Shown here piece after piece: positions 1-64,000 of a DNA stretch of 64,000 nucleotides. The notes beneath the pieces were generated by a model. The model made no database searches. It had not been told where the DNA came from and worked only from the letters and a program-made list of their open reading frames with translations. The stretch spans positions 62,001-126,000 of the forward strand of contig JBCCCR010000003.1 of the NCBI GenBank assembly GCA_039033415.1, written 5' to 3'. The position numbers were made by a program, and so were the translations under genes. The DNA is from Pseudomonadota bacterium. GTDB taxonomy: Bacteria; Pseudomonadota; Gammaproteobacteria; Xanthomonadales; SZUA-38. Positions within the stretch are counted from its first letter, which is position 1; every line of letters begins with the position of its first letter.

Positions 1-316
1 TGCCGCCGCCAACCCGGAATTCAATCGGCTGATGATCCAGGAAGGCAAACACGACAGCTGGCGAATGCACTGGCTGGTCGACAACTTCCTGCAGTCCGAC
101 ACCATTGGGCTTCGCGTGCAGCTCAAAGAGGATCTCGGCCTGACCGACGAGGAGTTTATCCACTGGCACTACATCTTTGCCGGTGGAGGCGCGCTAATTT
201 TCTCTATGGCACCCGAAGCCGCGCGGCTGTTCGATGTCGACGTCAGCAGTGAGGAAATCATCGATCGACATGCCCAGATGATGGTCGACCTGTTGCTATC
301 CCGTTCCAGTGACTGA
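1..316 (+). CDS. TetR-family regulator, C-terminal part (5' end outside window)
   Basis: The reading frame is open from the window edge and ends in TGA at 316, giving about 104 residues. It looks like the C-terminal ligand-binding half of a TetR-type repressor: an early A-N-P-E-F-x-R-L-M segment, a helical middle, and a closing amphipathic helix with M-M-V-D-L-L. The DNA-binding helix-turn-helix must lie upstream, so target and ligand cannot be judged. It sits 5 nt before fumarylacetoacetase on the same strand, so it may belong to the same transcript and control the surrounding catabolic genes. An internal ATG at 32 exists but would remove part of the domain, so I treat the gene as truncated by the window, not as a short gene. 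Confidence 0.7.
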   Translation, partial: AAANPEFNRLMIQEGKHDSWRMHWLVDNFLQSDTIGLRVQLKEDLGLTDEEFIHWHYIFAGGGALIFSMAPEAARLFDVDVSSEEIIDRHAQMMVDLLLSRSSD

Positions 317-321
317 GCGCA

Positions 322-1635
322 ATGGCGGGGCTTAACGAGACCCATGACCCCGCGTTAACCAGTTGGGTTGAATCAGCGAACGAACCCCGTTCGAACTTTC
401 CGATTCAGAATCTGCCTTTTGGGGTCTTTCGTCGCCGCGACCTGCAGGAATCCTTTAGAGGCGGTGTCGCGATTGGCGATCAGGTCGTTGATCTCAGGGC
501 AGCGGCGGAGGCTGGCCTGTTCGACGCCCAGGACCCGAAGGCGGTTCGCACGGTCACTCAGTCATCGTTGAATGGGTTCATGGCCCTCGGGCAACCAACC
601 TGGACCGCGGTGCGCCGTCACCTTTCGCGAGAACTGCGCGCCGGAGCAGCGCGGGAAGTCCCCTGGCGGGCCTGCCTCGTACCGCAGGCAGAAATCGATC
701 ACGCGTTGCCTTGCACGATTGGGGATTACACAGATTTTTTTGCCTCGATCCACCACGCAACCAAAGCGGGTAGCGTCTACCGTCCTGACAATCCCCTGCC
801 CCCTAATTACTCGTGGATCCCAATTTGTTATCACGGCCGGTCATCCAGCATCGGTTTATCCGGCGAGACGGTGCATCGGCCCCTGGGGCAGCTTCGGCGC
901 GATCGCGAGTCACCGCCGGTCCTCGCGCCCACCGAACGACTCGACCACGAGCTGGAGCTGGGCTTCTATGTGGGCACGGGCAACGCCCGAGGCGAACCGG
1001 TCACCATCGAGCAGGCGGAAGACTGTGTGTTTGGCGTGGGTTTGCTGAATGACTGGTCAGCGCGGGACATCCAGGCCTGGGAAGCGCGCCCGCTGGGACC
1101 CTTCCTGGGAAAGAACTTTGCAACCACCGTTTCGCCCTGGATCGTCACGCTGGAGGCGCTGGCGCCGTATCGCGCGCCCTTTTCCCGCGCGCCCGAGGAT
1201 CCCCAGCCTCTCGGGTATCTGACCAGTGATGACAATACGTCGCACGGCGCCGTCGATATGCATCTGGAAGTGCTGCTGCAGACGTCTTCCATGCGCCGCG
1301 AAGGCCAGCCAGCAGAGCGTATTGGCCACTCAAACTTTGCCGATTGCTACTGGACCATGGCCCAGATGGTGACACACCACACCGTCAGTGGCTGCAACCT
1401 GCGGCCGGGCGATCTGCTGGGAAGCGGCACCCAGTCGGGACCCGAGCTGGACCAGAGTGGCTGTCTCCTGGAGTTGACCAGCGGGGGGCGAAATCCGCTC
1501 ACCCTGAGCAATGGAGAAACCCGCGGCTTTCTCGACGATGGCGATACCGTTGTGCTTCGAGGCTGGTGTGAACGGGATGGTGCTCCGCGCATCGGGCTTG
1601 GCGAGGTGCGTAACACGGTCGTTAAAACACCCTGA
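322..1635 (+). CDS. fahA: Fumarylacetoacetase
   Basis: Hydrolyses fumarylacetoacetate to fumarate and acetoacetate, the last step of tyrosine/homogentisate breakdown, in the cytoplasm. The 437-residue product has the family's full length. Known active-site and metal residues of the animal enzyme can be placed with a near-constant offset: D138 (D-Y-T-D-F), H145 (S-I-H-H-A-T), E210 and E212 (D-H-E-L-E-L), D244/R248/Q251 (N-D-W-S-A-R-D-I-Q) and K264 (L-G-K-N-F). It follows the TetR fragment by 5 nt, and its TGA overlaps the ATG of the next gene by one base. No homogentisate dioxygenase or isomerase is visible nearby, so it either completes a pathway encoded elsewhere or acts on a related acylpyruvate. 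Confidence 0.95.
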   Translation: MAGLNETHDPALTSWVESANEPRSNFPIQNLPFGVFRRRDLQESFRGGVAIGDQVVDLRAAAEAGLFDAQDPKAVRTVTQSSLNGFMALGQPTWTAVRRHLSRELRAGAAREVPWRACLVPQAEIDHALPCTIGDYTDFFASIHHATKAGSVYRPDNPLPPNYSWIPICYHGRSSSIGLSGETVHRPLGQLRRDRESPPVLAPTERLDHELELGFYVGTGNARGEPVTIEQAEDCVFGVGLLNDWSARDIQAWEARPLGPFLGKNFATTVSPWIVTLEALAPYRAPFSRAPEDPQPLGYLTSDDNTSHGAVDMHLEVLLQTSSMRREGQPAERIGHSNFADCYWTMAQMVTHHTVSGCNLRPGDLLGSGTQSGPELDQSGCLLELTSGGRNPLTLSNGETRGFLDDGDTVVLRGWCERDGAPRIGLGEVRNTVVKTP

Positions 1636-2699
1636 TGACGAAAATTCTCATCGCCGGTGGCACCGGATTTGTGGGCATCAATGCAGCCCGCGCTTTTGCC
1701 GACCGCGGCATTCCCGTGGTCATCACAAGCCGCAAGCGTCACGACGACGCCGGCGAAACGCTGGCGGGAAAGAACGAACTCATCTCGATCGAATATGTCG
1801 ACTTAAGCCAGTCCGCCGCAGTTTTTGACCTTTACGCACGGCACCAGTTTTCCGGGGTGGTGATGCTCGCCCACGCCCACCAGTATGCGCGAACGCGGGC
1901 CGCCAGCAATGCCATCTATCCGATGACGCTGAACTGCCTGGACGGCGCTCAGTCCACCGGGGTTGAACGGGTTGTCCTCGCCAGTTCGGTGGCGATTTAC
2001 GGCGGACTCAACCCCCCATTTGATGAGACGGCCACCTTTCCAACGCGAGTCTCCTACGCCGGCACCATGGAAGAAAAACTCGGTTTGCCCCGCATTCCGG
2101 AGTTTGAAACGGCCGTTAAGCGTGCGGTGGAGATGATCGCCTTCGACTACTCAATACCGATGCCGGCACCAACGTCGGGGCTGGCAACAGAAAGTATCGA
2201 TCGGCCGCTGCAGGTGGTTGCGCTGCGCTACCCGATTCAGTGGGGTCCCGGCTATACCGCGATGGGCAACCCATTCAGCCTGGTGACCCATGCTGCCGCC
2301 GGCCGGATCTCATCGCTGGCCGGGCGTGTCGGTTATCTGGGGCTGCCGGTGCACGAGTTCTGGAACATCCTTTCAGGTACCGCATCGTGCTACGTCAAAG
2401 ACAGCGCCAGCGCAATTGTGACGACAATGCTGGCGGACCATTTGCCGCGCCCGGTCTACAACGTGTCGAGCGGCTTCAACGACATCGCCCGGGACCAGCT
2501 GGAAACGCTGTATCGGCTGGTGCCTGATGCAGAGGAACGCATCGAGATCAACCTGGACCTCCTGGACGGCAACGGCAAGCCGGAAGCTGGATTCAACGCC
2601 AATCGACTCCGGGAGGACTTTGGCTGGCGGCCGGCGTTCGACAGGATTGACGACGCGTTTTCCGACTATCTCGAATGGCTGAAGACCCATCCATTTTGA
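1635..2699 (+). CDS. NAD(P)-dependent epimerase/dehydratase (extended SDR)
   Basis: A 354-residue extended short-chain dehydrogenase-like protein. The N-terminus shows a Rossmann nucleotide-binding loop, G-G-T-G-F-V-G at residues 8-14, followed by basic residues after the second strand (S-R-K-R). The segment A-S-S-V-A-I-Y-G-G is the usual serine strand of the active site; the usual YxxxK is not clear, since the tyrosine in V-S-Y-A-G is not followed by a lysine at the expected spacing. The substrate cannot be named. The start codon overlaps the fumarylacetoacetase stop (TGATG), so the two are translationally coupled. It converges with the TRAP binding-protein gene after a 10-nt gap. Confidence 0.8.
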   Translation: MTKILIAGGTGFVGINAARAFADRGIPVVITSRKRHDDAGETLAGKNELISIEYVDLSQSAAVFDLYARHQFSGVVMLAHAHQYARTRAASNAIYPMTLNCLDGAQSTGVERVVLASSVAIYGGLNPPFDETATFPTRVSYAGTMEEKLGLPRIPEFETAVKRAVEMIAFDYSIPMPAPTSGLATESIDRPLQVVALRYPIQWGPGYTAMGNPFSLVTHAAAGRISSLAGRVGYLGLPVHEFWNILSGTASCYVKDSASAIVTTMLADHLPRPVYNVSSGFNDIARDQLETLYRLVPDAEERIEINLDLLDGNGKPEAGFNANRLREDFGWRPAFDRIDDAFSDYLEWLKTHPF

Positions 2700-2709
2700 A
2701 GTACTTTGT

Positions 2710-3888
2710 CTAGTGCGTCTGCGTCTCGTATTCAGGTTGCCAGCCCGGCAGCAGATTGAAGCGTCGATCCGGCGCAACGCCGTCATATAACAACCCGGCA
2801 TGATTGCGCCGGGCGAATGTTCGCATGCTCTCGACGAGCGCCGCAAAATCTGCATCGACAGACGACTCCCGCGCCGCTACCACGGCCGTCGCTTCGCGGA
2901 GTCGCTCGAGAATTGCCGGCGGCAAAGACCCGTGAATAGTAGCGCCGGCGGCGGCAAATTGCGCCGCGACGTCGGCCCCGGCGGCAAGATCAGTGGACAG
3001 TGACCGCGTTAGCTGCGCCAGCGCGGCCGTCCGGATGGCGTGCTGTTCGTGCGAGTCCAGGCTGTCGAAGAAGGTTTTATTGACGATCAGCCAGTTGCTG
3101 AGCATCAGCTGCTGCCAGCTCGACAGGTAAAGGTGCCGGAAACCGCACTCGACGATGTTTTGGCCTTTTTCGTGGCTGAAGCGCTCCACAAACAGCGTCG
3201 GGTAGACCGACAGCGTGCCCAGTTCAGCCCCTTGAATCCGGCCCTCACACAGATCATCGACCGGCACGACACCCGGGGGGCTGCTCACCAGCTTGATGTT
3301 GGGAAACGCTTCCTTCATCACCTTCGCGCCCAGCATATTGATGCGATAGGTGATACCACTTTGATCAAAGGCGTCAGGGTCGTCGGGAACCGGTTCGGTG
3401 AAAAAGCCAGGAGGTTCGCTGCTGGTGACCACCAGCGGAAGGAGCAACGTGTTGCCATGGGCACTGCGGCGATCGTAAATCTCCTGAACCAGTTCCCGTC
3501 CACCGGCCCCCAGATACCACGCGAGGAACTCGTGGGCCTTAAATCCGAACGGCATGCCGGATACCAGCAGCGGCCCGATCGATAGCGGCTCACCGCTGAC
3601 CGCAAAGGCCGCCGGCGGGGCAACCGCCAGGTCCAGGTCGCCAGCGTCGACCCGATCGAAGATCTCAGACACAGAAACAGCCGCGGCAGCGGGTGTGAGA
3701 ATGGTTAGGCGGAGAGAACCGGCGGTCAGCGTGGCAACATCATCCGCCAAGGTTTCCGGCGCCTGACCGAAGGCGCCATCCGGCGGCATGACGGCCACAA
3801 CTTCCACCTCCTGCGGGGCATTGATATTGCAGCCAACCAGAAACAGGGCGCAAAGAACAAGACCTGCGCAGGCGAGGATCAATCGCAC
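2710..3888 (-). CDS. TRAP-type (DctP-like) solute-binding lipoprotein
   Basis: A 392-residue exported lipoprotein: a hydrophobic signal followed by the lipobox L-V-G-C, with the modified cysteine at about residue 20. The rest resembles the periplasmic binding subunit of tripartite ATP-independent transporters: an alternating hinge layout, a middle W-Q-Q-L-M-L-S-N-W stretch typical of the ligand cleft, and a long C-terminal helix. Such proteins bind organic acids, including aromatic acids. No membrane subunits (DctQ/DctM) lie in the window, so it either works with a transporter elsewhere or acts as a binding protein only. It is the last gene of a minus-strand operon, 13 nt after the molybdoenzyme small subunit, which suggests it delivers the enzyme's substrate or a product. 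Confidence 0.75.
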   Translation of the reverse strand: MRLILACAGLVLCALFLVGCNINAPQEVEVVAVMPPDGAFGQAPETLADDVATLTAGSLRLTILTPAAAAVSVSEIFDRVDAGDLDLAVAPPAAFAVSGEPLSIGPLLVSGMPFGFKAHEFLAWYLGAGGRELVQEIYDRRSAHGNTLLLPLVVTSSEPPGFFTEPVPDDPDAFDQSGITYRINMLGAKVMKEAFPNIKLVSSPPGVVPVDDLCEGRIQGAELGTLSVYPTLFVERFSHEKGQNIVECGFRHLYLSSWQQLMLSNWLIVNKTFFDSLDSHEQHAIRTAALAQLTRSLSTDLAAGADVAAQFAAAGATIHGSLPPAILERLREATAVVAARESSVDADFAALVESMRTFARRNHAGLLYDGVAPDRRFNLLPGWQPEYETQTH

Positions 3889-3901
3889 CTGCGTGACAGC
3901 T

Positions 3902-4747
3902 TCATCGTTTTTGGAGGGGGATTACGCCGAGGTAAACGCTGTCCGTGATCTCAGCGGGAATCGTGATCGACTGATAGTCCGGATGTTCGATCCGCACCTC
4001 GCAGGCGCCAAGTCCCGGTTCCAGACGATCGATCTTGAATTCGCCAAACACACTCGTCTGGGTCTGCTGCGCATCGGAACCATTTAGGACCAGCGTCGCC
4101 GTGGCCCCCTCAAGGCAGTCTTCCGTGCCCTCTATGGATGCCACCACGGTGCCACTTAGGAAGCAGGTGTTGTAGCGATAGAGATTCCGGTAGTAAACCC
4201 GCGGCCGTGTATCCAGCTCCGGGTTCAGCGTTTCCAGGCCTTCTTCACTCACCCGGCGCTGCATCTCCTCATCGGAAATTTTGACCGCCTCGATGCCGCC
4301 GGTAGCACAAGCCGAGACACAACGCGGCTTGTCCCAGCCCTGATCAAGCAGATGCGCATCAAAAACCCAGATCTGCGGCAGCTGGAGTTCCTCATTCCAG
4401 ACCACCGCATTGTGGGGGCACGCGTCCACAATGTCTTTTCGACCCACCGCCTTTTCAGGATCAATAATCATGATGCCGTCGTCGCGCTTTCTCACCGCCT
4501 CACCGCCCACCTCGAGGCAGGGCGCGTTGTCACAGTGATTGCACATGCGCACGACATTGACGGCGTCGACCATGGGCGTCTGGCCCCGCACCTTGCGCTC
4601 CAGCGTCACAATATCCGAACTCTCGAGCGCCACGGGCGCGCTGTAACCCGGGTGGTTGTTCCCAACGTACTCATCTTTCGCCGAAAGCACCGCGTTGATG
4701 AAGTCGACCCCCTTCTCAACGTCGATGATGAGGTTCCACTTCTTCAT
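3902..4747 (-). CDS. Transhydroxylase-like small subunit with one predicted [4Fe-4S] cluster
   Basis: A 281-residue partner of the molybdoenzyme encoded just upstream; its ATG overlaps that gene's stop by 4 nt. Layout matches the small subunit of pyrogallol-phloroglucinol transhydroxylase (about 274 residues, three [4Fe-4S] clusters): ferredoxin-like region first, then a C-terminal beta-barrel/Cna-B-like domain (F-G-E-F-K-I-D motif). Odd: the first cysteine motif is gone (after D-V-E-K the positions read G-V-D-F-I-N-A-V-L-S-A), and the later C-x-x-C before A-H-L-L-D is W-V-F-D. What remains is C-N-H-C-D-N-A-P-C plus D-A-C-P, enough for one cluster, and two leftover cysteines (P-R-C, S-A-C). 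The comparison with the known enzyme is from memory. Confidence 0.85.
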   Translation of the reverse strand: MKKWNLIIDVEKGVDFINAVLSAKDEYVGNNHPGYSAPVALESSDIVTLERKVRGQTPMVDAVNVVRMCNHCDNAPCLEVGGEAVRKRDDGIMIIDPEKAVGRKDIVDACPHNAVVWNEELQLPQIWVFDAHLLDQGWDKPRCVSACATGGIEAVKISDEEMQRRVSEEGLETLNPELDTRPRVYYRNLYRYNTCFLSGTVVASIEGTEDCLEGATATLVLNGSDAQQTQTSVFGEFKIDRLEPGLGACEVRIEHPDYQSITIPAEITDSVYLGVIPLQKR

Positions 4748-7725
4748 GCCGCCCTCAGCTTCTTGAGTTGATCAGCATGGGCGTATTTTTCCACTTCAAC
4801 GAGCGTGGAGTTGGGACTCATGGAATGGGTACCGAGTGCCTGGGGCCGGTCCGGCGTCAGGATATTCAGACTGCCGCCGACCTCGATCTCTTCGCCCTCA
4901 ACGGTCAGCACCTGGTAGTTTGCGCTCGACTCGTAGCTCTTCACGACGCCGGATTTGACCAGGAAAGAGATGTCCGCCGCACAGATCACCGCCCCACGAT
5001 CGTTATAGACCTTAACCAGATCATCCTGCTTGATGCCCCGGGCCTTCGCGTCTTCCGGACTCAAGCGTGCGATCCAATAGTACTGCCCGTCGATGCAGGT
5101 ACGATGATCGCGAATCTGGTTGGTAAACGGTGAACCGTCAGAAAAGGTATGGAAGCTATAGCGGCTATGCGTCGCAATCATCTGCATCGGGAACCGCCCC
5201 ACGAGGTCTTTGGTGCGCGGTCCCTCCCAGGAAGGGATGTAGCGATTCAGCGCCGGGCGCTCTGGATGTTTGTCCTCGTTGCGCTTGAGGATGGTCGGCA
5301 CAAACTCAATTTTGCCGCTGGGCGTGTGCACGCCGTAGCCAAAGTCCTCAGCCCATTGCGACGGTAGCGGGTGCGGTTCAGGCACATCTTTTTTCCGGCC
5401 TTCGGCAAACCAGCGCATCGAAACCGGTGGTCTCAGGCTTTCTTCGTTTTCCCCCGGGACGACGAAGTAGCCTTTCTTGACAAACTCCTTCCAGGAAATG
5501 TGGGCCGGCAGGTCGGAGCTATCAAAAACTCGTTTCGCCCAGTCGAGCTCGCTGCAACCCTCAGTGAATATCGCTCCCATCCCGAGGCGCTCGAGTATCT
5601 CGGTAAAGATCTGGTAATCGGATTTGGACTCACCCAGCGGCTCGATACATTTGTGCTGCATCGCAATGACACGGTGATTGAGCACCTCGGTGTTGTGGAG
5701 ACCATAGCCACCGGCGCTATTCCATTCGCCAATATCCCAGCGTTCAAGATTGGAACAGGCCGGCAGAATCACGTCTGCAAACTGAGCCTCTCCTTCCATG
5801 AAGATGGTCTGGTTCACGACAAACTCGATGCTGTCGTGGCGATAGGACCTGGCGAAGCGGCCGGAGTTGGTAGTGGTGCTGAAGGCCGAAGATCCGTAGC
5901 GGTAGATCATATGAATCGGCGAAAAACCCGGCAGCGGGTAATGAAACGGCACAAACTGGCCTTCCTGAGACATACCGTCCCACAGATACCCTTCCGCTTC
6001 ACCGTTGATGATGGCCTCAGGAATTTTCTGCTTGGGCACCTGCTGGGAACATGGGTTGACGGTCAGGATGTGGGGCATTCGCTGGTAGTTGCTGACCGCG
6101 TTGCCCGTGAAGTTCAGATCGCCGGAGATCCCACCGTCGGCATAGCCCGGAAAGTAGAACTGCAGGTCCACCGGCGCACCGCCGATCAGGCCGCCCATGT
6201 TGATGCCGGGCTTTCCCCAACCCTGCATGGCCATCATCAGGATCATGCAGCGCGCCCACTGGGTGCCGGTGGCACCGCGACAGGCGCCGCCGAAGCCGGT
6301 TCCACTCATGCCGCAGGACAGGTAGGTCTTCTTCTTCGCCCAGCTGCGCGCCAGAGCCCGCACGTCCCGTGCCGCAACGCCGGTTTCTGATTCTTGCCAC
6401 TCCGGCGTCTTGGGAACGCCATCGTCGGTGCCAAGCACGTAGTCTCGCCACTCATCAAAACCCGTGGTTCGTTCGGCAACGTAGTCCTTGTCGTATAGAT
6501 CCTCCGTCATCCAGACGTACATGATGGCAATGGCAAACGCCGGGTCCGTTGTGGGCTTGATCGGTATCCATTTTCCGCCCAGCAGCTGCGCCGTCGGGTT
6601 GTAGTGCGGGTCGATGTGGACAAAGTCGAAACCTAGCTCTTTGGCCCAAAGGCGCCGGGGCGTCGACTCAAACCCAGCATAAGAGGCGTTAGTGCTTTCC
6701 GGATCACTGGACCAGAACACGATCTGCTCGGCCTCTTGAAGGCAATCTTCGAGCGTGCCGTAACTTGATGGCGTGCCGACACGCTGGGTAAAACCCACAT
6801 GATGCTGCGCGCCCCAGTACCACCCCTCCCAACTGTCGGGATTCATGGCCATGCGGGTATAGCCAATCAGGTTGCCAAAGCGCATCATGGCGCTGAGGTA
6901 GTAGCCCACATTGCCCCATTGGTGATGCGAGCAGTGCTGGAGAAGAATGGCGCCTGGCCCGTACTTCTTTTTCTGTCGCTTGATTTCGCCCGCTACGATG
7001 TCGAGGGCTTCATCCCAGCTGATCCGCTCGTATCCTGAAATTCCCCGGTTCTGGGGATTTCGCTCACCCTCGGGATCGAAGTCGACTCGCTTCATGGGGT
7101 ACAACAGGCGCCCGTCTGAGTAAACCGTGCTCTTCATCGAGCACCCATGCGGAGCAATTGTGGCCTGGCGCTTTGGTGAGAACTCTTTGCCCCGGGCTCG
7201 GATCTTCCAGCTCGGCGCGTCGTCCTCGGTAAATTCGATTGGCGTCATGCGTACGATCTTGCCGTCGCGCACGTGCACATGCAGCGGGCCACCGTTGGTT
7301 ACGGTGGTATACCGCATGCACCCGTCGGGCATCTCCTCGCCAAACTTGAACCCTTCGTAGTTGACCCGCTGCAGCAGCTTCAGCATCCAGTTGACGATCG
7401 GATCAGACCCTTCAACGGTCATCAGAAAGTTTTTGGCGGCGTGCACTTTAAACGCCATGTCCGCATCGGGGCGCAGCCCCTGCGCTGCGATATCCAGATT
7501 CTTAAAGACAATGGCCGCATCCGGCGACGGGTGAATGCCTGCGGCCGACTTCACCAGGCCGTCCTTAAAGAAGTAATGCCTGCCGATGCTGTTGTTTTTT
7601 AGTTTGATCTGCAGAATGCAGTCGTGCCGACGAGCTTCCTCCCGAAAGGCGGGATACTTTTTGCTGGTCCGATTGATGATCGGCCCCAGCATGAAAAGAA
7701 TGACACGCAGGACGATGGCTTTCAT
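4744..7725 (-). CDS. Pyrogallol-phloroglucinol transhydroxylase-like molybdopterin enzyme, large subunit, with N-terminal SCP2-like domain
   Basis: A 993-residue protein of the DMSO-reductase superfamily. From about residue 140 it follows the transhydroxylase large subunit closely. S-H-H-Q-W-G-N-V-G-Y (265-274) and N-P-D-S-W-E-G-W (295-302) place His267, Asp297 and Ser298 at the spacing of His144, Asp174 and the molybdenum ligand Ser175 of the Pelobacter enzyme; the F-Y-F-P-G-Y loop near 523-528 holds the Tyr404 equivalent. There is no N-terminal iron-sulfur motif, as in that enzyme. The first ~120 residues are extra and look like an SCP2 sterol-carrier-type domain; they account for the length excess over 875 residues. 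No Tat or Sec signal is evident, so it is probably cytoplasmic. The true substrate is unknown; a phenolic compound is the natural guess. Confidence 0.88.
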   Translation of the reverse strand: MKAIVLRVILFMLGPIINRTSKKYPAFREEARRHDCILQIKLKNNSIGRHYFFKDGLVKSAAGIHPSPDAAIVFKNLDIAAQGLRPDADMAFKVHAAKNFLMTVEGSDPIVNWMLKLLQRVNYEGFKFGEEMPDGCMRYTTVTNGGPLHVHVRDGKIVRMTPIEFTEDDAPSWKIRARGKEFSPKRQATIAPHGCSMKSTVYSDGRLLYPMKRVDFDPEGERNPQNRGISGYERISWDEALDIVAGEIKRQKKKYGPGAILLQHCSHHQWGNVGYYLSAMMRFGNLIGYTRMAMNPDSWEGWYWGAQHHVGFTQRVGTPSSYGTLEDCLQEAEQIVFWSSDPESTNASYAGFESTPRRLWAKELGFDFVHIDPHYNPTAQLLGGKWIPIKPTTDPAFAIAIMYVWMTEDLYDKDYVAERTTGFDEWRDYVLGTDDGVPKTPEWQESETGVAARDVRALARSWAKKKTYLSCGMSGTGFGGACRGATGTQWARCMILMMAMQGWGKPGINMGGLIGGAPVDLQFYFPGYADGGISGDLNFTGNAVSNYQRMPHILTVNPCSQQVPKQKIPEAIINGEAEGYLWDGMSQEGQFVPFHYPLPGFSPIHMIYRYGSSAFSTTTNSGRFARSYRHDSIEFVVNQTIFMEGEAQFADVILPACSNLERWDIGEWNSAGGYGLHNTEVLNHRVIAMQHKCIEPLGESKSDYQIFTEILERLGMGAIFTEGCSELDWAKRVFDSSDLPAHISWKEFVKKGYFVVPGENEESLRPPVSMRWFAEGRKKDVPEPHPLPSQWAEDFGYGVHTPSGKIEFVPTILKRNEDKHPERPALNRYIPSWEGPRTKDLVGRFPMQMIATHSRYSFHTFSDGSPFTNQIRDHRTCIDGQYYWIARLSPEDAKARGIKQDDLVKVYNDRGAVICAADISFLVKSGVVKSYESSANYQVLTVEGEEIEVGGSLNILTPDRPQALGTHSMSPNSTLVEVEKYAHADQLKKLRAA

Positions 7726-7735
7726 AAGCCCTGGC

Positions 7736-8395
7736 TCACAGGGTCTGGCAGGTTTCTTCGAACCCTAGGCGCGGCAGTCGTGGGTAGACCTTCCCCGGGT
7801 CGCCGTGACCCAACCCACAAATAAAGTTTGATCGGACCTGCGTTCCGGCAAAAAATTCTTTGTCCACTTCGGCATTGTTGAATCCCGACATAGGACCACA
7901 GTCCAGCCCCAGGGAGCGAGCGGCGAGCATAAAATAGGCGCCCTGGAGTGTGCCGTTTCGAAAGGCGGTGCTCGCCGCCAGTTCGGCATTGTTTTCGAAC
8001 ATGGGACGAACATCCCTGATCGGAAGCAGTTTGCCCATCTGCTCATAGAAGGCCAGGTCGTGGGCAACAATGGCAAGCACCGGCGCAGCCATGGATTTGT
8101 CCACATTTCCCTCCATGAGAAACGGTTTGATGCGCGCCTTGCTGTCATCAGATGATAAGAAAACGAAGCGGGCCGGACAGCAGTTCATGCTGGTGGGACC
8201 CATTTTCACCAGATCGTACAACGCCCGGAGCGTCGCCTCACTGACCGGCTCATCTTTCCAGCCGTTTTGACTGCGAGCCTCGCGGAAGAGAATGTCGAGG
8301 TGGTCATTGTCCAGGGGGCGATAGCGAGACTTAAGGTCTGCTGCTGCCTGCTGTGCCGCCTGCATGGCCTGCACCTGTTCAGGACTCATGTCCAT
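7736..8395 (-). CDS. Nitroreductase-family protein, RutE/HadB-like
   Basis: A 219-residue FMN-dependent nitroreductase-fold protein. The segment L-F-R-E-A-R-S-Q-N-G-W and then M-G-P-T-S-M-N-C-C-P-A-R-F is typical of the RutE/malonic-semialdehyde-reductase branch, in which P-T-S-x-N binds FMN phosphate. The closing G-L-G-H-G-D-P is also family-like. Members reduce short aldehydes or enones, or nitro compounds, with NAD(P)H. It is the first gene of the minus-strand operon, 10 nt before the molybdoenzyme, so a role in processing the ring-derived product is a reasonable inference. The first M-D-M gives two possible ATG starts six bases apart; I use the longer one. Confidence 0.82.
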   Translation of the reverse strand: MDMSPEQVQAMQAAQQAAADLKSRYRPLDNDHLDILFREARSQNGWKDEPVSEATLRALYDLVKMGPTSMNCCPARFVFLSSDDSKARIKPFLMEGNVDKSMAAPVLAIVAHDLAFYEQMGKLLPIRDVRPMFENNAELAASTAFRNGTLQGAYFMLAARSLGLDCGPMSGFNNAEVDKEFFAGTQVRSNFICGLGHGDPGKVYPRLPRLGFEETCQTL

Positions 8396-8559
8396 TCACT
8401 TTCTCCCTTCAATGCGATGGCTTCTTTTTTGGGCCCGACGCCGCTGGACTGCGGACCACTAAACCGCCTAATATTATGTCTGGACGCAAATTAAAAGCAA
8501 TAAAAAATGCATACAAGCACGTTTTAACGAGGTAGAACGGGCACAAGAGAGGTGCACCC

Positions 8560-9519
8560 ATGACCTTTGCAGCACAACCCAAACGACAGTTGACGTCCGA
8601 AGAGGTCGAACGCTTCCGGGAGGACGGCGTCATTCTCCTTCGCAACGCGCTGGAACCAAACTGGCTGGAACTCGTCGAGGCTGGGATCGAAAGGGGTCGC
8701 AGCGAGCTCTCCATGATCGGCAAATTTATGTCTCGTGGCACCCAGGGCTATGAGATGGATGTGTTTCTCTGGAAACGCATCGATGAGCTTCGCGACGCCA
8801 TTTATTACGGACCCTTCGCGCAGTGGGCGCAAGAACTTATGGGCAGCGCAGAAGTCCGCTTTTTCTATGACCAGATGTTTGTCAAAGAAGCGGGCACGGA
8901 CGCGCCAACCCCCTGGCACCAGGACCTTTCTTTCTGGCCCATTCGCGGCGAGCAAATCTGTTCCATGTGGATGCCGGTTGATCCCGTCAGCCGCGAGTCT
9001 TCAGGTCTCATGTACGTCAAAGGCTCCCATCGCTGGCCGCAGCGTTTCAAAGCCATTTCGCCGGATTATTTCGAACCGATTATCGACGAACAAATGGATG
9101 ACATCCCGGACATCAACGCCGACCCGGACGCCTACGACCTGGTCGATTGGGATATGGAACCGGGGGACATCCTGATGTTTCATCCGCTTACACTCCATGG
9201 CTCTTACGGCAACTCGCACCGAGAGCGACGTCGCCGCGCGATAGCGTTTCGCTGGGTTGGTGACGACGTGATTTACGCGCCTTCACCCACGCGCATGGGC
9301 ATTAACTTTAAGCACGAATCGGTCGAAGGCGGTCCGCTCAGAGGCGCTGCCTTTCCGCGCATTATCCCCAGCCACATTCCGAGCGAACGGGCGCAGCGAG
9401 TTAAGCCCGAACCGCCGGCAAAAAAAGAGGTGTTGCGGGGAATCGCCAAATCGTTGCTCGCCAAGCTGAAGCCGCAGGCGGCGGTGGACAAAAGCAACCT
9501 AAAGCAAACCTGGAGCTGA
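8560..9519 (+). CDS. Phytanoyl-CoA dioxygenase (PhyH) family protein
   Basis: A 319-residue Fe(II)/2-oxoglutarate oxygenase of the PhyH family, probably cytoplasmic. The iron triad is readable: H120 and D122 in P-W-H-Q-D, and the distal H213 in L-T-L-H-G-S; a basic cluster (R-E-R-R-R-R) just after it probably includes the 2-oxoglutarate-binding arginine. The substrate is unknown; relatives hydroxylate acyl-CoAs, ectoine or secondary metabolites. It is transcribed away from the nitroreductase gene across a 164-nt AT-rich gap that must hold both promoters, and it leads an operon with cupin, SDR, cupin and lectin-like genes, with only 3 nt to the next gene. Confidence 0.88.
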   Translation: MTFAAQPKRQLTSEEVERFREDGVILLRNALEPNWLELVEAGIERGRSELSMIGKFMSRGTQGYEMDVFLWKRIDELRDAIYYGPFAQWAQELMGSAEVRFFYDQMFVKEAGTDAPTPWHQDLSFWPIRGEQICSMWMPVDPVSRESSGLMYVKGSHRWPQRFKAISPDYFEPIIDEQMDDIPDINADPDAYDLVDWDMEPGDILMFHPLTLHGSYGNSHRERRRRAIAFRWVGDDVIYAPSPTRMGINFKHESVEGGPLRGAAFPRIIPSHIPSERAQRVKPEPPAKKEVLRGIAKSLLAKLKPQAAVDKSNLKQTWS

Positions 9520-9522
9520 CGC

Positions 9523-10011
9523 ATGACGCCACGAACCCTCCTTGGATGTGGTCTGGCGGCTCTCGCCGTCACGCCCTGCATCGCCCAGCTTGCGACACCA
9601 CGCGCGGACAAAATGAAATTGATGGATGCACCCGCGGTCAAGGTGCAGGACCAGTGCATCCAGGTTGGCAACAAGACCATGCCAGCGGATTGCAACCTTG
9701 ACCCGGAAAAGAGCCTGACCGCCAGGACCATCATCGGCGATACGTCGCGCCTGCATCGGCTCGACTTTCCCGCGGGCGTCAAGAGCCCCCACCACAACCA
9801 TGCCGACGAGGAGATGTTTTACATCCTGACCGGCAAGTTCCGTGTGATCGCCGGCGATCAGGTCTTTGAACTTGAACCGGGCGACGTGCTCAAGGTGCCC
9901 GCCTTTGTCGACCATGAATTTGAAGCGCTGGTCGACTCATCGCTGCTCGAATTTGGAGGTCCAGGCCCGATGCTCGGCCAGATTTCTGCCACCGAGAAAA
10001 TGGGGGAATAA
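9523..10011 (+). CDS. Exported cupin-domain protein (first copy)
   Basis: A 162-residue protein with a signal peptide (about residues 1-22, ending C-I-A-Q) followed by a single cupin barrel. Metal-binding motif 1 is H-H-N-H-x-D-E-E-M-F-Y, with a glycine turn after it, and motif 2 is P-G-D-V-x-K-V-P-A-F-V-D-H-E-F-E-A-L. Two cysteines (D-Q-C-I and A-D-C-N) precede the barrel and could form a disulfide in the periplasm. It closely resembles the second cupin two genes downstream, so the pair arose by duplication. The function is open: a small dioxygenase, isomerase or binding protein. Confidence 0.82.
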   Translation: MTPRTLLGCGLAALAVTPCIAQLATPRADKMKLMDAPAVKVQDQCIQVGNKTMPADCNLDPEKSLTARTIIGDTSRLHRLDFPAGVKSPHHNHADEEMFYILTGKFRVIAGDQVFELEPGDVLKVPAFVDHEFEALVDSSLLEFGGPGPMLGQISATEKMGE

Positions 10012-10013
10012 CC

Positions 10014-10805
10014 ATGCCATTGCTTCGAAACCTGCTTTGCATCGCTGCGCTAATTCTGCTCGCGGCACCGGAAGGACTCCGGGCCGACAACCATAGTGAC
10101 CCGTACACGGTACTGATCACGGGGGCGAATCGCGGCATGGGGCTTGAGTTTGCACGCCAGTATGCGGCGTTGGGGTATCGCGTGATTGCCACCGCCCGCT
10201 CGCCAGAACGCGCTGAAGATCTCAATGCGCTCGCGGCAGACGATCCGGACGTTACCGTTATTCAACTCGACGTGACCGATCACGCGCGAATCGAGGAAAT
10301 CGCTGAGCAATATCGGGGTAGCCCGATCGATATTCTGGTCAACAACGCCGGAGTGTCCGGAGCCAAATCCAGAAACGAGTTTGGCCGGATTGATTACGAG
10401 CTCTTCAATCTCGCCATCGCCGTAAACACCTACGGCCCCATCAAGATGGCGGAGGCATTTATGCCCCACATCAAGGCCAGCCGGCAAAAAAAGATCATCG
10501 CGGTTTCTTCCAACATGTCTTCAATCACAAACACCGACGGCGGAATCTACATCTACCGCGTCTCAAAAGCGGCGCTGAATATGGCCTACCACAACCTTTC
10601 GGAGGATTTTCGCGCAGATGAGGTGATTGTTGGCCTAGTGACCCCGCCGAGGACAGCCACGGAGTTCCAACCGCCCGGAACCGACATGTCCAAACTGCCA
10701 TCGGCTAAAGATTCGGTCGCCGGCATGATCCGGATCATTGATGAGTTTTCGCTGGAAAATAGCGGCGCTTTTTATGGCGATAAGGGTAAGGAATTGCCGT
10801 GGTAG
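10014..10805 (+). CDS. Short-chain dehydrogenase/reductase with predicted signal peptide
   Basis: A 263-residue classical SDR. It has the T-G-A-N-R-G-M-G cofactor loop, N-N-A-G, the catalytic serine strand (A-V-S-S-N-M-S-S) and Y-R-V-S-K, so the active site is complete. The first ~24 residues are a typical cleavable signal (hydrophobic core I-A-A-L-I-L-L-A-A, then L-R-A-D), which is unusual because SDRs need NAD(P)H from the cytoplasm. It lies 2 nt after the first cupin and overlaps the longest reading of the second cupin. It may act in the periplasm with a tightly bound cofactor, or the signal may be an anchor. The oxidised substrate is unknown. Confidence 0.8.
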   Translation: MPLLRNLLCIAALILLAAPEGLRADNHSDPYTVLITGANRGMGLEFARQYAALGYRVIATARSPERAEDLNALAADDPDVTVIQLDVTDHARIEEIAEQYRGSPIDILVNNAGVSGAKSRNEFGRIDYELFNLAIAVNTYGPIKMAEAFMPHIKASRQKKIIAVSSNMSSITNTDGGIYIYRVSKAALNMAYHNLSEDFRADEVIVGLVTPPRTATEFQPPGTDMSKLPSAKDSVAGMIRIIDEFSLENSGAFYGDKGKELPW

Positions 10806-10831
10806 ACAACAATCGCACAGGACTGACTCCG

Positions 10832-11419
10832 ATGAATACACGTACAGCAAATTCTGCGGCCAATCGCGCATCGTCACCTAGCAGCTTGAAGCGTTGGATC
10901 GTTCCGCTCGGTGCTGCACTGCTGCTCGCGGCGCCGAGTCTCTACGGCCAGGTGAAAGAGGCCGAAGCACGGGTGCTGAACATGGGAAAGCTGAACCCTT
11001 TTCAGCTGGACAACGGCTGTATCCGAACCAGTGAGGGCAACATGATGCCCGAAGGATGCACGTTCGATGCCGAGCGCGCTATTGGCATTCGCGGCATCAT
11101 CACCGATACGGTACGACTGCAGTACCTGGAGATGCCGGCCGGAACCAAAAGCCCGGACCACAACCATCCGGACGAAGAAGTTTTCTACATCCTGACCGGC
11201 AAACTGAAGGTGGTCGGCGGAGATAGCTCCTTCACGATCGGCCCTGGTGATATTTTCATTGTTCCAGCATACCTGGCGCACGAATTTGAGGCGCTTGAGG
11301 ACACGACCTTCATTGAGGTCGGTGGACCCGGGCCGCTAATGAATATGCCCGGTCTGAAAAAAGTCGGGGGCGCTATCGGAATCAATCCTAGAAACGCCGG
11401 GGCCGACCATGAACACTAG
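10832..11419 (+). CDS. Exported cupin-domain protein (second copy)
   Basis: A 195-residue protein whose signal segment (W-I-V-P-L-G-A-A-L-L-L-A-A-P) is followed by one cupin barrel. Motif 1 is D-H-N-H-P-D-E-E-V-F-Y and motif 2 is P-G-D-I-F-I-V-P-A-Y-L-A-H-E-F-E-A-L. Like the first cupin it has two cysteines before the barrel (N-G-C-I and E-G-C-T) and the G-G-P-G-P ending. A longer reading from 10799 overlaps the SDR stop, but the ATG at 10832 gives a normal signal peptide and is preferred. The shared exported context suggests a two-cupin partnership, perhaps a heterodimer. Confidence 0.78.
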   Translation: MNTRTANSAANRASSPSSLKRWIVPLGAALLLAAPSLYGQVKEAEARVLNMGKLNPFQLDNGCIRTSEGNMMPEGCTFDAERAIGIRGIITDTVRLQYLEMPAGTKSPDHNHPDEEVFYILTGKLKVVGGDSSFTIGPGDIFIVPAYLAHEFEALEDTTFIEVGGPGPLMNMPGLKKVGGAIGINPRNAGADHEH

Positions 11420-12029
11420 CATCAAGGGTGTGACGCTGGTATGCATGCTGGCGATTTCGGGCTCTGCGGCTGTTGCCGGCGGGTACGAGGGTCGAATCAG
11501 CCTGGTTGGAAAGCTCGATGAACCCGATGGCTTATGCATTGACCTGCCCGGCCCCCCGTTCCGTCTGATGCTGGATCGTCCGGCCTGGGTGCACACATGC
11601 AAACCCGGCGATGTCCGGGACATGATCCTCCTTTTCGATGGAACCCAAGCTTCGCCCATAAAATCGACGCTGGTCGAGCCCGCGTTGTGTATGGAAGCTG
11701 ACAACGTCGCAGCAGGGTCTCTGCTGCATTTTGTCGAATGTAATCAAAACTCGAATCGGCAGACGTTTCGCTACATCAAAAATGGGCAGATTCGCCTGGA
11801 CGCAACCACTGGCCAGGAGCTCGAACTCTGTCTCTCAGCGCGTACAGCGGCGACCGTCCCGTTTGGGGAACCACCGAACAATGACGATCCCAATGGACAC
11901 TCGATGATTGTGAACCTGGAACGCAGTCACGTGGCGCGTCCGCTTGAGCTACGCGATTGCGCAACCGCGCCATTGGAAGTGTCCCAGTGGGAGGCATATC
12001 AAGAGCAACAACCCAAGCCGTTTCGATAA
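11409..12029 (+). CDS. Exported protein with ricin-B-like (beta-trefoil) character
   Basis: A 206-residue protein with a signal peptide ending near A-V-A-G-G. Its body contains repeated blocks such as P-x-L-C-M-E-A-D-N, L-L-H-F-V-E-C-N, R-Q-T-F-R-Y and E-L-C-L-S-A, which resemble the L-C-L-D/Q-x-W pattern of ricin-type beta-trefoil lectins. Cysteines occur in pairs that could form disulfides. It overlaps the second cupin by 11 nt and ends the operon. A carbohydrate-binding role is only inferred; the repeats are loose. Confidence 0.55.
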   Translation: MNTSIKGVTLVCMLAISGSAAVAGGYEGRISLVGKLDEPDGLCIDLPGPPFRLMLDRPAWVHTCKPGDVRDMILLFDGTQASPIKSTLVEPALCMEADNVAAGSLLHFVECNQNSNRQTFRYIKNGQIRLDATTGQELELCLSARTAATVPFGEPPNNDDPNGHSMIVNLERSHVARPLELRDCATAPLEVSQWEAYQEQQPKPFR

Positions 12030-12370
12030 CGCCTCACGACCCAAATCTCATTCGGGCATGATAGTGTTTTCCGCTTCTATCGCGGATGCAGCACGCTTTC
12101 CCTCACCACAACCCCTACGGCGTGTTTCCATTGCGCCAACCAAAACTGCAATAGTTATTTGACCAAAACTAGATTGCGAGAATCGAATCGAGCAACCTTT
12201 TTATCTATCGGTCAGGCGCCTTCGCCTATCTTTTGACGGGCAATCCGCACACAAAGGCAGCAAAATGCGTTACCGTAAATGAGAAGCACTTGGATTTAGG
12301 CGGTCACTCTTCATGCGCTTTTTCGGCTCCGGCTTGCATCGGCTCACTTGTCCGCCACTGGGTTTCTGTG
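12030..12370. other. Non-coding gap before the iron island
   Basis: About 340 bases between the lectin-like gene and the sigma-factor start. It is AT-richer than the genes to its left. It holds a small hairpin at 12214-12227 (listed separately) and presumably the sigma-gene promoter, but I cannot assign a Fur box or clear -35/-10 elements. The reading frame of the sigma gene stays open back to 12233, without family-like sequence there. Confidence 0.5.
12214..12233 (+). terminator. Weak candidate intrinsic terminator
   Basis: AGGCG-CCTT-CGCCT forms a 5-bp GC-rich stem with a 4-nt loop, followed by ATCTTTT. It lies about 185 nt after the last gene of the PhyH operon and before the sigma gene. 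The stem and the T-run are both short, so the call is tentative. Confidence 0.3.
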
Positions 12371-13015
12371 ATGGGAAGTGACGGTAAGCTGCGTCGCAGA
12401 CTTGAGTCCACTGCGGAACCCTTAGGGGACCAGCCAGTCTTCTCAGAGCAAGGCTCTTCCTTCAAACAGTCGAATACCCTAGCTACGGGCCAGTCTGAGA
12501 GGTCCACCGATCCACTCCAATGGATCGATGCGCTCTATCAACGGCATTCGGGCAACTTATTGGGCTATCTAAGAAGCCTGATCGGAAGTGGCCCTCCGGA
12601 TCCGAGAGACATTGTGCAGGCTTCATTTGAGAGGCTTGCAAGCCTAGATTGTCCAGAAAAAATCGCTAATCCTCATGCCTTTCTGTGGAGGGTCGCACAG
12701 AACATACTGTCGTCCGAGCAGCGGTCGATGTCAGTTCGAGAGCGGCATGCAATCAACGTGGCCGACGTTTTCTACTCAGATTCAGGTAACGGTCGTGACC
12801 CCGAAGGCGTCTTACTTGCTAATAAAGAGCTATCCGCGGTCATCAATGCTTTGGAAAGTATGCCTGAGAAACGCCGAGTGGTGTTTCTAATGAGTCGGGT
12901 AGAAGGCTTATCGCTCCTAGACATCAGCAAGCGTCTCGGTATCTCGCGTCCCGCCGTATCGAAACGCCTTTTACTGGCGTTGAAAGAGCTCCGAAAAGCC
13001 ACTCAGCGGATGTGA
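12371..13015 (+). CDS. FecI-like ECF sigma factor
   Basis: A 214-residue sigma-70-family factor of the ECF type. Region 2 is visible as D-I-V-Q-A-S-F-E-R-L with the following W-R-V-A-Q-N-I-L, and region 4 as P-E-K-R-R-V-V-F-L-M-S-R and the helix-turn-helix L-S-L-L-D-I-S-K-R-L-G-I-S-R-P-A-V-S. It should direct transcription of the TonB receptor downstream after a signal from the outer membrane. The frame is open back to 12233; the ATG at 12371 gives a product closer to family size, though still with an ~45-residue N-terminal extension. Its TGA overlaps the GTG start of the FecR-like gene by 4 nt, so the pair is co-translated. Confidence 0.85.
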   Translation: MGSDGKLRRRLESTAEPLGDQPVFSEQGSSFKQSNTLATGQSERSTDPLQWIDALYQRHSGNLLGYLRSLIGSGPPDPRDIVQASFERLASLDCPEKIANPHAFLWRVAQNILSSEQRSMSVRERHAINVADVFYSDSGNGRDPEGVLLANKELSAVINALESMPEKRRVVFLMSRVEGLSLLDISKRLGISRPAVSKRLLLALKELRKATQRM

Positions 13016-14046
13016 ACGTGAGAGACGAGACGAAATCCAGCTTACCCGAAGAGCTTGTCGATGAGGCGATGGAATGGCTTGTTCGATGCTCGATCGACAA
13101 TTGTAGCGAGGTCGATCACCAAAAACTCGAACTCTGGCTGCAAAGAGACGACGCACATCGAGAAGCTTATGAACTGGCCGACCTGACCTGGCAGAAGCTG
13201 GCACAGCTTCCACGTTCGCAGTGTTCGCCCGAATGGTTTGGTATCCAGCCACCAGTTACACCCGCACCAGATCCAGCGCTGATTCAATCCAAAAAGGCTC
13301 AAGGATGGCGTCGACCCTGGGCATGGGGTGGAGCGAGCGCTGCCGCTTTGGTCGTGGTTGTTTGGCTAGTGGGTGCTGCCCAGATCAAGCCTGGAGTTAC
13401 GCTCTACAATACGCAGGTCGCCGAAATAAAAGAGGTTATGTTAGAGGATGGGACTTTGCTGGCGCTTGGTGCGGAAACTACAGTCGGCGTCACTTACACC
13501 GATAGCCGCCGCACCGTCTCACTCGACAGAGGTGAAGTCTTTTTCGATGTGGCATCGAATCCAAAGCGGCCGTTTACCGTTTCTAGTGCTGCCCTCAACA
13601 TTACCGCGGTAGGCACAGCGTTTGAAGTGTCACGAGCGGGCGCCTCTGTTGACGTCGCCGTGGTGGAAGGCATCGTCGATGTGGCGTCCCGATCCCAAAC
13701 CAGCAAGGAGGCTGACGTCCGTCTGACCCAAGGTCAGCGTGTTAAGAGTGTTGGAGGCGCATTATTGTCAGTAGAAACTGTTGCGATCGACGCAGTCGGT
13801 GCCTGGCGGGGCGGGGAACTGGCCTATGTACGGGCTCCCCTGAGTGAAATCATAAGCGATGCCGATCGTTACTATAGCGGCACCATAGAAATTATGGACG
13901 CCTCACTGTCTGACCTTTCCGTCAGCCTTATTCTGGACGCAGGTGACACGGAGGGTTTGTTGAATACGCTTGAAACGGTCGTTCCTATACGAGTGAGTCG
14001 CTTGAGCGACGGAACCTTCCTGATTACGAGACCATACGAGGGGTAA
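13012..14046 (+). CDS. FecR-like anti-sigma/signal-transfer protein
   Basis: A 344-residue inner-membrane regulator starting at GTG. It has the DUF4880-type N-terminal domain (E-A-M-E-W-L, then W-L-Q-R-D-D-A-H-R-E-A-Y), one membrane helix at about 103-123, the FecR periplasmic domain (L-E-D-G-T, D-R-G-E-V-F-F-D-V, G-T-A-F-E-V) and a C-terminal STN-like segment. In the family the N-terminal part holds or activates the sigma factor, and the periplasmic part reads the signalling domain of the receptor. The three neighbours here form exactly that circuit. Confidence 0.9.
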   Translation: MNVRDETKSSLPEELVDEAMEWLVRCSIDNCSEVDHQKLELWLQRDDAHREAYELADLTWQKLAQLPRSQCSPEWFGIQPPVTPAPDPALIQSKKAQGWRRPWAWGGASAAALVVVVWLVGAAQIKPGVTLYNTQVAEIKEVMLEDGTLLALGAETTVGVTYTDSRRTVSLDRGEVFFDVASNPKRPFTVSSAALNITAVGTAFEVSRAGASVDVAVVEGIVDVASRSQTSKEADVRLTQGQRVKSVGGALLSVETVAIDAVGAWRGGELAYVRAPLSEIISDADRYYSGTIEIMDASLSDLSVSLILDAGDTEGLLNTLETVVPIRVSRLSDGTFLITRPYEG

Positions 14047-14198
14047 AACGGGTTTTCCTGATCGCCATTTCCTAGTAGCCCTACGATCAGAAAAAACTTT
14101 TCACCAAATCGTCTGCAAGGCGTCTTACTTCTTTACCACGAATGATTCTTAGTCGCGCTGACGGGCAATGCGCCCCTCGCGACCTAAAAGGGGTATGA

Positions 14199-16832
14199 AT
14201 GAAGACGCTGACAAGAGCCGGGTTCCGTACCCTGGCACTCACAATCGCACTGTCCACTACTTGCACGGTGTCCGTCTTTTCGCAGGTTGCGGTCTCTGAG
14301 GTATTAGCTCGCGAAATAGATTTGTCGATCCCAGCAAGCTCTCTTGCCGAATCCTTAATCGAGTTAGGACGTCAGTCGGGGCTCCGTATCGTCGCCTCGG
14401 ACAGTGTAACCGGAGATATAGTCGCGTCTGCGCTGGTTGGTCGGTTCACTCCGGAGGCAGCAATAGACGCACTACTGTTCGGATCAGAGCTCAAGGCAGT
14501 TAGAACGACCGATGGCACCTACGTCATTCGTCGCGATGATTCCTCTAGCAAGGCACCGGGCCGCAAAAGGGTAACTCCACCTCCCGAAACGGTTGCGGTG
14601 CCGCTCCGATTAGATGAGATCTTAGTATATGGCACTAAAAACACGGTCGACGCTCAGAGCACCATTGAATCGGTAGAAGTTTTCACAGCGGAACGTTTCA
14701 GCAGGGAGAACCTTTTCGACATTGCCGATGCATTAGAACGCACGCCAAATGTATCGCTGATTCGTGGCGACCTCACGACCATCAATATTCGTGGCGTTAA
14801 CCGTAATGGCACAAACGGTGCGGGCACGGGCTTAGCTGTTAACATATTTCAAGACGGCGTGCCCTTATCTAATGAGGCCTTAAGGTTCGGCTCGTCAACC
14901 GCGTGGGACATTGAGCAGCTTGAAGTCTTGCGTGGATCGCAATCGAATGTTCAGGGCCGAAATTCCATCGCCGGCGCAGTTGTTCTCCAGTCAAAAAAGC
15001 CGACCTATGATTGGGAATACGCATCCCGCGCGCGATTTGCTGAATTTGGCACATTGCAAACCGCGGGCGCGGTCTCAGGGCCGATCATCCCTGATCAACT
15101 CGCCTTTCGAATCAGCGCCGACTATCAGGAAACCGACGGATTCATCGACGATCAATTCTCAGAAGACCCGTTCGATTCCCGCGAGGCTTTGACTGTTCGT
15201 GGGCGCTTTTTGATTGAGCCCAAAGCCATGAGCGGACTTAGCGCTCTGCTGACAGTTGAACACAACGACCGGCTTAACGGTGATGTTCCGGAGGTACGTT
15301 CACAGGCCGGTGACTTGGGTTTCGATCCACAGGCGCGAACAACATTTGACGAGAGAAAGATCACAAGCGACTTTGAATCGATTAAGGCGATCGCGGATAT
15401 CACATACGGGTTCAGCGACAGCGTAACGCTAAAGTTCTTGGGCACGTATGAAGACGCTGACAATGTCACCGTTGGCAAACAGCGTGAGTTGAACCAACCC
15501 GATACCGAATTTGTGCGGGTTGGCACGGAAAACGTGACCTATTCTGCGGAGGCCCGATTGGCATTTGATTTCGGCGCGCTGACCGGTGTGCTCGGTGGGT
15601 ACTATTTCAATGACGACAGCAACACCAACAGATCGGCAACACTGGTCATTAGCGAACTCGTACCTTTTTTGATCGATCCAGTAGACAGCGTCTATCGAAC
15701 TGACGTCCAAAATTTGACCGATGTAGAGAACTTCGCGTTATTCACATCTTGGCGCTATGAAACAAGCGATAAGTGGACGTTAGATTTTGCAGTGCGCTAC
15801 GACGACGAACGCCGTACCTTTGAACGCCCGGAAACATCAGTTACGACCGAACCCGCAAGCTGCGAGGCCACCGCACCCGGATTTGTCGTAGGTCTGCCAA
15901 CCCCTGACCTAGTCACGGTTCCCTGTACGTTTGGCGAAGATGCGCTTGTGCCGGAAACCGAGCCTCTGCAATCCAATAGTTTCGGCGTGCTGCTCCCAAG
16001 TGCAGCCGCAACCTACCACGTCACGGCGGATGCTTCGGTCTTTGCCGGCTACCGGCGAGGCTATCGAGCAGGGGGTACCTATCTCTCCCAATCCTTTGAT
16101 GCTATCGATTTGCTCGAAGTGCGCAGCTATGACCCTGAATTCCTAGACACCTTTGAGGCCGGCTGGCGCACCCAGTGGCTTGACCAGCGACTGATCGTAA
16201 ACGGGACCGTTTTCTACAGTGAATACGAAGACCAGCAGATAGGTCTAACGGACGATGCTGGTTTTCTCATAATTGCAAATGCGGCAGCCACATCGCTTTA
16301 CGGGCTTGAGTTGTCCGGCACGTTTAGAGCCACGCCGGAGCTTGAATTGACAGCCAGCCTGGGCCTGCTTGAAACAAACATAGATGATTTTGTCGTTCAG
16401 GAGGACGATCCTAATTCGCCTGAAAACGAATTCCTTGACCTGGCTGGGAACGACCTGGATCGCTCGCCGAACCTGTCCTTCAACTTGGGTGCGAATTATC
16501 GGCTGCAAAGCGGCTTTTTTGCCGGGGTAAACCTCAATTATCAGGGAACTTATTTCTCCGACATATTCAACCTCGAGGCCGACGATCTGGGCGATGGCTT
16601 TACTGAAAAAACGGATGCCGCCACCATCGTGAACGCGCAGGTAGGTTACAGTTTTTCGGATAAGGTTACGGTCACGGTTTACGGCACCAATGTGTTCAAT
16701 GAAGGATCACCGGACCGTATCAATATCGGCGGGCAGAACGCAGCAGTTAATCCTGGTCAGCTGCTGAACGAATTTCAATTCGACATACGTCAGCCGCAAA
16801 CCTTTGGGGTAACCATTGAGACAAGATTTTAG
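14199..16832 (+). CDS. TonB-dependent siderophore receptor with STN signalling domain
   Basis: An 877-residue outer-membrane receptor. After a signal peptide comes an STN domain (about 45-115, I-P-A-S-S-L-A-E-S-L to Y-V-I-R-R), which contacts the FecR-like protein. The plug follows (N-I-R-G-V-N-R-N-G, V-L-R-G-S-Q-S), and then a large beta-barrel ending in a terminal phenylalanine (T-I-E-T-R-F), as outer-membrane proteins do. A good Shine-Dalgarno (AAGGGG) lies upstream. The chelate cannot be named, but the downstream PepSY, DUF3649 and DUF3325 genes point to ferric siderophore uptake. Confidence 0.92.
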   Translation: MKTLTRAGFRTLALTIALSTTCTVSVFSQVAVSEVLAREIDLSIPASSLAESLIELGRQSGLRIVASDSVTGDIVASALVGRFTPEAAIDALLFGSELKAVRTTDGTYVIRRDDSSSKAPGRKRVTPPPETVAVPLRLDEILVYGTKNTVDAQSTIESVEVFTAERFSRENLFDIADALERTPNVSLIRGDLTTINIRGVNRNGTNGAGTGLAVNIFQDGVPLSNEALRFGSSTAWDIEQLEVLRGSQSNVQGRNSIAGAVVLQSKKPTYDWEYASRARFAEFGTLQTAGAVSGPIIPDQLAFRISADYQETDGFIDDQFSEDPFDSREALTVRGRFLIEPKAMSGLSALLTVEHNDRLNGDVPEVRSQAGDLGFDPQARTTFDERKITSDFESIKAIADITYGFSDSVTLKFLGTYEDADNVTVGKQRELNQPDTEFVRVGTENVTYSAEARLAFDFGALTGVLGGYYFNDDSNTNRSATLVISELVPFLIDPVDSVYRTDVQNLTDVENFALFTSWRYETSDKWTLDFAVRYDDERRTFERPETSVTTEPASCEATAPGFVVGLPTPDLVTVPCTFGEDALVPETEPLQSNSFGVLLPSAAATYHVTADASVFAGYRRGYRAGGTYLSQSFDAIDLLEVRSYDPEFLDTFEAGWRTQWLDQRLIVNGTVFYSEYEDQQIGLTDDAGFLIIANAAATSLYGLELSGTFRATPELELTASLGLLETNIDDFVVQEDDPNSPENEFLDLAGNDLDRSPNLSFNLGANYRLQSGFFAGVNLNYQGTYFSDIFNLEADDLGDGFTEKTDAATIVNAQVGYSFSDKVTVTVYGTNVFNEGSPDRINIGGQNAAVNPGQLLNEFQFDIRQPQTFGVTIETRF

Positions 16833-16871
16833 CCAGCAGGCATCGGCTAGAGTTGTGGGCAGAAATCTGCG

Positions 16872-17240
16872 ATGACAATGAGTCAGATCCTCAAGCGATT
16901 TTATTTCTATCCTGTGTTTTCACGCGTCATGGCTGCGGTGCTCGGAGCCTATGTCTTCACTAACGTTATCTCGTTGCTACTGTACTTTGTCTTCGTCAAT
17001 ACTGACCTTCTTTATCTTGAGACTGACTCCGTCAATCGCGACTTATTGGCGTCGGGAGGCAACGCCGCGCTTGGAGCCGTCTTGCTGAGCCTTCTGATTT
17101 ATCCCCTCGCGGGCATGTGGGTCTTCTATGCCCGGTCGGCGACTCGCGCATGGACCGTCATGCTGGTGCCCAGCCTGCTTGGTGCAGGTCTTATTTACCT
17201 GCTTTTGCCAGCCCATGTCCGAGAATCATTGGGCGGTTAA
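16872..17240 (+). CDS. Small membrane protein, DUF3649-like
   Basis: A 122-residue protein with three predicted membrane segments (about 15-40, 60-82 and 92-112). Its position between a TonB siderophore receptor and a PepSY protein, and its size, match the DUF3649 family of iron-uptake-associated membrane proteins. It probably forms part of a membrane complex that handles the incoming chelate. ATGs at 16872 and 16878 both work. The end overlaps the start chosen for the PepSY gene by 26 nt. Confidence 0.7.
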   Translation: MTMSQILKRFYFYPVFSRVMAAVLGAYVFTNVISLLLYFVFVNTDLLYLETDSVNRDLLASGGNAALGAVLLSLLIYPLAGMWVFYARSATRAWTVMLVPSLLGAGLIYLLLPAHVRESLGG

Positions 17241-19050
17241 TGTGGCCAATACACCTGAAGTGCGCCCGGCGGCGGCCCAAGGTGAGGCCAACGGCTTTCG
17301 GCAGGTGATGAGCATCCTCCATACTTGGTCGAGCTTATTGCCAATCTGGGTGCTCTATTTCGTCTTTATCACAGGATCAGTCGGCTACTTCCGATTTGAA
17401 GTGAACAATTGGATGACGCCAGAGGTTGTGCATGTGGGCGGGACGGTCGACGACGCAATCACGATCGAACATGCGGTCAAATATCTAAACCAAAATGCGG
17501 CCGGAGCATCGAAATGGACGGTCAGTTTTCCAAGCGGGCGCAAAGAGACGGCGCACATGCGTTGGTACAGAACGCTAGCACCGGAGGAATTGCAGACGCT
17601 AACTCCAGACGAGCAGCGTGCGCTGCGCGAGAGTAATCAGGGCAGCCTCGATTACGACCCGATTTCCGGCGTCACTTATGGTGACGAGGTTCGGGATACG
17701 GGCGGCGGCGATCGGATCTACCGGATGCACTATATTCTGCATTATCTGCCGCTGACTCTTGCTAAGAAACTTGTGATCATATGCACCATCCTGATGTTTG
17801 TCGCATTGATCTCGGGCATCGTTATCCATAAGAAAATCTTTAGAGATTTCTTCACTTTCCGCCCTGCAAAGGGTCAGCGCAGCTGGCTCGATGTTCACAA
17901 TATCTTTTCCGTCATGACCCTGCCATTCCAGCTGATGATCACTTACAGCGGCATGCTTTTTTTCGTCGGTTCGATTATGCCTTTGGTTGCCTACGGGCCG
18001 GCCGCAACGCTCGGCTTTGATGTAGAAAACGCCTTGAGTGCATTCAGCTCGCCCCAGACAAGACTGTCCCCCAAGAACAAGAAACTCTACGATCTTGTTG
18101 TGGCGGAAACCCTGGGGGTTTCAGGTTCTGTCTCCTCGCAACCGACAGGTGTAAAAACAAACATGGTGCCCCTGCCGTCGTTGCTTTCAGATTTCCGCAA
18201 CCGTTATCCGGGTCAACGCGTTTCCTACCTCTCACTCGTTCATCCCAACGATGAGAGTGCAACCGTGACGATACAGTCCTCTCTAGGTTTGGATGGCAAA
18301 CCGACGGCCAAAGAAACCTACAGTGCAACGACCGGCGAGTTGTTGAGCGACCCTTCGCGAGAAAAACTGGGTAGCGTTTCGGGAGATGTACGGAATGTTG
18401 TGCTAAGCCTACACGAAGGACGCTTCTCGCCAATTGCCTTGCGTTGGCTTTATTTTCTGTCAGGTTTGGCAGGTGCAGCTATGATAGCCTCCGGCGCGGT
18501 TTTATGGGTAAGCAAAAGAAGACAGGCATACGAATCGAAGCTCAAGCGCTTTTCGAAGAAAACTGGCGATACAAAAGCGGCGAACGCAGCACCCGAACTC
18601 GGCAATGGCGTGGTTTTTGTCGAGCGCATGAACGTAGCTACCATCATAGGCCTGCCGATTGGAGTTGCCGGCTACTTCCTCGCCAACCGCCTCATCCCGG
18701 TTGCAATGGAGAACCGTGCAAGTCTTGAGGCGGATGCGATGTTCGCCGCATGGGCGCTGACTTTCGTTATAGCAGCGATCCGCCCTCGGACGCGTATTTG
18801 GCCAGAACTGATGTGGGTCGCATGCTTTTCTTATGCCGCGATCCCCCTCATCAATGCGTTCACCACTGACAGGCACCTGGGTAAGAGTCTTTGGGCCGGC
18901 GACTGGATGATGGCAGGTTTTGATCTGACGATGTTTGCAACCGCGGCCCTGTTCTTGCTTGCGGCGCGTCGAAGCGCTGCGCATCAAGAAGATGTCCAAC
19001 CCGAGAAAAGACCTGCAAACCAGCAGCCGATCCTAGACCCTGCAGAATGA
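17215..19050 (+). CDS. PepSY-domain membrane protein (siderophore-iron reductase type)
   Basis: A 611-residue inner-membrane protein. Membrane segments lie near 40-60, 205-228, 245-268 (H-N-I-F-S-V-M-T-L-P-F), 420-440 and four near the C-terminus. Periplasmic PepSY segments lie between them. Members near TonB receptors (FoxB-like) reduce ferric siderophores in the periplasm; the family histidines (for example in L-H-T-W and V-H-N-I) would hold heme. The frame is open back to 17128, but that stretch is cysteine-rich shadow sequence of the preceding gene; ATG 17215 or GTG 17242 is the likely start. It overlaps the next gene by 4 nt. Confidence 0.82.
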   Translation: MSENHWAVNVANTPEVRPAAAQGEANGFRQVMSILHTWSSLLPIWVLYFVFITGSVGYFRFEVNNWMTPEVVHVGGTVDDAITIEHAVKYLNQNAAGASKWTVSFPSGRKETAHMRWYRTLAPEELQTLTPDEQRALRESNQGSLDYDPISGVTYGDEVRDTGGGDRIYRMHYILHYLPLTLAKKLVIICTILMFVALISGIVIHKKIFRDFFTFRPAKGQRSWLDVHNIFSVMTLPFQLMITYSGMLFFVGSIMPLVAYGPAATLGFDVENALSAFSSPQTRLSPKNKKLYDLVVAETLGVSGSVSSQPTGVKTNMVPLPSLLSDFRNRYPGQRVSYLSLVHPNDESATVTIQSSLGLDGKPTAKETYSATTGELLSDPSREKLGSVSGDVRNVVLSLHEGRFSPIALRWLYFLSGLAGAAMIASGAVLWVSKRRQAYESKLKRFSKKTGDTKAANAAPELGNGVVFVERMNVATIIGLPIGVAGYFLANRLIPVAMENRASLEADAMFAAWALTFVIAAIRPRTRIWPELMWVACFSYAAIPLINAFTTDRHLGKSLWAGDWMMAGFDLTMFATAALFLLAARRSAAHQEDVQPEKRPANQQPILDPAE

Positions 19051-19340
19051 AGTTGCTTGTGTCAGTCCCGCTGATCTTTGCAGGCTGTATCTGCCTTTGT
19101 TTGTCGCTCGAAAAGCACTTCCTGGTTCTGATGCAAAAGTCTTTGGCCGGCCACCAAAGAATCGGATTGCGTGCTACAGGATACGTATTGCTCTTAGCCA
19201 GTCTTGTGGTGGCATTTATCGGCGGTAGTTTTCTTGGTTTCGTCTATTGGTTTGGCCTGTTTTCGCTGGTCGCAATACCCATACCGTTCCTTCTCACTCG
19301 ATTTGCTCGGTCACTCAGTGTCACGAGCCGACCTGAATAA
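19047..19340 (+). CDS. Small membrane protein, DUF3325-like
   Basis: A 97-residue hydrophobic protein with three membrane segments, starting at an ATG that overlaps the PepSY stop (ATGA). The shape (a histidine between the first two segments, K-H-F-L-V-L-M, then G-L-R-A-T-G-Y) and the location at the end of a DUF3649-PepSY series fit DUF3325, a family confined to iron-uptake operons. The role is likely structural within the same reductase complex. Confidence 0.7.
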   Translation: MKLLVSVPLIFAGCICLCLSLEKHFLVLMQKSLAGHQRIGLRATGYVLLLASLVVAFIGGSFLGFVYWFGLFSLVAIPIPFLLTRFARSLSVTSRPE

Positions 19341-19865
19341 TAACAACGGGACATAATGGATCATGGGGCCAAACTGCAGGGTCCGGCTCCGCCGCATTTC
19401 TTCCACGTTTGCCTTGATAGAGGAAATTTTGCACGTTTTCAGCTGCGGCGATAGGCGTCTTGGGGCCTGCGAAAGGGAGGGCAATAAGACCCTGCCCCAA
19501 CAACGGCACAAGCGCCGCAGATTTTTGGCGGTGGCGTTAGATGCATAACCAGCTAGGTGACTTGGCACGGACCATTGGGCTCTGGTTTTGCGTTGACAAA
19601 CCAGAGTTCCATCACATTTCGTCTGCCGCGATGTGGAGACCCTGCAATAGCCCGGGGTCAGTATCCCGGGGTCAGGACCAGGCGTCAGATCGAGTTGGAC
19701 TCGGAAATTGGTTCCGTCCCCCCCATGGGTTCCTGCGATGGGTTCGTCTAGGCACAAGTGTTGTTTCGGTGTTGTGTTGCCAACCAACCATGCCTTGACC
19801 AGTTGCAGCCGGTCCTCCAGCCAACAATAATGCGCGTAAGACCTTCCAGGAGGGACCGTATCTCT
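19341..19865. other. Gene-free stretch with mobile-element debris
   Basis: About 525 bases without a convincing gene on either strand. Open frames exist, including a 237-codon one on the minus strand, but they show no family features and read as low-quality sequence rich in arginine, cysteine and serine. The interior holds a duplicated GGGGTCAG motif and an AAATTGGTTCCGTCCCC block (listed separately), of the type found beside IS200-like/RAYT elements. Confidence 0.55.
19651..19724 (+). repeat. GGGGTCAG direct repeat and RAYT-flank-like motif
   Basis: CCCGGGGTCAG occurs at 19651-19661 and again at 19665-19675, three bases apart. About 30 nt later AAATTGGTTCCGTCCCC appears at 19705-19721. From memory, such GGGGTCAG and 'TTCCGTCCCC' strings are common beside genes for REP-associated (IS200-like) tyrosine transposases. 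No transposase gene is present, so this would be a remnant. Confidence 0.45.
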
Positions 19866-20177
19866 GTGGCCACCTACGCTGTGCGTATCCTTGTCAAAGG
19901 GCCATTGATTGATTCGGCTGATGGTGACCGATTTGCCGGCGCCTACAGCAATCGCTACGTCTCTGCTACCGATGAGGTTTTGGCCAAAAAACGAGCGCTG
20001 GAAGCGCTCAGACAAGAACGACAATTCCGCGCCCTTAGACGGGGCAACGGAATTGATGAGCCAGAAACGGAAATTGACTCCGTGCGCAGAGCCTCTTGGC
20101 TAGAAGGACTGAGTAGTAGCGACGCACTGGTCCTGTGCCGGGACAAATCACCGGCACTGACCAAGCGCGAATTTTAA
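19866..20177 (+). CDS. Small conserved-looking protein of unknown function
   Basis: A 103-residue product starting at GTG, with a strong AGGAGG about 12 nt upstream. It starts Y-A-V-R-I-L-V-K-G-P-L-I-D and continues with G-D-R-F-A-G-A-Y-S-N-R-Y-V-S-A; a charged helix (K-K-R-A-L-E-A-L-R-Q-E) and a serine-rich tail follow. The pattern 'x-V-x-G-x-x-I-D ... F-x-x-x-Y-x-N-x-x-V-x-A' looks like a real small alpha/beta fold, and I believe similar small proteins occur in related bacteria, but I cannot name a family. The frame is open further upstream without protein-like sequence. It converges with the bicarbonate transporter. Confidence 0.5.
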   Translation: MATYAVRILVKGPLIDSADGDRFAGAYSNRYVSATDEVLAKKRALEALRQERQFRALRRGNGIDEPETEIDSVRRASWLEGLSSSDALVLCRDKSPALTKREF

Positions 20178-20186
20178 TTTAAGACC

Positions 20187-21797
20187 TCACGGACCGAGGC
20201 GTCCACCACCGGTCTCCTCAAAGACCTCAGCATCTTCTTCCTCATCCAGAGCCGCCAGGTGTTCGCGGTCGAAGAACTTCGGCAACGAGCGGCGGATGGG
20301 CACCAGCATCGCAATCAGCACCGGAAACAGCAGGCCCAACGGGCTCGACTTCAGAACCCACAGAGCCGCAAGACAAACCACCTGAATGGCGGTGAAGGCA
20401 TGTACAACCTTCATCGGGACCTTTCCGATGAAATGGTGCGATGTGGGGTAAAGCCGCGGATCCATTGCCCACATTTTGACTCGCTCAAAGAACTCGTTTC
20501 CGGCAAGGGTGGCGAATCCCATAAACAGGAACAGGCCAAACAGCACCGACATCGGGATAGTTGCCACAAGCGGCAGGAACAGCAGCGATGCACCGATCAG
20601 GGCGTGCACTAGCAGCGGCGACATCCGATTTTCGCGAACCGACACAATTTCTTCGCGAACTTGCCCGCCGGTGTCCACAACGCGGTGGGTCGCCAGACTG
20701 CGAACGTGGTTCAGCGAGTGCACGGTTGCGGCGACGATCCAGGGCAGACCGAAAAGCGAACAGACCAGTACGATCAGCCCCACGATGAAAAGATCGAGGT
20801 GATAACCACTGCCTTTCTTGAGCTTGTGATGTTTGGCATTGACCAGACGCGTGGTGATGTTCTGGTCGAGAAAGAGCAGCACAACCGCCAAAATAGCCGG
20901 CACGATCGACGCAAACCAGATCCAGGTCGGCACCGCAAACATGTCCACCATCCACGGCCGTCCAGTTGTCGTTCCCAGCGTTTCCGGAACTTCAGCGTGA
21001 CTGCGTGGCACCTCGTTCATCAGGATGGCGATGATCGTCATCACCACGATAGAGATGGCCGGACCAAAATCAGCGAGAAAGTCCCGAACCCACCACCGCA
21101 GATAGGACGAGTTACGGAACCACTGCAGCGTGCGCGCCACCACAAACGTGCCGATCGCGAGCACAAGGCCGAGCAGGGCAGCGTCATAGGGGGTGTCTGG
21201 GTCGGTGAAGCCCGCCGAAATGTCGGTGACCGCTTCGACAATAAAAATCACGGCGATCAGCGCCGCGAAAATTTCATCGGTGAAGCGAGTAAAAAACCGC
21301 ATCAACGCGCTAGCGTCGATCACGGCTAAAAGCATTAGCAGAAGGCCGGACCAGACGCCGACCCAGGCATAGGTGGGCAGAAATTCGAGCCCCAGATCCC
21401 CCGTCGTCTGATAAAGCAGCGCGGTAAAAATCACGATGGGGCCGGTGCCGCCAAGAATTGTCAGCGGTTGGCCGGAAAGCAGCGCGAAGGCCACACCACC
21501 CGCGGCGGTGGCGATCATCATTTCGGTCGTGCCGATCTGTCCGTCGGTTAGGAAACCGGTCAACGCACCAAACGCAATGGCATTTGCCAGACATGCGAAG
21601 TACAGAAACAGGGTCGAGCCGAGAACCTTGCTGTGCATTCCCTGGCGAAAGTCATCGACGTACCAGACAAGGCGACGTTTTAAATCGTCCGTCAAACCAC
21701 CGGCGAATCGTCCGGTGTAGCGTAAGCCATCGTCGTTTGCGGTGGCGTTGGCCACGTCGCTCGCATCATTTGAACCCGCGTCTGTCGTTGTTGCCAT
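20187..21797 (-). CDS. SLC4-type bicarbonate/anion transporter
   Basis: A 536-residue inner-membrane protein with 12-14 predicted segments. The sequence matches the HCO3- transporter (band 3/SLC4) membrane domain: F-G-G-L-type entry as F-A-G-G-L-T-D-D-L-K-R-R, then L-F-L-Y-F-A-C-L-A-N-A-I-A-F-G, L-L-S-G-Q-P-L-T-I-L-G-G-T-G-P, and the C-terminal L-F-G-L-F-L-F-M-G. The eukaryotic cytoplasmic N-terminal domain is absent. It probably moves bicarbonate, possibly with sodium or in exchange for chloride; direction cannot be read. It stands alone, convergent with the small unknown gene. Confidence 0.88.
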   Translation of the reverse strand: MATTTDAGSNDASDVANATANDDGLRYTGRFAGGLTDDLKRRLVWYVDDFRQGMHSKVLGSTLFLYFACLANAIAFGALTGFLTDGQIGTTEMMIATAAGGVAFALLSGQPLTILGGTGPIVIFTALLYQTTGDLGLEFLPTYAWVGVWSGLLLMLLAVIDASALMRFFTRFTDEIFAALIAVIFIVEAVTDISAGFTDPDTPYDAALLGLVLAIGTFVVARTLQWFRNSSYLRWWVRDFLADFGPAISIVVMTIIAILMNEVPRSHAEVPETLGTTTGRPWMVDMFAVPTWIWFASIVPAILAVVLLFLDQNITTRLVNAKHHKLKKGSGYHLDLFIVGLIVLVCSLFGLPWIVAATVHSLNHVRSLATHRVVDTGGQVREEIVSVRENRMSPLLVHALIGASLLFLPLVATIPMSVLFGLFLFMGFATLAGNEFFERVKMWAMDPRLYPTSHHFIGKVPMKVVHAFTAIQVVCLAALWVLKSSPLGLLFPVLIAMLVPIRRSLPKFFDREHLAALDEEEDAEVFEETGGGRLGP

Positions 21798-21913
21798 GAG
21801 ATCTGGTTTTCACCCTCGTATGCTGTCAGCAGATACCGGAATTATTAGTCATGCATTCACGGTCATGTTATACCATTCATGACATTCGTTCGCAATGGTG
21901 TTAGGCTTTTCAC

Positions 21914-22201
21914 ATGAACGCTGGCTGGACCTTTCTTACTAATCACGCACATGTGCTGTTGAGCCTCGCCGCAAATCCCGACGCAACGATGCGTGAGGTG
22001 GCCGAGCGAGTGGGTATCACCGAGCGCGCGGCGCACCGCATCGTCAGCGACCTTGAGAACGAGGGAGCGCTCACACGCCATCGCAACGGCCGGCGCAACC
22101 ATTATGAGATTCGGCAGGAGTTCCCGCTGCGACATCCCATTGAGAAACACTGCTCGATCGGACAGCTTGTGGCCATGGTGGCGCGCGGTGAAAAAAATTG
22201 A
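21914..22201 (+). CDS. Winged-helix transcriptional regulator (MarR/ArsR-like)
   Basis: A 95-residue protein that is almost only a winged helix: L-S-L-A-A-N-P-D-A-T-M-R-E-V-A-E-R-V-G-I-T-E-R-A (first helices), then the recognition helix A-A-H-R-I-V-S-D-L-E and the wing R-H-R-N-G-R-R-N-H-Y. There is no separate ligand domain. It is transcribed away from the SLC4 gene and precedes an NTF2-like gene by about 125 nt, so it may regulate either. Promoter-like AT-rich DNA lies just upstream (21840-21900). Confidence 0.8.
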   Translation: MNAGWTFLTNHAHVLLSLAANPDATMREVAERVGITERAAHRIVSDLENEGALTRHRNGRRNHYEIRQEFPLRHPIEKHCSIGQLVAMVARGEKN

Positions 22202-22326
22202 CTCCTGGGGTGTCGAGACGTCCTCAACACCCCAGGCTTTCACATCATTCGAAACGCATAAACCAGCCCTGGGCCTGGCGAGTCGAATCGAATGTTTCTT
22301 TACCTTTCCAAGAACGGAGATCACGA

Positions 22327-22830
22327 ATGATCAGCGATACTGGCTCTAACGCCGCCATCACCGAACAAGAACTGGCTGACGCCCGAAAAATCTGGGGCGA
22401 TGCCCTCGTTGCGGTATCAAAAGCTTACGAGGATGGTGGTATCGACGCCGCAACAGAAGTTGCCAACGGCGCGCTTGATGCAGCCTACGCCTACGAGATG
22501 GGCCCGGTTCTGTTCAAGCCGACGCTGGCGAGCGGAGAAAAGACCTTCCGACCCACTCGAGAAGGTGCGCTGTCCTATTTTGTCGGCCACAACGACCAGT
22601 ATCCTCTTGACGGTGGATTCGGGATTAAGGGGTGGCGCACCGTTGTGTCCGAAACCTCAGCGAGCTTCATCCAGGGCGACGTGGCCATGTGGATGGGTTG
22701 GGTGACGTTTACCGACAAGGACGGCAATATCACCAAAGTAGACAAGAGCTGGGGCTACAAGAAAGACGCCGCTGGCACTCTCCGCATCGTGCTGCATCAC
22801 TCTTCACTGCCGTACGATCCGGCCGCCTAA
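22327..22830 (+). CDS. NTF2/SnoaL-like small protein
   Basis: A 167-residue protein without a signal peptide. The body alternates helices and a curved sheet as in NTF2-like proteins: a helical N-terminus, then A-L-S-Y-F-V-G-H-N, W-M-G-W-V-T-F-T-D-K-D-G and L-R-I-V-L-H-H-S-S-L-P-Y at the end. That last segment is typical of family members annotated as calcium/calmodulin-kinase association-like or as amidohydrolase-adjacent SnoaL proteins. A longer frame begins at 22198, overlapping the regulator stop, but the ATG at 22327 has a preceding purine-rich AACGGAGA and gives the normal fold. Function unknown. Confidence 0.7.
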   Translation: MISDTGSNAAITEQELADARKIWGDALVAVSKAYEDGGIDAATEVANGALDAAYAYEMGPVLFKPTLASGEKTFRPTREGALSYFVGHNDQYPLDGGFGIKGWRTVVSETSASFIQGDVAMWMGWVTFTDKDGNITKVDKSWGYKKDAAGTLRIVLHHSSLPYDPAA

Positions 22831-22983
22831 GATGCCGGCCTCGCGTCGTTGCAACGGCGCGTAGGGGTCTGCATCAATCGCTGCGACATGGAGCGCTTCC
22901 AGTGGGTAAGCGCTCCCACTCAAAACCAGGGCATGATTTCGGGGTGGAGACGAGACCGCTTCGGCCTCTCATCTCTTCCCCTT

Positions 22984-23880
22984 TTACTCTGACCCCAAAA
23001 TTTCAGATTCAAGGCCCGCTTTATCACCAATGTCTCGGCGAAACTGGTCGGACCAGGCCACGCTGGCGGATCGGGACGTAGAGACGAATCGCGTGGCACC
23101 AACCGCGCGGAGTGCCCACAAGCCGAGCGCCTTGTCCGCCGTGCGGCGCCCATAGAGCGCTCCAAGCAGGTTTAGCAGTTGATGCTCCGGGTTTTCCCGG
23201 AGCGCCTCGTAGCTGACATCGAGGCAGGGAAGCTGCATATCCCGCAGAAATCCATCCAGGTGATTCTCGGCCCGGACCAGGGTCTGGTAGTGAGGAAGGA
23301 CCGCTTCATAACGATACGTTAGCGCGTCCGACTCACCAGCGGATTCTGGGTCGCCATGCTCGGAAGGCGGCAACACCGCGACTTTGCGATCCGCCGACCT
23401 GTGATTAAACCGATGCCAGACTCCCGACTGAATCGCCAGGTAACGAGAGACGGCCTGCGACGCTCGATCGGTCCTTTGAAGCCGGATGAGTACGGGGTTC
23501 TTTGCCTGGAACAGATTCGCCAAACGGGTTTTCTGCTCTTCTGACAACGCCTTTTCGACGTGAAGCATCGAGTCCCAGATCAGCTTGGTTCCGATTCGAG
23601 GCACCCATGCGTCGCGGTTCAACGCCTGGTCGAGGGGCTCAATAAACCGGCCAAAATCTCGCTGTCCATCGAGAAAGGCCTTAACGTGTTCCGGCCTGAC
23701 GTCTTCCCGGATCGGGTGGCATTTCAGTGAGCGCGTCAACAGGTCACAGAGCCAGGTGCTACCAGAGCGCGAAGTCGTCAACACCACGACATGCGGCGAC
23801 CGTTCTCTGCGCCGCAGTCCATAGGTAAAGCCGGATTCCAAGCTTCGAGCAGTTTCGCCCAGTAACGATCGCAGAGGCAC
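22984..23880 (-). CDS. Stf0-like sulfotransferase
   Basis: A 298-residue protein with the PAPS 5'-phosphosulfate loop T-T-S-R-S-G-S-T-W-L (about residues 35-44) and a later 3'-phosphate region (I-R-L-Q-R-T-D-R-A-S-Q-A-V-S), both typical of bacterial Stf0 sulfotransferases. It would transfer sulfate to a lipid or sugar. The last codons (I-L-G-S-E-stop) are encoded by ATTTTGGGGTCAGAGTAA, a string that is also a common repeat motif, so the original 3' end may have been replaced. It lies directly upstream of the SixA-like gene on the minus strand in map order; the latter starts upstream and its stop is 2 nt before this start. Confidence 0.8.
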   Translation of the reverse strand: MPLRSLLGETARSLESGFTYGLRRRERSPHVVVLTTSRSGSTWLCDLLTRSLKCHPIREDVRPEHVKAFLDGQRDFGRFIEPLDQALNRDAWVPRIGTKLIWDSMLHVEKALSEEQKTRLANLFQAKNPVLIRLQRTDRASQAVSRYLAIQSGVWHRFNHRSADRKVAVLPPSEHGDPESAGESDALTYRYEAVLPHYQTLVRAENHLDGFLRDMQLPCLDVSYEALRENPEHQLLNLLGALYGRRTADKALGLWALRAVGATRFVSTSRSASVAWSDQFRRDIGDKAGLESEILGSE

Positions 23881-23881
23881 G

Positions 23882-24445
23882 CTAAACCCTCAGTTCCTTT
23901 GCGCCCGGCAAATCCTTGGGTCGGATAAACCGCACCAGTCGCCCTGCTGGCAATTGGGCCTGTAGCTGCGTTACTGATTGGCGCCCCACCATTTGCTGTA
24001 GAGGCAGATCGAATTCCGCCAGTGCGCCGGTTGGGAACTTAGCGTGCATCCGTGCGACATCATCCGGATCGCCTTCGCAACAGAGCAAGAGGGCAAGGTC
24101 GTGCATCCCAGGATTGTGCCCGACCAGCATGACTCTGCCGCCTTCGTCCCCGTGCGCCCCTTCGATGGCTATGGACAAAAGCGTTAGTTCGTCGGCGTGG
24201 TAGAGGCCGGCGTGGCTGGTCAGTGGGGTCTGTTGATCGAAAGACTCGCAAAAAAGGCGGGCCGTGGCTATCGCTCGTTCGGCGGTAGAGCTGATGACCC
24301 GGTCGATACGTAGATCGGAACTAGCAAAGTGCGCGCCCATCGCAGGGGCTGCGCGCTCGCCCCGACCGGCGAGCGGGCGGTCATGATCGCGAAGTCCCGG
24401 GTGGTCCCAGGAGGATTTGGCATGTCGAAGAAGAAGAATTCGCAT
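23882..24445 (-). CDS. SixA-like histidine phosphatase
   Basis: A 187-residue histidine-phosphatase-fold protein. The catalytic motif L-L-R-H-A-K-S-S-W lies at the very N-terminus, followed by D-R-P-L-A-G-R-G, the arginine segment S-S-T-A-E-R-A and the second histidine in L-V-G-H-N-P-G. SixA-type enzymes remove phosphate from phosphohistidine on HPt domains. The frame is open to 24469, but the ATG at 24445 (M-R-I-L-L-L) puts the motif at the usual place. Two nt separate it from the sulfotransferase gene, with which it is likely co-transcribed. Confidence 0.85.
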   Translation of the reverse strand: MRILLLRHAKSSWDHPGLRDHDRPLAGRGERAAPAMGAHFASSDLRIDRVISSTAERAIATARLFCESFDQQTPLTSHAGLYHADELTLLSIAIEGAHGDEGGRVMLVGHNPGMHDLALLLCCEGDPDDVARMHAKFPTGALAEFDLPLQQMVGRQSVTQLQAQLPAGRLVRFIRPKDLPGAKELRV

Positions 24446-24554
24446 AGGGCGTACACATTTCGTACGCAATCCTACCGGATAACTGCCTCAGCGAGCCTAG
24501 AAAATCAGTTCCGATCCACTCGTTCGTGTGTCCGTGTGACTAGCCTATCGCCAG

Positions 24555-25976
24555 CTAGTCACTGGAAATACTGAACAACAGCGTGTCTTCGTCGCCTTCC
24601 TCAGGGTCGTCCGAAACGCCCAGGGTATCGTCGCTAACGCTGAAACTCTCCGCACCGTCTTCAATGACCAATATGTCTGAAAATATCGTTTCATTGGTAG
24701 CGGCCCCAGCAATATCAGCTCGAATGGAAGCGACTGGTAATGCGAGGGGCGATACGGTCTCAGGTACTTCGGAAGTGCCGCCGACGCGCAGGGTTCCGTT
24801 TTCTCCCGGGACCACAAAGACCGGATGATCGTCGTCGTCGATGTAGGGGCTGGTGCCATCGCCGCGCTGAATCGCGAAAAGAAACCGATCCGATGAATCG
24901 GAAGGGCCAATGCGCAGCACCGCATAGCTGTCGTCGGCTCCAATGACGGCGGCAATCCTGCCGTCGGTGGTTCTGACGGGGTCTGATACCCGGGTGACAC
25001 CTTGAATGAAAGAGTCGATCACCCACCCTGCTTGCTGGACGCTCGAAATCGCACCCAGGTTGTCCATCTCCGCTTGGAACACAAACGCCTGAAACTCGCC
25101 ATCAACACGAGGCGCGTAGATTCCAACGACAAGACTCCCAGCATCGCTCGCGACCGTGTCCATATGACGAATTCGAATATTGAGGTTCCCAGGGTGGGTA
25201 AATGACGCCTGGCCCAACGGGTTGCCCGACGCATCGAAGCCGTAAACTGAGTAGGCGCGGTCAAAGTCTGACTCTTCGGGAGCTCGTGAAGTCACCCAGG
25301 CATTGCCGTTGCCCGAAACAGACAACCTCACGCGCTCCTCAAAGGTATCGACATTCCACGATCGAAGCCAAATGCCTTCGCCGTTCGAATCCAACTTGGC
25401 TAGAAACGCACGGTCGGGACCTGGCTCTGACGGATTGAAATCGCCTGCGACGTAGAGGTTTTCCTGCTCATCCAGACGAACGCGACGGATGTTCATTCTT
25501 CCAAAGGCAAATGGATCGCGCCTCACGGTCTTTTCCCAGACCAGTCCGCCCGATGCATCGATGCGGATGAGCTCATCATCAATGGCGATCAAGAAATCGC
25601 CGTTCGCAAAGCGCCGAAGATCTTTCGGTTCTACGGTGCTCGAAAAGAAAAGCTGACGGCTGTCCACCAACATTCCCGTTGCGTCGACTTCAATCAAGAT
25701 GAGTGGCCGCCCCAATCTATCGTCTCTGAATCGGCGATCAAGCAGCGCATACACGTTTCCTGACGAATCCGAATCTAGGGCGATTAACCCATCTTTATCA
25801 GAGCCCACACCACCCGCGCTTGGGCGTCCATAAAGCAGTTGCCACGCTTTGGTCCCCGGCGGCGGGCTTTCAAAACCGTCAAGGAATAGCTCGTCCGGGC
25901 CTCCGGCAGTCGTTTTGCCGACCACTATCAGCGTCCCAGCTAGCAGTATTACCGGTGCGTTGTACCAACTTCTCAT
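24555..25976 (-). CDS. Exported beta-propeller-like protein with N-terminal FxxGFE tag
   Basis: A 473-residue protein with a signal peptide (about 1-24). Immediately after it comes E-L-F-L-D-G-F-E-S-P-P-P-G (29-41), the same motif that other exported proteins in this window carry at the C-terminus. The body alternates blocks of the type D-S-S-G-N-V-Y-A-L, D-E-Q-E-N-L-Y-V-A-G-D-F and V-S-G-N-G-N-A-W-V, as in SBBP/delta-60-type beta-propellers, and the end is acidic (D-D-P-E-E-G-D-E-D). No catalytic motif is visible. It is monocistronic. A role at or outside the outer membrane is inferred. Confidence 0.7.
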   Translation of the reverse strand: MRSWYNAPVILLAGTLIVVGKTTAGGPDELFLDGFESPPPGTKAWQLLYGRPSAGGVGSDKDGLIALDSDSSGNVYALLDRRFRDDRLGRPLILIEVDATGMLVDSRQLFFSSTVEPKDLRRFANGDFLIAIDDELIRIDASGGLVWEKTVRRDPFAFGRMNIRRVRLDEQENLYVAGDFNPSEPGPDRAFLAKLDSNGEGIWLRSWNVDTFEERVRLSVSGNGNAWVTSRAPEESDFDRAYSVYGFDASGNPLGQASFTHPGNLNIRIRHMDTVASDAGSLVVGIYAPRVDGEFQAFVFQAEMDNLGAISSVQQAGWVIDSFIQGVTRVSDPVRTTDGRIAAVIGADDSYAVLRIGPSDSSDRFLFAIQRGDGTSPYIDDDDHPVFVVPGENGTLRVGGTSEVPETVSPLALPVASIRADIAGAATNETIFSDILVIEDGAESFSVSDDTLGVSDDPEEGDEDTLLFSISSD

Positions 25977-26481
25977 GGCGGTTCGCCTTCGTTTGAGCTA
26001 TTTCCTGAAGCGCAGGTGATATCGAAAAGGGGTCACGCTAGGTATTTCGTACCTTTTTTGGTCTTTTTCGGACGCATACCGCGGAAACAGCTCAGAGCAA
26101 GCCCTGGGACCAACGTAAGGCGAACAGAATTCACGTCGTTGAGTCGCGCCCAGCGCAAGCCGAGGCCAGGTTATCTTTCCGAATCCAGGACAAACCCCGG
26201 AGACAGAAGCAGGGCCGAGGACGGGCTGAACCTGGCGCTCGATCTTCATCCATTTGCTCCAGCTGGAGGTGATTGACACAGAAATTTGAGGTAGCAGAAC
26301 TGCCTCAATCAAACTTAAACTAACGGATCATGAACCTTCCACAATTAGGAATTATGCTTTCTCATATTCGCTTACTCGAGCTACCTAGCTCTATGGAGGC
26401 AATCCGTCCCGCAACGCCGAAAATTGACCGGCCCGGGTCGAGAAAACTGACCACCGGTTATTAACTGGATAAAGGTTACTG
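25977..26481. other. Gene-free stretch with an IS21-like end
   Basis: About 505 bases. The left part should carry the promoter of the minus-strand tagged protein; I see no clear elements. A 104-codon frame on the minus strand looks spurious. The right part holds two GAAAAYTGACC motifs (listed separately) just before the next gene. Confidence 0.5.
26419..26455 (+). repeat. Solo IS21-like terminal repeats
   Basis: GAAAATTGACCG (26419-26430) and GAAAACTGACCACC (26442-26455) are direct copies of the GAAAAYTGACC repeat, 23 bp start to start. IS21-family elements carry several such repeats inside each end. There is no istA/istB in the window, so this looks like one leftover end. Confidence 0.5.
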
Positions 26482-26979
26482 ATGACGAAGTACAGGGATC
26501 TAGCAAGGTTAGTCAATCGCCAGAAAGAGGGCGGCAAAGAAGAAAGGCGACTTACTGCAGAAGAAGAAAAGGCTCATTTAAAGTCCAGCCAACTAAGATT
26601 TAACGAAATCGCCAAGAGCTATGCGCAGAGCAAATTCAAAGTCATAGCAGATGACATCAACAGCCAGGGTGTTGATTGTAAATTTGGGTTTGTCGACAAC
26701 AAGTCCAAGAACAGCCAATCCGACGACTCAGACCCCGAACAGGACGTTGAGAAACTCCATTTTCACGCCGAGGTGCTCGGACACAAATTGAGTGTCTATT
26801 GGTCTGACTACAACAAGTCAGTGGTTTTCAGCAGCTATCTGTTTCCTATCCGTGACAGGCGGGCAAAACACAATACGCGAGACCTGATGGTCACCATCGA
26901 TGAATTAAACGAAGAGGTATTCGATACCCACGTCGGTAGGTTTCTGGACCTTGTTTTCGAGAAAGCAATCCGGAGTTGA
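26482..26979 (+). CDS. Hypothetical cytoplasmic protein
   Basis: A 165-residue protein I do not recognise. The N-terminus is a highly charged helix (K-E-G-G-K-E-E-R-R-L-T-A-E-E-E-K), likely a short coiled coil. The middle is acidic (D-D-S-D-P-E-Q-D-V), and the C-terminal half has a sheet-like stretch (H-K-L-S-V-Y-W-S-D-Y, V-V-F-S-S-Y-L-F-P) and a closing helix. No signal peptide or membrane segment. It lies 26 nt after the IS21-like repeats and its codon use is AT-richer than its neighbours, so it may have come with, or be driven by, the mobile DNA. Confidence 0.5.
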   Translation: MTKYRDLARLVNRQKEGGKEERRLTAEEEKAHLKSSQLRFNEIAKSYAQSKFKVIADDINSQGVDCKFGFVDNKSKNSQSDDSDPEQDVEKLHFHAEVLGHKLSVYWSDYNKSVVFSSYLFPIRDRRAKHNTRDLMVTIDELNEEVFDTHVGRFLDLVFEKAIRS

Positions 26980-27346
26980 AAGCAGTCACAGTTATTCCGT
27001 AATACCGCTACAACTGCCACGCAGCATGCAGGAAGCCTAGACTCGTTATCTCTGCTTAGTCGAAACACACGACCGATTGGGGCGCTTAACCTAAAGCTCT
27101 CACTCATAGCAGCTCGAATTCAACTTTTGGTCGAGGTGCCACGGCCCCTGCAGCGGTCGACGACAAACTTGGGAGTTCAAGTCTAGACCTTGGAATCTTC
27201 ACCATCACCCTGTGATCGGATAGCGAAATTCAAGCCTCGAATTAGATTCTTGGGCCCTGCCGCCTCACACACCAGAAAATGCATGTGCAGTTTGTGGTCT
27301 AGCCAGCGTTCATCAAGCTGGGGAAACAGACGACAGGAGAGCTCAC
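26980..27346. other. Gene-free stretch
   Basis: About 365 bases between two unknown genes. I find no tRNA, no inverted repeat worth calling and no family-like frame. A GGAG about 8-11 nt before the GTG at 27347 is the start site of the next gene. Confidence 0.4.
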
Positions 27347-28081
27347 GTGCACCGCTACAAAACGCTTTGGATCTGGATGATCGTACCCATGATCATCATC
27401 CAGGCGGGAATCTTCGTCGACTACTGGGGAGAATTCTCGCGGAACAGGTGGGCGGTACATGTTCACTATTGGAACGCAACCATGTGGTATGCCCTACTGG
27501 TTTCGCAGCCATGGCTATTTGCGAAGGGAAAGATGGACGCACATCGGACCATTGGAATGCTTGGCCTCCTATTGGCCGGAGCGATGGTACTGCTTTCGAT
27601 AGGTCAATTAGATCGGGACGTCTACTATGCAAATAGGGCCCGCGACAGTGACGGGCAGCTCGGACCCTTTACCGAATGGTTTTTCTTCCAGGTATTGATG
27701 ATCGAGATCGTGTTGATCTTTGCGTTCTCGGTCGCCGTTGTGATGGCCGTAATAAAACGTCGGTCGCCAGAAGACCACGCGTGGTGGCTGGTCTCTACCG
27801 CTTTCCTGCTGATGATGCCGGCGTTGGGACGCGGGCTCCAGGGAGTCTGGATCGCTATTCACGGTTTTGGCCCGCAGCTTACCAGCGTGCTGACGACCCC
27901 CATTTACCTTTGCCAGGTGATTATTATTTCGATGACCTTGGTAGCTGCAAGCATGCTGGGCAAGCTACGCCATCCAGCGACCCTACTGGCCGTCTGCGCC
28001 AATGCAACGATGTTCGTTATGGAGCCGATCGCGCGTTCTCCCGCGGCCCAGGCATTCTGGCGTGCCGTCATTAGTGTCTGA
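27347..28081 (+). CDS. Seven-helix membrane protein of unknown function
   Basis: A 244-residue inner-membrane protein with about seven predicted helices, starting at GTG behind an AGGAG. Histidines sit within or beside helices (W-A-V-H-V-H-Y-W-N-A-T-M-W and K-M-D-A-H-R-T-I-G), with Q-P-W-L-F between them; the H-R-x-x-G pattern is like that of b-type heme-binding membrane proteins and DUF2306-like families. Heme binding is a guess. It is transcribed alone; the next gene is a sigma factor 150 nt downstream. Confidence 0.5.
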   Translation: MHRYKTLWIWMIVPMIIIQAGIFVDYWGEFSRNRWAVHVHYWNATMWYALLVSQPWLFAKGKMDAHRTIGMLGLLLAGAMVLLSIGQLDRDVYYANRARDSDGQLGPFTEWFFFQVLMIEIVLIFAFSVAVVMAVIKRRSPEDHAWWLVSTAFLLMMPALGRGLQGVWIAIHGFGPQLTSVLTTPIYLCQVIIISMTLVAASMLGKLRHPATLLAVCANATMFVMEPIARSPAAQAFWRAVISV

Positions 28082-28233
28082 ATGATTGGTCGAATAAAGT
28101 TATGAGGATCGGCATTTTTTTTCAGGAACTTTCCGACTCGAATTCTCGGAGTCTGCAGCTCGATTCGTGTTCCACATTCCTAAGCTGTGTTAAAACCACA
28201 ACGAGGCTTTCAAGGCGCAAGATCCAGACTCCT

Positions 28234-28794
28234 GTGACCGAGCTGAAAAGTACAACCAACCTGCTGCGCCAGATTCGCGAGGGTGATGTCCAGGCGCGCA
28301 ACGAAATCATCGAGCGGTATCTCCCACTGCTCCACCGCTGGGCTCGAGGAAGGCTGCCGGCGAGCGCTCGAGATCTTTCGGAGACCGATGACCTGGTTCA
28401 GATTACGTTCTTGCGGGCTCTAAATAGGCTGGAAGACTTTGAGTCAGAGCGACCGGGAGCCTTTTTGGCCTACCTTCGCGCCATTTGCCTCAGTGCCCTT
28501 CGCGACGAGATCCGGCGGCGCAGGCGCGCCCCCCAGCATTTGCCCATCGAAGACAACCTGCTGGCCGGCGATTCATCGATACTGGAAGAGATGGTCGGCG
28601 GGGAGATCCTCACGAAGTACGAGCTGGGCCTCGGCAAAATGGACGAAACGAAACGCATGGCAGTCGTCATGAGAGTCGAATTCGGCATGAGCTACCGTGA
28701 AATTGCGGCAGAGCTTCAGCGCCCGTCAGTCAACGCTACGCGAATGCTGATTGTGCGAGCAATAGACGAGCTGGCCGAACTGATGCCCAGATGA
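28234..28794 (+). CDS. ECF sigma factor paired with a Ser/Thr kinase
   Basis: A 186-residue sigma factor. Region 2 reads E-T-D-D-L-V-Q-I-T-F-L-R-A-L and region 4 ends with F-G-M-S-Y-R-E-I-A-A-E-L-Q-R-P-S-V-N-A-T-R-M. This is the sigma type encoded beside Hanks-type kinases (ECF43-like, from memory), in which phosphorylation of the sigma factor replaces anti-sigma control. The frame is open to 28102, but that part is not sigma-like; GTG at 28234 gives V-T-E-L-K-S-T-T-N-L-L. Its stop overlaps the kinase ATG by 4 nt (ATGA), so the pair is made together. Confidence 0.85.
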   Translation: MTELKSTTNLLRQIREGDVQARNEIIERYLPLLHRWARGRLPASARDLSETDDLVQITFLRALNRLEDFESERPGAFLAYLRAICLSALRDEIRRRRRAPQHLPIEDNLLAGDSSILEEMVGGEILTKYELGLGKMDETKRMAVVMRVEFGMSYREIAAELQRPSVNATRMLIVRAIDELAELMPR

Positions 28795-31013
28795 GCACGC
28801 GAGACCGCACTCGGGCTCAGGCCCTGGCCGACGGCACTGAAATGCCAGCTGGCGGCAGCGACTCAGTAAGCCAAAATTTTTCAGATCTCCATCGCCTTTT
28901 TCAGGCTTTTAACGCTACCAGCGAGGCAAATGCTGAGGTCCGGCCATGCCTATTTCGGTGGCGGCACCTGGAGGTGGAACAGGAACTCGGCAAAGGCGGA
29001 TTCGGCCAGGTTTATCGGGCCTGGGATTCCGTTCTGAAGCGACCGGTTGCCCTAAAGCTGGTGCCGGCTGACGCACAGTCTGAGCTCAGAGATCGGCTAA
29101 TGATCGCCGAAGCGCAGCGTATGGCAAAAGCCCGCCATCCGAACATCCTTGCCGTCCACGGAGCCGACATTGACTCAGGTCGGGCGGGCATCTGGAGCGA
29201 TCTGTTGACCGGTGAAACCCTTGAAGACCTGATTAGAAAGGACGGGCCGGTGTCGTCGGATACCGCCATTTTTTGGGCCATACCCCTGGTCAGCGCTCTG
29301 GATCTGATGCACCGCCGGGCGATGAGCCATGGCGATGTGAAACCGAGCAACATTATGATCGAACCGGACGGCACACCGGTCTTAGTGGATTTTGGCGCGG
29401 TGCAGGCTGCGCTGGGAGATCCTTCGGGCTTCGGATCTCCGGTGGTCATGGCGCCGGAGCAATTCGCCGGGTCTCCCGCCTCACCAGCCACCGACCTCTA
29501 TGCTCTGGGCTGCACGTTGTTTTTTGCGCTGACGGGTAGCTACCCGCTGAAAGCCGGTTCGTTTGAGGAACTCGCACGACGTCACCATAGGAAAGAGGCT
29601 GGCAGCATGAACGGCGTTCCGCGCGAGTGGCGGGACGTGCTCGCTCGTTGCCTGGATGCAAACCCCAAGGCTCGTGCTACCTGTAGCAGGTTAGGTGACC
29701 TGCTACAGCAGCTCAGGACGCGCCGCTCCCGGCGGCGAAAGCAGCTGGCGATTGGCGGTATTTGCCTGTCGCTGGCGCTTGTCGCAGGCATCGCAACGTG
29801 GGCTGCGTTTCGCCTTGGCGCCGAGGCTGAACGAGTGGAGCAGATCAAAAACGTTGTGATCGAAGCGGTTGATGCCAGCCTGCCGGAGGCGCAGTCCGGT
29901 CCAGCGTCCGTCACGGCGCTGTTTTCAGCGCTTTCGGAACTCGGAGACGCCAAGCTCCAGGAGTACCCGCTCGCTCAAGCGGAGCTGCAGCTGATCGCAG
30001 CCAGAGGGCTGTTCGAGCTCGGGCACCTGACACAAGCGCTCGGGGTCGCTGAGCAGGGACACCAGACCCTGATCCATGCTGAACCAGACGCGTTCATCAA
30101 ACTTGGAAAAAGTCTGATCAACCTCAGCAGCATTCGAGAGGAGCTTGGAGACATGGAGGGCGCCCAGCGAGACATAGAGCAGGCCCTAGCGCTGCTCTCT
30201 CGGGGACCTGACGAACTCGCGGCCCCCGCTCGACTCACTGCCTACAACAGGCTGGCAAACCTAGCGGGGGAGATGGGCGACTGGCATCGGGGTGCGGACG
30301 CTCATCAGAAGCTACTGGGCGAGCGGCTTGCGCTTTACGGTGAGAAAAGCGTTCGCGCAGCGGTTGACTACTACAACATCGGAACGGCCCAGAATGCTTT
30401 CGGCGGCCATGCCTCGGCGCTCGAAAACTTCAGGATGGCAGAGGCGCTGCTGGTATCCGCGGGCGATGGAGAGTCGCTGCGCATGGGGTACGTGCTACTT
30501 GGCCTTGCGATTGCTCTCGTGGAAACAGGCAGGCTGGATGAGGCACAGGCGGGCATTGACCGAGCGCGAAACCTGATGCAAGCCTCACTGCCTGACGACA
30601 GCTCACGCCTGCACACGCTGGAGATATTGCAGGCCAAGCTGGACGCCAGGAATGGCAACCTGGAGCGCTCGCGTGCGACGCTCGAGGCGATCCTGGCACG
30701 AGACAAGCTATCATCCACCTCCAGGCATCAGGCCAATCGCCAGCTCGCTCTCTACTACGCGTCGCAAGGACACTGGAGACGTTCTCAAGATACCTTTCAG
30801 TGGCTTATCGAAGAATCAGCTACACGGCGGTACCGCGCCCAAAGGATTTATTACGAGGCGGCGGTCAGCTACACGGCATTTCGAGCCGGGAGTCTGGAGA
30901 CTTCTCCGAAAGTGAAGCTCGAGGCCGCAATCGAAGAGCTGTCAGAAACAGGTTACGCGGGGCTGTCAGAGTATGAACAACTCAAGCTGTGGCGAGAAAC
31001 ACTCAGGCCTTAG
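28791..31013 (+). CDS. Transmembrane Ser/Thr protein kinase with TPR domain
   Basis: A 740-residue Hanks-type kinase. Glycine loop G-K-G-G-F-G (68-73), lysine K89 in V-A-L-K-L, glutamate E107, catalytic loop H-G-D-V-K-P-S-N (180-187; the usual arginine of HRD is Gly), D-F-G (200-202) and A-P-E (221-223) are all present. One membrane helix lies at about 318-340, and the outer part is made of tetratricopeptide-like helices. So a periplasmic TPR sensor is joined to a cytoplasmic kinase. Co-translation with the ECF sigma factor suggests that it phosphorylates it. It converges with the tagged three-gene operon, 20 nt away. Confidence 0.9.
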   Translation: MSTRDRTRAQALADGTEMPAGGSDSVSQNFSDLHRLFQAFNATSEANAEVRPCLFRWRHLEVEQELGKGGFGQVYRAWDSVLKRPVALKLVPADAQSELRDRLMIAEAQRMAKARHPNILAVHGADIDSGRAGIWSDLLTGETLEDLIRKDGPVSSDTAIFWAIPLVSALDLMHRRAMSHGDVKPSNIMIEPDGTPVLVDFGAVQAALGDPSGFGSPVVMAPEQFAGSPASPATDLYALGCTLFFALTGSYPLKAGSFEELARRHHRKEAGSMNGVPREWRDVLARCLDANPKARATCSRLGDLLQQLRTRRSRRRKQLAIGGICLSLALVAGIATWAAFRLGAEAERVEQIKNVVIEAVDASLPEAQSGPASVTALFSALSELGDAKLQEYPLAQAELQLIAARGLFELGHLTQALGVAEQGHQTLIHAEPDAFIKLGKSLINLSSIREELGDMEGAQRDIEQALALLSRGPDELAAPARLTAYNRLANLAGEMGDWHRGADAHQKLLGERLALYGEKSVRAAVDYYNIGTAQNAFGGHASALENFRMAEALLVSAGDGESLRMGYVLLGLAIALVETGRLDEAQAGIDRARNLMQASLPDDSSRLHTLEILQAKLDARNGNLERSRATLEAILARDKLSSTSRHQANRQLALYYASQGHWRRSQDTFQWLIEESATRRYRAQRIYYEAAVSYTAFRAGSLETSPKVKLEAAIEELSETGYAGLSEYEQLKLWRETLRP

Positions 31014-31033
31014 TGCCATGACAGCAGCTGTAA

Positions 31034-33400
31034 TCACTCGGGCTCGAAGCCGCTTTGAAAGATAGCGTCTTCCAGAAGAGTAATCAGGTATTGCTGCGGC
31101 GCTGATCGGTCCACACCCCCATTGGCGACGCCGCCGTCGTCTGCGACCACAACGGTAAACGTAGCGATTCCAGTCTGACCAGCGGCCGGAGTATAGGTAA
31201 GGTCGCCGCTTCCAGTTACCTGAGGTACTTCGTCGAACAGGCTGGTGGGAAAAATGCTGGTGACGCTAACCGTCACGTTTTGATCTGATTCGTTCGCCGG
31301 TCCAGGTGTGATGGTCGCCCAGCCTGCTAGCCTCTGCGGCCCAGCGTTTGAATATATCGCCGGCGGGTTGTCCGCCTCGAGCGTAGGAGGGTCATTGGTC
31401 GGAATAATGGTCCAGAGCACGCTGGTGCGGTTAGCGTCATTGGCAAACCCGCCAAGGGAATCAACCCAGTCCGAAATATCGAACCCGTCGCCGGCCTGCG
31501 CCCACCGACCATCCCAAAATCGCAGCACCAGCGGCGGCGAGACGCCAGAATATTCGGGAGCAGGCAAGAAGCGCAGCCGGGCGTCAGCGGCCAGCACCAG
31601 CGCGCTTTCGTCGCTTACGTCCCCGCGAATGGATTGCCAGCTCAGCGATTCGGAATAGTACTGCCATTGACCCTCCATTCCGGCACCGTTTCCAATGACG
31701 CCGACGCCAGCAAATACATCGTTGTCGGCATAACGAGCAGCGGCCACCGTTAGCAGATCAACCCCGGGAGGGGTTACGTCCTCGCTGCTTGAGCTCAACA
31801 TGGCGTTCTGGGGCGCGAGCGTATCTTCTGGAACTGCATTTCCGTAGATCAGGAACACGTTGTCTTCAGACGGAGTTGCAGTCAACACATCATCAATCCC
31901 GTCGCCATTGAAGTCGCCCGCAGGGCTGACAAAACCGACACCCTTGAGATCGACGCCCCCCCCGATCGTGAAACCAAGATCCGCGCCGAGGTTTTCCACG
32001 GAGGTAACGATATCCAAAGCTTGTGTTCGACCAAAAACCAAATCAATTCGACCAGCGCTGTTTACTCCACCTAAATCGGCGGAAGGAATGGCGATCGCAA
32101 AATCATCAATGCCATCAGCGTTGATATCACCCACGATCGAAACCCGTTCAACGCCAAGCGAGTTGTTGTCGGACGGTGGCTCCGGAATATTGCTACCGTT
32201 CAGTCCGTTGATCTGAAACAGCCTGAACACCGAGCTGAACGACTGACTATCGCCAAGCAGCAGGTATGAGTTAGGGGTATCTGGTGTTGCGCGTCCGTGA
32301 AGCAAAAGATCGGAGAGCCCGTCACCATTGACGTCGCCGGCGCCGCTGAGGCTGGATCCGAGAAACTCAGATTCGGTCGAACCGAAGATCGCAAACCCGT
32401 TGCTTCCGTCCAAACTCGAAATGGGAATCTCTCCGCTAAGCGCGCCCGAACCGAAGAAAACGTGCGCCCGTCCGGCCCCGCTCCGATTTTCAGCGGTCGC
32501 GTTGGGAGCGGCAATCAGCAAGTCGCTCCTCCCATCACCGTTCATGTCGTCCATTGCTGCCACCGAGTGACCGAACCGATCGCCGTCCAGGCTTCCTAGT
32601 AGCTTTGATCCGCGGGTGCCAAACAGGGTACCAGTCGATCCCAAAGACAGCGTTTCCGGAAAATCATCTTCGCTGCCAAAGACCACATAGGTCACTCCCG
32701 TGCGCATGCTGAAAACGCCAACGGGCCGTTCAGCGTTCGGAGCACCAACGACAATGTCATCAATCCCATCGTCATTCAGATCCCCGGCTCCGTCCACGGA
32801 AAACCCTGACCGATCTTGCACGCTGGCACCTGCCATGGCGAAACCATTGAACCCGAGTAGGTTAGTAAGATCGAGCTCCGCTGGCACCGGCAATGCTGAG
32901 CCAAAAATCAGGAAGCTCTCCCCAGCCCCGCCTATGCCTTCTGGGTCCGCCCAAGGAGCTCCAACTAGGAGGTCGTCAACGCCATCATTGTTAATATCGC
33001 CGGCGTTGGCCACCGACCAACCAGCTCGACCCGATTTGCCGAGAATCCTAAACCCGCTGCTGCCATCCAACGTCGCCACATTGAAAGGGTCTGGAATGGT
33101 TTGAGAGGTTCCAAAGACTACGTAGACCGATCCCGCCAGGTTTCTGCCCAGGGGCGAGTCGTTCGGTGCCGACACAACCAAATCCGATAGTCCATCACCA
33201 TTAAAATCCACGGCTGCCATAGCGAACCCAAACCCGACAAATTCCACCGGAGACCGAGTAATCCGAAAGCCATATCGCGGGCCGAGATCCTCTAGCTCGA
33301 GCACGGTTCCCGTGAGGCCAGCTAACGGCGACAACAGAAAGGCTAATGCCAATGCGATTGCCAGGTGAGCTATAAAATCCCCTTTGCTTCCTTGATGCAC
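31034..33400 (-). CDS. Exported FG-GAP repeat protein with C-terminal FxxGFE tag
   Basis: A 788-residue protein. At least six integrin-alpha-like FG-GAP repeats are visible, each with a calcium-loop-like D-x-N-x-D-G-x-x-D (for example D-F-N-G-D-G-L-S-D, D-I-N-N-D-G-V-D-D), forming a beta-propeller. A cadherin/Ig-like stretch follows, with A-T-F-T-V-V-V-A-D-D-G. The last residues are A-I-F-Q-S-G-F-E-P-E. The frame is open to 34036, but that part is shadow of the upstream gene; GTG at 33400 starts a good signal peptide (I-A-H-L-A-I-A-L-A-L-A-F-L-L). The gene begins 13 nt after the stop of the upstream ELWxxDGT gene and ends the operon. Confidence 0.82.
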   Translation of the reverse strand: MHQGSKGDFIAHLAIALALAFLLSPLAGLTGTVLELEDLGPRYGFRITRSPVEFVGFGFAMAAVDFNGDGLSDLVVSAPNDSPLGRNLAGSVYVVFGTSQTIPDPFNVATLDGSSGFRILGKSGRAGWSVANAGDINNDGVDDLLVGAPWADPEGIGGAGESFLIFGSALPVPAELDLTNLLGFNGFAMAGASVQDRSGFSVDGAGDLNDDGIDDIVVGAPNAERPVGVFSMRTGVTYVVFGSEDDFPETLSLGSTGTLFGTRGSKLLGSLDGDRFGHSVAAMDDMNGDGRSDLLIAAPNATAENRSGAGRAHVFFGSGALSGEIPISSLDGSNGFAIFGSTESEFLGSSLSGAGDVNGDGLSDLLLHGRATPDTPNSYLLLGDSQSFSSVFRLFQINGLNGSNIPEPPSDNNSLGVERVSIVGDINADGIDDFAIAIPSADLGGVNSAGRIDLVFGRTQALDIVTSVENLGADLGFTIGGGVDLKGVGFVSPAGDFNGDGIDDVLTATPSEDNVFLIYGNAVPEDTLAPQNAMLSSSSEDVTPPGVDLLTVAAARYADNDVFAGVGVIGNGAGMEGQWQYYSESLSWQSIRGDVSDESALVLAADARLRFLPAPEYSGVSPPLVLRFWDGRWAQAGDGFDISDWVDSLGGFANDANRTSVLWTIIPTNDPPTLEADNPPAIYSNAGPQRLAGWATITPGPANESDQNVTVSVTSIFPTSLFDEVPQVTGSGDLTYTPAAGQTGIATFTVVVADDGGVANGGVDRSAPQQYLITLLEDAIFQSGFEPE

Positions 33401-33413
33401 AGTTAGACCAACC

Positions 33414-34829
33414 CTAAGGACAAAGCGGGGAATCGCATTCAAAACTGTCGGCAAAAAGCGGCAGCAATGAATCGAGATAGCCGGCGCCCAGCCTCCAGAG
33501 TTCCGGTCCGTGTACCCCATCATCAGCAACGAACAGCAGGCGCGAAGGATTGATTTCCCAGGCGATGGGTCTTCCGATACCGTCTGCCGCGCCCGGATTG
33601 ATATCCGATACCATGGCAACCCTCCCGGCCCGGCCGTTGGTGACCCACAGCTCCTGGCCATGGGCTTCGGTTTCCACTCGAAACAGCAGGTGTCCATCGA
33701 CGACGGCGACCGGCCACGGTGCTTCAAAATTGGGGTTGCTCCCCAATGAGGCAACCAGAGTGGTCGAGGCGCCGTCCGTTTTCCACAGTTGGGGGCCGCC
33801 CCGGGTCCTGACGCCGAAGTACAGCTCTTCGCGATACTCGAGGAATGCAATAGGATCCGAGCCATCTTCGCCCGGCGCAAAGTCTCCCACCAGCTGAGCG
33901 CCGACTCCGTTTGACTTCCATACTTCAAGCCCGCGGCCAGGAGTATCCGCAGCGAAATATACCTCGCCCTTATAGGTAAGACTGATCGGATAAGCCAAAG
34001 CTCCGCTCGACTCCCCTCCTGGATTAAGGTCATCAATCAGGGTTGCCTGTGAGCCGAGGAAATCAATTAGCCAAGGCTCGGTGCCCAGGCTGTCGAAGCC
34101 GGCATCCTCCGTGCCAAAAAAGAAATACCCGTTCTCCACCGGTCGGAAAACGCCGCGCGGCGACACCTTGTTGCCAGCGCTGGATCGGATTTCTGTCGCT
34201 GAATCTTCTATCAGCCAATGAGGCGCCGAACTGATGATTGGGTCGGAGGAGGCGCGTGCCGACAGTAGAGCGCTGTTCGGTCCCGTGGGTATCAGGCAGC
34301 AGGGAGCCGAAGTCAGCGATGACCCGTTGACATCCACCCAGAGCTGCGGCCCGCCGACCGCGTCAGCCCAGAACACCTCATTTTGTACCGTCGGACTAGT
34401 CGCCGAAACCAGCAATCGGCCGCCGACGTTACCGAGCCAGTTTGGCGAGGTGATCCCCTGGTAAGCCGTCGCGGGAAAAGCCGGCGAACTGATCGACCAT
34501 AACTCTAGATTACCGTTGGCGTTGGCAGCTGAGACATAGACCAACCCCTTATCGATGCCCAGAACCCGTGCGCCGGAACCCGTTGGGCCGGGGATAAATT
34601 CGGCAGCCAGGACGGTGTTGGCCGCCGTTCCGTCGCTGACCCAGATTTCCGTCCCGCTGTCAGGATGCAACGCCTGGAAAAAAAGCTGCTCGTCGCGCAC
34701 TTGGCCAAGCGGTAGCGGCAATCCTGCGGGCCCTGGGTTGATATCCAGTACCATCTCCGGCTGCGCATGAGCTACAACAAATGCAGCGAACCACACCACA
34801 CCGACAACAACCGGGAGTCGGAGAATCAC
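33414..34829 (-). CDS. Exported ELWxxDGT-repeat protein with tag
   Basis: A 471-residue exported protein. After the signal peptide come repeats of the ELWxxDGT type (T-E-I-W-V-S-D-G-T, Q-E-L-W-V-T-N-G-R, Q-L-W-K-T-D-G-A), each followed by D-I-N-P-G, which form a beta-propeller. The C-terminus is L-P-L-F-A-D-S-F-E-C-D-S-P-L-C-P, a variant of the FxxGFE tag with Ser for Gly and a short cysteine-bearing tail. GTG start, overlapping the upstream stop by 4 nt (GTGA). No enzyme motif is visible; an extracellular or surface structure role is inferred. Confidence 0.8.
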   Translation of the reverse strand: MILRLPVVVGVVWFAAFVVAHAQPEMVLDINPGPAGLPLPLGQVRDEQLFFQALHPDSGTEIWVSDGTAANTVLAAEFIPGPTGSGARVLGIDKGLVYVSAANANGNLELWSISSPAFPATAYQGITSPNWLGNVGGRLLVSATSPTVQNEVFWADAVGGPQLWVDVNGSSLTSAPCCLIPTGPNSALLSARASSDPIISSAPHWLIEDSATEIRSSAGNKVSPRGVFRPVENGYFFFGTEDAGFDSLGTEPWLIDFLGSQATLIDDLNPGGESSGALAYPISLTYKGEVYFAADTPGRGLEVWKSNGVGAQLVGDFAPGEDGSDPIAFLEYREELYFGVRTRGGPQLWKTDGASTTLVASLGSNPNFEAPWPVAVVDGHLLFRVETEAHGQELWVTNGRAGRVAMVSDINPGAADGIGRPIAWEINPSRLLFVADDGVHGPELWRLGAGYLDSLLPLFADSFECDSPLCP

Positions 34830-36313
34830 GGACCGTCCTCAAATCCATCCCTGAAGACCAACGCCTCCGCCGGAGCGGAGCTAAGAAACTCGAACGCCCC
34901 CATGTCACACTGGGCTGAGCCGCTGCTGTCTCCGTCGACCGGCATGGGCGCGCCCCGCTGGTCGGCGCTCAACGAAACGCCAGCAGCGTCCACACAGCGC
35001 CCGGCATCAATGGCAGGGCTAGTCGCAGCAAGAGGCGACGTTCGCAACTGTCCGGTTCCCGCAATTTGAGCAAGCCCAGCGGGAACGTCGAAAAGCATAC
35101 CGGCAGTGAAACCGGAGACAGAACAAGGCAGTCCGCCAAGAATTGGTCCGGAATCGCTGATGAGGGAGTAATTACCCGAGCTAAACCGACCCGCGCAGTC
35201 CGGATATTCCTGCCCATTGTCGCTATTGAGCGCGAGGATGGAACTCACGATCCGGCTGTCCGTGCCCTCCGCGAGAAAGACCCCACCAGCGTTTCCTTCA
35301 CCGTTGCCGTTGGCGTCAGCCAGGTTGGAGCGGATTGTCGTGTGGGCCAACTCCAGCGTGCCTCCACGTTGGTAGATAGCGCCACCGCTTCTCTCTGCGG
35401 AGTTGTTGTCGATGTGAACGTTGGTAAGACTGATCTGCACGCCAGAGTCATTGAGCAGCCCTCCTCCATCGCGACCTGCGGAATTGCCATAAATTGCGGA
35501 GTCCCGAATTCGCAAAACCTGCCCGGTCAGCGTAGTGATACCACCCCCGTCTAAGCGGGCGACGTTGTCATTCATTTGAACCCGGGTCATATCGCCAATC
35601 GAACTTGTAAGGAGCAGTGCTCCACCAAAATCCGAAGCGTCATTGAATTCCAAAGTGGAGTCCTCAATGTCCAATGGCTCGTTAGCATAGACAGCCCCAC
35701 CGGACTCAGCGGTATTATCGGTCAACGCGCTGTGTCGGATGATCAGGGGGATCGACAGCGCACTGGTCTGAAAGATGCCGCCGCCCAGCTCAGCAGAATT
35801 GAGGCTCAGCTCGCTTCGAGTGATGGTCGCCGCACCAACAATCGACATGGCGCCGCCCAGACGGGCGTTGTTTGCGGTGAGAATCATGTCCTCTAGGTGC
35901 ACGGTGGCGCCTTGTTGAATGAGCAAACCTCCACCCGCTTGGGCGCCGCTATCTCCGTGGCGGATGGTAAAACCGCGCAGAGTCACGGTAATGGGCGTGT
36001 CGGGATTCGGAGCAGAAACCAGGATGACGCGCCCACCACCGACGAACGGAAACTGGGAGGGCTGGAGCCACGTAACCGCAGCCGACTCACCCTCAATCGT
36101 GAGACTTTTTCGTATAGCGATGTTTTGCTCCGTGAGTGCCCCTACGTAGTCAAGCCGAATCGTGTCACCGGGCGCGGCGGCAGCATGCGCCGCGTGCACG
36201 GAGGTAAAGTCACACGGCCCGCTGCACACGGTATGCGTAGCAGCCTGTGGATTGTTTGGGTTCACGGCGATAGCAAGTACGCCGGCCAGCGTCAGTGCAC
36301 GTCGGTCCATCAT
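34826..36313 (-). CDS. Exported right-handed beta-helix protein with C-terminal FxxGFE tag
   Basis: A 495-residue exported protein. It begins with a C-S-G-P-C-D-F-T-S-V-H segment and A-A-P-G-D-T-I, the usual cap of polymorphic-outer-membrane-protein-like helices, then about 15 coils built on repeated G-G-x-x-x and N-N/S-A motifs (S-G-G-A-V-Y-A-N, L-G-G-G-I-F). The end reads A-L-V-F-R-D-G-F-E-D-G-P. It is the first long gene of a tight minus-strand operon (overlaps of 4 nt downstream, TGATG upstream). No lyase or autotransporter barrel is present, so export to the surface needs another route. Confidence 0.82.
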   Translation of the reverse strand: MMDRRALTLAGVLAIAVNPNNPQAATHTVCSGPCDFTSVHAAHAAAAPGDTIRLDYVGALTEQNIAIRKSLTIEGESAAVTWLQPSQFPFVGGGRVILVSAPNPDTPITVTLRGFTIRHGDSGAQAGGGLLIQQGATVHLEDMILTANNARLGGAMSIVGAATITRSELSLNSAELGGGIFQTSALSIPLIIRHSALTDNTAESGGAVYANEPLDIEDSTLEFNDASDFGGALLLTSSIGDMTRVQMNDNVARLDGGGITTLTGQVLRIRDSAIYGNSAGRDGGGLLNDSGVQISLTNVHIDNNSAERSGGAIYQRGGTLELAHTTIRSNLADANGNGEGNAGGVFLAEGTDSRIVSSILALNSDNGQEYPDCAGRFSSGNYSLISDSGPILGGLPCSVSGFTAGMLFDVPAGLAQIAGTGQLRTSPLAATSPAIDAGRCVDAAGVSLSADQRGAPMPVDGDSSGSAQCDMGAFEFLSSAPAEALVFRDGFEDGP

Positions 36314-36474
36314 GTCTCCCGTTCGAAAACTTTCTTTCCAAACGGAGGCCAGTCTCCAAAGTGCACATCTATTTTTCGGTGAATAGACGCTGCTGCCGCC
36401 TGATAGGCCGCCTCCGGATCATTCAGCAGTAGGTTCAATACCGACAGCCGGTTGGAAAAGAACAGACTGTGCCA
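36310..36474 (-). pseudogene. Short frame coupled to the beta-helix gene; possible broken gene
   Basis: On the minus strand a stop-free frame of 54 codons ends in TGA overlapping the ATG of the beta-helix gene (TGATG). Its text looks protein-like: N-D-P-E-A-A-Y-Q-A-A-A-A-S-I-H-R-K, then G-D-W-P-P-F-G-K-K-V-F-E-R. A TTG at 36438 could start a 42-residue peptide. Just upstream in the same frame a TAA (36475-36477) separates it from another open stretch ending A-L-R-K-L-L-E-F. So it may be the tail of a gene broken by a nonsense codon, or a leader peptide. I do not recognise a family. Confidence 0.3.
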
Positions 36475-36815
36475 TTAGAACTCCAAGAGTTTCCGTAACG
36501 CTGTTTTGACCTTGGCCCGCTGATCATGCGCGTTGGTTCGGCGCCATCTATCGCCGCTGCGCGAACGGGCAGTATGGCCGAGGTACGCTGGCTTGCTCCG
36601 ACACGAAACGTCGTGGCGAAGCGACGGATCCAGGCGACCGCCCTTCTCTGAGCGCCAGGAATTGCATAAAATCCCTGGCCTCCTGGGTTCCAAAGGCGTG
36701 AAGCGCCGCAGACCCGGGCAAAATTTTCACGCGGTCCGGGCAGATCCCTTCCTTATCGAGCGTCGCTAAGCGACAGACGGCTGCGCCGAAACCGCTGCAG
36801 AGCTGATTGAGAACG
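36475..36815. other. Gene-free stretch before miaB
   Basis: About 340 bases. Several short frames on both strands have no family features. The minus-strand one (36475-36693) runs in frame into the short coupled ORF and may be part of a decayed gene. The right end must hold the miaB promoter; I see no clear hexamers. Confidence 0.4.
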
Positions 36816-38234
36816 ATGCACAAGGTCTTCATAAAAACTTACGGCTGCCAGATGAACGAGCGAGATTCGGAACAGGTCTCGCAGATGTTCCTCGATCGGG
36901 GTGGCTACGCCATGACTCCGAAAGAGGAAGAGGCGGACGTGATCTTGATCAACACCTGCAGCGTCCGCGATCAGGCGGAACAGAAGGCCCTGGGCAAGAT
37001 GGGTCTGATGGGGCGTTATCGAAAGCGTAAGCCTCACGTTGTGTATGGCTTTCTGGGCTGTATGGCCCAGAGCCGCGGTGATGAACTCATCGACAACATT
37101 GCGCACCTCGATCTGGTGGCCGGTACGCAGAAGTATCACAAGGTGGTGGATCACGTGGACGAGATCCTGAATCACCGTCTTCAGCAGCAGATGGACGACG
37201 TCAGGTTTTCTATCGTGGACGTGGCCGAGGAAGAGGGCTCACAAAACACCATCCGTAACCACAAGCTCAAGGAGCAGCAGGCCACGGCTTTCGTGAGCAT
37301 CATGCAAGGGTGCAACATGAAATGCACTTTCTGCATTGTGCCGTATACCCGAGGCCGCGAGCGTGGTCGTCCGATTGCGGAAATCACCGATGAGGTTCGC
37401 CAGCTTGCCGACCGAGGCGTGCGTGAAGTCACGCTGCTCGGTCAGATCGTCAACCTTTACGGTCGCAAGGAGTTCCCGAAAGTGGACGGCAAGTCGCCGT
37501 TTGTGCAGCTGCTCGAGGCTGTCCACGAGGTAGACGGTATCGAACGCATTCGATTTACCTCGCCGCATCCTATCGGCTACCGGGACGACCTGATCGACGC
37601 GTTCCGATATCTGCCGAAGCTGGCATCCCACGTGCATTTTCCGATGCAGTCGGGCAGCGACCGCATTCTGCGGGCGATGCATCGACCCTACAAGGCCGAG
37701 AAATTCATCAGCATTTGCGAAAAGATGAAGGAGGCGCGTCCCGACATCGCTATCAGTACCGACATCATTGTCGGCTTTCCCGGCGAAACAGAAGCGGACT
37801 ACGAGGCCACCAAAGAGGTTGTGCGCCAGCTGCAGTTCGATAACGCGTTCGTTTTTCGCTACAGCAAACGTCGGGATACACCCGCCGCTGAAATGCCCGA
37901 TGAGCTGCAGCTGCCTGAGCACGTCAAAGAAGAACGCAATCAGGACTTGCTGGAGCTGGTAAACCAGATCGCTCTAGAGAAAAACCGCCGCTATGTCGGA
38001 CAGCGGGTCCAGATCCTGTGTGAGGGGGTGAGCAAGACTAACCCGAACACCCTGATGGGCCGCACCTCACAGAACAAGATTGTGATTTTTGAAGGAAACC
38101 GACAGCGCCATACGGGCGAGATGCTCGACGTGTACGTGAACGAAACCACCGGCTTTACGCTTTACGGTGAACTGGCGATGGCCGGGGAAACTCCGCCGGT
38201 ACCCAATCTGCTGAAAGACGTTGCGATTCGCTAA
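36816..38234 (+). CDS. miaB: tRNA-2-methylthio-N6-dimethylallyladenosine synthase
   Basis: A 472-residue radical-SAM methylthiotransferase that converts i6A37 to ms2i6A37 in tRNAs reading UNN codons. The N-terminal UPF0004 domain carries the auxiliary-cluster cysteines C11 (T-Y-G-C-Q-M-N), C48 (N-T-C-S-V-R) and C82 (L-G-C-M-A-Q). The radical-SAM motif is C166-x3-C170-x2-C173 (G-C-N-M-K-C-T-F-C), and a TRAM domain closes the protein. The frame is open to 36807 (TTG), but ATG at 36816 (M-H-K-V-F-I-K-T-Y-G) is the normal start. The often linked ybeZ/ybeY genes do not follow here. Confidence 0.96.
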   Translation: MHKVFIKTYGCQMNERDSEQVSQMFLDRGGYAMTPKEEEADVILINTCSVRDQAEQKALGKMGLMGRYRKRKPHVVYGFLGCMAQSRGDELIDNIAHLDLVAGTQKYHKVVDHVDEILNHRLQQQMDDVRFSIVDVAEEEGSQNTIRNHKLKEQQATAFVSIMQGCNMKCTFCIVPYTRGRERGRPIAEITDEVRQLADRGVREVTLLGQIVNLYGRKEFPKVDGKSPFVQLLEAVHEVDGIERIRFTSPHPIGYRDDLIDAFRYLPKLASHVHFPMQSGSDRILRAMHRPYKAEKFISICEKMKEARPDIAISTDIIVGFPGETEADYEATKEVVRQLQFDNAFVFRYSKRRDTPAAEMPDELQLPEHVKEERNQDLLELVNQIALEKNRRYVGQRVQILCEGVSKTNPNTLMGRTSQNKIVIFEGNRQRHTGEMLDVYVNETTGFTLYGELAMAGETPPVPNLLKDVAIR

Positions 38235-38407
38235 GCCGGCGACGCTCGGCGGTGACACAATTGCTGTCGGCGTGAGGCATTCCCGAACCTTCCCTTGACC
38301 GGCGCGGTGGCGGTTCAGCCATGCCGCCTGATCCCGGCTCAAACGACCCTTCGGAATTCGGGTCTCCTCCGTGCAGAGGTACACTTAGCGCTCTTTCCCG
38401 TGACGAG

Positions 38408-40585
38408 ATGGAACCCATGGCCGCCAGGTACCTTTTTTGCGTTCTCGCGGCGCTGCTGAGTGCGTCAATTGACTGTAGGGCTGCCGAGCGCCCTGATACT
38501 GTCACAGCAGCGTTAGACTTTTCCCACGCAACTTCCCTAACGGCAGCCACGGTGGGGGATCGCGTCGCATGGGTCAGCCATTACCGTGGCGTTCGGAATG
38601 TCTGGGTAGCCGAAGGCCCCGAGTGGAAAGGCCAGGCGATCACGACGCTCGAGGCGGACGATGGACAGGAGATCACGGCCCTCGCCTTTACGCCGGACGG
38701 CGAGTCGGTGCTTTACCTGCGGGGCGGACGAGCCAACAGTAACGGTGAGTTTCCAAATCCAACCAGCGATCCCGAAGGCGTAAAGCAGACTCTCTGGCTG
38801 GTGCCCTTCGACGGCGCCGAGGCGCCGAGGAAGCTGGCTGATACGGGGGCATTTGAAGTCTTCCCGGACGGCAAAAGGGTTGCGTACCTGAAGGACAAAC
38901 AAGTCTGGGTAATGCCCCTGGCTAGTGGACCTGTTAAGGCGCCCAGTTCGGAGAATACCGAGGAGTCTGAACCGCTGGCTGCGACCGAAGCTAGCGACGG
39001 GGCAGAGCAGATTTTTTCTGTGCGCCGCGGTGTCGCGAGGTTCATTATCTCCCCAGATGGTGCCCGCATTGCCTTTGTTTCCGACCGAGGAGACCACAGC
39101 TTCGTTGGCGTTTACGAGATGGCTTCGAAATCGCTGACATGGCTGGCCCCCTCCGTCGATCACGACGACACTCCGGCATGGTCCCCGGACAGCATGCGGG
39201 TGGCGTTCCGGCGCACCCCGCATGAGGCCCAGATATTGCCTTTCATGCCGCGACGTGAAGGGCTGCCCTGGTCTATCCACGTCGGTGATGCGCGTTCCGG
39301 CGAGACGCGCGAGATCTTCCGCGCATCGGTGGGGCCCGGCAGCGCGCCGGGTGCAGGCTACTGGTTTGTGGGTGACCGCCTCTGGTGGGGGACTGACGAG
39401 CGCATTGTGTTCACCTGGGAAAAGACCGGGTGGCTGCACCTGTGGTCGATCGCCGCGAGCGGCGGCGAACCGGTCGATCTCACGCCCGGCGAAGGCGCGG
39501 TGCAGTATGCCGAAATTACGCTCGACGGTCGGGCGATGCTTTTGGCCTCCAACCATGGCGATATCGACCGACGCCATATATGGCGCAGTGAGGTCGGCGG
39601 TGGCGCCTTCACCCGCCTAACCAACGGCGATGGCATCGAGTGGGCACCGAAACTGACGGCGGCTAGCGAAACGCTGACATTTCTGGCGTCTGGCGCGCGG
39701 CAGCCCGCCCATGCAGCCGTGCGCACGCGGTCCGGCCGTCGTATCCTCACTGAGGCAGCGGGCGATAACTTCCCGGCAAAATCTATCGTGACGCCCGAGC
39801 CGGTGACCTTCCAGGCATCCGACGGCATGACCGTCCCCGGCCAGCTTTTCACGCCGCCTCGGCGCTGCGGCAAAGGCCCGCATCCAGGCCTGCTCTTCCT
39901 TCACGGCGGCTCCCGCCGTCAGATGATGCTCGGCTTCCACCCGAGCAACTACTACTCGAACGCTTACGCCTTCAACCAAATGATGGCCCGGCGATGTTTC
40001 GTCGTGCTGGCCGTGAACTTCCGCAGCGGCGTCGGCTACGGCCTTGAGTTCCGCGAGGCGCTGGACTACGGCGCGCGCGGAGCGTCGGAGTTTCGTGACG
40101 TGATAGGCGGCGGGCTGTACCTGGCTAGCCGAGCGGACGTCGACGAAAACCGCATCGGCCTCTGGGGCGGCTCCTACGGTGGCTACCTGACGGCCATGGG
40201 GCTGGCCCGCGCGCCGGATCTGTTCACCGCGGGTGTCGATCTGCACGGCGTGCACGACTGGAACGTGGTGATCGGCAACTTCGAGTCAAATTATGATCCG
40301 CAGGCTCGCGAAGAGTTTGCGCGACTGGCCGCCGCGTCGTCCCCCATCTCAGACCTGTCGAGATGGCGTGCGCCAGTTCTGCTGATCCACGGCGATGATG
40401 ACCGAAACGTCCCCTTCAGCGAGTCCGTGAGTCTGACCGAAGCGCTGCGGCGTCAGGGCACGCCCGTCGAACTACTGGTTTTCCCTGATGAGGTGCACGG
40501 ATTTCTGTTGTACCGGAACTGGGTGGCCGCTTACGAGACCTCGGTGGCGTTCCTGGAGCGCGAGCTTGCGGTGACGTCGCCCTAG
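38408..40585 (+). CDS. Exported S9-family (prolyl oligopeptidase-like) peptidase
   Basis: A 725-residue serine peptidase. A signal peptide (F-C-V-L-A-A-L-L-S-A, cleavage near C-R-A-A) leads into a WD/TolB-like beta-propeller (W-S-P-D-S-M-R-V-A-F, L-A-F-T-P-D-G), then the alpha/beta-hydrolase domain. Catalytic triad: S589 in G-G-S-Y-G-G, an aspartate in H-G-D-D-D-R-N-V-P (about 663) and H697 in E-V-H-G-F. It should cleave short peptides in the periplasm or outside. The frame extends to 38321; ATG 38408 (or 38417) fits the signal peptide. A second S9 gene lies at 54767. Confidence 0.88.
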   Translation: MEPMAARYLFCVLAALLSASIDCRAAERPDTVTAALDFSHATSLTAATVGDRVAWVSHYRGVRNVWVAEGPEWKGQAITTLEADDGQEITALAFTPDGESVLYLRGGRANSNGEFPNPTSDPEGVKQTLWLVPFDGAEAPRKLADTGAFEVFPDGKRVAYLKDKQVWVMPLASGPVKAPSSENTEESEPLAATEASDGAEQIFSVRRGVARFIISPDGARIAFVSDRGDHSFVGVYEMASKSLTWLAPSVDHDDTPAWSPDSMRVAFRRTPHEAQILPFMPRREGLPWSIHVGDARSGETREIFRASVGPGSAPGAGYWFVGDRLWWGTDERIVFTWEKTGWLHLWSIAASGGEPVDLTPGEGAVQYAEITLDGRAMLLASNHGDIDRRHIWRSEVGGGAFTRLTNGDGIEWAPKLTAASETLTFLASGARQPAHAAVRTRSGRRILTEAAGDNFPAKSIVTPEPVTFQASDGMTVPGQLFTPPRRCGKGPHPGLLFLHGGSRRQMMLGFHPSNYYSNAYAFNQMMARRCFVVLAVNFRSGVGYGLEFREALDYGARGASEFRDVIGGGLYLASRADVDENRIGLWGGSYGGYLTAMGLARAPDLFTAGVDLHGVHDWNVVIGNFESNYDPQAREEFARLAAASSPISDLSRWRAPVLLIHGDDDRNVPFSESVSLTEALRRQGTPVELLVFPDEVHGFLLYRNWVAAYETSVAFLERELAVTSP

Positions 40586-40734
40586 CCCTACCTTCACTGC
40601 AAGTGCGAGGGTCCGGGACCAAGTCCCAGTCCGACGATTATTGCCAACCAGCGCAAGGGGCCAGCAGCGGCCGGTTCATTTGTTTGTCTCCGGCTGACTC
40701 CTCTATACTCGCCTCACAAGCAGCGAGAGGTCTG

Positions 40735-40749
40735 ATGAAGCACAGCTAA
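40735..40749 (+). promoter_or_regulatory. Possible leader peptide M-K-H-S before the ABC-F gene
   Basis: A four-codon frame (ATG AAG CAC AGC TAA) sits 46 nt before the ABC-F start and has its own purine-rich GAGAGG 4 nt upstream. Leader peptides of this kind attenuate antibiotic-resistance ABC-F genes. A TATACT at 40704-40709 could be the -10 of the transcript. Weak evidence by itself. Confidence 0.3.
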
Positions 40750-40795
40750 TTCCAACTGCCCGGTTTTCCACTACACCGCTTTTGGAGGCGTGCTT

Positions 40796-42292
40796 ATGGC
40801 CTTTGCAACGCTGTCGCTCAGCGACGTTAGCTTTTCTTATCCTCAATCCCCCGGTTCGATCATCAAGGGCCTGTCCGTGTGCTTCCCAACCGGGTTCACT
40901 GGCGTCGTGGGCGCAAACGGCGCCGGAAAGACGACGCTGCTCAAACTTGCGGCCGGTTTGCTGGAGGCTGAAAGCGGTACCGTCAGCGTGCTGCCGGGCT
41001 CCTGTTATTGCGCCCAACGCACGGATGATCCGCCCGACGGCCTGGACTCGCTTCTCGACGACACCGGATCCGCTGTCTATGCGCTCAGAAGCCGGCTGGG
41101 TGTGGATGCGGACTGGCTGGACCGCTGGCATACTTTAAGTCACGGTGAACGTAAACGCGCGCAGATCTGTGTGGCGCTATGGCGCGAACCCACGGTGCTG
41201 GCCATCGATGAGCCGACCAATCATCTCGACGGCATGGCTCGGCGTCAGCTCATCCATGCCCTTGCCCGCTATAGGGGAATCGGAATACTGGTGAGCCACG
41301 ACCGCCAGCTACTCGATGAGCTGTGCTCGCAGTGCCTTTGGCTCGGGGACAACAGCCAAGTGTACGCCGGGGGTTACAGCGCGATGCAGGAAACGCGGGC
41401 CGTAGATCAGCTGACCGCAGAAAGAAAACGCTCAAAGGCGGTTCGCGATCGAGCGGCTATCGTTCGAGAACAAACGACTCGGCGAGAGCAGGCCCAGCGG
41501 GCCAATCGGGCTCGGTCCAAACGGGGCATCGACCGGAAAGACCACTCAGCAAAAGCTGCGGTTAACGCCAGAAAAAACACTGACGCCAAAGACGGCCAGC
41601 GGCTTCGCCAGCTTGACGGACGGGTCGGCCGAGCCGAACGGGCCGTCGCCGAGGCGCGCGTCGGAAAGACGTATTCGATTGGCATTGAAATGCCGGGGAC
41701 TGTCTGCCGGCGCGACACGCTGCTCCAGCTTTCGGCCGGGGAGCTGCCGCTGAGCGATGACAGAACGTTGCGCTTTCCCGACCTTTTCCTGCGTCCCACC
41801 GATCGGGTCGCGGTGATGGGTGCTAACGGCATCGGAAAATCGACGCTGCTGAAGCATGTGGAGGAACACCTCAATATCGAACGCGACCGTGTGGTCACTA
41901 TGCCCCAGGAGATTCGTGCGGAACGCGGAGCAGCCATACTCCAGGCCGTGAAATCCTTGCCGCGGGAAGCCCTAGGCCATGCCATGACCGTCGTCAGCTC
42001 ACTTGGATCGAACCCCAGCATGCTGCTCGAAAGCGTTCGGCCAAGCCCCGGTGAGTTGCGCAAGCTGCTGCTGGCGCTTGGCATGACCCGCCGACCCTAT
42101 CTGTTGATCATGGATGAACCGACCAACCATCTCGATTTGCCCTCGATTGAGGCGCTGGAGGGCGCTCTCGGGCAGTGCGGGTGCGGATTGCTGCTGGTCA
42201 GCCATGACGAGCGCTTTTTGACGGGATTGACCGACATCCGCTGGCAGATCGAAGAGAGCGAAAACGGATCGCGCCTGTGTCCTCAGTGGTGA
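40796..42292 (+). CDS. ABC-F family ATPase
   Basis: A 498-residue protein with two ABC domains and no membrane segments. Walker A motifs G-A-N-G-A-G-K-T-T (39-47) and G-A-N-G-I-G-K-S-T, signatures L-S-H-G-E-R-K-R and S-P-G-E-L-R-K-L, and Walker B L-A-I-D-E-P-T-N-H and L-I-M-D-E-P-T-N-H are seen. The linker between them is a charged helix (R-A-N-R-A-R-S-K-R-G-I-D-R-K-D-H). ABC-F proteins act on the ribosome as translation factors or antibiotic-protection factors. GTG 40790 is an alternative, but GGAGG at 40784-40788 is best spaced for ATG 40796. It converges with csoR. Confidence 0.9.
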   Translation: MAFATLSLSDVSFSYPQSPGSIIKGLSVCFPTGFTGVVGANGAGKTTLLKLAAGLLEAESGTVSVLPGSCYCAQRTDDPPDGLDSLLDDTGSAVYALRSRLGVDADWLDRWHTLSHGERKRAQICVALWREPTVLAIDEPTNHLDGMARRQLIHALARYRGIGILVSHDRQLLDELCSQCLWLGDNSQVYAGGYSAMQETRAVDQLTAERKRSKAVRDRAAIVREQTTRREQAQRANRARSKRGIDRKDHSAKAAVNARKNTDAKDGQRLRQLDGRVGRAERAVAEARVGKTYSIGIEMPGTVCRRDTLLQLSAGELPLSDDRTLRFPDLFLRPTDRVAVMGANGIGKSTLLKHVEEHLNIERDRVVTMPQEIRAERGAAILQAVKSLPREALGHAMTVVSSLGSNPSMLLESVRPSPGELRKLLLALGMTRRPYLLIMDEPTNHLDLPSIEALEGALGQCGCGLLLVSHDERFLTGLTDIRWQIEESENGSRLCPQW

Positions 42293-42298
42293 TGGAGC

Positions 42299-42565
42299 CT
42301 ATTTCTTGACCTTGGACATAAGATCGACGAGTTCGCTGAACTTTCGCCGCTGCGCGTCGGGGTCACCGGAGGCGATCGCAGCTTCAACGCAGGTGGCCGA
42401 ATGGTCTTTCAATATGGCATCTTCGACTCTCGCGAAAGCCGACTTCACCGCCTGCATCTGGTGCAGGATATCGATGCAGTAGCGATCTTCCTCGAGCATT
42501 CGGGAAATACCCCTCACCTGACCTTCAATTCGATGCAGGCGCCTGATCACGGCTTCGTTGCTCAT
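42299..42565 (-). CDS. csoR: CsoR-type copper-sensing repressor
   Basis: An 88-residue all-helical repressor. Its ligands C30, H55 and C59 have exactly the spacing of C36-H61-C65 in the copper(I) sensor CsoR (25 and 4 residues), which separates it from nickel (RcnR) and formaldehyde (FrmR) relatives. It should release DNA on binding Cu(I). It is transcribed away from copA across 52 nt that hold a C/G-tract operator, so it controls copAB and probably itself. A GAGAGG Shine-Dalgarno precedes the ATG closely. Confidence 0.92.
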   Translation of the reverse strand: MSNEAVIRRLHRIEGQVRGISRMLEEDRYCIDILHQMQAVKSAFARVEDAILKDHSATCVEAAIASGDPDAQRRKFSELVDLMSKVKK

Positions 42566-42581
42566 CGGCCTCTCATATGAG

Positions 42582-42610
42582 TTGACATATACCCCCTAGG
42601 GGTATGTAGT
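42582..42610 (+). promoter_or_regulatory. copA promoter with overlapping CsoR operator
   Basis: TTGACA (42582-42587) is a consensus -35. The spacer contains ATACCCC-CTA-GGGGTAT (42589-42605), an inverted repeat with the C/G tracts typical of CsoR operators. A weak -10 (TATGTAGT) follows at 42603-42610. Bound CsoR would cover the whole promoter. The distance to the copA ATG at 42618 leaves almost no 5' leader. Confidence 0.75.
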
Positions 42611-42617
42611 TTCGCAC

Positions 42618-44420
42618 ATGAGCCGAGATAACCAACCCCTTAAGCCATCTCGACGGCGTTTCCTGACTCAGGCGAGCACACTTGGCGCCGGGTTCGGGCT
42701 GCAGTCCGTATTGCCCGCCTGGGCGCGGAGCGGTGAAGCGAACAGCATGATTGGTCTTCAGCCGATGTCTGGCACAGAGTTTGACCTCACGGTGGGAATG
42801 GCAAAGACAGCCATCGACGGTCGCGTCGGTCGGTCCATTCTCGTGAACGGGCAGCTGCCCGCTCCGCTGCTCCGATGGCGAGAGGGTGATGAGATCACGC
42901 TTCGCGTTCACAACAACCTGCATGTGGATACTTCCATTCATTGGCACGGGATTCTCCTACCGTTTCAGATGGACGGGGTACCCGGCGTGACCTTCCCGGG
43001 CATTAGGCCGAGGGAGACATTCACCTATCGTTTTCCGCTGATGCAGGCCGGAACCTATTGGTATCACAGCCACTCCGGATTGCAGGAACAGGCCGGCCAT
43101 TACGGCCCGATCGTGATCGAGCCGAAAGACGCAGATCCGGTGGCCTACGACCGAGAGTACGTCATCCTTCTGTCTGACTGGACCTTTGAAGACCCCCACC
43201 GGGTGTTCGCGAAGCTCAAGAAGATGAGCGACAACTATAACTATCAGCAGCGCACGGTTAGCGACTTCTTTGACGACGTAAGGAGCGACGGCTGGGACCG
43301 CACGGTGGATGATCGGGCGATGTGGGGGCAGATGCGGATGAACCCGACCGACATCGCCGACGTGACCGGAGCCACCTACATCTATCTGATCAACGGCCAC
43401 GGTCCTCGCGATAACTGGACCGGAATGTTCGTGCCCGGCGAGCGGGTTCGCCTACGGATCATCAACGCCTCGGCCATGAGTATCTTTGATGTGCGTATTC
43501 CCGGGCTGCCGATGACGGTTGTCCAGGCAGACGGTCTCAACGTTCAGCCGGTGGAAACCGACGAGTTTCAGATTGGCACGGCCGAGACCTTCGATGTAGT
43601 CGTCCAACCGACCAAGCATCAGGCCTATTCCTTCATTGCCGAAAGCAACGACCGCAGTGGGCTTGCCCGCGCCACGCTGACACCGGAAATGGGTCTCAGT
43701 GTCGCCGTGCCCAAACGCCGCGCGCGGCCGACCCTGACCATGAAAGACATGGCGATGAAACACGACATGGATTCCATGGATCACGGCGCCATGGATCACG
43801 GGGGCATGGATCACGGCGCCATGGGCCACCACGGAGCGATGAAACATGGTGCAGGGCCCGCCGAGGAGTGCATTGACGAACAGGATCCGGCCAATGATTT
43901 TCCATCGGGCCCCGGCATTGTGGGGCGCGCGATGTGCCCGACCAATCGTTTGAGTGAGCGGCCTTTAGGGCTTCAGCACGTTGATCATCGAGTGCTGGTG
44001 TACACCGACCTTAAAGCGCTGGAGAGAAACCCGGACACCCGCCCACCAGGTCGGGAACTTGAACTCCACCTGACGAGCAACATGGAGCGCTACATGTGGT
44101 CGTTTGACGGGCTCAAGTTTTCCGAGGTCGATGAACCGATCGTTTTCCACAAGGACGAACGTCTGCGGCTCACGCTCGTGAACAACACCATGATGCCGCA
44201 TCCGATTCATTTGCACGGGATGTTCTTCGACCTTGTGACGGGCGATCACAATCATAAGCCTCGGAAACACACGGTTGTCGCCAAACCCGGCGAGAAGCTG
44301 TCGGTGGACATTACCGCCGAAGCCGTCGGCGACTGGGCGTTTCACTGCCATCTGCTCTACCACATGCATGCCGGCATGATGCGCATTGTGTCGGTTGTTG
44401 ATTCCGAGGCGATGACTTGA
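42618..44420 (+). CDS. copA: Copper-resistance multicopper oxidase
   Basis: A 600-residue periplasmic multicopper oxidase exported by Tat: S-R-R-R-F-L-T-Q at 11-18. Copper ligands are visible in H-W-H-G (108-111), H-S-H-S-G, H-P-I-H-L-H-G-M and H-C-H-L-L-Y-H-M-H-A-G-M-M near the end. A Met/His/Asp-rich insert (about 375-411, repeated M-D-H-G) probably stores copper, as in CopA of plant-associated pseudomonads. It oxidises Cu(I) to less toxic Cu(II). No Shine-Dalgarno precedes the ATG, and the predicted transcript start is within a base or two, so the mRNA may be leaderless. It overlaps copB by 4 nt. Confidence 0.93.
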   Translation: MSRDNQPLKPSRRRFLTQASTLGAGFGLQSVLPAWARSGEANSMIGLQPMSGTEFDLTVGMAKTAIDGRVGRSILVNGQLPAPLLRWREGDEITLRVHNNLHVDTSIHWHGILLPFQMDGVPGVTFPGIRPRETFTYRFPLMQAGTYWYHSHSGLQEQAGHYGPIVIEPKDADPVAYDREYVILLSDWTFEDPHRVFAKLKKMSDNYNYQQRTVSDFFDDVRSDGWDRTVDDRAMWGQMRMNPTDIADVTGATYIYLINGHGPRDNWTGMFVPGERVRLRIINASAMSIFDVRIPGLPMTVVQADGLNVQPVETDEFQIGTAETFDVVVQPTKHQAYSFIAESNDRSGLARATLTPEMGLSVAVPKRRARPTLTMKDMAMKHDMDSMDHGAMDHGGMDHGAMGHHGAMKHGAGPAEECIDEQDPANDFPSGPGIVGRAMCPTNRLSERPLGLQHVDHRVLVYTDLKALERNPDTRPPGRELELHLTSNMERYMWSFDGLKFSEVDEPIVFHKDERLRLTLVNNTMMPHPIHLHGMFFDLVTGDHNHKPRKHTVVAKPGEKLSVDITAEAVGDWAFHCHLLYHMHAGMMRIVSVVDSEAMT

Positions 44421-45178
44421 GGCGGGTTTTTCTTTGGCTGGCCTTATTGCTTTTGGCCGAGACGGCGCTGAGTCAAACCGCTGCCGACGCCTACTACGAT
44501 CCGACGGCCATGGCCGCAGCCCGCGCAGCGCTCAAGGCTTCGCATGGTGCTCAGATCAACTCGCTGATCCTCGGTGAGCGCCTGGAGGCGCAAACCCGGG
44601 ACGGCGACACCGAAACGGTTTGGGAGGCGCAAGGCTGGATCGGCGGGGATGAGCACAAACTCTGGTTCAAAACCGAGGGTGAGTATGCTGATGGTCGATT
44701 CGAAGAGGCGGAACTCCAGGCCCTTTACAGCCGAGCCGTAAGCCCATTCTGGGACCTGCAGGTGGGCCTGCGCCACGATGCTCGACCGGATCCGTCCAGA
44801 ACCTACGCAGTAGCCGGCCTCCAGGGCCTGGCGCCGTATTGGTTTGAACTCGATAGTCAGCTCTTTCTGAGTGACCAAGGCGACTTCTCCCTGAGATTCG
44901 AGGCCGAGTATGAGCTGAGGCTCACGCAGCGCCTCATTCTCCAACCCCGCATGGAGCTCAACGCCGCGTTCTCGGATGATGCTGAAATCGGTGTGGGTTC
45001 CGGCCTGTCGACGGCGGACCTAGGGCTGCGCCTGCGCTACGAGGTGCGGCGTGAGTTTGCTCCATACGTGGGTATCAGCTGGATCGAGAGCTTCGGCCAA
45101 ACGCGCGACTTTGAGCCAGTCGATGATCGCCAGCTCGACGAGTTCGCATGGGTAGCCGGCATTCGATTCTGGTTCTAG
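44417..45178 (+). CDS. copB: Copper-resistance outer-membrane protein
   Basis: A 253-residue protein starting at TTG, overlapping the copA stop (TTGA). A signal peptide (L-W-L-A-L-L-L-L-A-E-T-A-L-S) is followed by a CopB-type beta-barrel: L-W-F-K-T-E-G-E, A-L-Y-S-R-A-V-S-P-F-W-D-L-Q-V-G-L-R-H-D and a C-terminal aromatic strand ending R-F-W-F. Family members have a Met/His-rich N-terminal region; here that region is short and mostly lost, so the barrel alone is left. It likely works with CopA to bind or export copper. Confidence 0.88.
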   Translation: MRRVFLWLALLLLAETALSQTAADAYYDPTAMAAARAALKASHGAQINSLILGERLEAQTRDGDTETVWEAQGWIGGDEHKLWFKTEGEYADGRFEEAELQALYSRAVSPFWDLQVGLRHDARPDPSRTYAVAGLQGLAPYWFELDSQLFLSDQGDFSLRFEAEYELRLTQRLILQPRMELNAAFSDDAEIGVGSGLSTADLGLRLRYEVRREFAPYVGISWIESFGQTRDFEPVDDRQLDEFAWVAGIRFWF

Positions 45179-45222
45179 CGCCACCACGCGGGTTCAATAT
45201 CCCAGCAGGAGAAACCTCGCAA

Positions 45223-45636
45223 ATGCTCGACGCAATACTGATCGTTTTTGGCGCCATCATGCTGCTGGCCGGATGGCGTAGCTTCAGCGAACACCGTCGA
45301 CTCCAGAAAGAGGGCGTCGAAACCGTGGCAAAAGTGGTTGAGATCAAGGAGTTCCTGGGTCAACGAAAGCAGGTGATGTACAGGCCCATCTGGGCCTTCC
45401 AGGACGAAGAGGGAAACGAGCACCGAATCCCGGGAAGCTCAGGCCATTCAACGAATCGCAATTCTTACACGCTCGGCGCAACAAGAAAGGTGCTCTACGA
45501 CCCCAGTGCACCTCATCTAGGGGCTTCTGACGTAGGGCCGAGATTTTATCTGAGCATCGCGCTCTATCTGGTGGCCGCTGCTGGCGTGATCGTGTTCGCC
45601 ATTGCGCGCATGAGTGGATTGATCGAATCGGTGTGA
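45223..45636 (+). CDS. DUF3592-like membrane protein
   Basis: A 137-residue protein with a membrane helix at each end (about 3-20 and 108-130) and a soluble part between. The middle shows W-A-F-Q-D-E-E-G-N-E-H, then G-x-x-x-K-V-L-Y-D-P-S-A-P, the hallmark of DUF3592-type small beta domains. The frame is open to 45148, but ATG 45223 with CAGGAGAAA upstream is clearly better. It follows copB by 44 nt and may share its transcript; no copper motif is seen. Confidence 0.75.
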   Translation: MLDAILIVFGAIMLLAGWRSFSEHRRLQKEGVETVAKVVEIKEFLGQRKQVMYRPIWAFQDEEGNEHRIPGSSGHSTNRNSYTLGATRKVLYDPSAPHLGASDVGPRFYLSIALYLVAAAGVIVFAIARMSGLIESV

Positions 45637-45769
45637 TGCGCTGAACTCGCCCTTTTTTCGACCCAGCCTGCTTCTGGGCCCTTAACAATGCAACTTTCTC
45701 CAACGCCCCAGATTTTTGTGCATATCCAGGGCCAGGCGCGTTGTCTGGACTAGGACCTAGGAGAAAACC

Positions 45770-48700
45770 GTGAAAAAACTGGCCTCTAGCACCGCGTTTT
45801 GCCTGTTGCTGGCGCTCGCTACTTTGCCCCGCATGGCCTCGAGCGGTGCGGGCAATATCCAGCTGCTGCCGCCACAACTCTACCCGGGAGCCGAGATCAT
45901 CCTCTCGATATTTGACCAACCCGGAGGCATAGCCCGCTCGCTACGAATCCGCGATCCTGGTGCTGACGCGCTGTTTCCCCTCGGCGATGCCACGACCAAC
46001 CGAGCGGGTTCGGCGAGCTTCCGCGCGGACTTGCCAGACCTGGCGCCCGGCCTTTACCTGGTAGAAATGCTGACCGCGCGCGGCGGGGCGGTCATTGACG
46101 TGGCTGGCCTGGAAGTTCTGGAGCCGCCGCAGGTTCGCGTTGAACCTGACAGCGCTTTCTCCGGTGAATCCGTGGAAGTCAGCGTAACCGGACTGCCGGC
46201 AGGACAATCGACCGTGTTCCTGGACGATCTGGCGATTGTGGGGCCTGTCACCGTTGCGGACGGATTGCTTGAGCGGCGCTTTATCGTACCCGCCGGGGAT
46301 GCGGGCGTCCTGACGGTTCGCGTTGAGAGCCAAGGCGGCAACCGAACGCTGGCGTCAGTCGAGACCACATTCCGCCGTTCGCAAACCGTCAATAATCAAA
46401 TTGAACCCCTCAGCATCAGCTTGCCCAGCGAGCGACTGGAACGAAATGCCCTGCGCGCCCTGAGCGGCGAACTGCGTCTGCCCGACGGCATGGATCCCGA
46501 GTCTTTTCTCTGGACCCTCGTGCTGATCAGCCAGGACGGCACGCTATCGCCCATCAACGTCAGGCCAATCGAGTGGACGCCAACGATGGGCAAAGGCGAT
46601 GACAACATCCACAACTACGCCGTGGAGTTCGTCTTGCCTGGGCTGTTGTCCGGCTATACCCAAATTCCCATCGAGGGAAGCGTCGACGGACTTGGGCTTT
46701 TCTACCAGATCCCTCAATTTGTAGGTTCCGAACCCGCAGACCCCAACGGCGCCGCAGAGCTCGCTCAGAATGCCTACGTTGATATCGACGGGAACCTGAT
46801 CGTCATCCAGGAGGGCCTGCCCTACGATGACGAGCTGGGCATCACCATCAATGGTCGGGTAGAGGGCAGAGTTGGCGGGACCGACCAAAACCCCATCACG
46901 GTTCCGATACAAGGCGCTATCGTTTCTATCAACGCCGATACGCAGCTGATCTATCCCGAACAGATCGGCCGGAATCCCCAGGACATTTTCTTTGGCGTAT
47001 CCGGCGTTGAGCCACCAGGCCCTGGCCAATCATTGATTAGCCGGTCGGCTGCTCCCTATATCCCCGACACACAGATGAGCGACGCGCTGGAGGTGATCGG
47101 CTTCGCAGATCCTTCGCAGGTTCCGCCCCCTGATTTTAGGCCGGGAGACTGCCCGCTGACCCTGTCGACCTTCACCACCGATGAAAACGGCGACTGGTCA
47201 TTTACCTTTTCGCCGGCGCTGACCGACTACATTCAGGCGCTTCGAGCGTTTCTGATTGAGCAGGCCGAGGCCGGAGTCGCTTACGTCACGGCACCGGCCC
47301 AGGTGGAAGACTACTTTCGCGTTCGAATTTCTGCGCTGCATCTGGACGATGCTTTTGGCATCTTGGCGTCCGACAACACCCAACCGGGATCAACCCCGAA
47401 ATACCGGGGCATTCGCTACGATTTTGAGCGCACCAATGCCGGCGAGTACAAGGTTTGCCTGGAGTCCGACCTGGATTGCGACCAAAACGGCGTGTCCTTC
47501 AATCCGCTCACGCAGACACTGCTGACCAATCAATTTGGCCCCGTACCGCCCGGCACAGAAAACGAAATCCTGTCTGACATCTTGATCGATGGGCTCGCAC
47601 CACCAACCGACGTGCCCGGCGAGACCAAAGACGACTTTTCCACCTATGTCTGGGATGGCCTGCTGACGTTCCCGAACGAAAAAGACAACCCTAGTCTCAA
47701 CACACAGGAGATCCGCATTCATCTGCTGTGGTCCGGAGAACTCTACGGCAACCCCGATGAAGGGCCCGACGGCTCCTTCCTGACTCTCGACAATATCGGC
47801 CAATTTCCGCTGGTTTTAGAAGGGAGCAATCCTTGCGCCCCTGAAGTGACATACTCAGCGACTATCCCCGGGCTGGCGGTTGAAAAGGGCCCCATCAACG
47901 GCGAGGTTTTTATGGTCGTGGGTGAAACCCTGTGGCGAAAGCCGATCCAGATCAACACGATTGATGGCCCAACCTGGTTTGACGACGTCGCCTATGAACA
48001 GCCGGTCGCCATTTCATGGTCGCCGCAGCAGGCCAGCATAACTGCGCAGGAAAAAACCAAAGACGTAGACGCTAGCAACAGCTTTGGTTCAACGCTCGAT
48101 CTGGGGACCATCCAAAACGACAACCTCGAGGCCGCCGTGGTCAGGCAAACCTTTGGTATCGCGTCGCAAAATCAACCGACACGCACTCGCGACGCGGCCG
48201 TCACCGTATTCGACAACAACAACGAACTCCCGAAGGCCACCCAGAAACTGGGCCACATCAACGCTGTTGCCGAGGCCTACGGCATGATCGATTTTCTGGA
48301 ACCGGAGAAAGGCAGTGTCCAGACGCTGGTTGACCGGCCGGGCAACCCGGACGTTGGGAGTAAAGTCCCGCAGGAGCTGTTCTTTTCTTTTGTACCGCTG
48401 TTCCGCTATGCATGGGGCGTCCCGCCCATTGCTGCTGCGGTACTCGGCGCCGACCTGATTTACGGCGCGTCGTTTGTCTACTTCGCCTACATCGAGGCAA
48501 CGGATTTTGATATTAGCGTCGACTCGCTCACCGAGCCGTCTAGCTTCGTCACCCTGTCCGTATTTTTCGATTTCAGCGCAATCTTTGGCCTGGTGAAGGC
48601 CAGCGTCGCCGCGGGCCCCGAGATTGCTGTTTCCATGCCTATGGTGATCATCGACAGCGAGCTGGATAGGGATGCCTCCGGAACCTGCTTTCAGTTTGGA

Positions 48701-50902
48701 CTCGAGCTGGAGTTTGAAGTCTCCGTAGGCCCCTGCCCATTCTGCGTGAAAGGTTCTTACTCCGACACACCTCTGCAGGAGTCAAACCCCGACGACTGCG
48801 TAATCGCCGCTAACGCCAAACGATCTCAGAAGGCGATCGCTGAGGCACCTTCGTCGGACAGCATCGGGATTGCCACCAATGGCCTTGGCTTTACCTTTGT
48901 TGCAAGCACCGACAGCACCGGCGTCAAAATCCAGGAGATTCTTGCCGGCCAGTTCCTGGGTACTGTTTACACTCTCGCGTCCGGACGAGGCGCCATGCAG
49001 CCGGAGGTGATCTTCTACGACGGTAACAAGGCGGTTGCAGTGTGGGCTCAGAGCGGGTTGAGCGAAGAAGACTTTGACCTGCTCGTTAACACCGACTACC
49101 AGTGCACCAGCGAAGAAACGGCGGATGGCCAGGTGTGCACCGACCAGGAACTGTTCGATGCCCAGCAATCCCAGCACATGGTGTATTCACTCTGGGACGG
49201 CCTGGCCTGGAGCCAACCCATGAATCTGACGCCGCCGATGAACGTGAACTCCATGGGCGAAGGAGGGGTCAAGCTCGCCTCGTGCCTCAGCGCTGACGTG
49301 GACTGCCCGCTGGGCGGCGAAGTGCTGGCGGTCTGGCACCGGTCGTTGAGCGCGGACCTCGATGATAACCAGATCAAGCTGTTCTACGCTTACTTCGGCA
49401 ATGGCGTCTGGACAGCGCCGGTAGAGATCGATGCCGGCGCTAACGTCAAGGACGTGCAGCCATCACCGCTTTATCTGATGGGTGACCCAGCCGTCGTCTG
49501 GGTTCGCAACACCGACGCCGGGAACACTGCTACCGGACTACAGACGGAAAGCCGCCGACTGGTCTACCAGTTCTTGCGGCGCACCGGAGGCACACAAGAA
49601 GTGTTCAACCCAAGCCCCTCAGGCAACTTTGTGGAAGCCGGGGAAAACCGTATCGCTTCTCCCAGCGCTGGCGTGCTGGGCACCGGAATTGCCATAACCT
49701 ATACCAGCTCAGGTTCTCAGGACCCGTTCATCGGAACGCGCCGGGCACTGTGGGGCGTAAGGGGCGCGTGCAACATCCAGACAGGCATCTGCAGCACCTG
49801 GCTCAAACAGAAGCAGCAGGACCAGCACGGCAGGGATATCTTCTCGGAAAAGCCTCGATTGATGGTCAGCGCCGGCGGTACGCCCATGGTCGCACACCGC
49901 TGGCTGGGGACCAGCGGAGAGATCAAGCAGGGCGATCCGTTTGGAGTGACTGGCCTCGGCGATACCGCTATGCAAATCCTGGCGCTACCCGATTTCCCCG
50001 GCGCAGAGGAACAGGCGGTCCAGGTCAATCCGGTCACGATCGACGGCTTGGTCAATTGGCAAACCGCGGCAATCTTTGACCCGCTTAACGACTCAGCCGT
50101 GATCATCAGCGCCCAGGCAGACCAGATTGCCGCCAAGGCGGAGAAATTTGGATTTGTTTCCCAGGCCCTGGGCAGCGTCAATCGGCAAAAGCTCGGCACG
50201 GACCGAGCCGTCACGCTGTTTCAGGCCACCGACGGTCCGGACCTGACAATTTCTTCCGCCCGGATTCTCGGCTCCAGCATCGTGAATGGTGAAGAATCGG
50301 CTGACGTGCAGGTCATCGTGGCCAACCTTGGAGCCCCACTGCAAAACGAGTTCAGTATCAGTGCGTTTATTGACGGGCCACCCGGCATCGGCAGCTTCGT
50401 TGGGACCGCAGAGCCCGTGACGATCACCGATCCGGTGAAAACCGAGGTCGAGTTCGCCATCGACATTCCAGCGGCTGTGAACGCCGATACGCTGCGCCTG
50501 CTCTATGTGGTCGTCAACGATGACCGGACGATCCAGGAATCGATTGGCGACAATAACCAAATTGTGTTGGCGCTCAACCAACTGCTGCCGCCAACCAATA
50601 TCGACTCCTTTCTGGACAGCAGCGGAACCACGGCATTCCTGGAGTGGGGCTCGGTTGAAGACTCACGGGTGACGAAGTTTCGCGTGTACCGACGCAACAC
50701 CGGTGAATCCGAAGTCATACAGGTCGGCGTGACGCCCACCAACGGATTCATGGATATGCTCTCGTATCCAGGCCAGACCTATGACTACTGCGTCGCGTCG
50801 CTCACTGACTCACTGACGGAAAGCGCCTGTTCTGACTGGCTGACAGTCGAGGTCAAGTCGAATCCCGGCAGACTGATTTTCCGCGAGGACTTTGAAGGAT
50901 GA
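45770..50902 (+). CDS. Very large exported multidomain protein with C-terminal F-x-x-D-F-E tag
   Basis: A 1710-residue protein. A signal peptide (K-K-L-A-S-S-T-A-F-C-L-L-L-A-L-A-T) leads into Ig-like beta domains. A middle region (about 880-1000) contains hydrophobic beta stretches and a C-P-F-C pair; next comes a propeller-like region with repeated A-V-W and W-S-Q-P-M-N blocks. Near the end come a CARDB-like domain (D-L-T-I-S-S-A-R-I, N-L-G-A-P) and a fibronectin-type III domain (P-T-N-I-D-S-F, F-R-V-Y-R). The last residues are L-I-F-R-E-D-F-E-G, a variant of the tag. No catalytic motif is apparent. A surface or secreted adhesive/structural role is inferred. Confidence 0.75.
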   Translation: MKKLASSTAFCLLLALATLPRMASSGAGNIQLLPPQLYPGAEIILSIFDQPGGIARSLRIRDPGADALFPLGDATTNRAGSASFRADLPDLAPGLYLVEMLTARGGAVIDVAGLEVLEPPQVRVEPDSAFSGESVEVSVTGLPAGQSTVFLDDLAIVGPVTVADGLLERRFIVPAGDAGVLTVRVESQGGNRTLASVETTFRRSQTVNNQIEPLSISLPSERLERNALRALSGELRLPDGMDPESFLWTLVLISQDGTLSPINVRPIEWTPTMGKGDDNIHNYAVEFVLPGLLSGYTQIPIEGSVDGLGLFYQIPQFVGSEPADPNGAAELAQNAYVDIDGNLIVIQEGLPYDDELGITINGRVEGRVGGTDQNPITVPIQGAIVSINADTQLIYPEQIGRNPQDIFFGVSGVEPPGPGQSLISRSAAPYIPDTQMSDALEVIGFADPSQVPPPDFRPGDCPLTLSTFTTDENGDWSFTFSPALTDYIQALRAFLIEQAEAGVAYVTAPAQVEDYFRVRISALHLDDAFGILASDNTQPGSTPKYRGIRYDFERTNAGEYKVCLESDLDCDQNGVSFNPLTQTLLTNQFGPVPPGTENEILSDILIDGLAPPTDVPGETKDDFSTYVWDGLLTFPNEKDNPSLNTQEIRIHLLWSGELYGNPDEGPDGSFLTLDNIGQFPLVLEGSNPCAPEVTYSATIPGLAVEKGPINGEVFMVVGETLWRKPIQINTIDGPTWFDDVAYEQPVAISWSPQQASITAQEKTKDVDASNSFGSTLDLGTIQNDNLEAAVVRQTFGIASQNQPTRTRDAAVTVFDNNNELPKATQKLGHINAVAEAYGMIDFLEPEKGSVQTLVDRPGNPDVGSKVPQELFFSFVPLFRYAWGVPPIAAAVLGADLIYGASFVYFAYIEATDFDISVDSLTEPSSFVTLSVFFDFSAIFGLVKASVAAGPEIAVSMPMVIIDSELDRDASGTCFQFGLELEFEVSVGPCPFCVKGSYSDTPLQESNPDDCVIAANAKRSQKAIAEAPSSDSIGIATNGLGFTFVASTDSTGVKIQEILAGQFLGTVYTLASGRGAMQPEVIFYDGNKAVAVWAQSGLSEEDFDLLVNTDYQCTSEETADGQVCTDQELFDAQQSQHMVYSLWDGLAWSQPMNLTPPMNVNSMGEGGVKLASCLSADVDCPLGGEVLAVWHRSLSADLDDNQIKLFYAYFGNGVWTAPVEIDAGANVKDVQPSPLYLMGDPAVVWVRNTDAGNTATGLQTESRRLVYQFLRRTGGTQEVFNPSPSGNFVEAGENRIASPSAGVLGTGIAITYTSSGSQDPFIGTRRALWGVRGACNIQTGICSTWLKQKQQDQHGRDIFSEKPRLMVSAGGTPMVAHRWLGTSGEIKQGDPFGVTGLGDTAMQILALPDFPGAEEQAVQVNPVTIDGLVNWQTAAIFDPLNDSAVIISAQADQIAAKAEKFGFVSQALGSVNRQKLGTDRAVTLFQATDGPDLTISSARILGSSIVNGEESADVQVIVANLGAPLQNEFSISAFIDGPPGIGSFVGTAEPVTITDPVKTEVEFAIDIPAAVNADTLRLLYVVVNDDRTIQESIGDNNQIVLALNQLLPPTNIDSFLDSSGTTAFLEWGSVEDSRVTKFRVYRRNTGESEVIQVGVTPTNGFMDMLSYPGQTYDYCVASLTDSLTESACSDWLTVEVKSNPGRLIFREDFEG

Positions 50903-50931
50903 GTCACGCGCAGAATCGATAATTGCCTGTG

Positions 50932-51396
50932 CTACGGGCTGTATTTTCGGATCATGGCAACCTTGCCATCTTCGATTTCGAGCACCTCTACGGTCAGGTA
51001 ATCCTGAGCAATTTCCTCGTGGGTTTGCGGGTGGATATCCTTCGATAGGGTGCTGTAGTGGATGACAATAACGTCGTGGCCTGCCATGTAGCTAATCAGG
51101 TTGGCTTCATGTTGTGTGTGGGCCCCGAGGTACCGGCCCATGCCGTCGCGCATGTCCTGCTTGCCGGTTGGAATCCGAGAATCGTCAGGGTCGTACGGCA
51201 GGTGTTGATGACCAACGTCGTCGGCGAGCAGTGCCAAATAGCGCTCAAGGTTCTGCCTTGTAGCCTCCGGACTTTGGCTCATGACCCAGGCGTCGAAGTA
51301 GCGTTGGGCAAACCGATCGGCGTCGAAGTCCGCGGCATAGGCGGGGGCCGTCAAGCTTTGGACAATCGCGATCCAGAACGTAGCGACAATTTTCAT
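50932..51396 (-). CDS. Exported NTF2/SnoaL-like protein
   Basis: A 154-residue protein with a signal peptide (V-A-T-F-W-I-A-I-V-Q-S, cleavage A-Y-A-A) and an NTF2-like cone: R-Y-F-D-A-W, a loading region with histidines (D-V-G-H-Q-H-L-P-Y), H-D-V-I-V-I-H-Y and E-V-L-E-I-E-D-G-K-V-A-M-I. The ending is the usual last strand. The frame begins at 51432, but ATG 51396 gives the better signal. It follows the M56 gene after 49 nt on the same strand. Substrate unknown. Confidence 0.75.
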   Translation of the reverse strand: MKIVATFWIAIVQSLTAPAYAADFDADRFAQRYFDAWVMSQSPEATRQNLERYLALLADDVGHQHLPYDPDDSRIPTGKQDMRDGMGRYLGAHTQHEANLISYMAGHDVIVIHYSTLSKDIHPQTHEEIAQDYLTVEVLEIEDGKVAMIRKYSP

Positions 51397-51445
51397 TGCC
51401 GCTGCGTTCGCAATCGGAAATCTATTCATCAATCGAAGCGGTTGC

Positions 51446-52456
51446 CTAACCGCCGCAGGTGCCGGGTATGGGCCCAGGAAAGGTCAGCGGAGAGACTAAA
51501 GTGAGGTCGACGGCTGAAGAGTCCACGCCCACTATCAGAGTACCAACGAGCAAGACCGCGGCCACAAGACCCCCGCGGGCATCCCTCAGGTAGCTGCGAC
51601 GGTGCCGAACAAGGGCTCGCGTGCGCTGCGTGACCGCCGGCTCGGTGCTGACGAAAGCTACGGAAAGTGCCTCTCGGCCGCCAGCCGCTCCGACGAGCGC
51701 CGCCGCGTACCGGCGCAGTTTCGCTGGGCTTTCATCCTCCAGCACCACTCGATCACAAGCCATCTCCTGGTCGTCTCGAAACCGGCGCTCGGCCCAGGTC
51801 AGCAGGGGGTTGAACCAAAAGACACAGCGGATGATCGCAACGATCAGGTTTGCCCAAAGGTCTCGTCGGCGAAAATGCACCAACTCATGGCGAATCACCA
51901 GCTCAGGCTCTCGGCTGGACTCAAAAAAACTTGCAGGCAACACCAGTAGCGGCTTGACGACGCCCAACAGCACGGGGCTTTTCACGGCCTCCGAAAGCCG
52001 GCAATCGATCATCGGGAAGACCTGCATGCGATCGAAGAATCGGCCTAGCAGCTTCCGCTGCTGCATAGAAGGCGGCCGGCTTGAGTCAACCAGTCGCCGA
52101 CGAAACTGTACCTGTGCAACGACGAGACGCGTGCCCAGCACCAGCATACCGACTATCCAAATACCAAGGAGCATTCCGGCCAGGACCGCAGGAATTGCCG
52201 GCAGCCACTCCAGCCAGCTGCCCGTCCCGGCGGCCAGAGTTACGCCCAAACTTTGCGCAACCGCAGCCGGTATAGCGCTGAGCTCGGCCGGCAGCAGCGC
52301 CATCATCAGCCGCACTGCGGGGAGAGCCCAGATCAGGTAGGCCCAACGAACGTTAGAAAACCGCGCAATCGGCTCTCGAAGCACGAGAACCAGCAGCACC
52401 AACAGACTTAGCTCTACGGTTACTTCAAACAACGCGATCAGCGTTTCAGTCATCAT
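51446..52456 (-). CDS. M56/BlaR1-type membrane metallopeptidase without sensor domain
   Basis: A 336-residue membrane protein with three N-terminal helices and a fourth near the C-terminus. The zinc-peptidase motif H-E-L-V-H is at 190-194, followed by D-D-Q-E-M-A-C-D (228-235), where the distant zinc ligand lies. Full-length BlaR1 has a penicillin-binding sensor domain after the last helix; here the protein ends shortly after that helix. So it resembles the short M56 proteins that cleave or sense by other means. It overlaps the BlaI-like repressor gene by 11 nt. Confidence 0.85.
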   Translation of the reverse strand: MMTETLIALFEVTVELSLLVLLVLVLREPIARFSNVRWAYLIWALPAVRLMMALLPAELSAIPAAVAQSLGVTLAAGTGSWLEWLPAIPAVLAGMLLGIWIVGMLVLGTRLVVAQVQFRRRLVDSSRPPSMQQRKLLGRFFDRMQVFPMIDCRLSEAVKSPVLLGVVKPLLVLPASFFESSREPELVIRHELVHFRRRDLWANLIVAIIRCVFWFNPLLTWAERRFRDDQEMACDRVVLEDESPAKLRRYAAALVGAAGGREALSVAFVSTEPAVTQRTRALVRHRRSYLRDARGGLVAAVLLVGTLIVGVDSSAVDLTLVSPLTFPGPIPGTCGG

Positions 52457-52826
52457 CGGGAAGCTCCTTGAGGATTGATCTGAGTTCCTTCAGGTCCTCT
52501 TTCGAAAGACCCTGCTCCTCAACAAAATGTGCGACAAGCGGCGCAACCCGACCACCAAAAAGGCGGTCGACGACTTGCATGGCTGCGGCTTGCGAGTAAT
52601 CGGCGCGCTCAACCTGCGGGAAATATTGGCGTCCCGACCGGTGCGGCGTGAATCCCACGGCATTCTTGCTGACCAGCCGGCTGATTAACGTGTTGACCGT
52701 CTTGCGATGCCAGCCGGTCTTTGTGCTAAGCCGCGCATCAATGTCTGCCGCAGTCAGAGGCGATTCGTCCCAAAGCACATTCATAATGTGCATCTCGGCG
52801 TCGCTGATGTTGATTGGCTTTGTCAT
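52446..52826 (-). CDS. BlaI/MecI/CopY-family repressor
   Basis: A 126-residue winged-helix repressor: E-M-H-I-M-N-V-L-W, P-L-T-A-A-D-I-D-A-R-L, the recognition helix T-V-N-T-L-I-S-R-L-V and the wing K-N-A-V-G-F-T-P-H-R-S-G-R-Q-Y. The C-terminal half is the dimerisation domain where BlaI is cut on induction. It lies upstream of, and overlaps, the M56 gene. Two TACA-N2-TGTA operators stand just before its start. A serine hydrolase gene on the same strand lies beyond the operator, so it may share the control indirectly. Confidence 0.92.
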   Translation of the reverse strand: MTKPINISDAEMHIMNVLWDESPLTAADIDARLSTKTGWHRKTVNTLISRLVSKNAVGFTPHRSGRQYFPQVERADYSQAAAMQVVDRLFGGRVAPLVAHFVEEQGLSKEDLKELRSILKELPDDD

Positions 52827-52827
52827 A

Positions 52828-52864
52828 GATTACAGATGTAGTCTAATGGACTACATCTGTAATC
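52828..52864 (-). promoter_or_regulatory. BlaI-type operator, perfect 16-bp inverted repeat
   Basis: GATTACAGATGTAGTC (52828-52843), spacer TAATG, then its exact reverse complement (52849-52864). Each arm contains one TACA-N2-TGTA box (52831-52840 and 52852-52861), the core of BlaI/MecI operators. The first arm begins 2 nt before the repressor ATG, so bound repressor would shut its own gene. Confidence 0.85.
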
Positions 52865-52891
52865 ACAAGCATTGAATGACGTCGCGGCTTG

Positions 52892-54547
52892 TTAGGCCTT
52901 GGTGAAGGCGGCCCGGTTCTCGCCTTTGGAGTTAGTCACATGAAACCCGATGACCTGCCCCGCCTGGTCGCGGGCAAATTTGACGCTTCTTACCACCCCA
53001 TCTCCCATGAAGAGATCCTTCTCGACGGCGATTAGCTTGAAATTGCCGTGGCGGATACTGTTGGCGAACAGCCCCTGCTCTTCCAACACAAAACTCAGCA
53101 TCAACTCCAGCTCCACGCTGTAGTAAACGCCTTCATATTCCGCGTAGCTCGCAACCTCTTCTCGGTCGTTCAGGACGATCTTTGGCGCCAGAATGTTGTT
53201 GTACTCGACAGCGGAGGCAACACCGTCGGCGCCCTGCTGAAAAGTCATGGTTCTATTGCCGTACGCCCGAATAAGGAAAGTGTTGTCTCCGATAGGCGTC
53301 ATAGGAAATGTCCCTTCGCCATTTGCCTTGGTGAATAGCTGATTGCCGCTTCGGGTAATTGTGACTACCCAGGCTTTGCCCAATTGGTAGACGCCGATGA
53401 AATTGTCCAGCTGTTCGTTGGACAGCTGAACCACCTTTTCTGAGATCGGCGACACCTCGCTACGGTCCTCGTCAGACTTGTCCTCTGGGAGCAATGTATC
53501 GATATATTTCTTGATGATCGCGCCCGTATTGGTCCTGAAGTTGTGTGCCACAAACAGGGAAGTCTTTAGGTCCGGTAAAAGCACCATGTGGGACGTTTGT
53601 GATGCCCAGCTGCCGGAGTGATTGATGTAGCGGACTCCTCGATATTCCTCGATGTCTATGCCGTAGGCGTAGGTGTTCTCTCCACCGTCGTTTAAGGGTG
53701 TTGTCGTCATCATTCGATTCACAACAGCTTGTTTTTCCGGCGGCGGCGACATGAGGAAGTTCATCCACTTTCTCATGTCAGCGCCGTTGGAAATGAGGCT
53801 GCTGGAACCGAGGGCGGTCGTGTTGTTGGTATCTCTGACCTGAGTACCTTCATCGTTGAGAAAGTAAGCGCCGGCGAAATTGGGAATCAGCCGGGTTTGA
53901 TCATCGTTGAAAAACGTATTTGCCATCCCGAGGGGTTCAAACACGTTCTCCCGAGTCCAATCAACAAACGAGTCACCGGTCACCTTCTCCACAATAGCCG
54001 CTAACAGAACGTAGCCCGTATTGGAGTATTGGTAGCGAGTGCCAGGAACAAAATCGAGCTCGGTTTGGGCATATGCCATTCGGATGATCTGGTCGTAGGC
54101 GATACGGTCGCTGGACGGCCACTTCATTTGCCACAAGAGGCTGGTCCAGTTTTTGATACCGCTCGTGTGATGAACGAGATGGCCGACCGTGATGGTATGG
54201 CCGTAGGTCGGGAAGTCAGGCAAATACTCACGAATATCCGCGTCGCTGGACAGCGCTCCGGCTTCCTCAAGCTCTGCGATCGCATAGCCGGTGACCGTTT
54301 TGGCAATCGACGCCAGATCGAACACCGTGTCCTCATTGACAGGCACCTGGTGTTCAGCGTTCGCGACGCCGTTGACGCTCGTGTACACCTCCTTTGAGTC
54401 CTGAACGATGGTGATGTACGAGCCAAACGCCGAATAATCCTCTCGCCGTTCGTAAATCTCTTTCGATACTGCCGCAAATTTCTCCACCGACGTTTCGCTG
54501 AGCGACTGCCCACAGAAAAGGAGAAGAAATGGTAAGAGGACTCTCAT
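52892..54547 (-). CDS. Exported class C beta-lactamase-like serine hydrolase
   Basis: A 551-residue exported enzyme with a signal peptide (M-R-V-L-L-P-F-L-L-L-F-C-G). Penicillin-binding motifs are S80-I-A-K83 and Y174-S-N176, and an H-S-G-S-W (third motif, about 345) stands where K-T-G would be. Such proteins are peptidases or esterases more often than beta-lactamases. The C-terminal ~200 residues form a lipocalin-like DUF3471-type part. The longer frame up to 54661 is not protein-like. It lies 65 nt before the BlaI-like gene, with the operator in between. Confidence 0.88.
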   Translation of the reverse strand: MRVLLPFLLLFCGQSLSETSVEKFAAVSKEIYERREDYSAFGSYITIVQDSKEVYTSVNGVANAEHQVPVNEDTVFDLASIAKTVTGYAIAELEEAGALSSDADIREYLPDFPTYGHTITVGHLVHHTSGIKNWTSLLWQMKWPSSDRIAYDQIIRMAYAQTELDFVPGTRYQYSNTGYVLLAAIVEKVTGDSFVDWTRENVFEPLGMANTFFNDDQTRLIPNFAGAYFLNDEGTQVRDTNNTTALGSSSLISNGADMRKWMNFLMSPPPEKQAVVNRMMTTTPLNDGGENTYAYGIDIEEYRGVRYINHSGSWASQTSHMVLLPDLKTSLFVAHNFRTNTGAIIKKYIDTLLPEDKSDEDRSEVSPISEKVVQLSNEQLDNFIGVYQLGKAWVVTITRSGNQLFTKANGEGTFPMTPIGDNTFLIRAYGNRTMTFQQGADGVASAVEYNNILAPKIVLNDREEVASYAEYEGVYYSVELELMLSFVLEEQGLFANSIRHGNFKLIAVEKDLFMGDGVVRSVKFARDQAGQVIGFHVTNSKGENRAAFTKA

Positions 54548-54766
54548 AGTCGATCCTTCGAATGATTGATATGTCTTCGACGACGTTTTGTGCCCTTTGG
54601 TTGTGATGATCCTCGATTTGCGACCTAGAGCCCATCGCTGTCCACTGTCTGGCAACCGCAACCCACTGCGTTGAGTGGTGTCCGACGCGGCAGGTACTCA
54701 GCGTGCTCTCCGCTCCCTGCCGCTGATCGTTTATGCTGTTGGGCCCTGCTCTCTTAGGACCAACCC

Positions 54767-56902
54767 ATGCGCCGCACCTGCCGTTCGCTTTTTCTCGCCC
54801 TGACCGTCGCTACAACCGCCTTTGCGCAGGAAAACCCCGAGCGGCGCGCGATCGCTCACGAAGACGTTTGGCTTATGAAACGCATCGGCTCGCCGGCAGT
54901 CTCGCCGGATGGACGCCACGCGATCGTCTCAGTCGCTGAACCCGCTTACGAAAAAGAAGACGAGGTCTCCGACCTTTGGCTGGTTGCTGTCGACGGCAAG
55001 ACACCGCCTCGACGGCTCACGTCGACCGCGGGGGGCGAAGGGGGCGTGCACTGGTCGCCTGACGGAACCCAAATTGCGTTCGCCGCCAAGCGCAGCACCG
55101 CAGAGGACGCCAAGTCGCAGATCTTTGTCCTGCCGATGGATGGTCCGGGGGAGGCCGTGGCAATTACCGACCTGTCCACCGGAGCCTCAAACCCGAAATG
55201 GAGTCCGGACGGTTCGCGCATCGTCTTTGAGAGCCGCGTTTATCCCGAAGCCATTGACGATGACGCCAACCAGGCCGAAAAGAAAAGCCGGGATGAGCGC
55301 GGCATCAACGTGTCGCGCTACGAAATCTTCCCGATTAGGTACTGGGATCATTGGCGCAATGACCTTCAGACTCGCCTGTTTGTGCAGGACGCAGAAGCGG
55401 GAAAGCCTGCGAAGGACCTGCTGGTTGGGACAAAGCTGGTCTCGAGCCCCGGATTTGCGGGTGTGTCCTCGTTGTCAGGCGATAGGCTGCACGCCGCCTG
55501 GACGCCGGACGGCGAGGCGCTGATTATCTCTGCCACGGAGGAGCTGCACGAAGCGGCTCATGATGCGGTTCGCTATGGACTCTATCGAGTGCCGGTGGAG
55601 GGTGGCGAGCCAGCACCCATCACCGCCGGCGTCGACTACAGCTGTGTCGGGGCAAAGTTCTCCCGCGACGGGAAACACCTCTACTGCAGCTGGAGCCCCA
55701 TCAACGACCACGTTTACAACCACTCGGAAGTCGCTCGGGCCAGGTGGGAGGGCGACAACCTGCAAGGCGCACTTGAGGTGCTCACAGAGGACTTCGATCG
55801 CTCGGTCAGCGGCTTTGAGCTATCGGCCAATGGAAAAACCCTTTACCTAAATGCCCACGACCGCGGACGCACGCGCCTTTTTGCGCTGCCAGCCAAAGGC
55901 GGGGCCGTGCGCCCGCTTGATGACCAATCTTCCGGCGTCTACGGCACCCCGATGCCCGCCGGCGATCGACTGGTGGCGGCCTGGCAGAGCTCTGCAACGC
56001 CTGCTGAGATTGTCCGGGTAAATCCGAGGAACGGAGAGCATGTCGCGCTCACGGAGTTTAACGCCGCGAAAGCCGCTGAGCTCGACCGCCCGGCTTTCCG
56101 AGAGTTTTGGTTCGAAAGCTCAAAGGGCCGGTATATCCACAACTGGCTAGCACTCCCGCCTGGCTTCAGCGAAAGCGAGCAGTACCCACTGGTGCTGTTT
56201 ATTCACGGCGGGCCCTTCTCGTCGTCACTGGACTCAGATCACGTCCGCTGGAGCCCTCACCTGCTGGCGTCTGCCGGGTACGTGGTGCTGCTGACCGACT
56301 ACACCGGCTCGGTTGGGTACGGGCGCGAGTTTTCGCGGAACATCGAAGGTGATCCGCTGGCCACACCGGGTGAGGAGTTGATCGAGGCCGCCGACGAGGC
56401 CACCCGCCTCTTTAGCTTTATCGATCCCGATCGCCAGGCGGCCGCCGGCGCGAGCTACGGCGGGCATTTGGTGAACTGGCTGCTTGCCACCACCGACCGC
56501 TTCGATGCCCTGGTTGGCCATGCCGGGCTCGTCGATCTGGAAGGCCAGTATTCGAGCAGCGACGGTGTCTACCACCGCGAGCGGATGAACGGCGGACCGC
56601 CCTGGGGTGACAGCGAGGTCTGGAAAGCCCAAAGCCCATCAACGTACGCCAATCAATTCAAAACGCCGACGATGCTCACCATCGGCGAGAAGGACTTCCG
56701 GGTTCCGGTCAACCAAACCATTGCAGCCTGGACCTACCTGCAACGAATGCAGGTGCCCTCAAGGCTGCTGGTTTTTCATGATGCCAATCACTGGATCATG
56801 AAGGGCAAGGAAGCGAAATACTTCTGGGACGAGGTTCACCTGTGGCTGGCTGAACACCTCATGCCTGTCGACGGGGAGACCTACTCGGGGAATACCCGGT
56901 AG
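54767..56902 (+). CDS. Exported S9-family peptidase (dipeptidyl/acylaminoacyl type)
   Basis: A 711-residue serine peptidase. It has a signal peptide (C-R-S-L-F-L-A-L-T-V-A-T-T-A-F-A), a TolB-like propeller with S-P-D-G repeats (V-S-P-D-G-R-H, W-S-P-D-G-T, W-T-P-D-G-E), then the hydrolase domain. Catalytic serine S563 is in G-A-S-Y-G-G; D and H follow in E-K-D-F-R-V-P and H-D-A-N-H-W. It differs from the first S9 protein in detail, so they are paralogues of long standing. It likely releases peptides for nutrition. Confidence 0.9.
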   Translation: MRRTCRSLFLALTVATTAFAQENPERRAIAHEDVWLMKRIGSPAVSPDGRHAIVSVAEPAYEKEDEVSDLWLVAVDGKTPPRRLTSTAGGEGGVHWSPDGTQIAFAAKRSTAEDAKSQIFVLPMDGPGEAVAITDLSTGASNPKWSPDGSRIVFESRVYPEAIDDDANQAEKKSRDERGINVSRYEIFPIRYWDHWRNDLQTRLFVQDAEAGKPAKDLLVGTKLVSSPGFAGVSSLSGDRLHAAWTPDGEALIISATEELHEAAHDAVRYGLYRVPVEGGEPAPITAGVDYSCVGAKFSRDGKHLYCSWSPINDHVYNHSEVARARWEGDNLQGALEVLTEDFDRSVSGFELSANGKTLYLNAHDRGRTRLFALPAKGGAVRPLDDQSSGVYGTPMPAGDRLVAAWQSSATPAEIVRVNPRNGEHVALTEFNAAKAAELDRPAFREFWFESSKGRYIHNWLALPPGFSESEQYPLVLFIHGGPFSSSLDSDHVRWSPHLLASAGYVVLLTDYTGSVGYGREFSRNIEGDPLATPGEELIEAADEATRLFSFIDPDRQAAAGASYGGHLVNWLLATTDRFDALVGHAGLVDLEGQYSSSDGVYHRERMNGGPPWGDSEVWKAQSPSTYANQFKTPTMLTIGEKDFRVPVNQTIAAWTYLQRMQVPSRLLVFHDANHWIMKGKEAKYFWDEVHLWLAEHLMPVDGETYSGNTR

Positions 56903-56928
56903 GTCTAAGCCACCGGAGACCGAAACTG

Positions 56929-56950
56929 GGAACATAGCTGGAACATAGCT
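56929..56950 (+). repeat. Tandem duplication of 11 bp
   Basis: GGAACATAGCT occurs twice back to back between the S9 gene and the convergent MFS gene. It is a small slippage-type duplication without a visible role. Confidence 0.7.
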
Positions 56951-57008
56951 GGTTGGGGCTTCTGGCTGCGTCGGTTCTACGGCCGGAGAGCAAGCGCTGC
57001 CTAATTCG

Positions 57009-58217
57009 TCATTTTTCGGAGTCTGCAACAGCAGCGTCAGTTAATCGCTGCAGCCGCCGCAGCGTCGGGGCCAGCAGGTATCCACCGATGACCACACCCG
57101 TCGCCATCACCCCGCCGAGAAAAACGGTCGTGACGGGACCGAGGACCGTCGCCACCGTCCCTGCCCGGAAGTCTCCCATGTCGTTTGATGTAGCGATGAA
57201 CAGCGAGTTCACCGAGTTGACCCGTCCCCGGAGCTCATCTGGCGTCGCGAGCTGGATGATGGTCAGCCGCACATTGACGCTGACCATATCGGTAGCGCCA
57301 TAGATAAAGAGCGCCAGGAGACTCAGCCAAAGATTGGTTGAAAGAGCAAATACGATAGTCGAGAGAGAAAACATCGCCAAAGCGGCAAACAGCCAGGTCC
57401 CGGCTGGACGAACGGGCGGCATGCGAGTGAGCACTACACCGGCGACCACCGCTCCCGCTGCCGGCATGGCGCGCATCAGGCCGAGGGTTTCGGGCCCGGC
57501 GTTCAGGACGTCCACCGCAAACACGGGCAGGAGCGCCACCACGCTGCTGACAAGTACGATCAGCAAATCTAGCGAAATTGCCGGCAGCACCAGTGGGTTG
57601 CGCCAAACATAGCCAACGCCCGCCAGGAGTTGCGCCAGCCCGCGACCGCTGGGCCGGCGAACGGTCAGTGCCGGCAGCAGGAGATTCAGCAGTACGGCAG
57701 CAAAAGTCGCCGCTGCCAAGAGCTGATAAATGTCGGTGTCGATCCAAGCGACCAGCACGCCCGCAGCAAACGGGCCTACTGTGTCGCCCGCTGTCCTTAC
57801 CGTGCTGCTGACGGCGACCGCTCGGGAGAGATAATCCGCGGGAACCAGACCCGGAAGAATGGATTGAGAGGCGGGCATCTGAAATGCCCTGGCGACACCG
57901 TTCAGGAACAGCAGCCCAAAAACCATCTGCGGGTTAAAGTCAGAAGATCCCAGGCTCAGCGCCAGACCGGCCAACACCAGCGTTTGCAGCGAGACGCACG
58001 CCACCAGGATGTACTTTCGCTGCAGCCGGTCGACCACCCATCCCGAGACAACAAACAGACCCGCGATCGGCATGATCTGCATCAGCCCCACCAAGGCTAA
58101 ATCGAAGGGGTCACCAGTCGCCTGATAGATATGCCAACCGACCGAAACCGACAGCATCGTCGACGCCAGGCCGGTGAGCACCTGAGCCAGCAGGTACGTG
58201 AGGAAAGACTTGTTCAA
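57009..58217 (-). CDS. MFS exporter (EntS-like)
   Basis: A 402-residue transporter with 12 predicted helices. The cytoplasmic loop after helix 2 reads G-W-V-V-D-R-L-Q-R-K-Y, the usual MFS signature, and the sequence Q-M-P-A-S-Q-S-I-L-P-G-L-V is typical of the enterobactin-exporter branch (DUF894). It probably exports a small molecule, perhaps a siderophore or drug. No biosynthesis genes adjoin. It converges with the S9 peptidase. Confidence 0.88.
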   Translation of the reverse strand: MNKSFLTYLLAQVLTGLASTMLSVSVGWHIYQATGDPFDLALVGLMQIMPIAGLFVVSGWVVDRLQRKYILVACVSLQTLVLAGLALSLGSSDFNPQMVFGLLFLNGVARAFQMPASQSILPGLVPADYLSRAVAVSSTVRTAGDTVGPFAAGVLVAWIDTDIYQLLAAATFAAVLLNLLLPALTVRRPSGRGLAQLLAGVGYVWRNPLVLPAISLDLLIVLVSSVVALLPVFAVDVLNAGPETLGLMRAMPAAGAVVAGVVLTRMPPVRPAGTWLFAALAMFSLSTIVFALSTNLWLSLLALFIYGATDMVSVNVRLTIIQLATPDELRGRVNSVNSLFIATSNDMGDFRAGTVATVLGPVTTVFLGGVMATGVVIGGYLLAPTLRRLQRLTDAAVADSEK

Positions 58218-58812
58218 TGGAGATTTACGCCGACGGTGACCTTGCAGACAGATAACCGGCGGTGAGAAGTTCCTGGTCGGGATCGATCATCCGAAACGAG
58301 AGCATAACGTACCTGACGTGTGAGCAACCAGCACTCGGATCAGGGTTTCCATCGCTTCAACGTGGGGCCACCCCCGGAAATCGCTGTGGTGCCTGAATCG
58401 GCGTCTATCTTGGATCGTAGTCTCGTTGGCGGCTAGCCTCCGCGACGCAGGGGTTGCCATTTGACGTAAGTGAGCGAGCGCCAAAGCCATTCCAACGGCC
58501 CAAAGCGGACTCGCGCCAGGCCGGCACCGTAAACTGGAATCTTCTCGGCCTGATGAAAGCCAAGTCACGCTCGCTCACGAAGCTGGATGGGTGGACCTGG
58601 ATTGGGGTTTTCCAGCAATGTTCCCAGAGATGGCCCCAGGTTTTCACTTTTTTCGTAGGTGAATTACAGGGAAAGCCAGCTTGCACCCGACGAACGAAAA
58701 CAACAGAAGAACGCTGCCAGGCCGTTCCAGAACGAGCGTCTGATTGGCATCTGCTTAGGATCAAACGCGGCAAGGGAATGCGCTGGCTGCTAAAAGCACA
58801 AGGAACGGGGTC
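58218..58812. other. Gene-free stretch before the NHL-caspase gene
   Basis: About 595 bases. Frames on both strands (up to 199 codons) lack family features and I cannot name anything in them. The last 60 bases carry purine-rich AAGGGA (58772-58777) and AAGGAA (58800-58805) that may be ribosome-binding sites for the next gene. Confidence 0.45.
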
Positions 58813-61800
58813 ATTATCAAATCAAAAGTTTGCGGCGCAGTACTTCTGCTCCTGGCATCTCCACATCTTTGGGGCGGGGTCAGCCTGCCGGAGTTCGATC
58901 TGCTCTGGCCTTCGCAGCCGCGTCCCTATTTTTTCCAGACGGTCTTCGCGACTGGGCCCAGCGCCATTGCCGTCGACGACAAGGGGTTCGTTTATGTGGC
59001 CGACCAGATCGCCGCGCAGATTCAGAAATACTCCGCCGACGGTGTGCTGGTAAGCACCATTGGCGGCGGTCTCGTGGACAGGCCGCATGGCGTGGGTGTC
59101 GACAGCCAGGGCAATATCATTGTTGCGGACCGCAATGGTGGCGAAGTCTTCAAGTTCGATGCGGCCGGAAATCTGGTAGCCCAGTGGGGCGGTCATGGCA
59201 GCGAAGATGGGCAGTTCACGCTGAGATTTGGGCCGTTCCAGATCGCGATCGACGACGCCGACAACTATTACATCCTCGATCCGCCGGGTTTTCGTGCCGT
59301 CAAATTCGATTCCGATGGAAACTTTATTGCCAATATCGGCAGTGAGGGAACCGGTCCCGGCCAATTTGACGGAGGTGGCCCGTTAGGCATCACGGTCGTA
59401 GGCGACGAGCTGTTTATGGTTCAGTTCGGTCGCGACCAAATTGAGGTCTTCGATCTGGACGGCAACTTCGTGCGCCAAATCGCTGATTCTTCCGGCGGCC
59501 TCAACAGCCTCACACTCATGGAAGGCCTTGGGCGTGATCCGCAGGGAAATCTGCTTGTGTCCTACAACGGCCGCGTCACCAAAATCGACCTCATCGGCAA
59601 CGAGCTGTTCTCCTTTGGTACTCGCGATACGGACGCGTCAGTTGGACCAGGCGAAATGGCAGCGGCACGCCAGGCTGCAGCTGGCCCAGACGGCACCATG
59701 TACGTCGTTGATCTCTACGGGGTTGTGCGCTGGGGACCGAGCGGTGAGTATTTGGCACGGTGGGGCAGCGCCGGCGAAAGGCCTGGGCAGTTTGCGTCAC
59801 CTGACAGTATCGCGATCAGCGGGCTCGGGGAGCTTTATATCGCCGAACAAGCAAACCGCAGGGTCCAGGTTTTCGACGAGGACGGCATTTTCCTCAGGTC
59901 TTTTCAACCGCTGAGACCCGCAGACACGTTTCCGGGTATCTTTGGCGCCATGGCCGTTGCCTCAGACGGCAGCGCAGTCATCCTGTTCTCAGGCGTCAAC
60001 GATGACGCTGTTGTTCGGCGTTTCAGCAGCACGGGCCAGTTTTTGAATCAATGGGGAATAGAGCCCTCTGACCTGACTGGGGTAGGCGCCAACGGCATTT
60101 TCGAAAATGCTTCATCCCTGGCCATCGACACCAACGATCTGGTCTATATCGGGGACGAGCAGGACAACCGAATTCAGGTGTTCCAACTCGACGGCACCTT
60201 CGTCCGCACAATTGGCTCTGGCAGCGGCACGGAAGACGGGCAGTTCAGGTCGATTGATTCGGTGGCCGTCGCGCCGGACGGAACCATCTTGGCGGCCGAT
60301 AGTGATCGCATCCAGCGCTTCAACAGCGACGGCCAGTTACTAGCCCGTTATGACAAAACCTTCCAAAACGCTTTTGGTATGGCAGTGGACGCTGCGGGCC
60401 GCATCTATGTCGGTGATGCGTTTATCGAGGTCTACGATTCCGACGGCACCCTGCTGGGCAACATGGCATCAGAAGGCGTGTTGCCGGGGCAGGTCAACAC
60501 TGCCCGAAGCATTGCTGTTGGGCCGAATCAGCGAGTTTATGCACTCGAGCGCAGCAACAACCGGGTGCAGCGCTTCCGGCCGGCCGCGGCACCCGGCAAC
60601 ACCAAAGCGATTGTGGTGACCGGCGGCGGCCCTTATCCCGGTAACGCGCTGTGGGACGCAACGCAGGTCAACGCCAATTTTGTCTTTCGCACTCTGGTGG
60701 CCCAGGGGTTTGAGAAAGACACCATCCAGTACCTTTCCGCCGACACCGACCTTGATCTGGACCAGAATGGATTGTTCGACGATGTGGATGCCGATGCCAC
60801 CAACGCGGCCTTTGAGTCGGCGCTGACGGGAGACTTTGCCTCGGACGCTGACAACCTGTTGATCTACATGGTGGATCACGGCGGGGTGGACACGTTTCGT
60901 ATGAGCGGCAGTGAGGTCCTCCGCTCAGAAACCCTGGACGACTGGATTTCGACCTGGCAGGCCGGCCATCCTGGAGGCGAGGTCACCATTGTTTATGACG
61001 CCTGTGAGTCCGGCAGCTTCATGGACGAGCTGTCCGGCCTAGATCGGCTGGTTATCACCAGCTCCAGCCCCGGCGAAAGCGCCTATTTTGTCTCCGGCGG
61101 GACGATGTCGTTTTCGAATCTTTTCTGGACGCAGGTTTTTAACGGCGAAGACGTCGGCGAGGCATTTTCCATTGCGCGCGACGGCACCGTGAACTCCTTC
61201 CCCACTCAGAATGCGCTCCTGGATGCGAACGGCAATGGCGTGACCAACGAAACCGGTGACTTCCAGCTGGCGGCAGGCCGCATTATCGGGCGCGGCACCC
61301 TCAGCGGTCTCGACCGCCCGGTGCTGGGCGTCGTCAGCGCACCGCCGTTCATTGGATCAGGCAGTACCGCTGCGATTACGGTCAGCAACGTTTTCGACAG
61401 CAACGGCATTGCGCGCGTTTGGGTGGTGGTTCGACCTCCGGGCTTTCAGCCGGGTTCGTCTGACAATCCGATCGCTGAGCTGCCAATCTTAGAAATGGAG
61501 CCGGTGGACGACGTCGGAACCTATGGCGTCACCTCGTCGATCTTCACCAGCGCGGGCACCTACGATATTTCCGTTTTCGCCGAGGACAACGACGGCAACG
61601 TCGGTGTACCCCAGCTGGCTGCCATCACGGTGAACGACCCTACGCGGCGCCGCGCAGTGGTTGTCGTCGGCACCCAGCAGGATGGCTCACGAGATCGGTC
61701 GTTTGAACGCAGCGGAAGCCTCGCTAGCGCCGCGCTGCAACAGCAGGGCTACGGGCCCGACAGGATCAGCTGCCAGTCATCAGCCTGCGACGATATTCAG

Positions 61801-63051
61801 TTTCTTTCGTCAGTCACCTCTTTCGGCACCGACGGTCTGGCGACCCTTTCAGGATTGGAAGACGCGCTGACGGTTTGGGGTACCGACGATGTTTCGGACC
61901 TGACGCTATACCTGGTGGGAACCCAGGCTGCAGGCGAGTTTGTGCTCAACGAAACGGAAAGCCTGACCGTCGCTACGCTGGAGGGATGGCTCGATCAGGT
62001 GCAGGCAGCCAACGACGGCCAGCTAACGATCATTTATGACGGCGACGGTGCCGGCGCGTACCTGCCGACTCTCGCCAGCAACACCAGCAACCCAAGAATT
62101 GTGCTCACCAGTGCAGACGCAGACGAGCAGGCGGTGTTCCGTCGAAGCGGCCGGCTGTCGTATTCGCAGTTCTTCTGGCGATCGATCCTGAACGGCGCAC
62201 CCGTGCGGACAGCCCACTTACTAGCACGCCGGGCCATCCAGTTTTCAGCGGGCTCGGTTACGCCGCTTATCGAAGATCAGGGCAACTCGGTTCCGAACGA
62301 AATCTTCGACGGCATTGTCGCCAGGTTTTATTCCGTCGGCCGCGGCATCCTGCTCGCCGGCGACGAGCCGGTTGTTGGCAGTATTTCGTTGCCCAATCAG
62401 GCTGTCGCCGATTTCGAATCGATCACGGCAAGCGGCGTCACCTCAACCGGCACAATCGAAGAAGTGTTTGCCGTTATTACCCGGCCCGATGGCCAGACCA
62501 TCGTTGAATCCCTCTCCGAGCAGGCGCCGGACTATGAGGTCAGCAGCGTCGGGCTGTGCGCCGGCAGCGGCACCTACGAAGTATCGGTCTACGCGGCTGA
62601 TACCGACGGTGCGGTTTCCCAGCCTGTCTCCGCCGTTTTAACCCGAGCCGCGCCCTGCGCCGATACCAGTTTCGACCTGGCGGTCACCTCGGTGGAGGCG
62701 CCCCGCTTTGTTCCGTTGTCAGATGGATCCACATCCATCACCATCAACGCGACCAATATCGGCCCTGCCACCGTCGCTTCCGCCGTTGTCACGGCCTACG
62801 TTTCGAACAATGGTGTCATCGACGCAAGCGACACGGCGGTCGGTATGGTTACGCTTAGCGACGTTTTCTCGCTGAAAGAAAACCTGACCGATTTTGAGGT
62901 TCCCCTGCCGTTAAGTGAGTCGACAGTCTATGTCGGCGCCTGCGTCAGCGTGGTTGACGGTGAAGCCAACGCCGGCAATAACTGTTCGACAGGCCGCGCC
63001 GTTCGCGTGGTAAGCGAGGATTTCATCTTCGGTACGGGTTTCGAAGATTAG
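58813..63051 (+). CDS. Exported NHL-repeat protein with two caspase-like (C13) domains and C-terminal FxxGFE tag
   Basis: About 1412 residues. The in-frame text I-I-K-S-K-V-C-G-A-V-L-L-L-L-A-S is a good signal peptide, but no ATG, GTG or TTG stands before it; ATT at 58813 (7 nt after AAGGAA) or CTG at 58783 must serve. The first standard start, GTG 58996, would cut into the first NHL repeat. NHL-type propeller repeats fill about residues 40-590. Then a C13-like domain with His689 (V-D-H-G-G) and Cys731 (Y-D-A-C-E-S-G-S-F), a linker domain, and a second C13-like domain in which those places are Thr1037 and Asp1078. CARDB-like region next; the end is F-I-F-G-T-G-F-E-D. Confidence 0.8.
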   Translation: MIKSKVCGAVLLLLASPHLWGGVSLPEFDLLWPSQPRPYFFQTVFATGPSAIAVDDKGFVYVADQIAAQIQKYSADGVLVSTIGGGLVDRPHGVGVDSQGNIIVADRNGGEVFKFDAAGNLVAQWGGHGSEDGQFTLRFGPFQIAIDDADNYYILDPPGFRAVKFDSDGNFIANIGSEGTGPGQFDGGGPLGITVVGDELFMVQFGRDQIEVFDLDGNFVRQIADSSGGLNSLTLMEGLGRDPQGNLLVSYNGRVTKIDLIGNELFSFGTRDTDASVGPGEMAAARQAAAGPDGTMYVVDLYGVVRWGPSGEYLARWGSAGERPGQFASPDSIAISGLGELYIAEQANRRVQVFDEDGIFLRSFQPLRPADTFPGIFGAMAVASDGSAVILFSGVNDDAVVRRFSSTGQFLNQWGIEPSDLTGVGANGIFENASSLAIDTNDLVYIGDEQDNRIQVFQLDGTFVRTIGSGSGTEDGQFRSIDSVAVAPDGTILAADSDRIQRFNSDGQLLARYDKTFQNAFGMAVDAAGRIYVGDAFIEVYDSDGTLLGNMASEGVLPGQVNTARSIAVGPNQRVYALERSNNRVQRFRPAAAPGNTKAIVVTGGGPYPGNALWDATQVNANFVFRTLVAQGFEKDTIQYLSADTDLDLDQNGLFDDVDADATNAAFESALTGDFASDADNLLIYMVDHGGVDTFRMSGSEVLRSETLDDWISTWQAGHPGGEVTIVYDACESGSFMDELSGLDRLVITSSSPGESAYFVSGGTMSFSNLFWTQVFNGEDVGEAFSIARDGTVNSFPTQNALLDANGNGVTNETGDFQLAAGRIIGRGTLSGLDRPVLGVVSAPPFIGSGSTAAITVSNVFDSNGIARVWVVVRPPGFQPGSSDNPIAELPILEMEPVDDVGTYGVTSSIFTSAGTYDISVFAEDNDGNVGVPQLAAITVNDPTRRRAVVVVGTQQDGSRDRSFERSGSLASAALQQQGYGPDRISCQSSACDDIQFLSSVTSFGTDGLATLSGLEDALTVWGTDDVSDLTLYLVGTQAAGEFVLNETESLTVATLEGWLDQVQAANDGQLTIIYDGDGAGAYLPTLASNTSNPRIVLTSADADEQAVFRRSGRLSYSQFFWRSILNGAPVRTAHLLARRAIQFSAGSVTPLIEDQGNSVPNEIFDGIVARFYSVGRGILLAGDEPVVGSISLPNQAVADFESITASGVTSTGTIEEVFAVITRPDGQTIVESLSEQAPDYEVSSVGLCAGSGTYEVSVYAADTDGAVSQPVSAVLTRAAPCADTSFDLAVTSVEAPRFVPLSDGSTSITINATNIGPATVASAVVTAYVSNNGVIDASDTAVGMVTLSDVFSLKENLTDFEVPLPLSESTVYVGACVSVVDGEANAGNNCSTGRAVRVVSEDFIFGTGFED

Positions 63052-63223
63052 CGTTACAACGCGCACCTAGTTTTCATCCAACCCCGTAACGCGATCCAAA
63101 CGTCAGAGCGCTGCGCCGCCTGGCGGTGCACTTTTCGCTGCAATAGCGACGCATCAAGCTCTTGGTTGACGTTTTCCACCCTGGTCTGCGTAGAACTAGC
63201 TAGGTACAGACCAAGGACTCCCC

Positions 63224-64000
63224 ATGCGATTCTTCTTTTTCCTCGTCTGGCTGGCTGCATATGGAGAGGCTGGCGCGGACTCTAAGGGCCTGGTGATCTT
63301 GAATCCGATCGCCGGCATCAACGGCGGCGCCTGTGTCTACACCTCGGTGGCTCAAGCCGTGGCGGACGCCGCGAACGGCGATACGATCATCATCGAAGCC
63401 GGTCAGCACGCGGGCCTGATCGGGGAGATCGATAAGGACCTGACCTTTGTACCCGGGCGCCCCGGGCCACCCGGCGCCACCGGGTGCGAACTGGAAAATG
63501 TTGGGGCCGACTTTTCCACCGTAAGGCTGAGCGGCGATGGCGCAAGCGACGACCCGGTCGGCGGCTTGGTCGAGGTGCTGGATGGCGCCCGGGTTACCTT
63601 CCGGAATCTCTCACTGCAGTCGGCCACAGCGACCAACGGGGGAATCCTGGCTGTCACCAGCGGCGCCCAGGTGGTGCTGGACGGCGTGCAGGTATTCGAC
63701 GGCACAGCGACCCTCAGCGGCGGTTTGGTTTACGTGGCCGGTGGTGCGGCGCAGTCCAGACTCCAGATCCGCGGAAACAGCAATCTTGCCGGCGGCAGCG
63801 TCACGCCGGGCGACGGTGGAGGCATTGCACTGTTCGACGCCAGCCTCAGAGTGGAAGACTCAACCATCGGACTGCTGGGAATGTCGTTGTCCAGCAGCAG
63901 CAACAGCGCCGAGCCGTTTGGCGGTAGCCCGGCGGGAGGTAACCAGGCGGCTGGCGATGGCGGCGGTATCTATGCAAGCGGGTCGACGCTGAGCTTTTTG
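63224..64000 (+). CDS. Exported beta-helix protein, start only (runs off window)
   Basis: The first 259 codons of a protein starting M-R-F-F-F-F-L-V-W-L-A-A-Y-G, a signal peptide. The cap Y-T-S-V-A-Q-A-V-A-D-A-A and N-G-D-T-I-I-I-E-A matches the start of the beta-helix protein at 34826 in plan. Coils with G-G-x-x-x-V repeats follow. The frame is open to the window end. By family resemblance a tag at its C-terminus can be expected but is not seen here. A TTGACG at 63166-63171 might be its -35. Confidence 0.75.
   Translation, partial: MRFFFFLVWLAAYGEAGADSKGLVILNPIAGINGGACVYTSVAQAVADAANGDTIIIEAGQHAGLIGEIDKDLTFVPGRPGPPGATGCELENVGADFSTVRLSGDGASDDPVGGLVEVLDGARVTFRNLSLQSATATNGGILAVTSGAQVVLDGVQVFDGTATLSGGLVYVAGGAAQSRLQIRGNSNLAGGSVTPGDGGGIALFDASLRVEDSTIGLLGMSLSSSSNSAEPFGGSPAGGNQAAGDGGGIYASGSTLSFL

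Follow-up and report, generated by a model that had tools for sequence, protein, structure and literature searches.

What is a pyrogallol transhydroxylase-like molybdoenzyme doing in a bacterium of aerobic type, and why should it be joined to a domain resembling a sterol carrier protein? Transhydroxylases are known from strict anaerobes; pyrogallol transhydroxylase (PGT), a molybdenum enzyme of gallate-fermenting anaerobes, forms phloroglucinol from pyrogallol, using 1,2,3,5-tetrahydroxybenzene as co-substrate. The locus considered here lies within a stretch of 64,000 nucleotides (the window) from a gammaproteobacterium of the Xanthomonadales (GenBank assembly GCA_039033415.1, contig JBCCCR010000003.1), for which an initial annotation had proposed a PGT-type molybdenum site fused to an SCP2-like domain, an aerobic host, an altered active-site arginine and the delivery of a lipid-like phenol. 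The fusion itself is confirmed, and the interpretation built upon it is partly supported.

A transhydroxylase-type molybdenum subunit with an N-terminal extension

The large (molybdopterin) subunit is encoded on the minus strand by an intact reading frame (4744..7725, 993 amino acids; 90% identical to the L008 homologue), overlapping by 4 bases with the small-subunit frame on the same strand. Residues 133–993 (4747..7329, minus strand) constitute a PGT-like molybdenum core by sequence and by fold: the large subunit of Pelobacter acidigallici PGT (PDB 4v4c_A) is matched across residues 137–981 at E = 4.9e-276, with 51% identity over 840 residues and 921.6 bits, against 219.1 bits for the next protein, and the structural comparison named beforehand as a check gave a VIA Z of 43.0 (841 residues, 2.4 Å), against at most 37.2 for other structures, with DMSO/TMAO reductases clearly below. 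Placement beside PGT therefore holds against the other DMSO-reductase families, and, with the Pfam domain AhtL-like_1st (PF21423) scoring 89.6 bits (cut-off 27), the sequence assigns the enzyme to the RhL/PgtL group of the DMSO-reductase (MopB) superfamily. Names from NCBIfam were rejected for the large subunit, since all 22 matching models, the best of them for S/N-oxide reductases, fall far under their cut-offs.

The active-site set that had been read from the sequence is correctly identified. His267, Tyr275, Asp297 and Ser298 align with PGT His144, Tyr152, Asp174 and the molybdenum ligand Ser175 (Asp297–Ser298 at 6832..6837, minus strand), and Tyr528, the final tyrosine of FYFPGY, aligns with Tyr404; the serine ligand and the His144 and Tyr404 equivalents occur in all 96 aligned sequences, and the Asp174 equivalent in 89, the window among them. 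Residue 276, directly after the Tyr152 equivalent, is tyrosine where PGT has Arg153, as the initial annotation stated. Arginine occupies this position in five of the six unfused-side sequences (PGT included) and lysine in the sixth, against tyrosine in 84, tryptophan in four and histidine in two of the remaining 90, an alignment pattern that makes the change from arginine to tyrosine a mark of the fused clade. A second substitution relative to PGT replaces Cys557 with alanine.

The core is preceded by an N-terminal extension of ∼132 residues, somewhat longer than the ∼120 first claimed for an SCP2-like segment, of which residues 1–128 (7342..7725, minus strand), with a hydrophobic first helix by hydropathy, are predicted to adopt the SCP2 alpha/beta fold. 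The window's own extension returned zero Pfam matches at E 0.1 and at E 1, an outcome set beforehand as counting against an SCP2 domain, yet this null is overturned by the family and by the predicted fold: SCP2 (PF02036) is matched by nine of 51 homologous extensions (best E 0.0027, in a Pfam search at E up to 1) and is the sole family matched by more than one, while the predicted structure (pLDDT 89.9) has UbiJ-SCP2 as its top Foldseek match (E 2.0e-6) and superposes on the sterol carrier protein 8af3 with a VIA Z of 12.3 (112 residues, 2.7 Å).

A survey of homologues, as the initial annotation had suggested, covered 81 related loci, almost all of them from Proteobacteria, and 78 carry the fusion; of the three without a visible fusion, L065 and L067 begin at the edge of their contigs and the L058 frame is broken. 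In a quick-search tree with SH-aLRT support only (no bootstrap), the fused sequences form one clade (45 of 51 rows, SH-aLRT 100), with six rows on the PGT side, one of which (L141) is cut by a contig end. Among these homologues the fusion defines a large family and is no peculiarity of the window genome. Three annotated plasmid records name the genes only as 'molybdopterin-dependent oxidoreductase' and '4Fe-4S dicluster domain-containing protein'.

Loss of cysteines from the small subunit

As in PGT, the large subunit is accompanied by an adjacent ferredoxin-like small subunit (3902..4747, minus strand, 281 amino acids), aligned over residues 1–275 to its PGT counterpart (E 2.5e-57) and carrying a C-terminal CarboxypepD_reg-like stretch that falls under Pfam's cut-off. 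The PGT small subunit is taken here to hold three [4Fe-4S] clusters, and cysteines are assigned to them by the motif pairing customary for subunits of this kind. Where PGT has cysteines for all three, the window keeps one complete set, Cys69, 72, 77 and 110 (4418..4543, minus strand; PGT C68/71/76/109), which would hold a single [4Fe-4S] cluster. The four cysteines of motif I are replaced by Gly13, Phe16, Ala19 and Ala23 (4679..4711, minus strand), and Cys126 and Cys129 of motif IV by Trp127 and Asp130 (4358..4369, minus strand).

This loss is shared in part by most relatives. Among the 92 readable small subunits of 93 (PGT excluded, PGT numbering), C126 and C129 are both lost in 85 and both kept in seven, namely five from the unfused side and the fused L077 and L085; the C68/71/76/109 set and C149 are lost in none. 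C145, a presumed ligand of the C126/C129 cluster, is absent from 17 of the 85 and kept in 68, with no loss in the other seven, and C23 is kept in seven of the 85; C13, C16 and C19 are missing together from the window, L008 and L067. A second sample, which may overlap the first (small subunit readable at 18 of its 23 loci), repeats the division, with C126/C129 lost in 15 of 15 fused-clade members and all 12 cysteines kept in three of three unfused ones; across both samples, all eight unfused-side relatives read keep the 12. These alignments suggest an iron–sulphur partner eroding stepwise, most of the family having gone from three clusters to two and the window to one. Cluster loss is not a necessary companion of fusion, since L077 and L085 are fused and retain all 12 cysteines, and the nested position of L085 in the tree implies either parallel cysteine losses or a regain.

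Partner genes and the proposed function

The host is of aerobic type, as originally claimed and in contrast to that of PGT: its genome carries two COX1-family genes, with FAD monooxygenase and dioxygenase genes on the window's contig. Near the molybdenum gene in the related loci, FAA hydrolase, acyl-CoA synthetase and extradiol dioxygenase genes recur in 41, 34 and 32 loci, respectively (20, 13 and 15 of 38 taxonomic groups), with strand agreement in 36/42, 28/34 and 33/33 cases; these are raw co-occurrence counts. Because the greedy ORF picker behind them sometimes kept an antisense ORF, the counts were repeated by tblastn across the 81 loci at E 1e-30 or better, giving 33 (a fall from 41 under the stricter threshold), 32 and 34, with all three partners in 24 loci, at least one in 43 and none of the three in 38. 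A search of the window genome at E up to 0.001 gave only two extradiol homologues, both on the window's contig, where homologues of the FAA hydrolase and the acyl-CoA synthetase also lie; the three are 17–38 kb from the molybdenum gene and only 35–46% identical to the relatives' genes. The L008 genome has its dioxygenase homologue ∼600 kb from the molybdenum gene.

Delivery of a lipid-like phenol by the SCP2 domain, and a substrate other than that of PGT, are plausible. The explanation that we consider on balance probable is a redox-neutral, O2-independent hydroxyl transfer on an SCP2-presented lipophilic polyphenol, ahead of aerobic ring cleavage, with the iron–sulphur subunit shedding its clusters; the substrate, reaction, cluster number and lipid delivery are what we infer within it. 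The enzyme would be a two-subunit molybdenum member of the pyrogallol transhydroxylase/resorcinol hydroxylase family, whose SCP2 pocket would pick a lipophilic polyphenol (5-alkylresorcinols and alkyl/acyl-trihydroxybenzenes being the likeliest) out of the membrane and present it to the molybdenum site, where Ser298, His267, Asp297 and Tyr528 would perform the O2-independent transfer. A product with adjacent hydroxyls could then be opened by the extradiol dioxygenase, and a fumarylacetoacetate-type hydrolase and an acyl-CoA synthetase would complete the breakdown; the window's fumarylacetoacetase, in a convergent operon (322..1635, plus strand; TIGR01266, 505.5 bits against a cut-off of 375.3), may take part. 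As a transfer that is redox-neutral overall can do without an outward electron route, the iron–sulphur subunit could shed clusters yet remain as a structural partner. Counter to this, the FAD monooxygenases on the contig could act as alternative hydroxylators, and cluster loss also fits electrons being passed some other way.

An enzyme of the resorcinol-hydroxylase type, a net hydroxylase in which water is the oxygen source and an acceptor receives two electrons from the molybdenum site while SCP2 holds a lipophilic resorcinol, is an unlikely alternative. RhL of Azoarcus anaerobius resorcinol hydroxylase (RhL/RhS), likened here by description, is according to PMC10100899 another Ser-ligand member of the RhL/PgtL group, with resorcinol, a 1,3-dihydroxy ring, as the compound it hydroxylates, and cysteines for two clusters remain in most fused members; yet the window type has one complete set only, and two cysteines of one cluster are gone from most of the family. 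No resorcinol hydroxylase was identified among three unfused relatives, of which L161 has neighbours resembling a portion of a phloroglucinol cluster, L160 has neighbours that give no clue to function, and L167 is without the His144 and Tyr404 equivalents. A further close system, beside RhL/RhS, is 3,5-dihydroxybenzoate hydroxylase from Thauera aromatica AR-1; both belong to anaerobic pathways.

Rather more doubtful is a purely structural SCP2-fold domain, serving membrane docking or assembly while the substrate remains a small soluble phenol as in Pelobacter. The core active-site residues are unchanged, the domain has diverged faster than the core between the window and L008 (dN 0.128 vs 0.050), and a conserved stretch around HAAKNF in the family alignment could be an interface; set against these are the replacement of Arg153 in 90 of 90 fused-side sequences, the lipid binding usual for other SCP2 domains, and OmpW, FadL, DUF1302/DUF1329 and RND genes nearby in four to six of the 38 groups each (OmpW- and FadL-type outer-membrane genes in four each).

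Highly improbable is a reductive dehydroxylase stripping a hydroxyl at the molybdenum site, like the gut catechol dehydroxylases, which share the superfamily and polyphenol substrates but are set beside acetylene hydratase and away from PGT in a published tree (both from PMC7028382), when the acetylene hydratase match is far weaker than that to PGT (E 8.3e-15) and reduction needs incoming electrons through an iron–sulphur path that looks eroded. Equally remote is a relic complex in plain decay in the window lineage, to which the 81.8% identity of the iron–sulphur part between the window and L008, against 92.5% for the large subunit, would testify (the lowest of 183 non-independent pairs in the 90–94% bin, mean 88.0, sd 2.5, and about fifth lowest of 246 in the wider 88–95% range), were it not for a large-subunit dN of 0.060 with saturated dS, intact active-site residues and a remaining cysteine set untouched in 92 of 92.

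Related systems and wider significance

SCP2 domains serve lipid-phenol hydroxylation elsewhere: in ubiquinone synthesis, UbiJ and UbiT do so, UbiT together with the O2-independent UbiU–UbiV, and a UbiT–UbiU fusion is reported from two Zymomonas genomes (PMC6747719). These differ from the window enzyme in that the SCP2 protein is as a rule separate, the hydroxylases are without molybdenum, and the process is biosynthesis and not breakdown. The alkylsulfatases SdsA1, Pisa1 and YjcS likewise carry an SCP2-fold domain on an amphiphile-processing enzyme (Z 9.5–11.1), although theirs is C-terminal and attached to an unrelated catalytic domain.

By its sequence the window enzyme is a member of a known family (PGT/RhL) with two features that PGT lacks, the SCP2 fusion and the cysteine-poor small subunit. 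A transhydroxylase pathway is described in PMC10470551; titles and abstract openings of the best literature matches on alkylresorcinol, alkylphenol and sorgoleone breakdown give no account of this operon, and transhydroxylase and SCP2 do not occur together among the matches listed, most subscription journals lying outside that scope, so that the fusion may already be published. A broader proposal is offered tentatively: that a large, unnamed clade of aerobic Proteobacteria uses SCP2-fed, O2-independent molybdenum hydroxyl transfer to open an O2-dependent breakdown of phenolic lipids, and that redox-neutrality made the iron–sulphur relay dispensable, to be dismantled one cluster at a time, down to the single one in the window. 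If true, phenolic-lipid breakdown would gain a further route through such a fused form, poor in clusters, in the many Proteobacteria that carry genes for aerobic ring cleavage. The family also lets the contribution of the iron–sulphur subunit to PGT, whose overall reaction needs no external electrons, be probed in nature, by comparing members that retain three, two or one of the cysteine sets.

The window's molybdenum genes are directly flanked, upstream, by a RutE-type nitroreductase gene (7736..8395, minus strand; NF003768, 296.8 bits against a cut-off of 152) and, downstream, by a gene for a DctP-type (TRAP) solute-binding protein (2710..3888, minus strand; Pfam); a RutE-type nitroreductase also adjoins the L008 homologue.

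Active site and N-terminal fold

The Mo gene (window 7725-4744, minus strand; C3:66747-69725, C3 being the window's own contig) encodes by ORF translation a molybdopterin large subunit of 993 residues, followed by a ferredoxin-like partner subunit of 281 residues (4747-3902, minus strand); a search of its own genome (6.4 Mb, 62 contigs; the window spans C3:62001-126000) with the large subunit returns no other gene at E up to 0.001. Residues 137-981 match the large subunit of Pelobacter acidigallici pyrogallol-phloroglucinol transhydroxylase (PGT; PDB: 4v4c) at 921.6 bits in a phmmer search of the PDB, with DMSO reductase the next protein at 219.1 bits. A full-length model built on the window sequence plus 33 relatives (pLDDT 82.4, falling below 50 in stretches including 268-273 and 297-300, which adjoin the active site) aligns to 4v4c chain A with Z 43.0 over 841 residues at 2.4 Å, TorA ranking second at 37.2. 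Across 96 aligned sequences the equivalents of His144, Ser175, Trp176 and Tyr404 are invariant, and those of Asp174 (89/96), Tyr152 (94/96) and Tyr560 (90/96) nearly so; their functional roles are presumably those of PGT. The PGT-type His/Asp/Ser/Tyr set proposed in the initial annotation is borne out by these equivalents, the structural alignment and 51% identity across 840 residues, as is its Tyr in place of PGT Arg153: Arg or Lys occurs in six unfused-side sequences, and all 90 others carry Tyr (84), Trp (4) or His (2). Comparison with the Pseudohongiella MAG L008 shows strong purifying selection on the large subunit (dN 0.060, dS saturated at 3.4).

The Asp174 position is occupied by Ile in L078, L083, L084, L086 and L091 and by Glu in unfused L135 and L137, so some members may do without this presumed catalytic acid. 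A 36% identical relative, L167, lacks the His144 and Tyr404 equivalents while keeping the Ser and 12 small-subunit cysteines, and perhaps catalyses a different reaction. At L137, L138 and L139, the transhydroxylase-like gene has a distant second molybdopterin homologue in its neighbourhood, with ∼25% identity along part of the sequence.

The SCP2 domain initially proposed for the N-terminus is supported by the predicted fold and by homologues, the window's own sequence giving no Pfam match. When the window and 50 of 78 available homologous N-termini were each scanned against Pfam, SCP2 was matched by 9/51 (best E 0.0027) and any other family by a single member only. The structure predicted from this alignment (pLDDT 89.9; element order a-a-b-b-b-b-a-a-b-a) returned UbiJ-SCP2 as top Foldseek match (2.0e-6), all 36 hits with E no higher than 0.001 being sterol-carrier-type proteins or alkylsulfatase-type enzymes, including YjcS, and it aligns to sterol carrier protein 8af3 with Z 12.3 over 112 residues at 2.7 Å (VIA-align). 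In the alkylsulfatases the matching part lies in the C-terminal portion, whereas it is N-terminal here. Residues 4-18, in the first helix, have a mean Kyte-Doolittle hydropathy of 2.17 (family median 1.2); such a hydrophobic helix would be in keeping with a carrier that contacts the membrane.

Cysteine loss in the small subunit

The PGT small subunit carries 12 cluster cysteines (13, 16, 19, 23, 68, 71, 76, 109, 126, 129, 145 and 149), which we take to serve three [4Fe-4S] clusters, and Cys209 besides. Among 92 readable small subunits out of 93, C126 and C129 are both absent in 85, mostly replaced by Trp and Asp, and kept in seven (five unfused-side sequences and fused L077 and L085). Where this pair is missing, C23 is kept in 7/85 and C145 is absent in 17/85 (0/7 where the pair is kept), with C149 and the C68/71/76/109 set lost in 0/92, a pattern to be expected if one cluster (C126, C129, C145, C23) were lost and two retained. 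In a second sample (18 of 23 loci with a readable small subunit) the pair is lost in 15/15 fused-clade proteins, and all 12 cysteines are kept in 3/3 unfused ones. In the window, L008 and L067, C13, C16 and C19 are missing as well, so that a single complete cysteine set remains; in L070 and L079 one of these three is lost (C16 to Ser). Six of the nine cysteines in the window's small subunit fall within the ferredoxin part, not enough to complete two four-cysteine sets. The cysteine loss may point to a redox-neutral reaction. The Fe-S parts of the window and L008 are 81.8% identical, the lowest value (mean 88.0, sd 2.5) among 183 non-independent pairs whose large subunits share 90-94% identity, though only about the fifth lowest of 246 pairs, likewise non-independent, in the 88-95% range.

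Partner genes and candidate substrates

Neighbour clustering around 81 loci and the window, tallied over 38 taxonomic groups of named loci, recovered the small subunit, an FAA-hydrolase-family protein (41 loci, 20/38 groups), an AMP-forming acyl-CoA synthetase (34 loci, 13/38 groups; NF005714 at 938 bits, cut-off 632) and a two-domain, extradiol-dioxygenase-like VOC protein (32 loci, 15/38 groups), the last matching HpaD at E 6.3e-18, below that model's cut-off, and PDB entries 3b59 and a BphC-type enzyme. A stricter tblastn tally found the FAA hydrolase at 33/81, the synthetase at 32/81 and the extradiol dioxygenase at 34/81 loci, with the three occurring together in 24; one or more of them is present in 43 loci and none in 38. 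On Burkholderia stagnalis plas2, VOC, FAA hydrolase, acyl-CoA synthetase, OmpW, Mo large-subunit and 4Fe-4S genes share one strand, a TetR gene being oriented away from the run. DUF1302 and DUF1329 occur near loci in six of the 38 groups each and MMPL, OmpW and FadL types in four each, company familiar from pathways that degrade hydrophobic compounds.

In the window's genome, the partner genes lie outside the Mo operon. C3 holds the only two extradiol homologues found (C3:28302-29291 and C3:48875-49807), an FAA hydrolase homologue (C3:32383-33438; two weaker relatives lie on other contigs), an acyl-CoA synthetase homologue (L145:14361-16274, equivalent to C3:36361-38274) and, in the same stretch, two FAD monooxygenases; with the Mo gene at its far end, this 40-kb stretch may constitute one catabolic island.

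Members of this enzyme family use 1,3-dihydroxy and trihydroxy rings as substrates: pyrogallol in the case of PGT, resorcinol in that of the resorcinol hydroxylase large subunit RhL (PMC10100899). The SCP2 domain would favour a lipid-bearing form of these rings; the first guess at the substrate is therefore a 5-alkylresorcinol, with alkyl- or acylphloroglucinols second. Extradiol dioxygenases require adjacent hydroxyls, and these would arise if a hydroxyl were moved onto, or around, the ring of a resorcinol or phloroglucinol. A parallel exists in UbiT-UbiU-UbiV, where an SCP2 protein assists the O2-independent hydroxylation of a lipid phenol, and a UbiT-UbiU fusion occurs in two genomes (PMC6747719). 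In contrast to the fused loci, the unfused relative L161/L170 (L170 being 18 kb around the homologue in genome G1056) lies near genes for a BKACE enzyme, a thiolase and a member of the acetokinase family, resembling parts of the anaerobic phloroglucinol pathway (PMC10470551); L170 looks like a portion of such a cluster.

By profile matches, a RutE-type nitroreductase (window 7736-8395) lies upstream of the Mo gene and a DctP-type binding protein downstream, both on the same strand; the nitroreductase is common to L008 (80%) and, in the vicinity, L040 (49%). A phytanoyl-CoA dioxygenase-family gene (8560-9519) is divergent from the operon. A convergent plus-strand run (window 322-2699 and L088 13775-19677) comprises sulfatase, GST, alpha/beta hydrolase, TetR regulator and thiolase genes just beyond the window and ends, by profile matches, with fumarylacetoacetase and an epimerase-family SDR; its substrate could possibly be a sulfated aromatic.

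Distribution and phylogeny

At least 595 relatives were found in a scan of the contig collection, the best 80 being used; these nearest relatives lean to Burkholderiales. With L007 added, 78/81 matches start no later than residue 10 of the window protein; the survey for the fusion proposed in the initial annotation thus finds the N-terminal extension in 78 loci; of the remaining three, L065 and L067 begin at contig edges and L058 is frame-broken in the N-terminus. Named hosts among these 81 are Alpha-, Beta- and Gammaproteobacteria and one record titled Deltaproteobacteria.

The family is rare in random genome draws: 2/369 genomes of the class match at E up to 1e-80, the window's own counted, and PF21423 occurs in 2/398 of the phylum, the window's genome alone exceeding the cut-off. 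Among three other genomes of the window's taxonomic family, one yields nothing closer than distant molybdopterin proteins (best 1.3e-13) and the other two give no match. In the taxonomic family of the Rhodocyclales MAG L058, 17/345 genomes match at E up to 1e-60, mostly fused. This patchy distribution, together with eight PLSDB plasmid records, suggests horizontal spread.

Maximum-likelihood analysis of 51 core sequences (quick search, SH-aLRT support only; L134, L007 and L138 long-branched) separates 45 fused-clade from six PGT-side sequences with support 100. The first branch within the fused clade is L077, which is fused and retains the full 12 cysteines, and the window groups with Pseudohongiella MAG L008 and L067 (support 99). 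Fused and unfused paralogues coexist in single genomes (G751 and G752). The large-subunit frame is broken or split in L058 and L159/L166, reflecting assembly error or decay.
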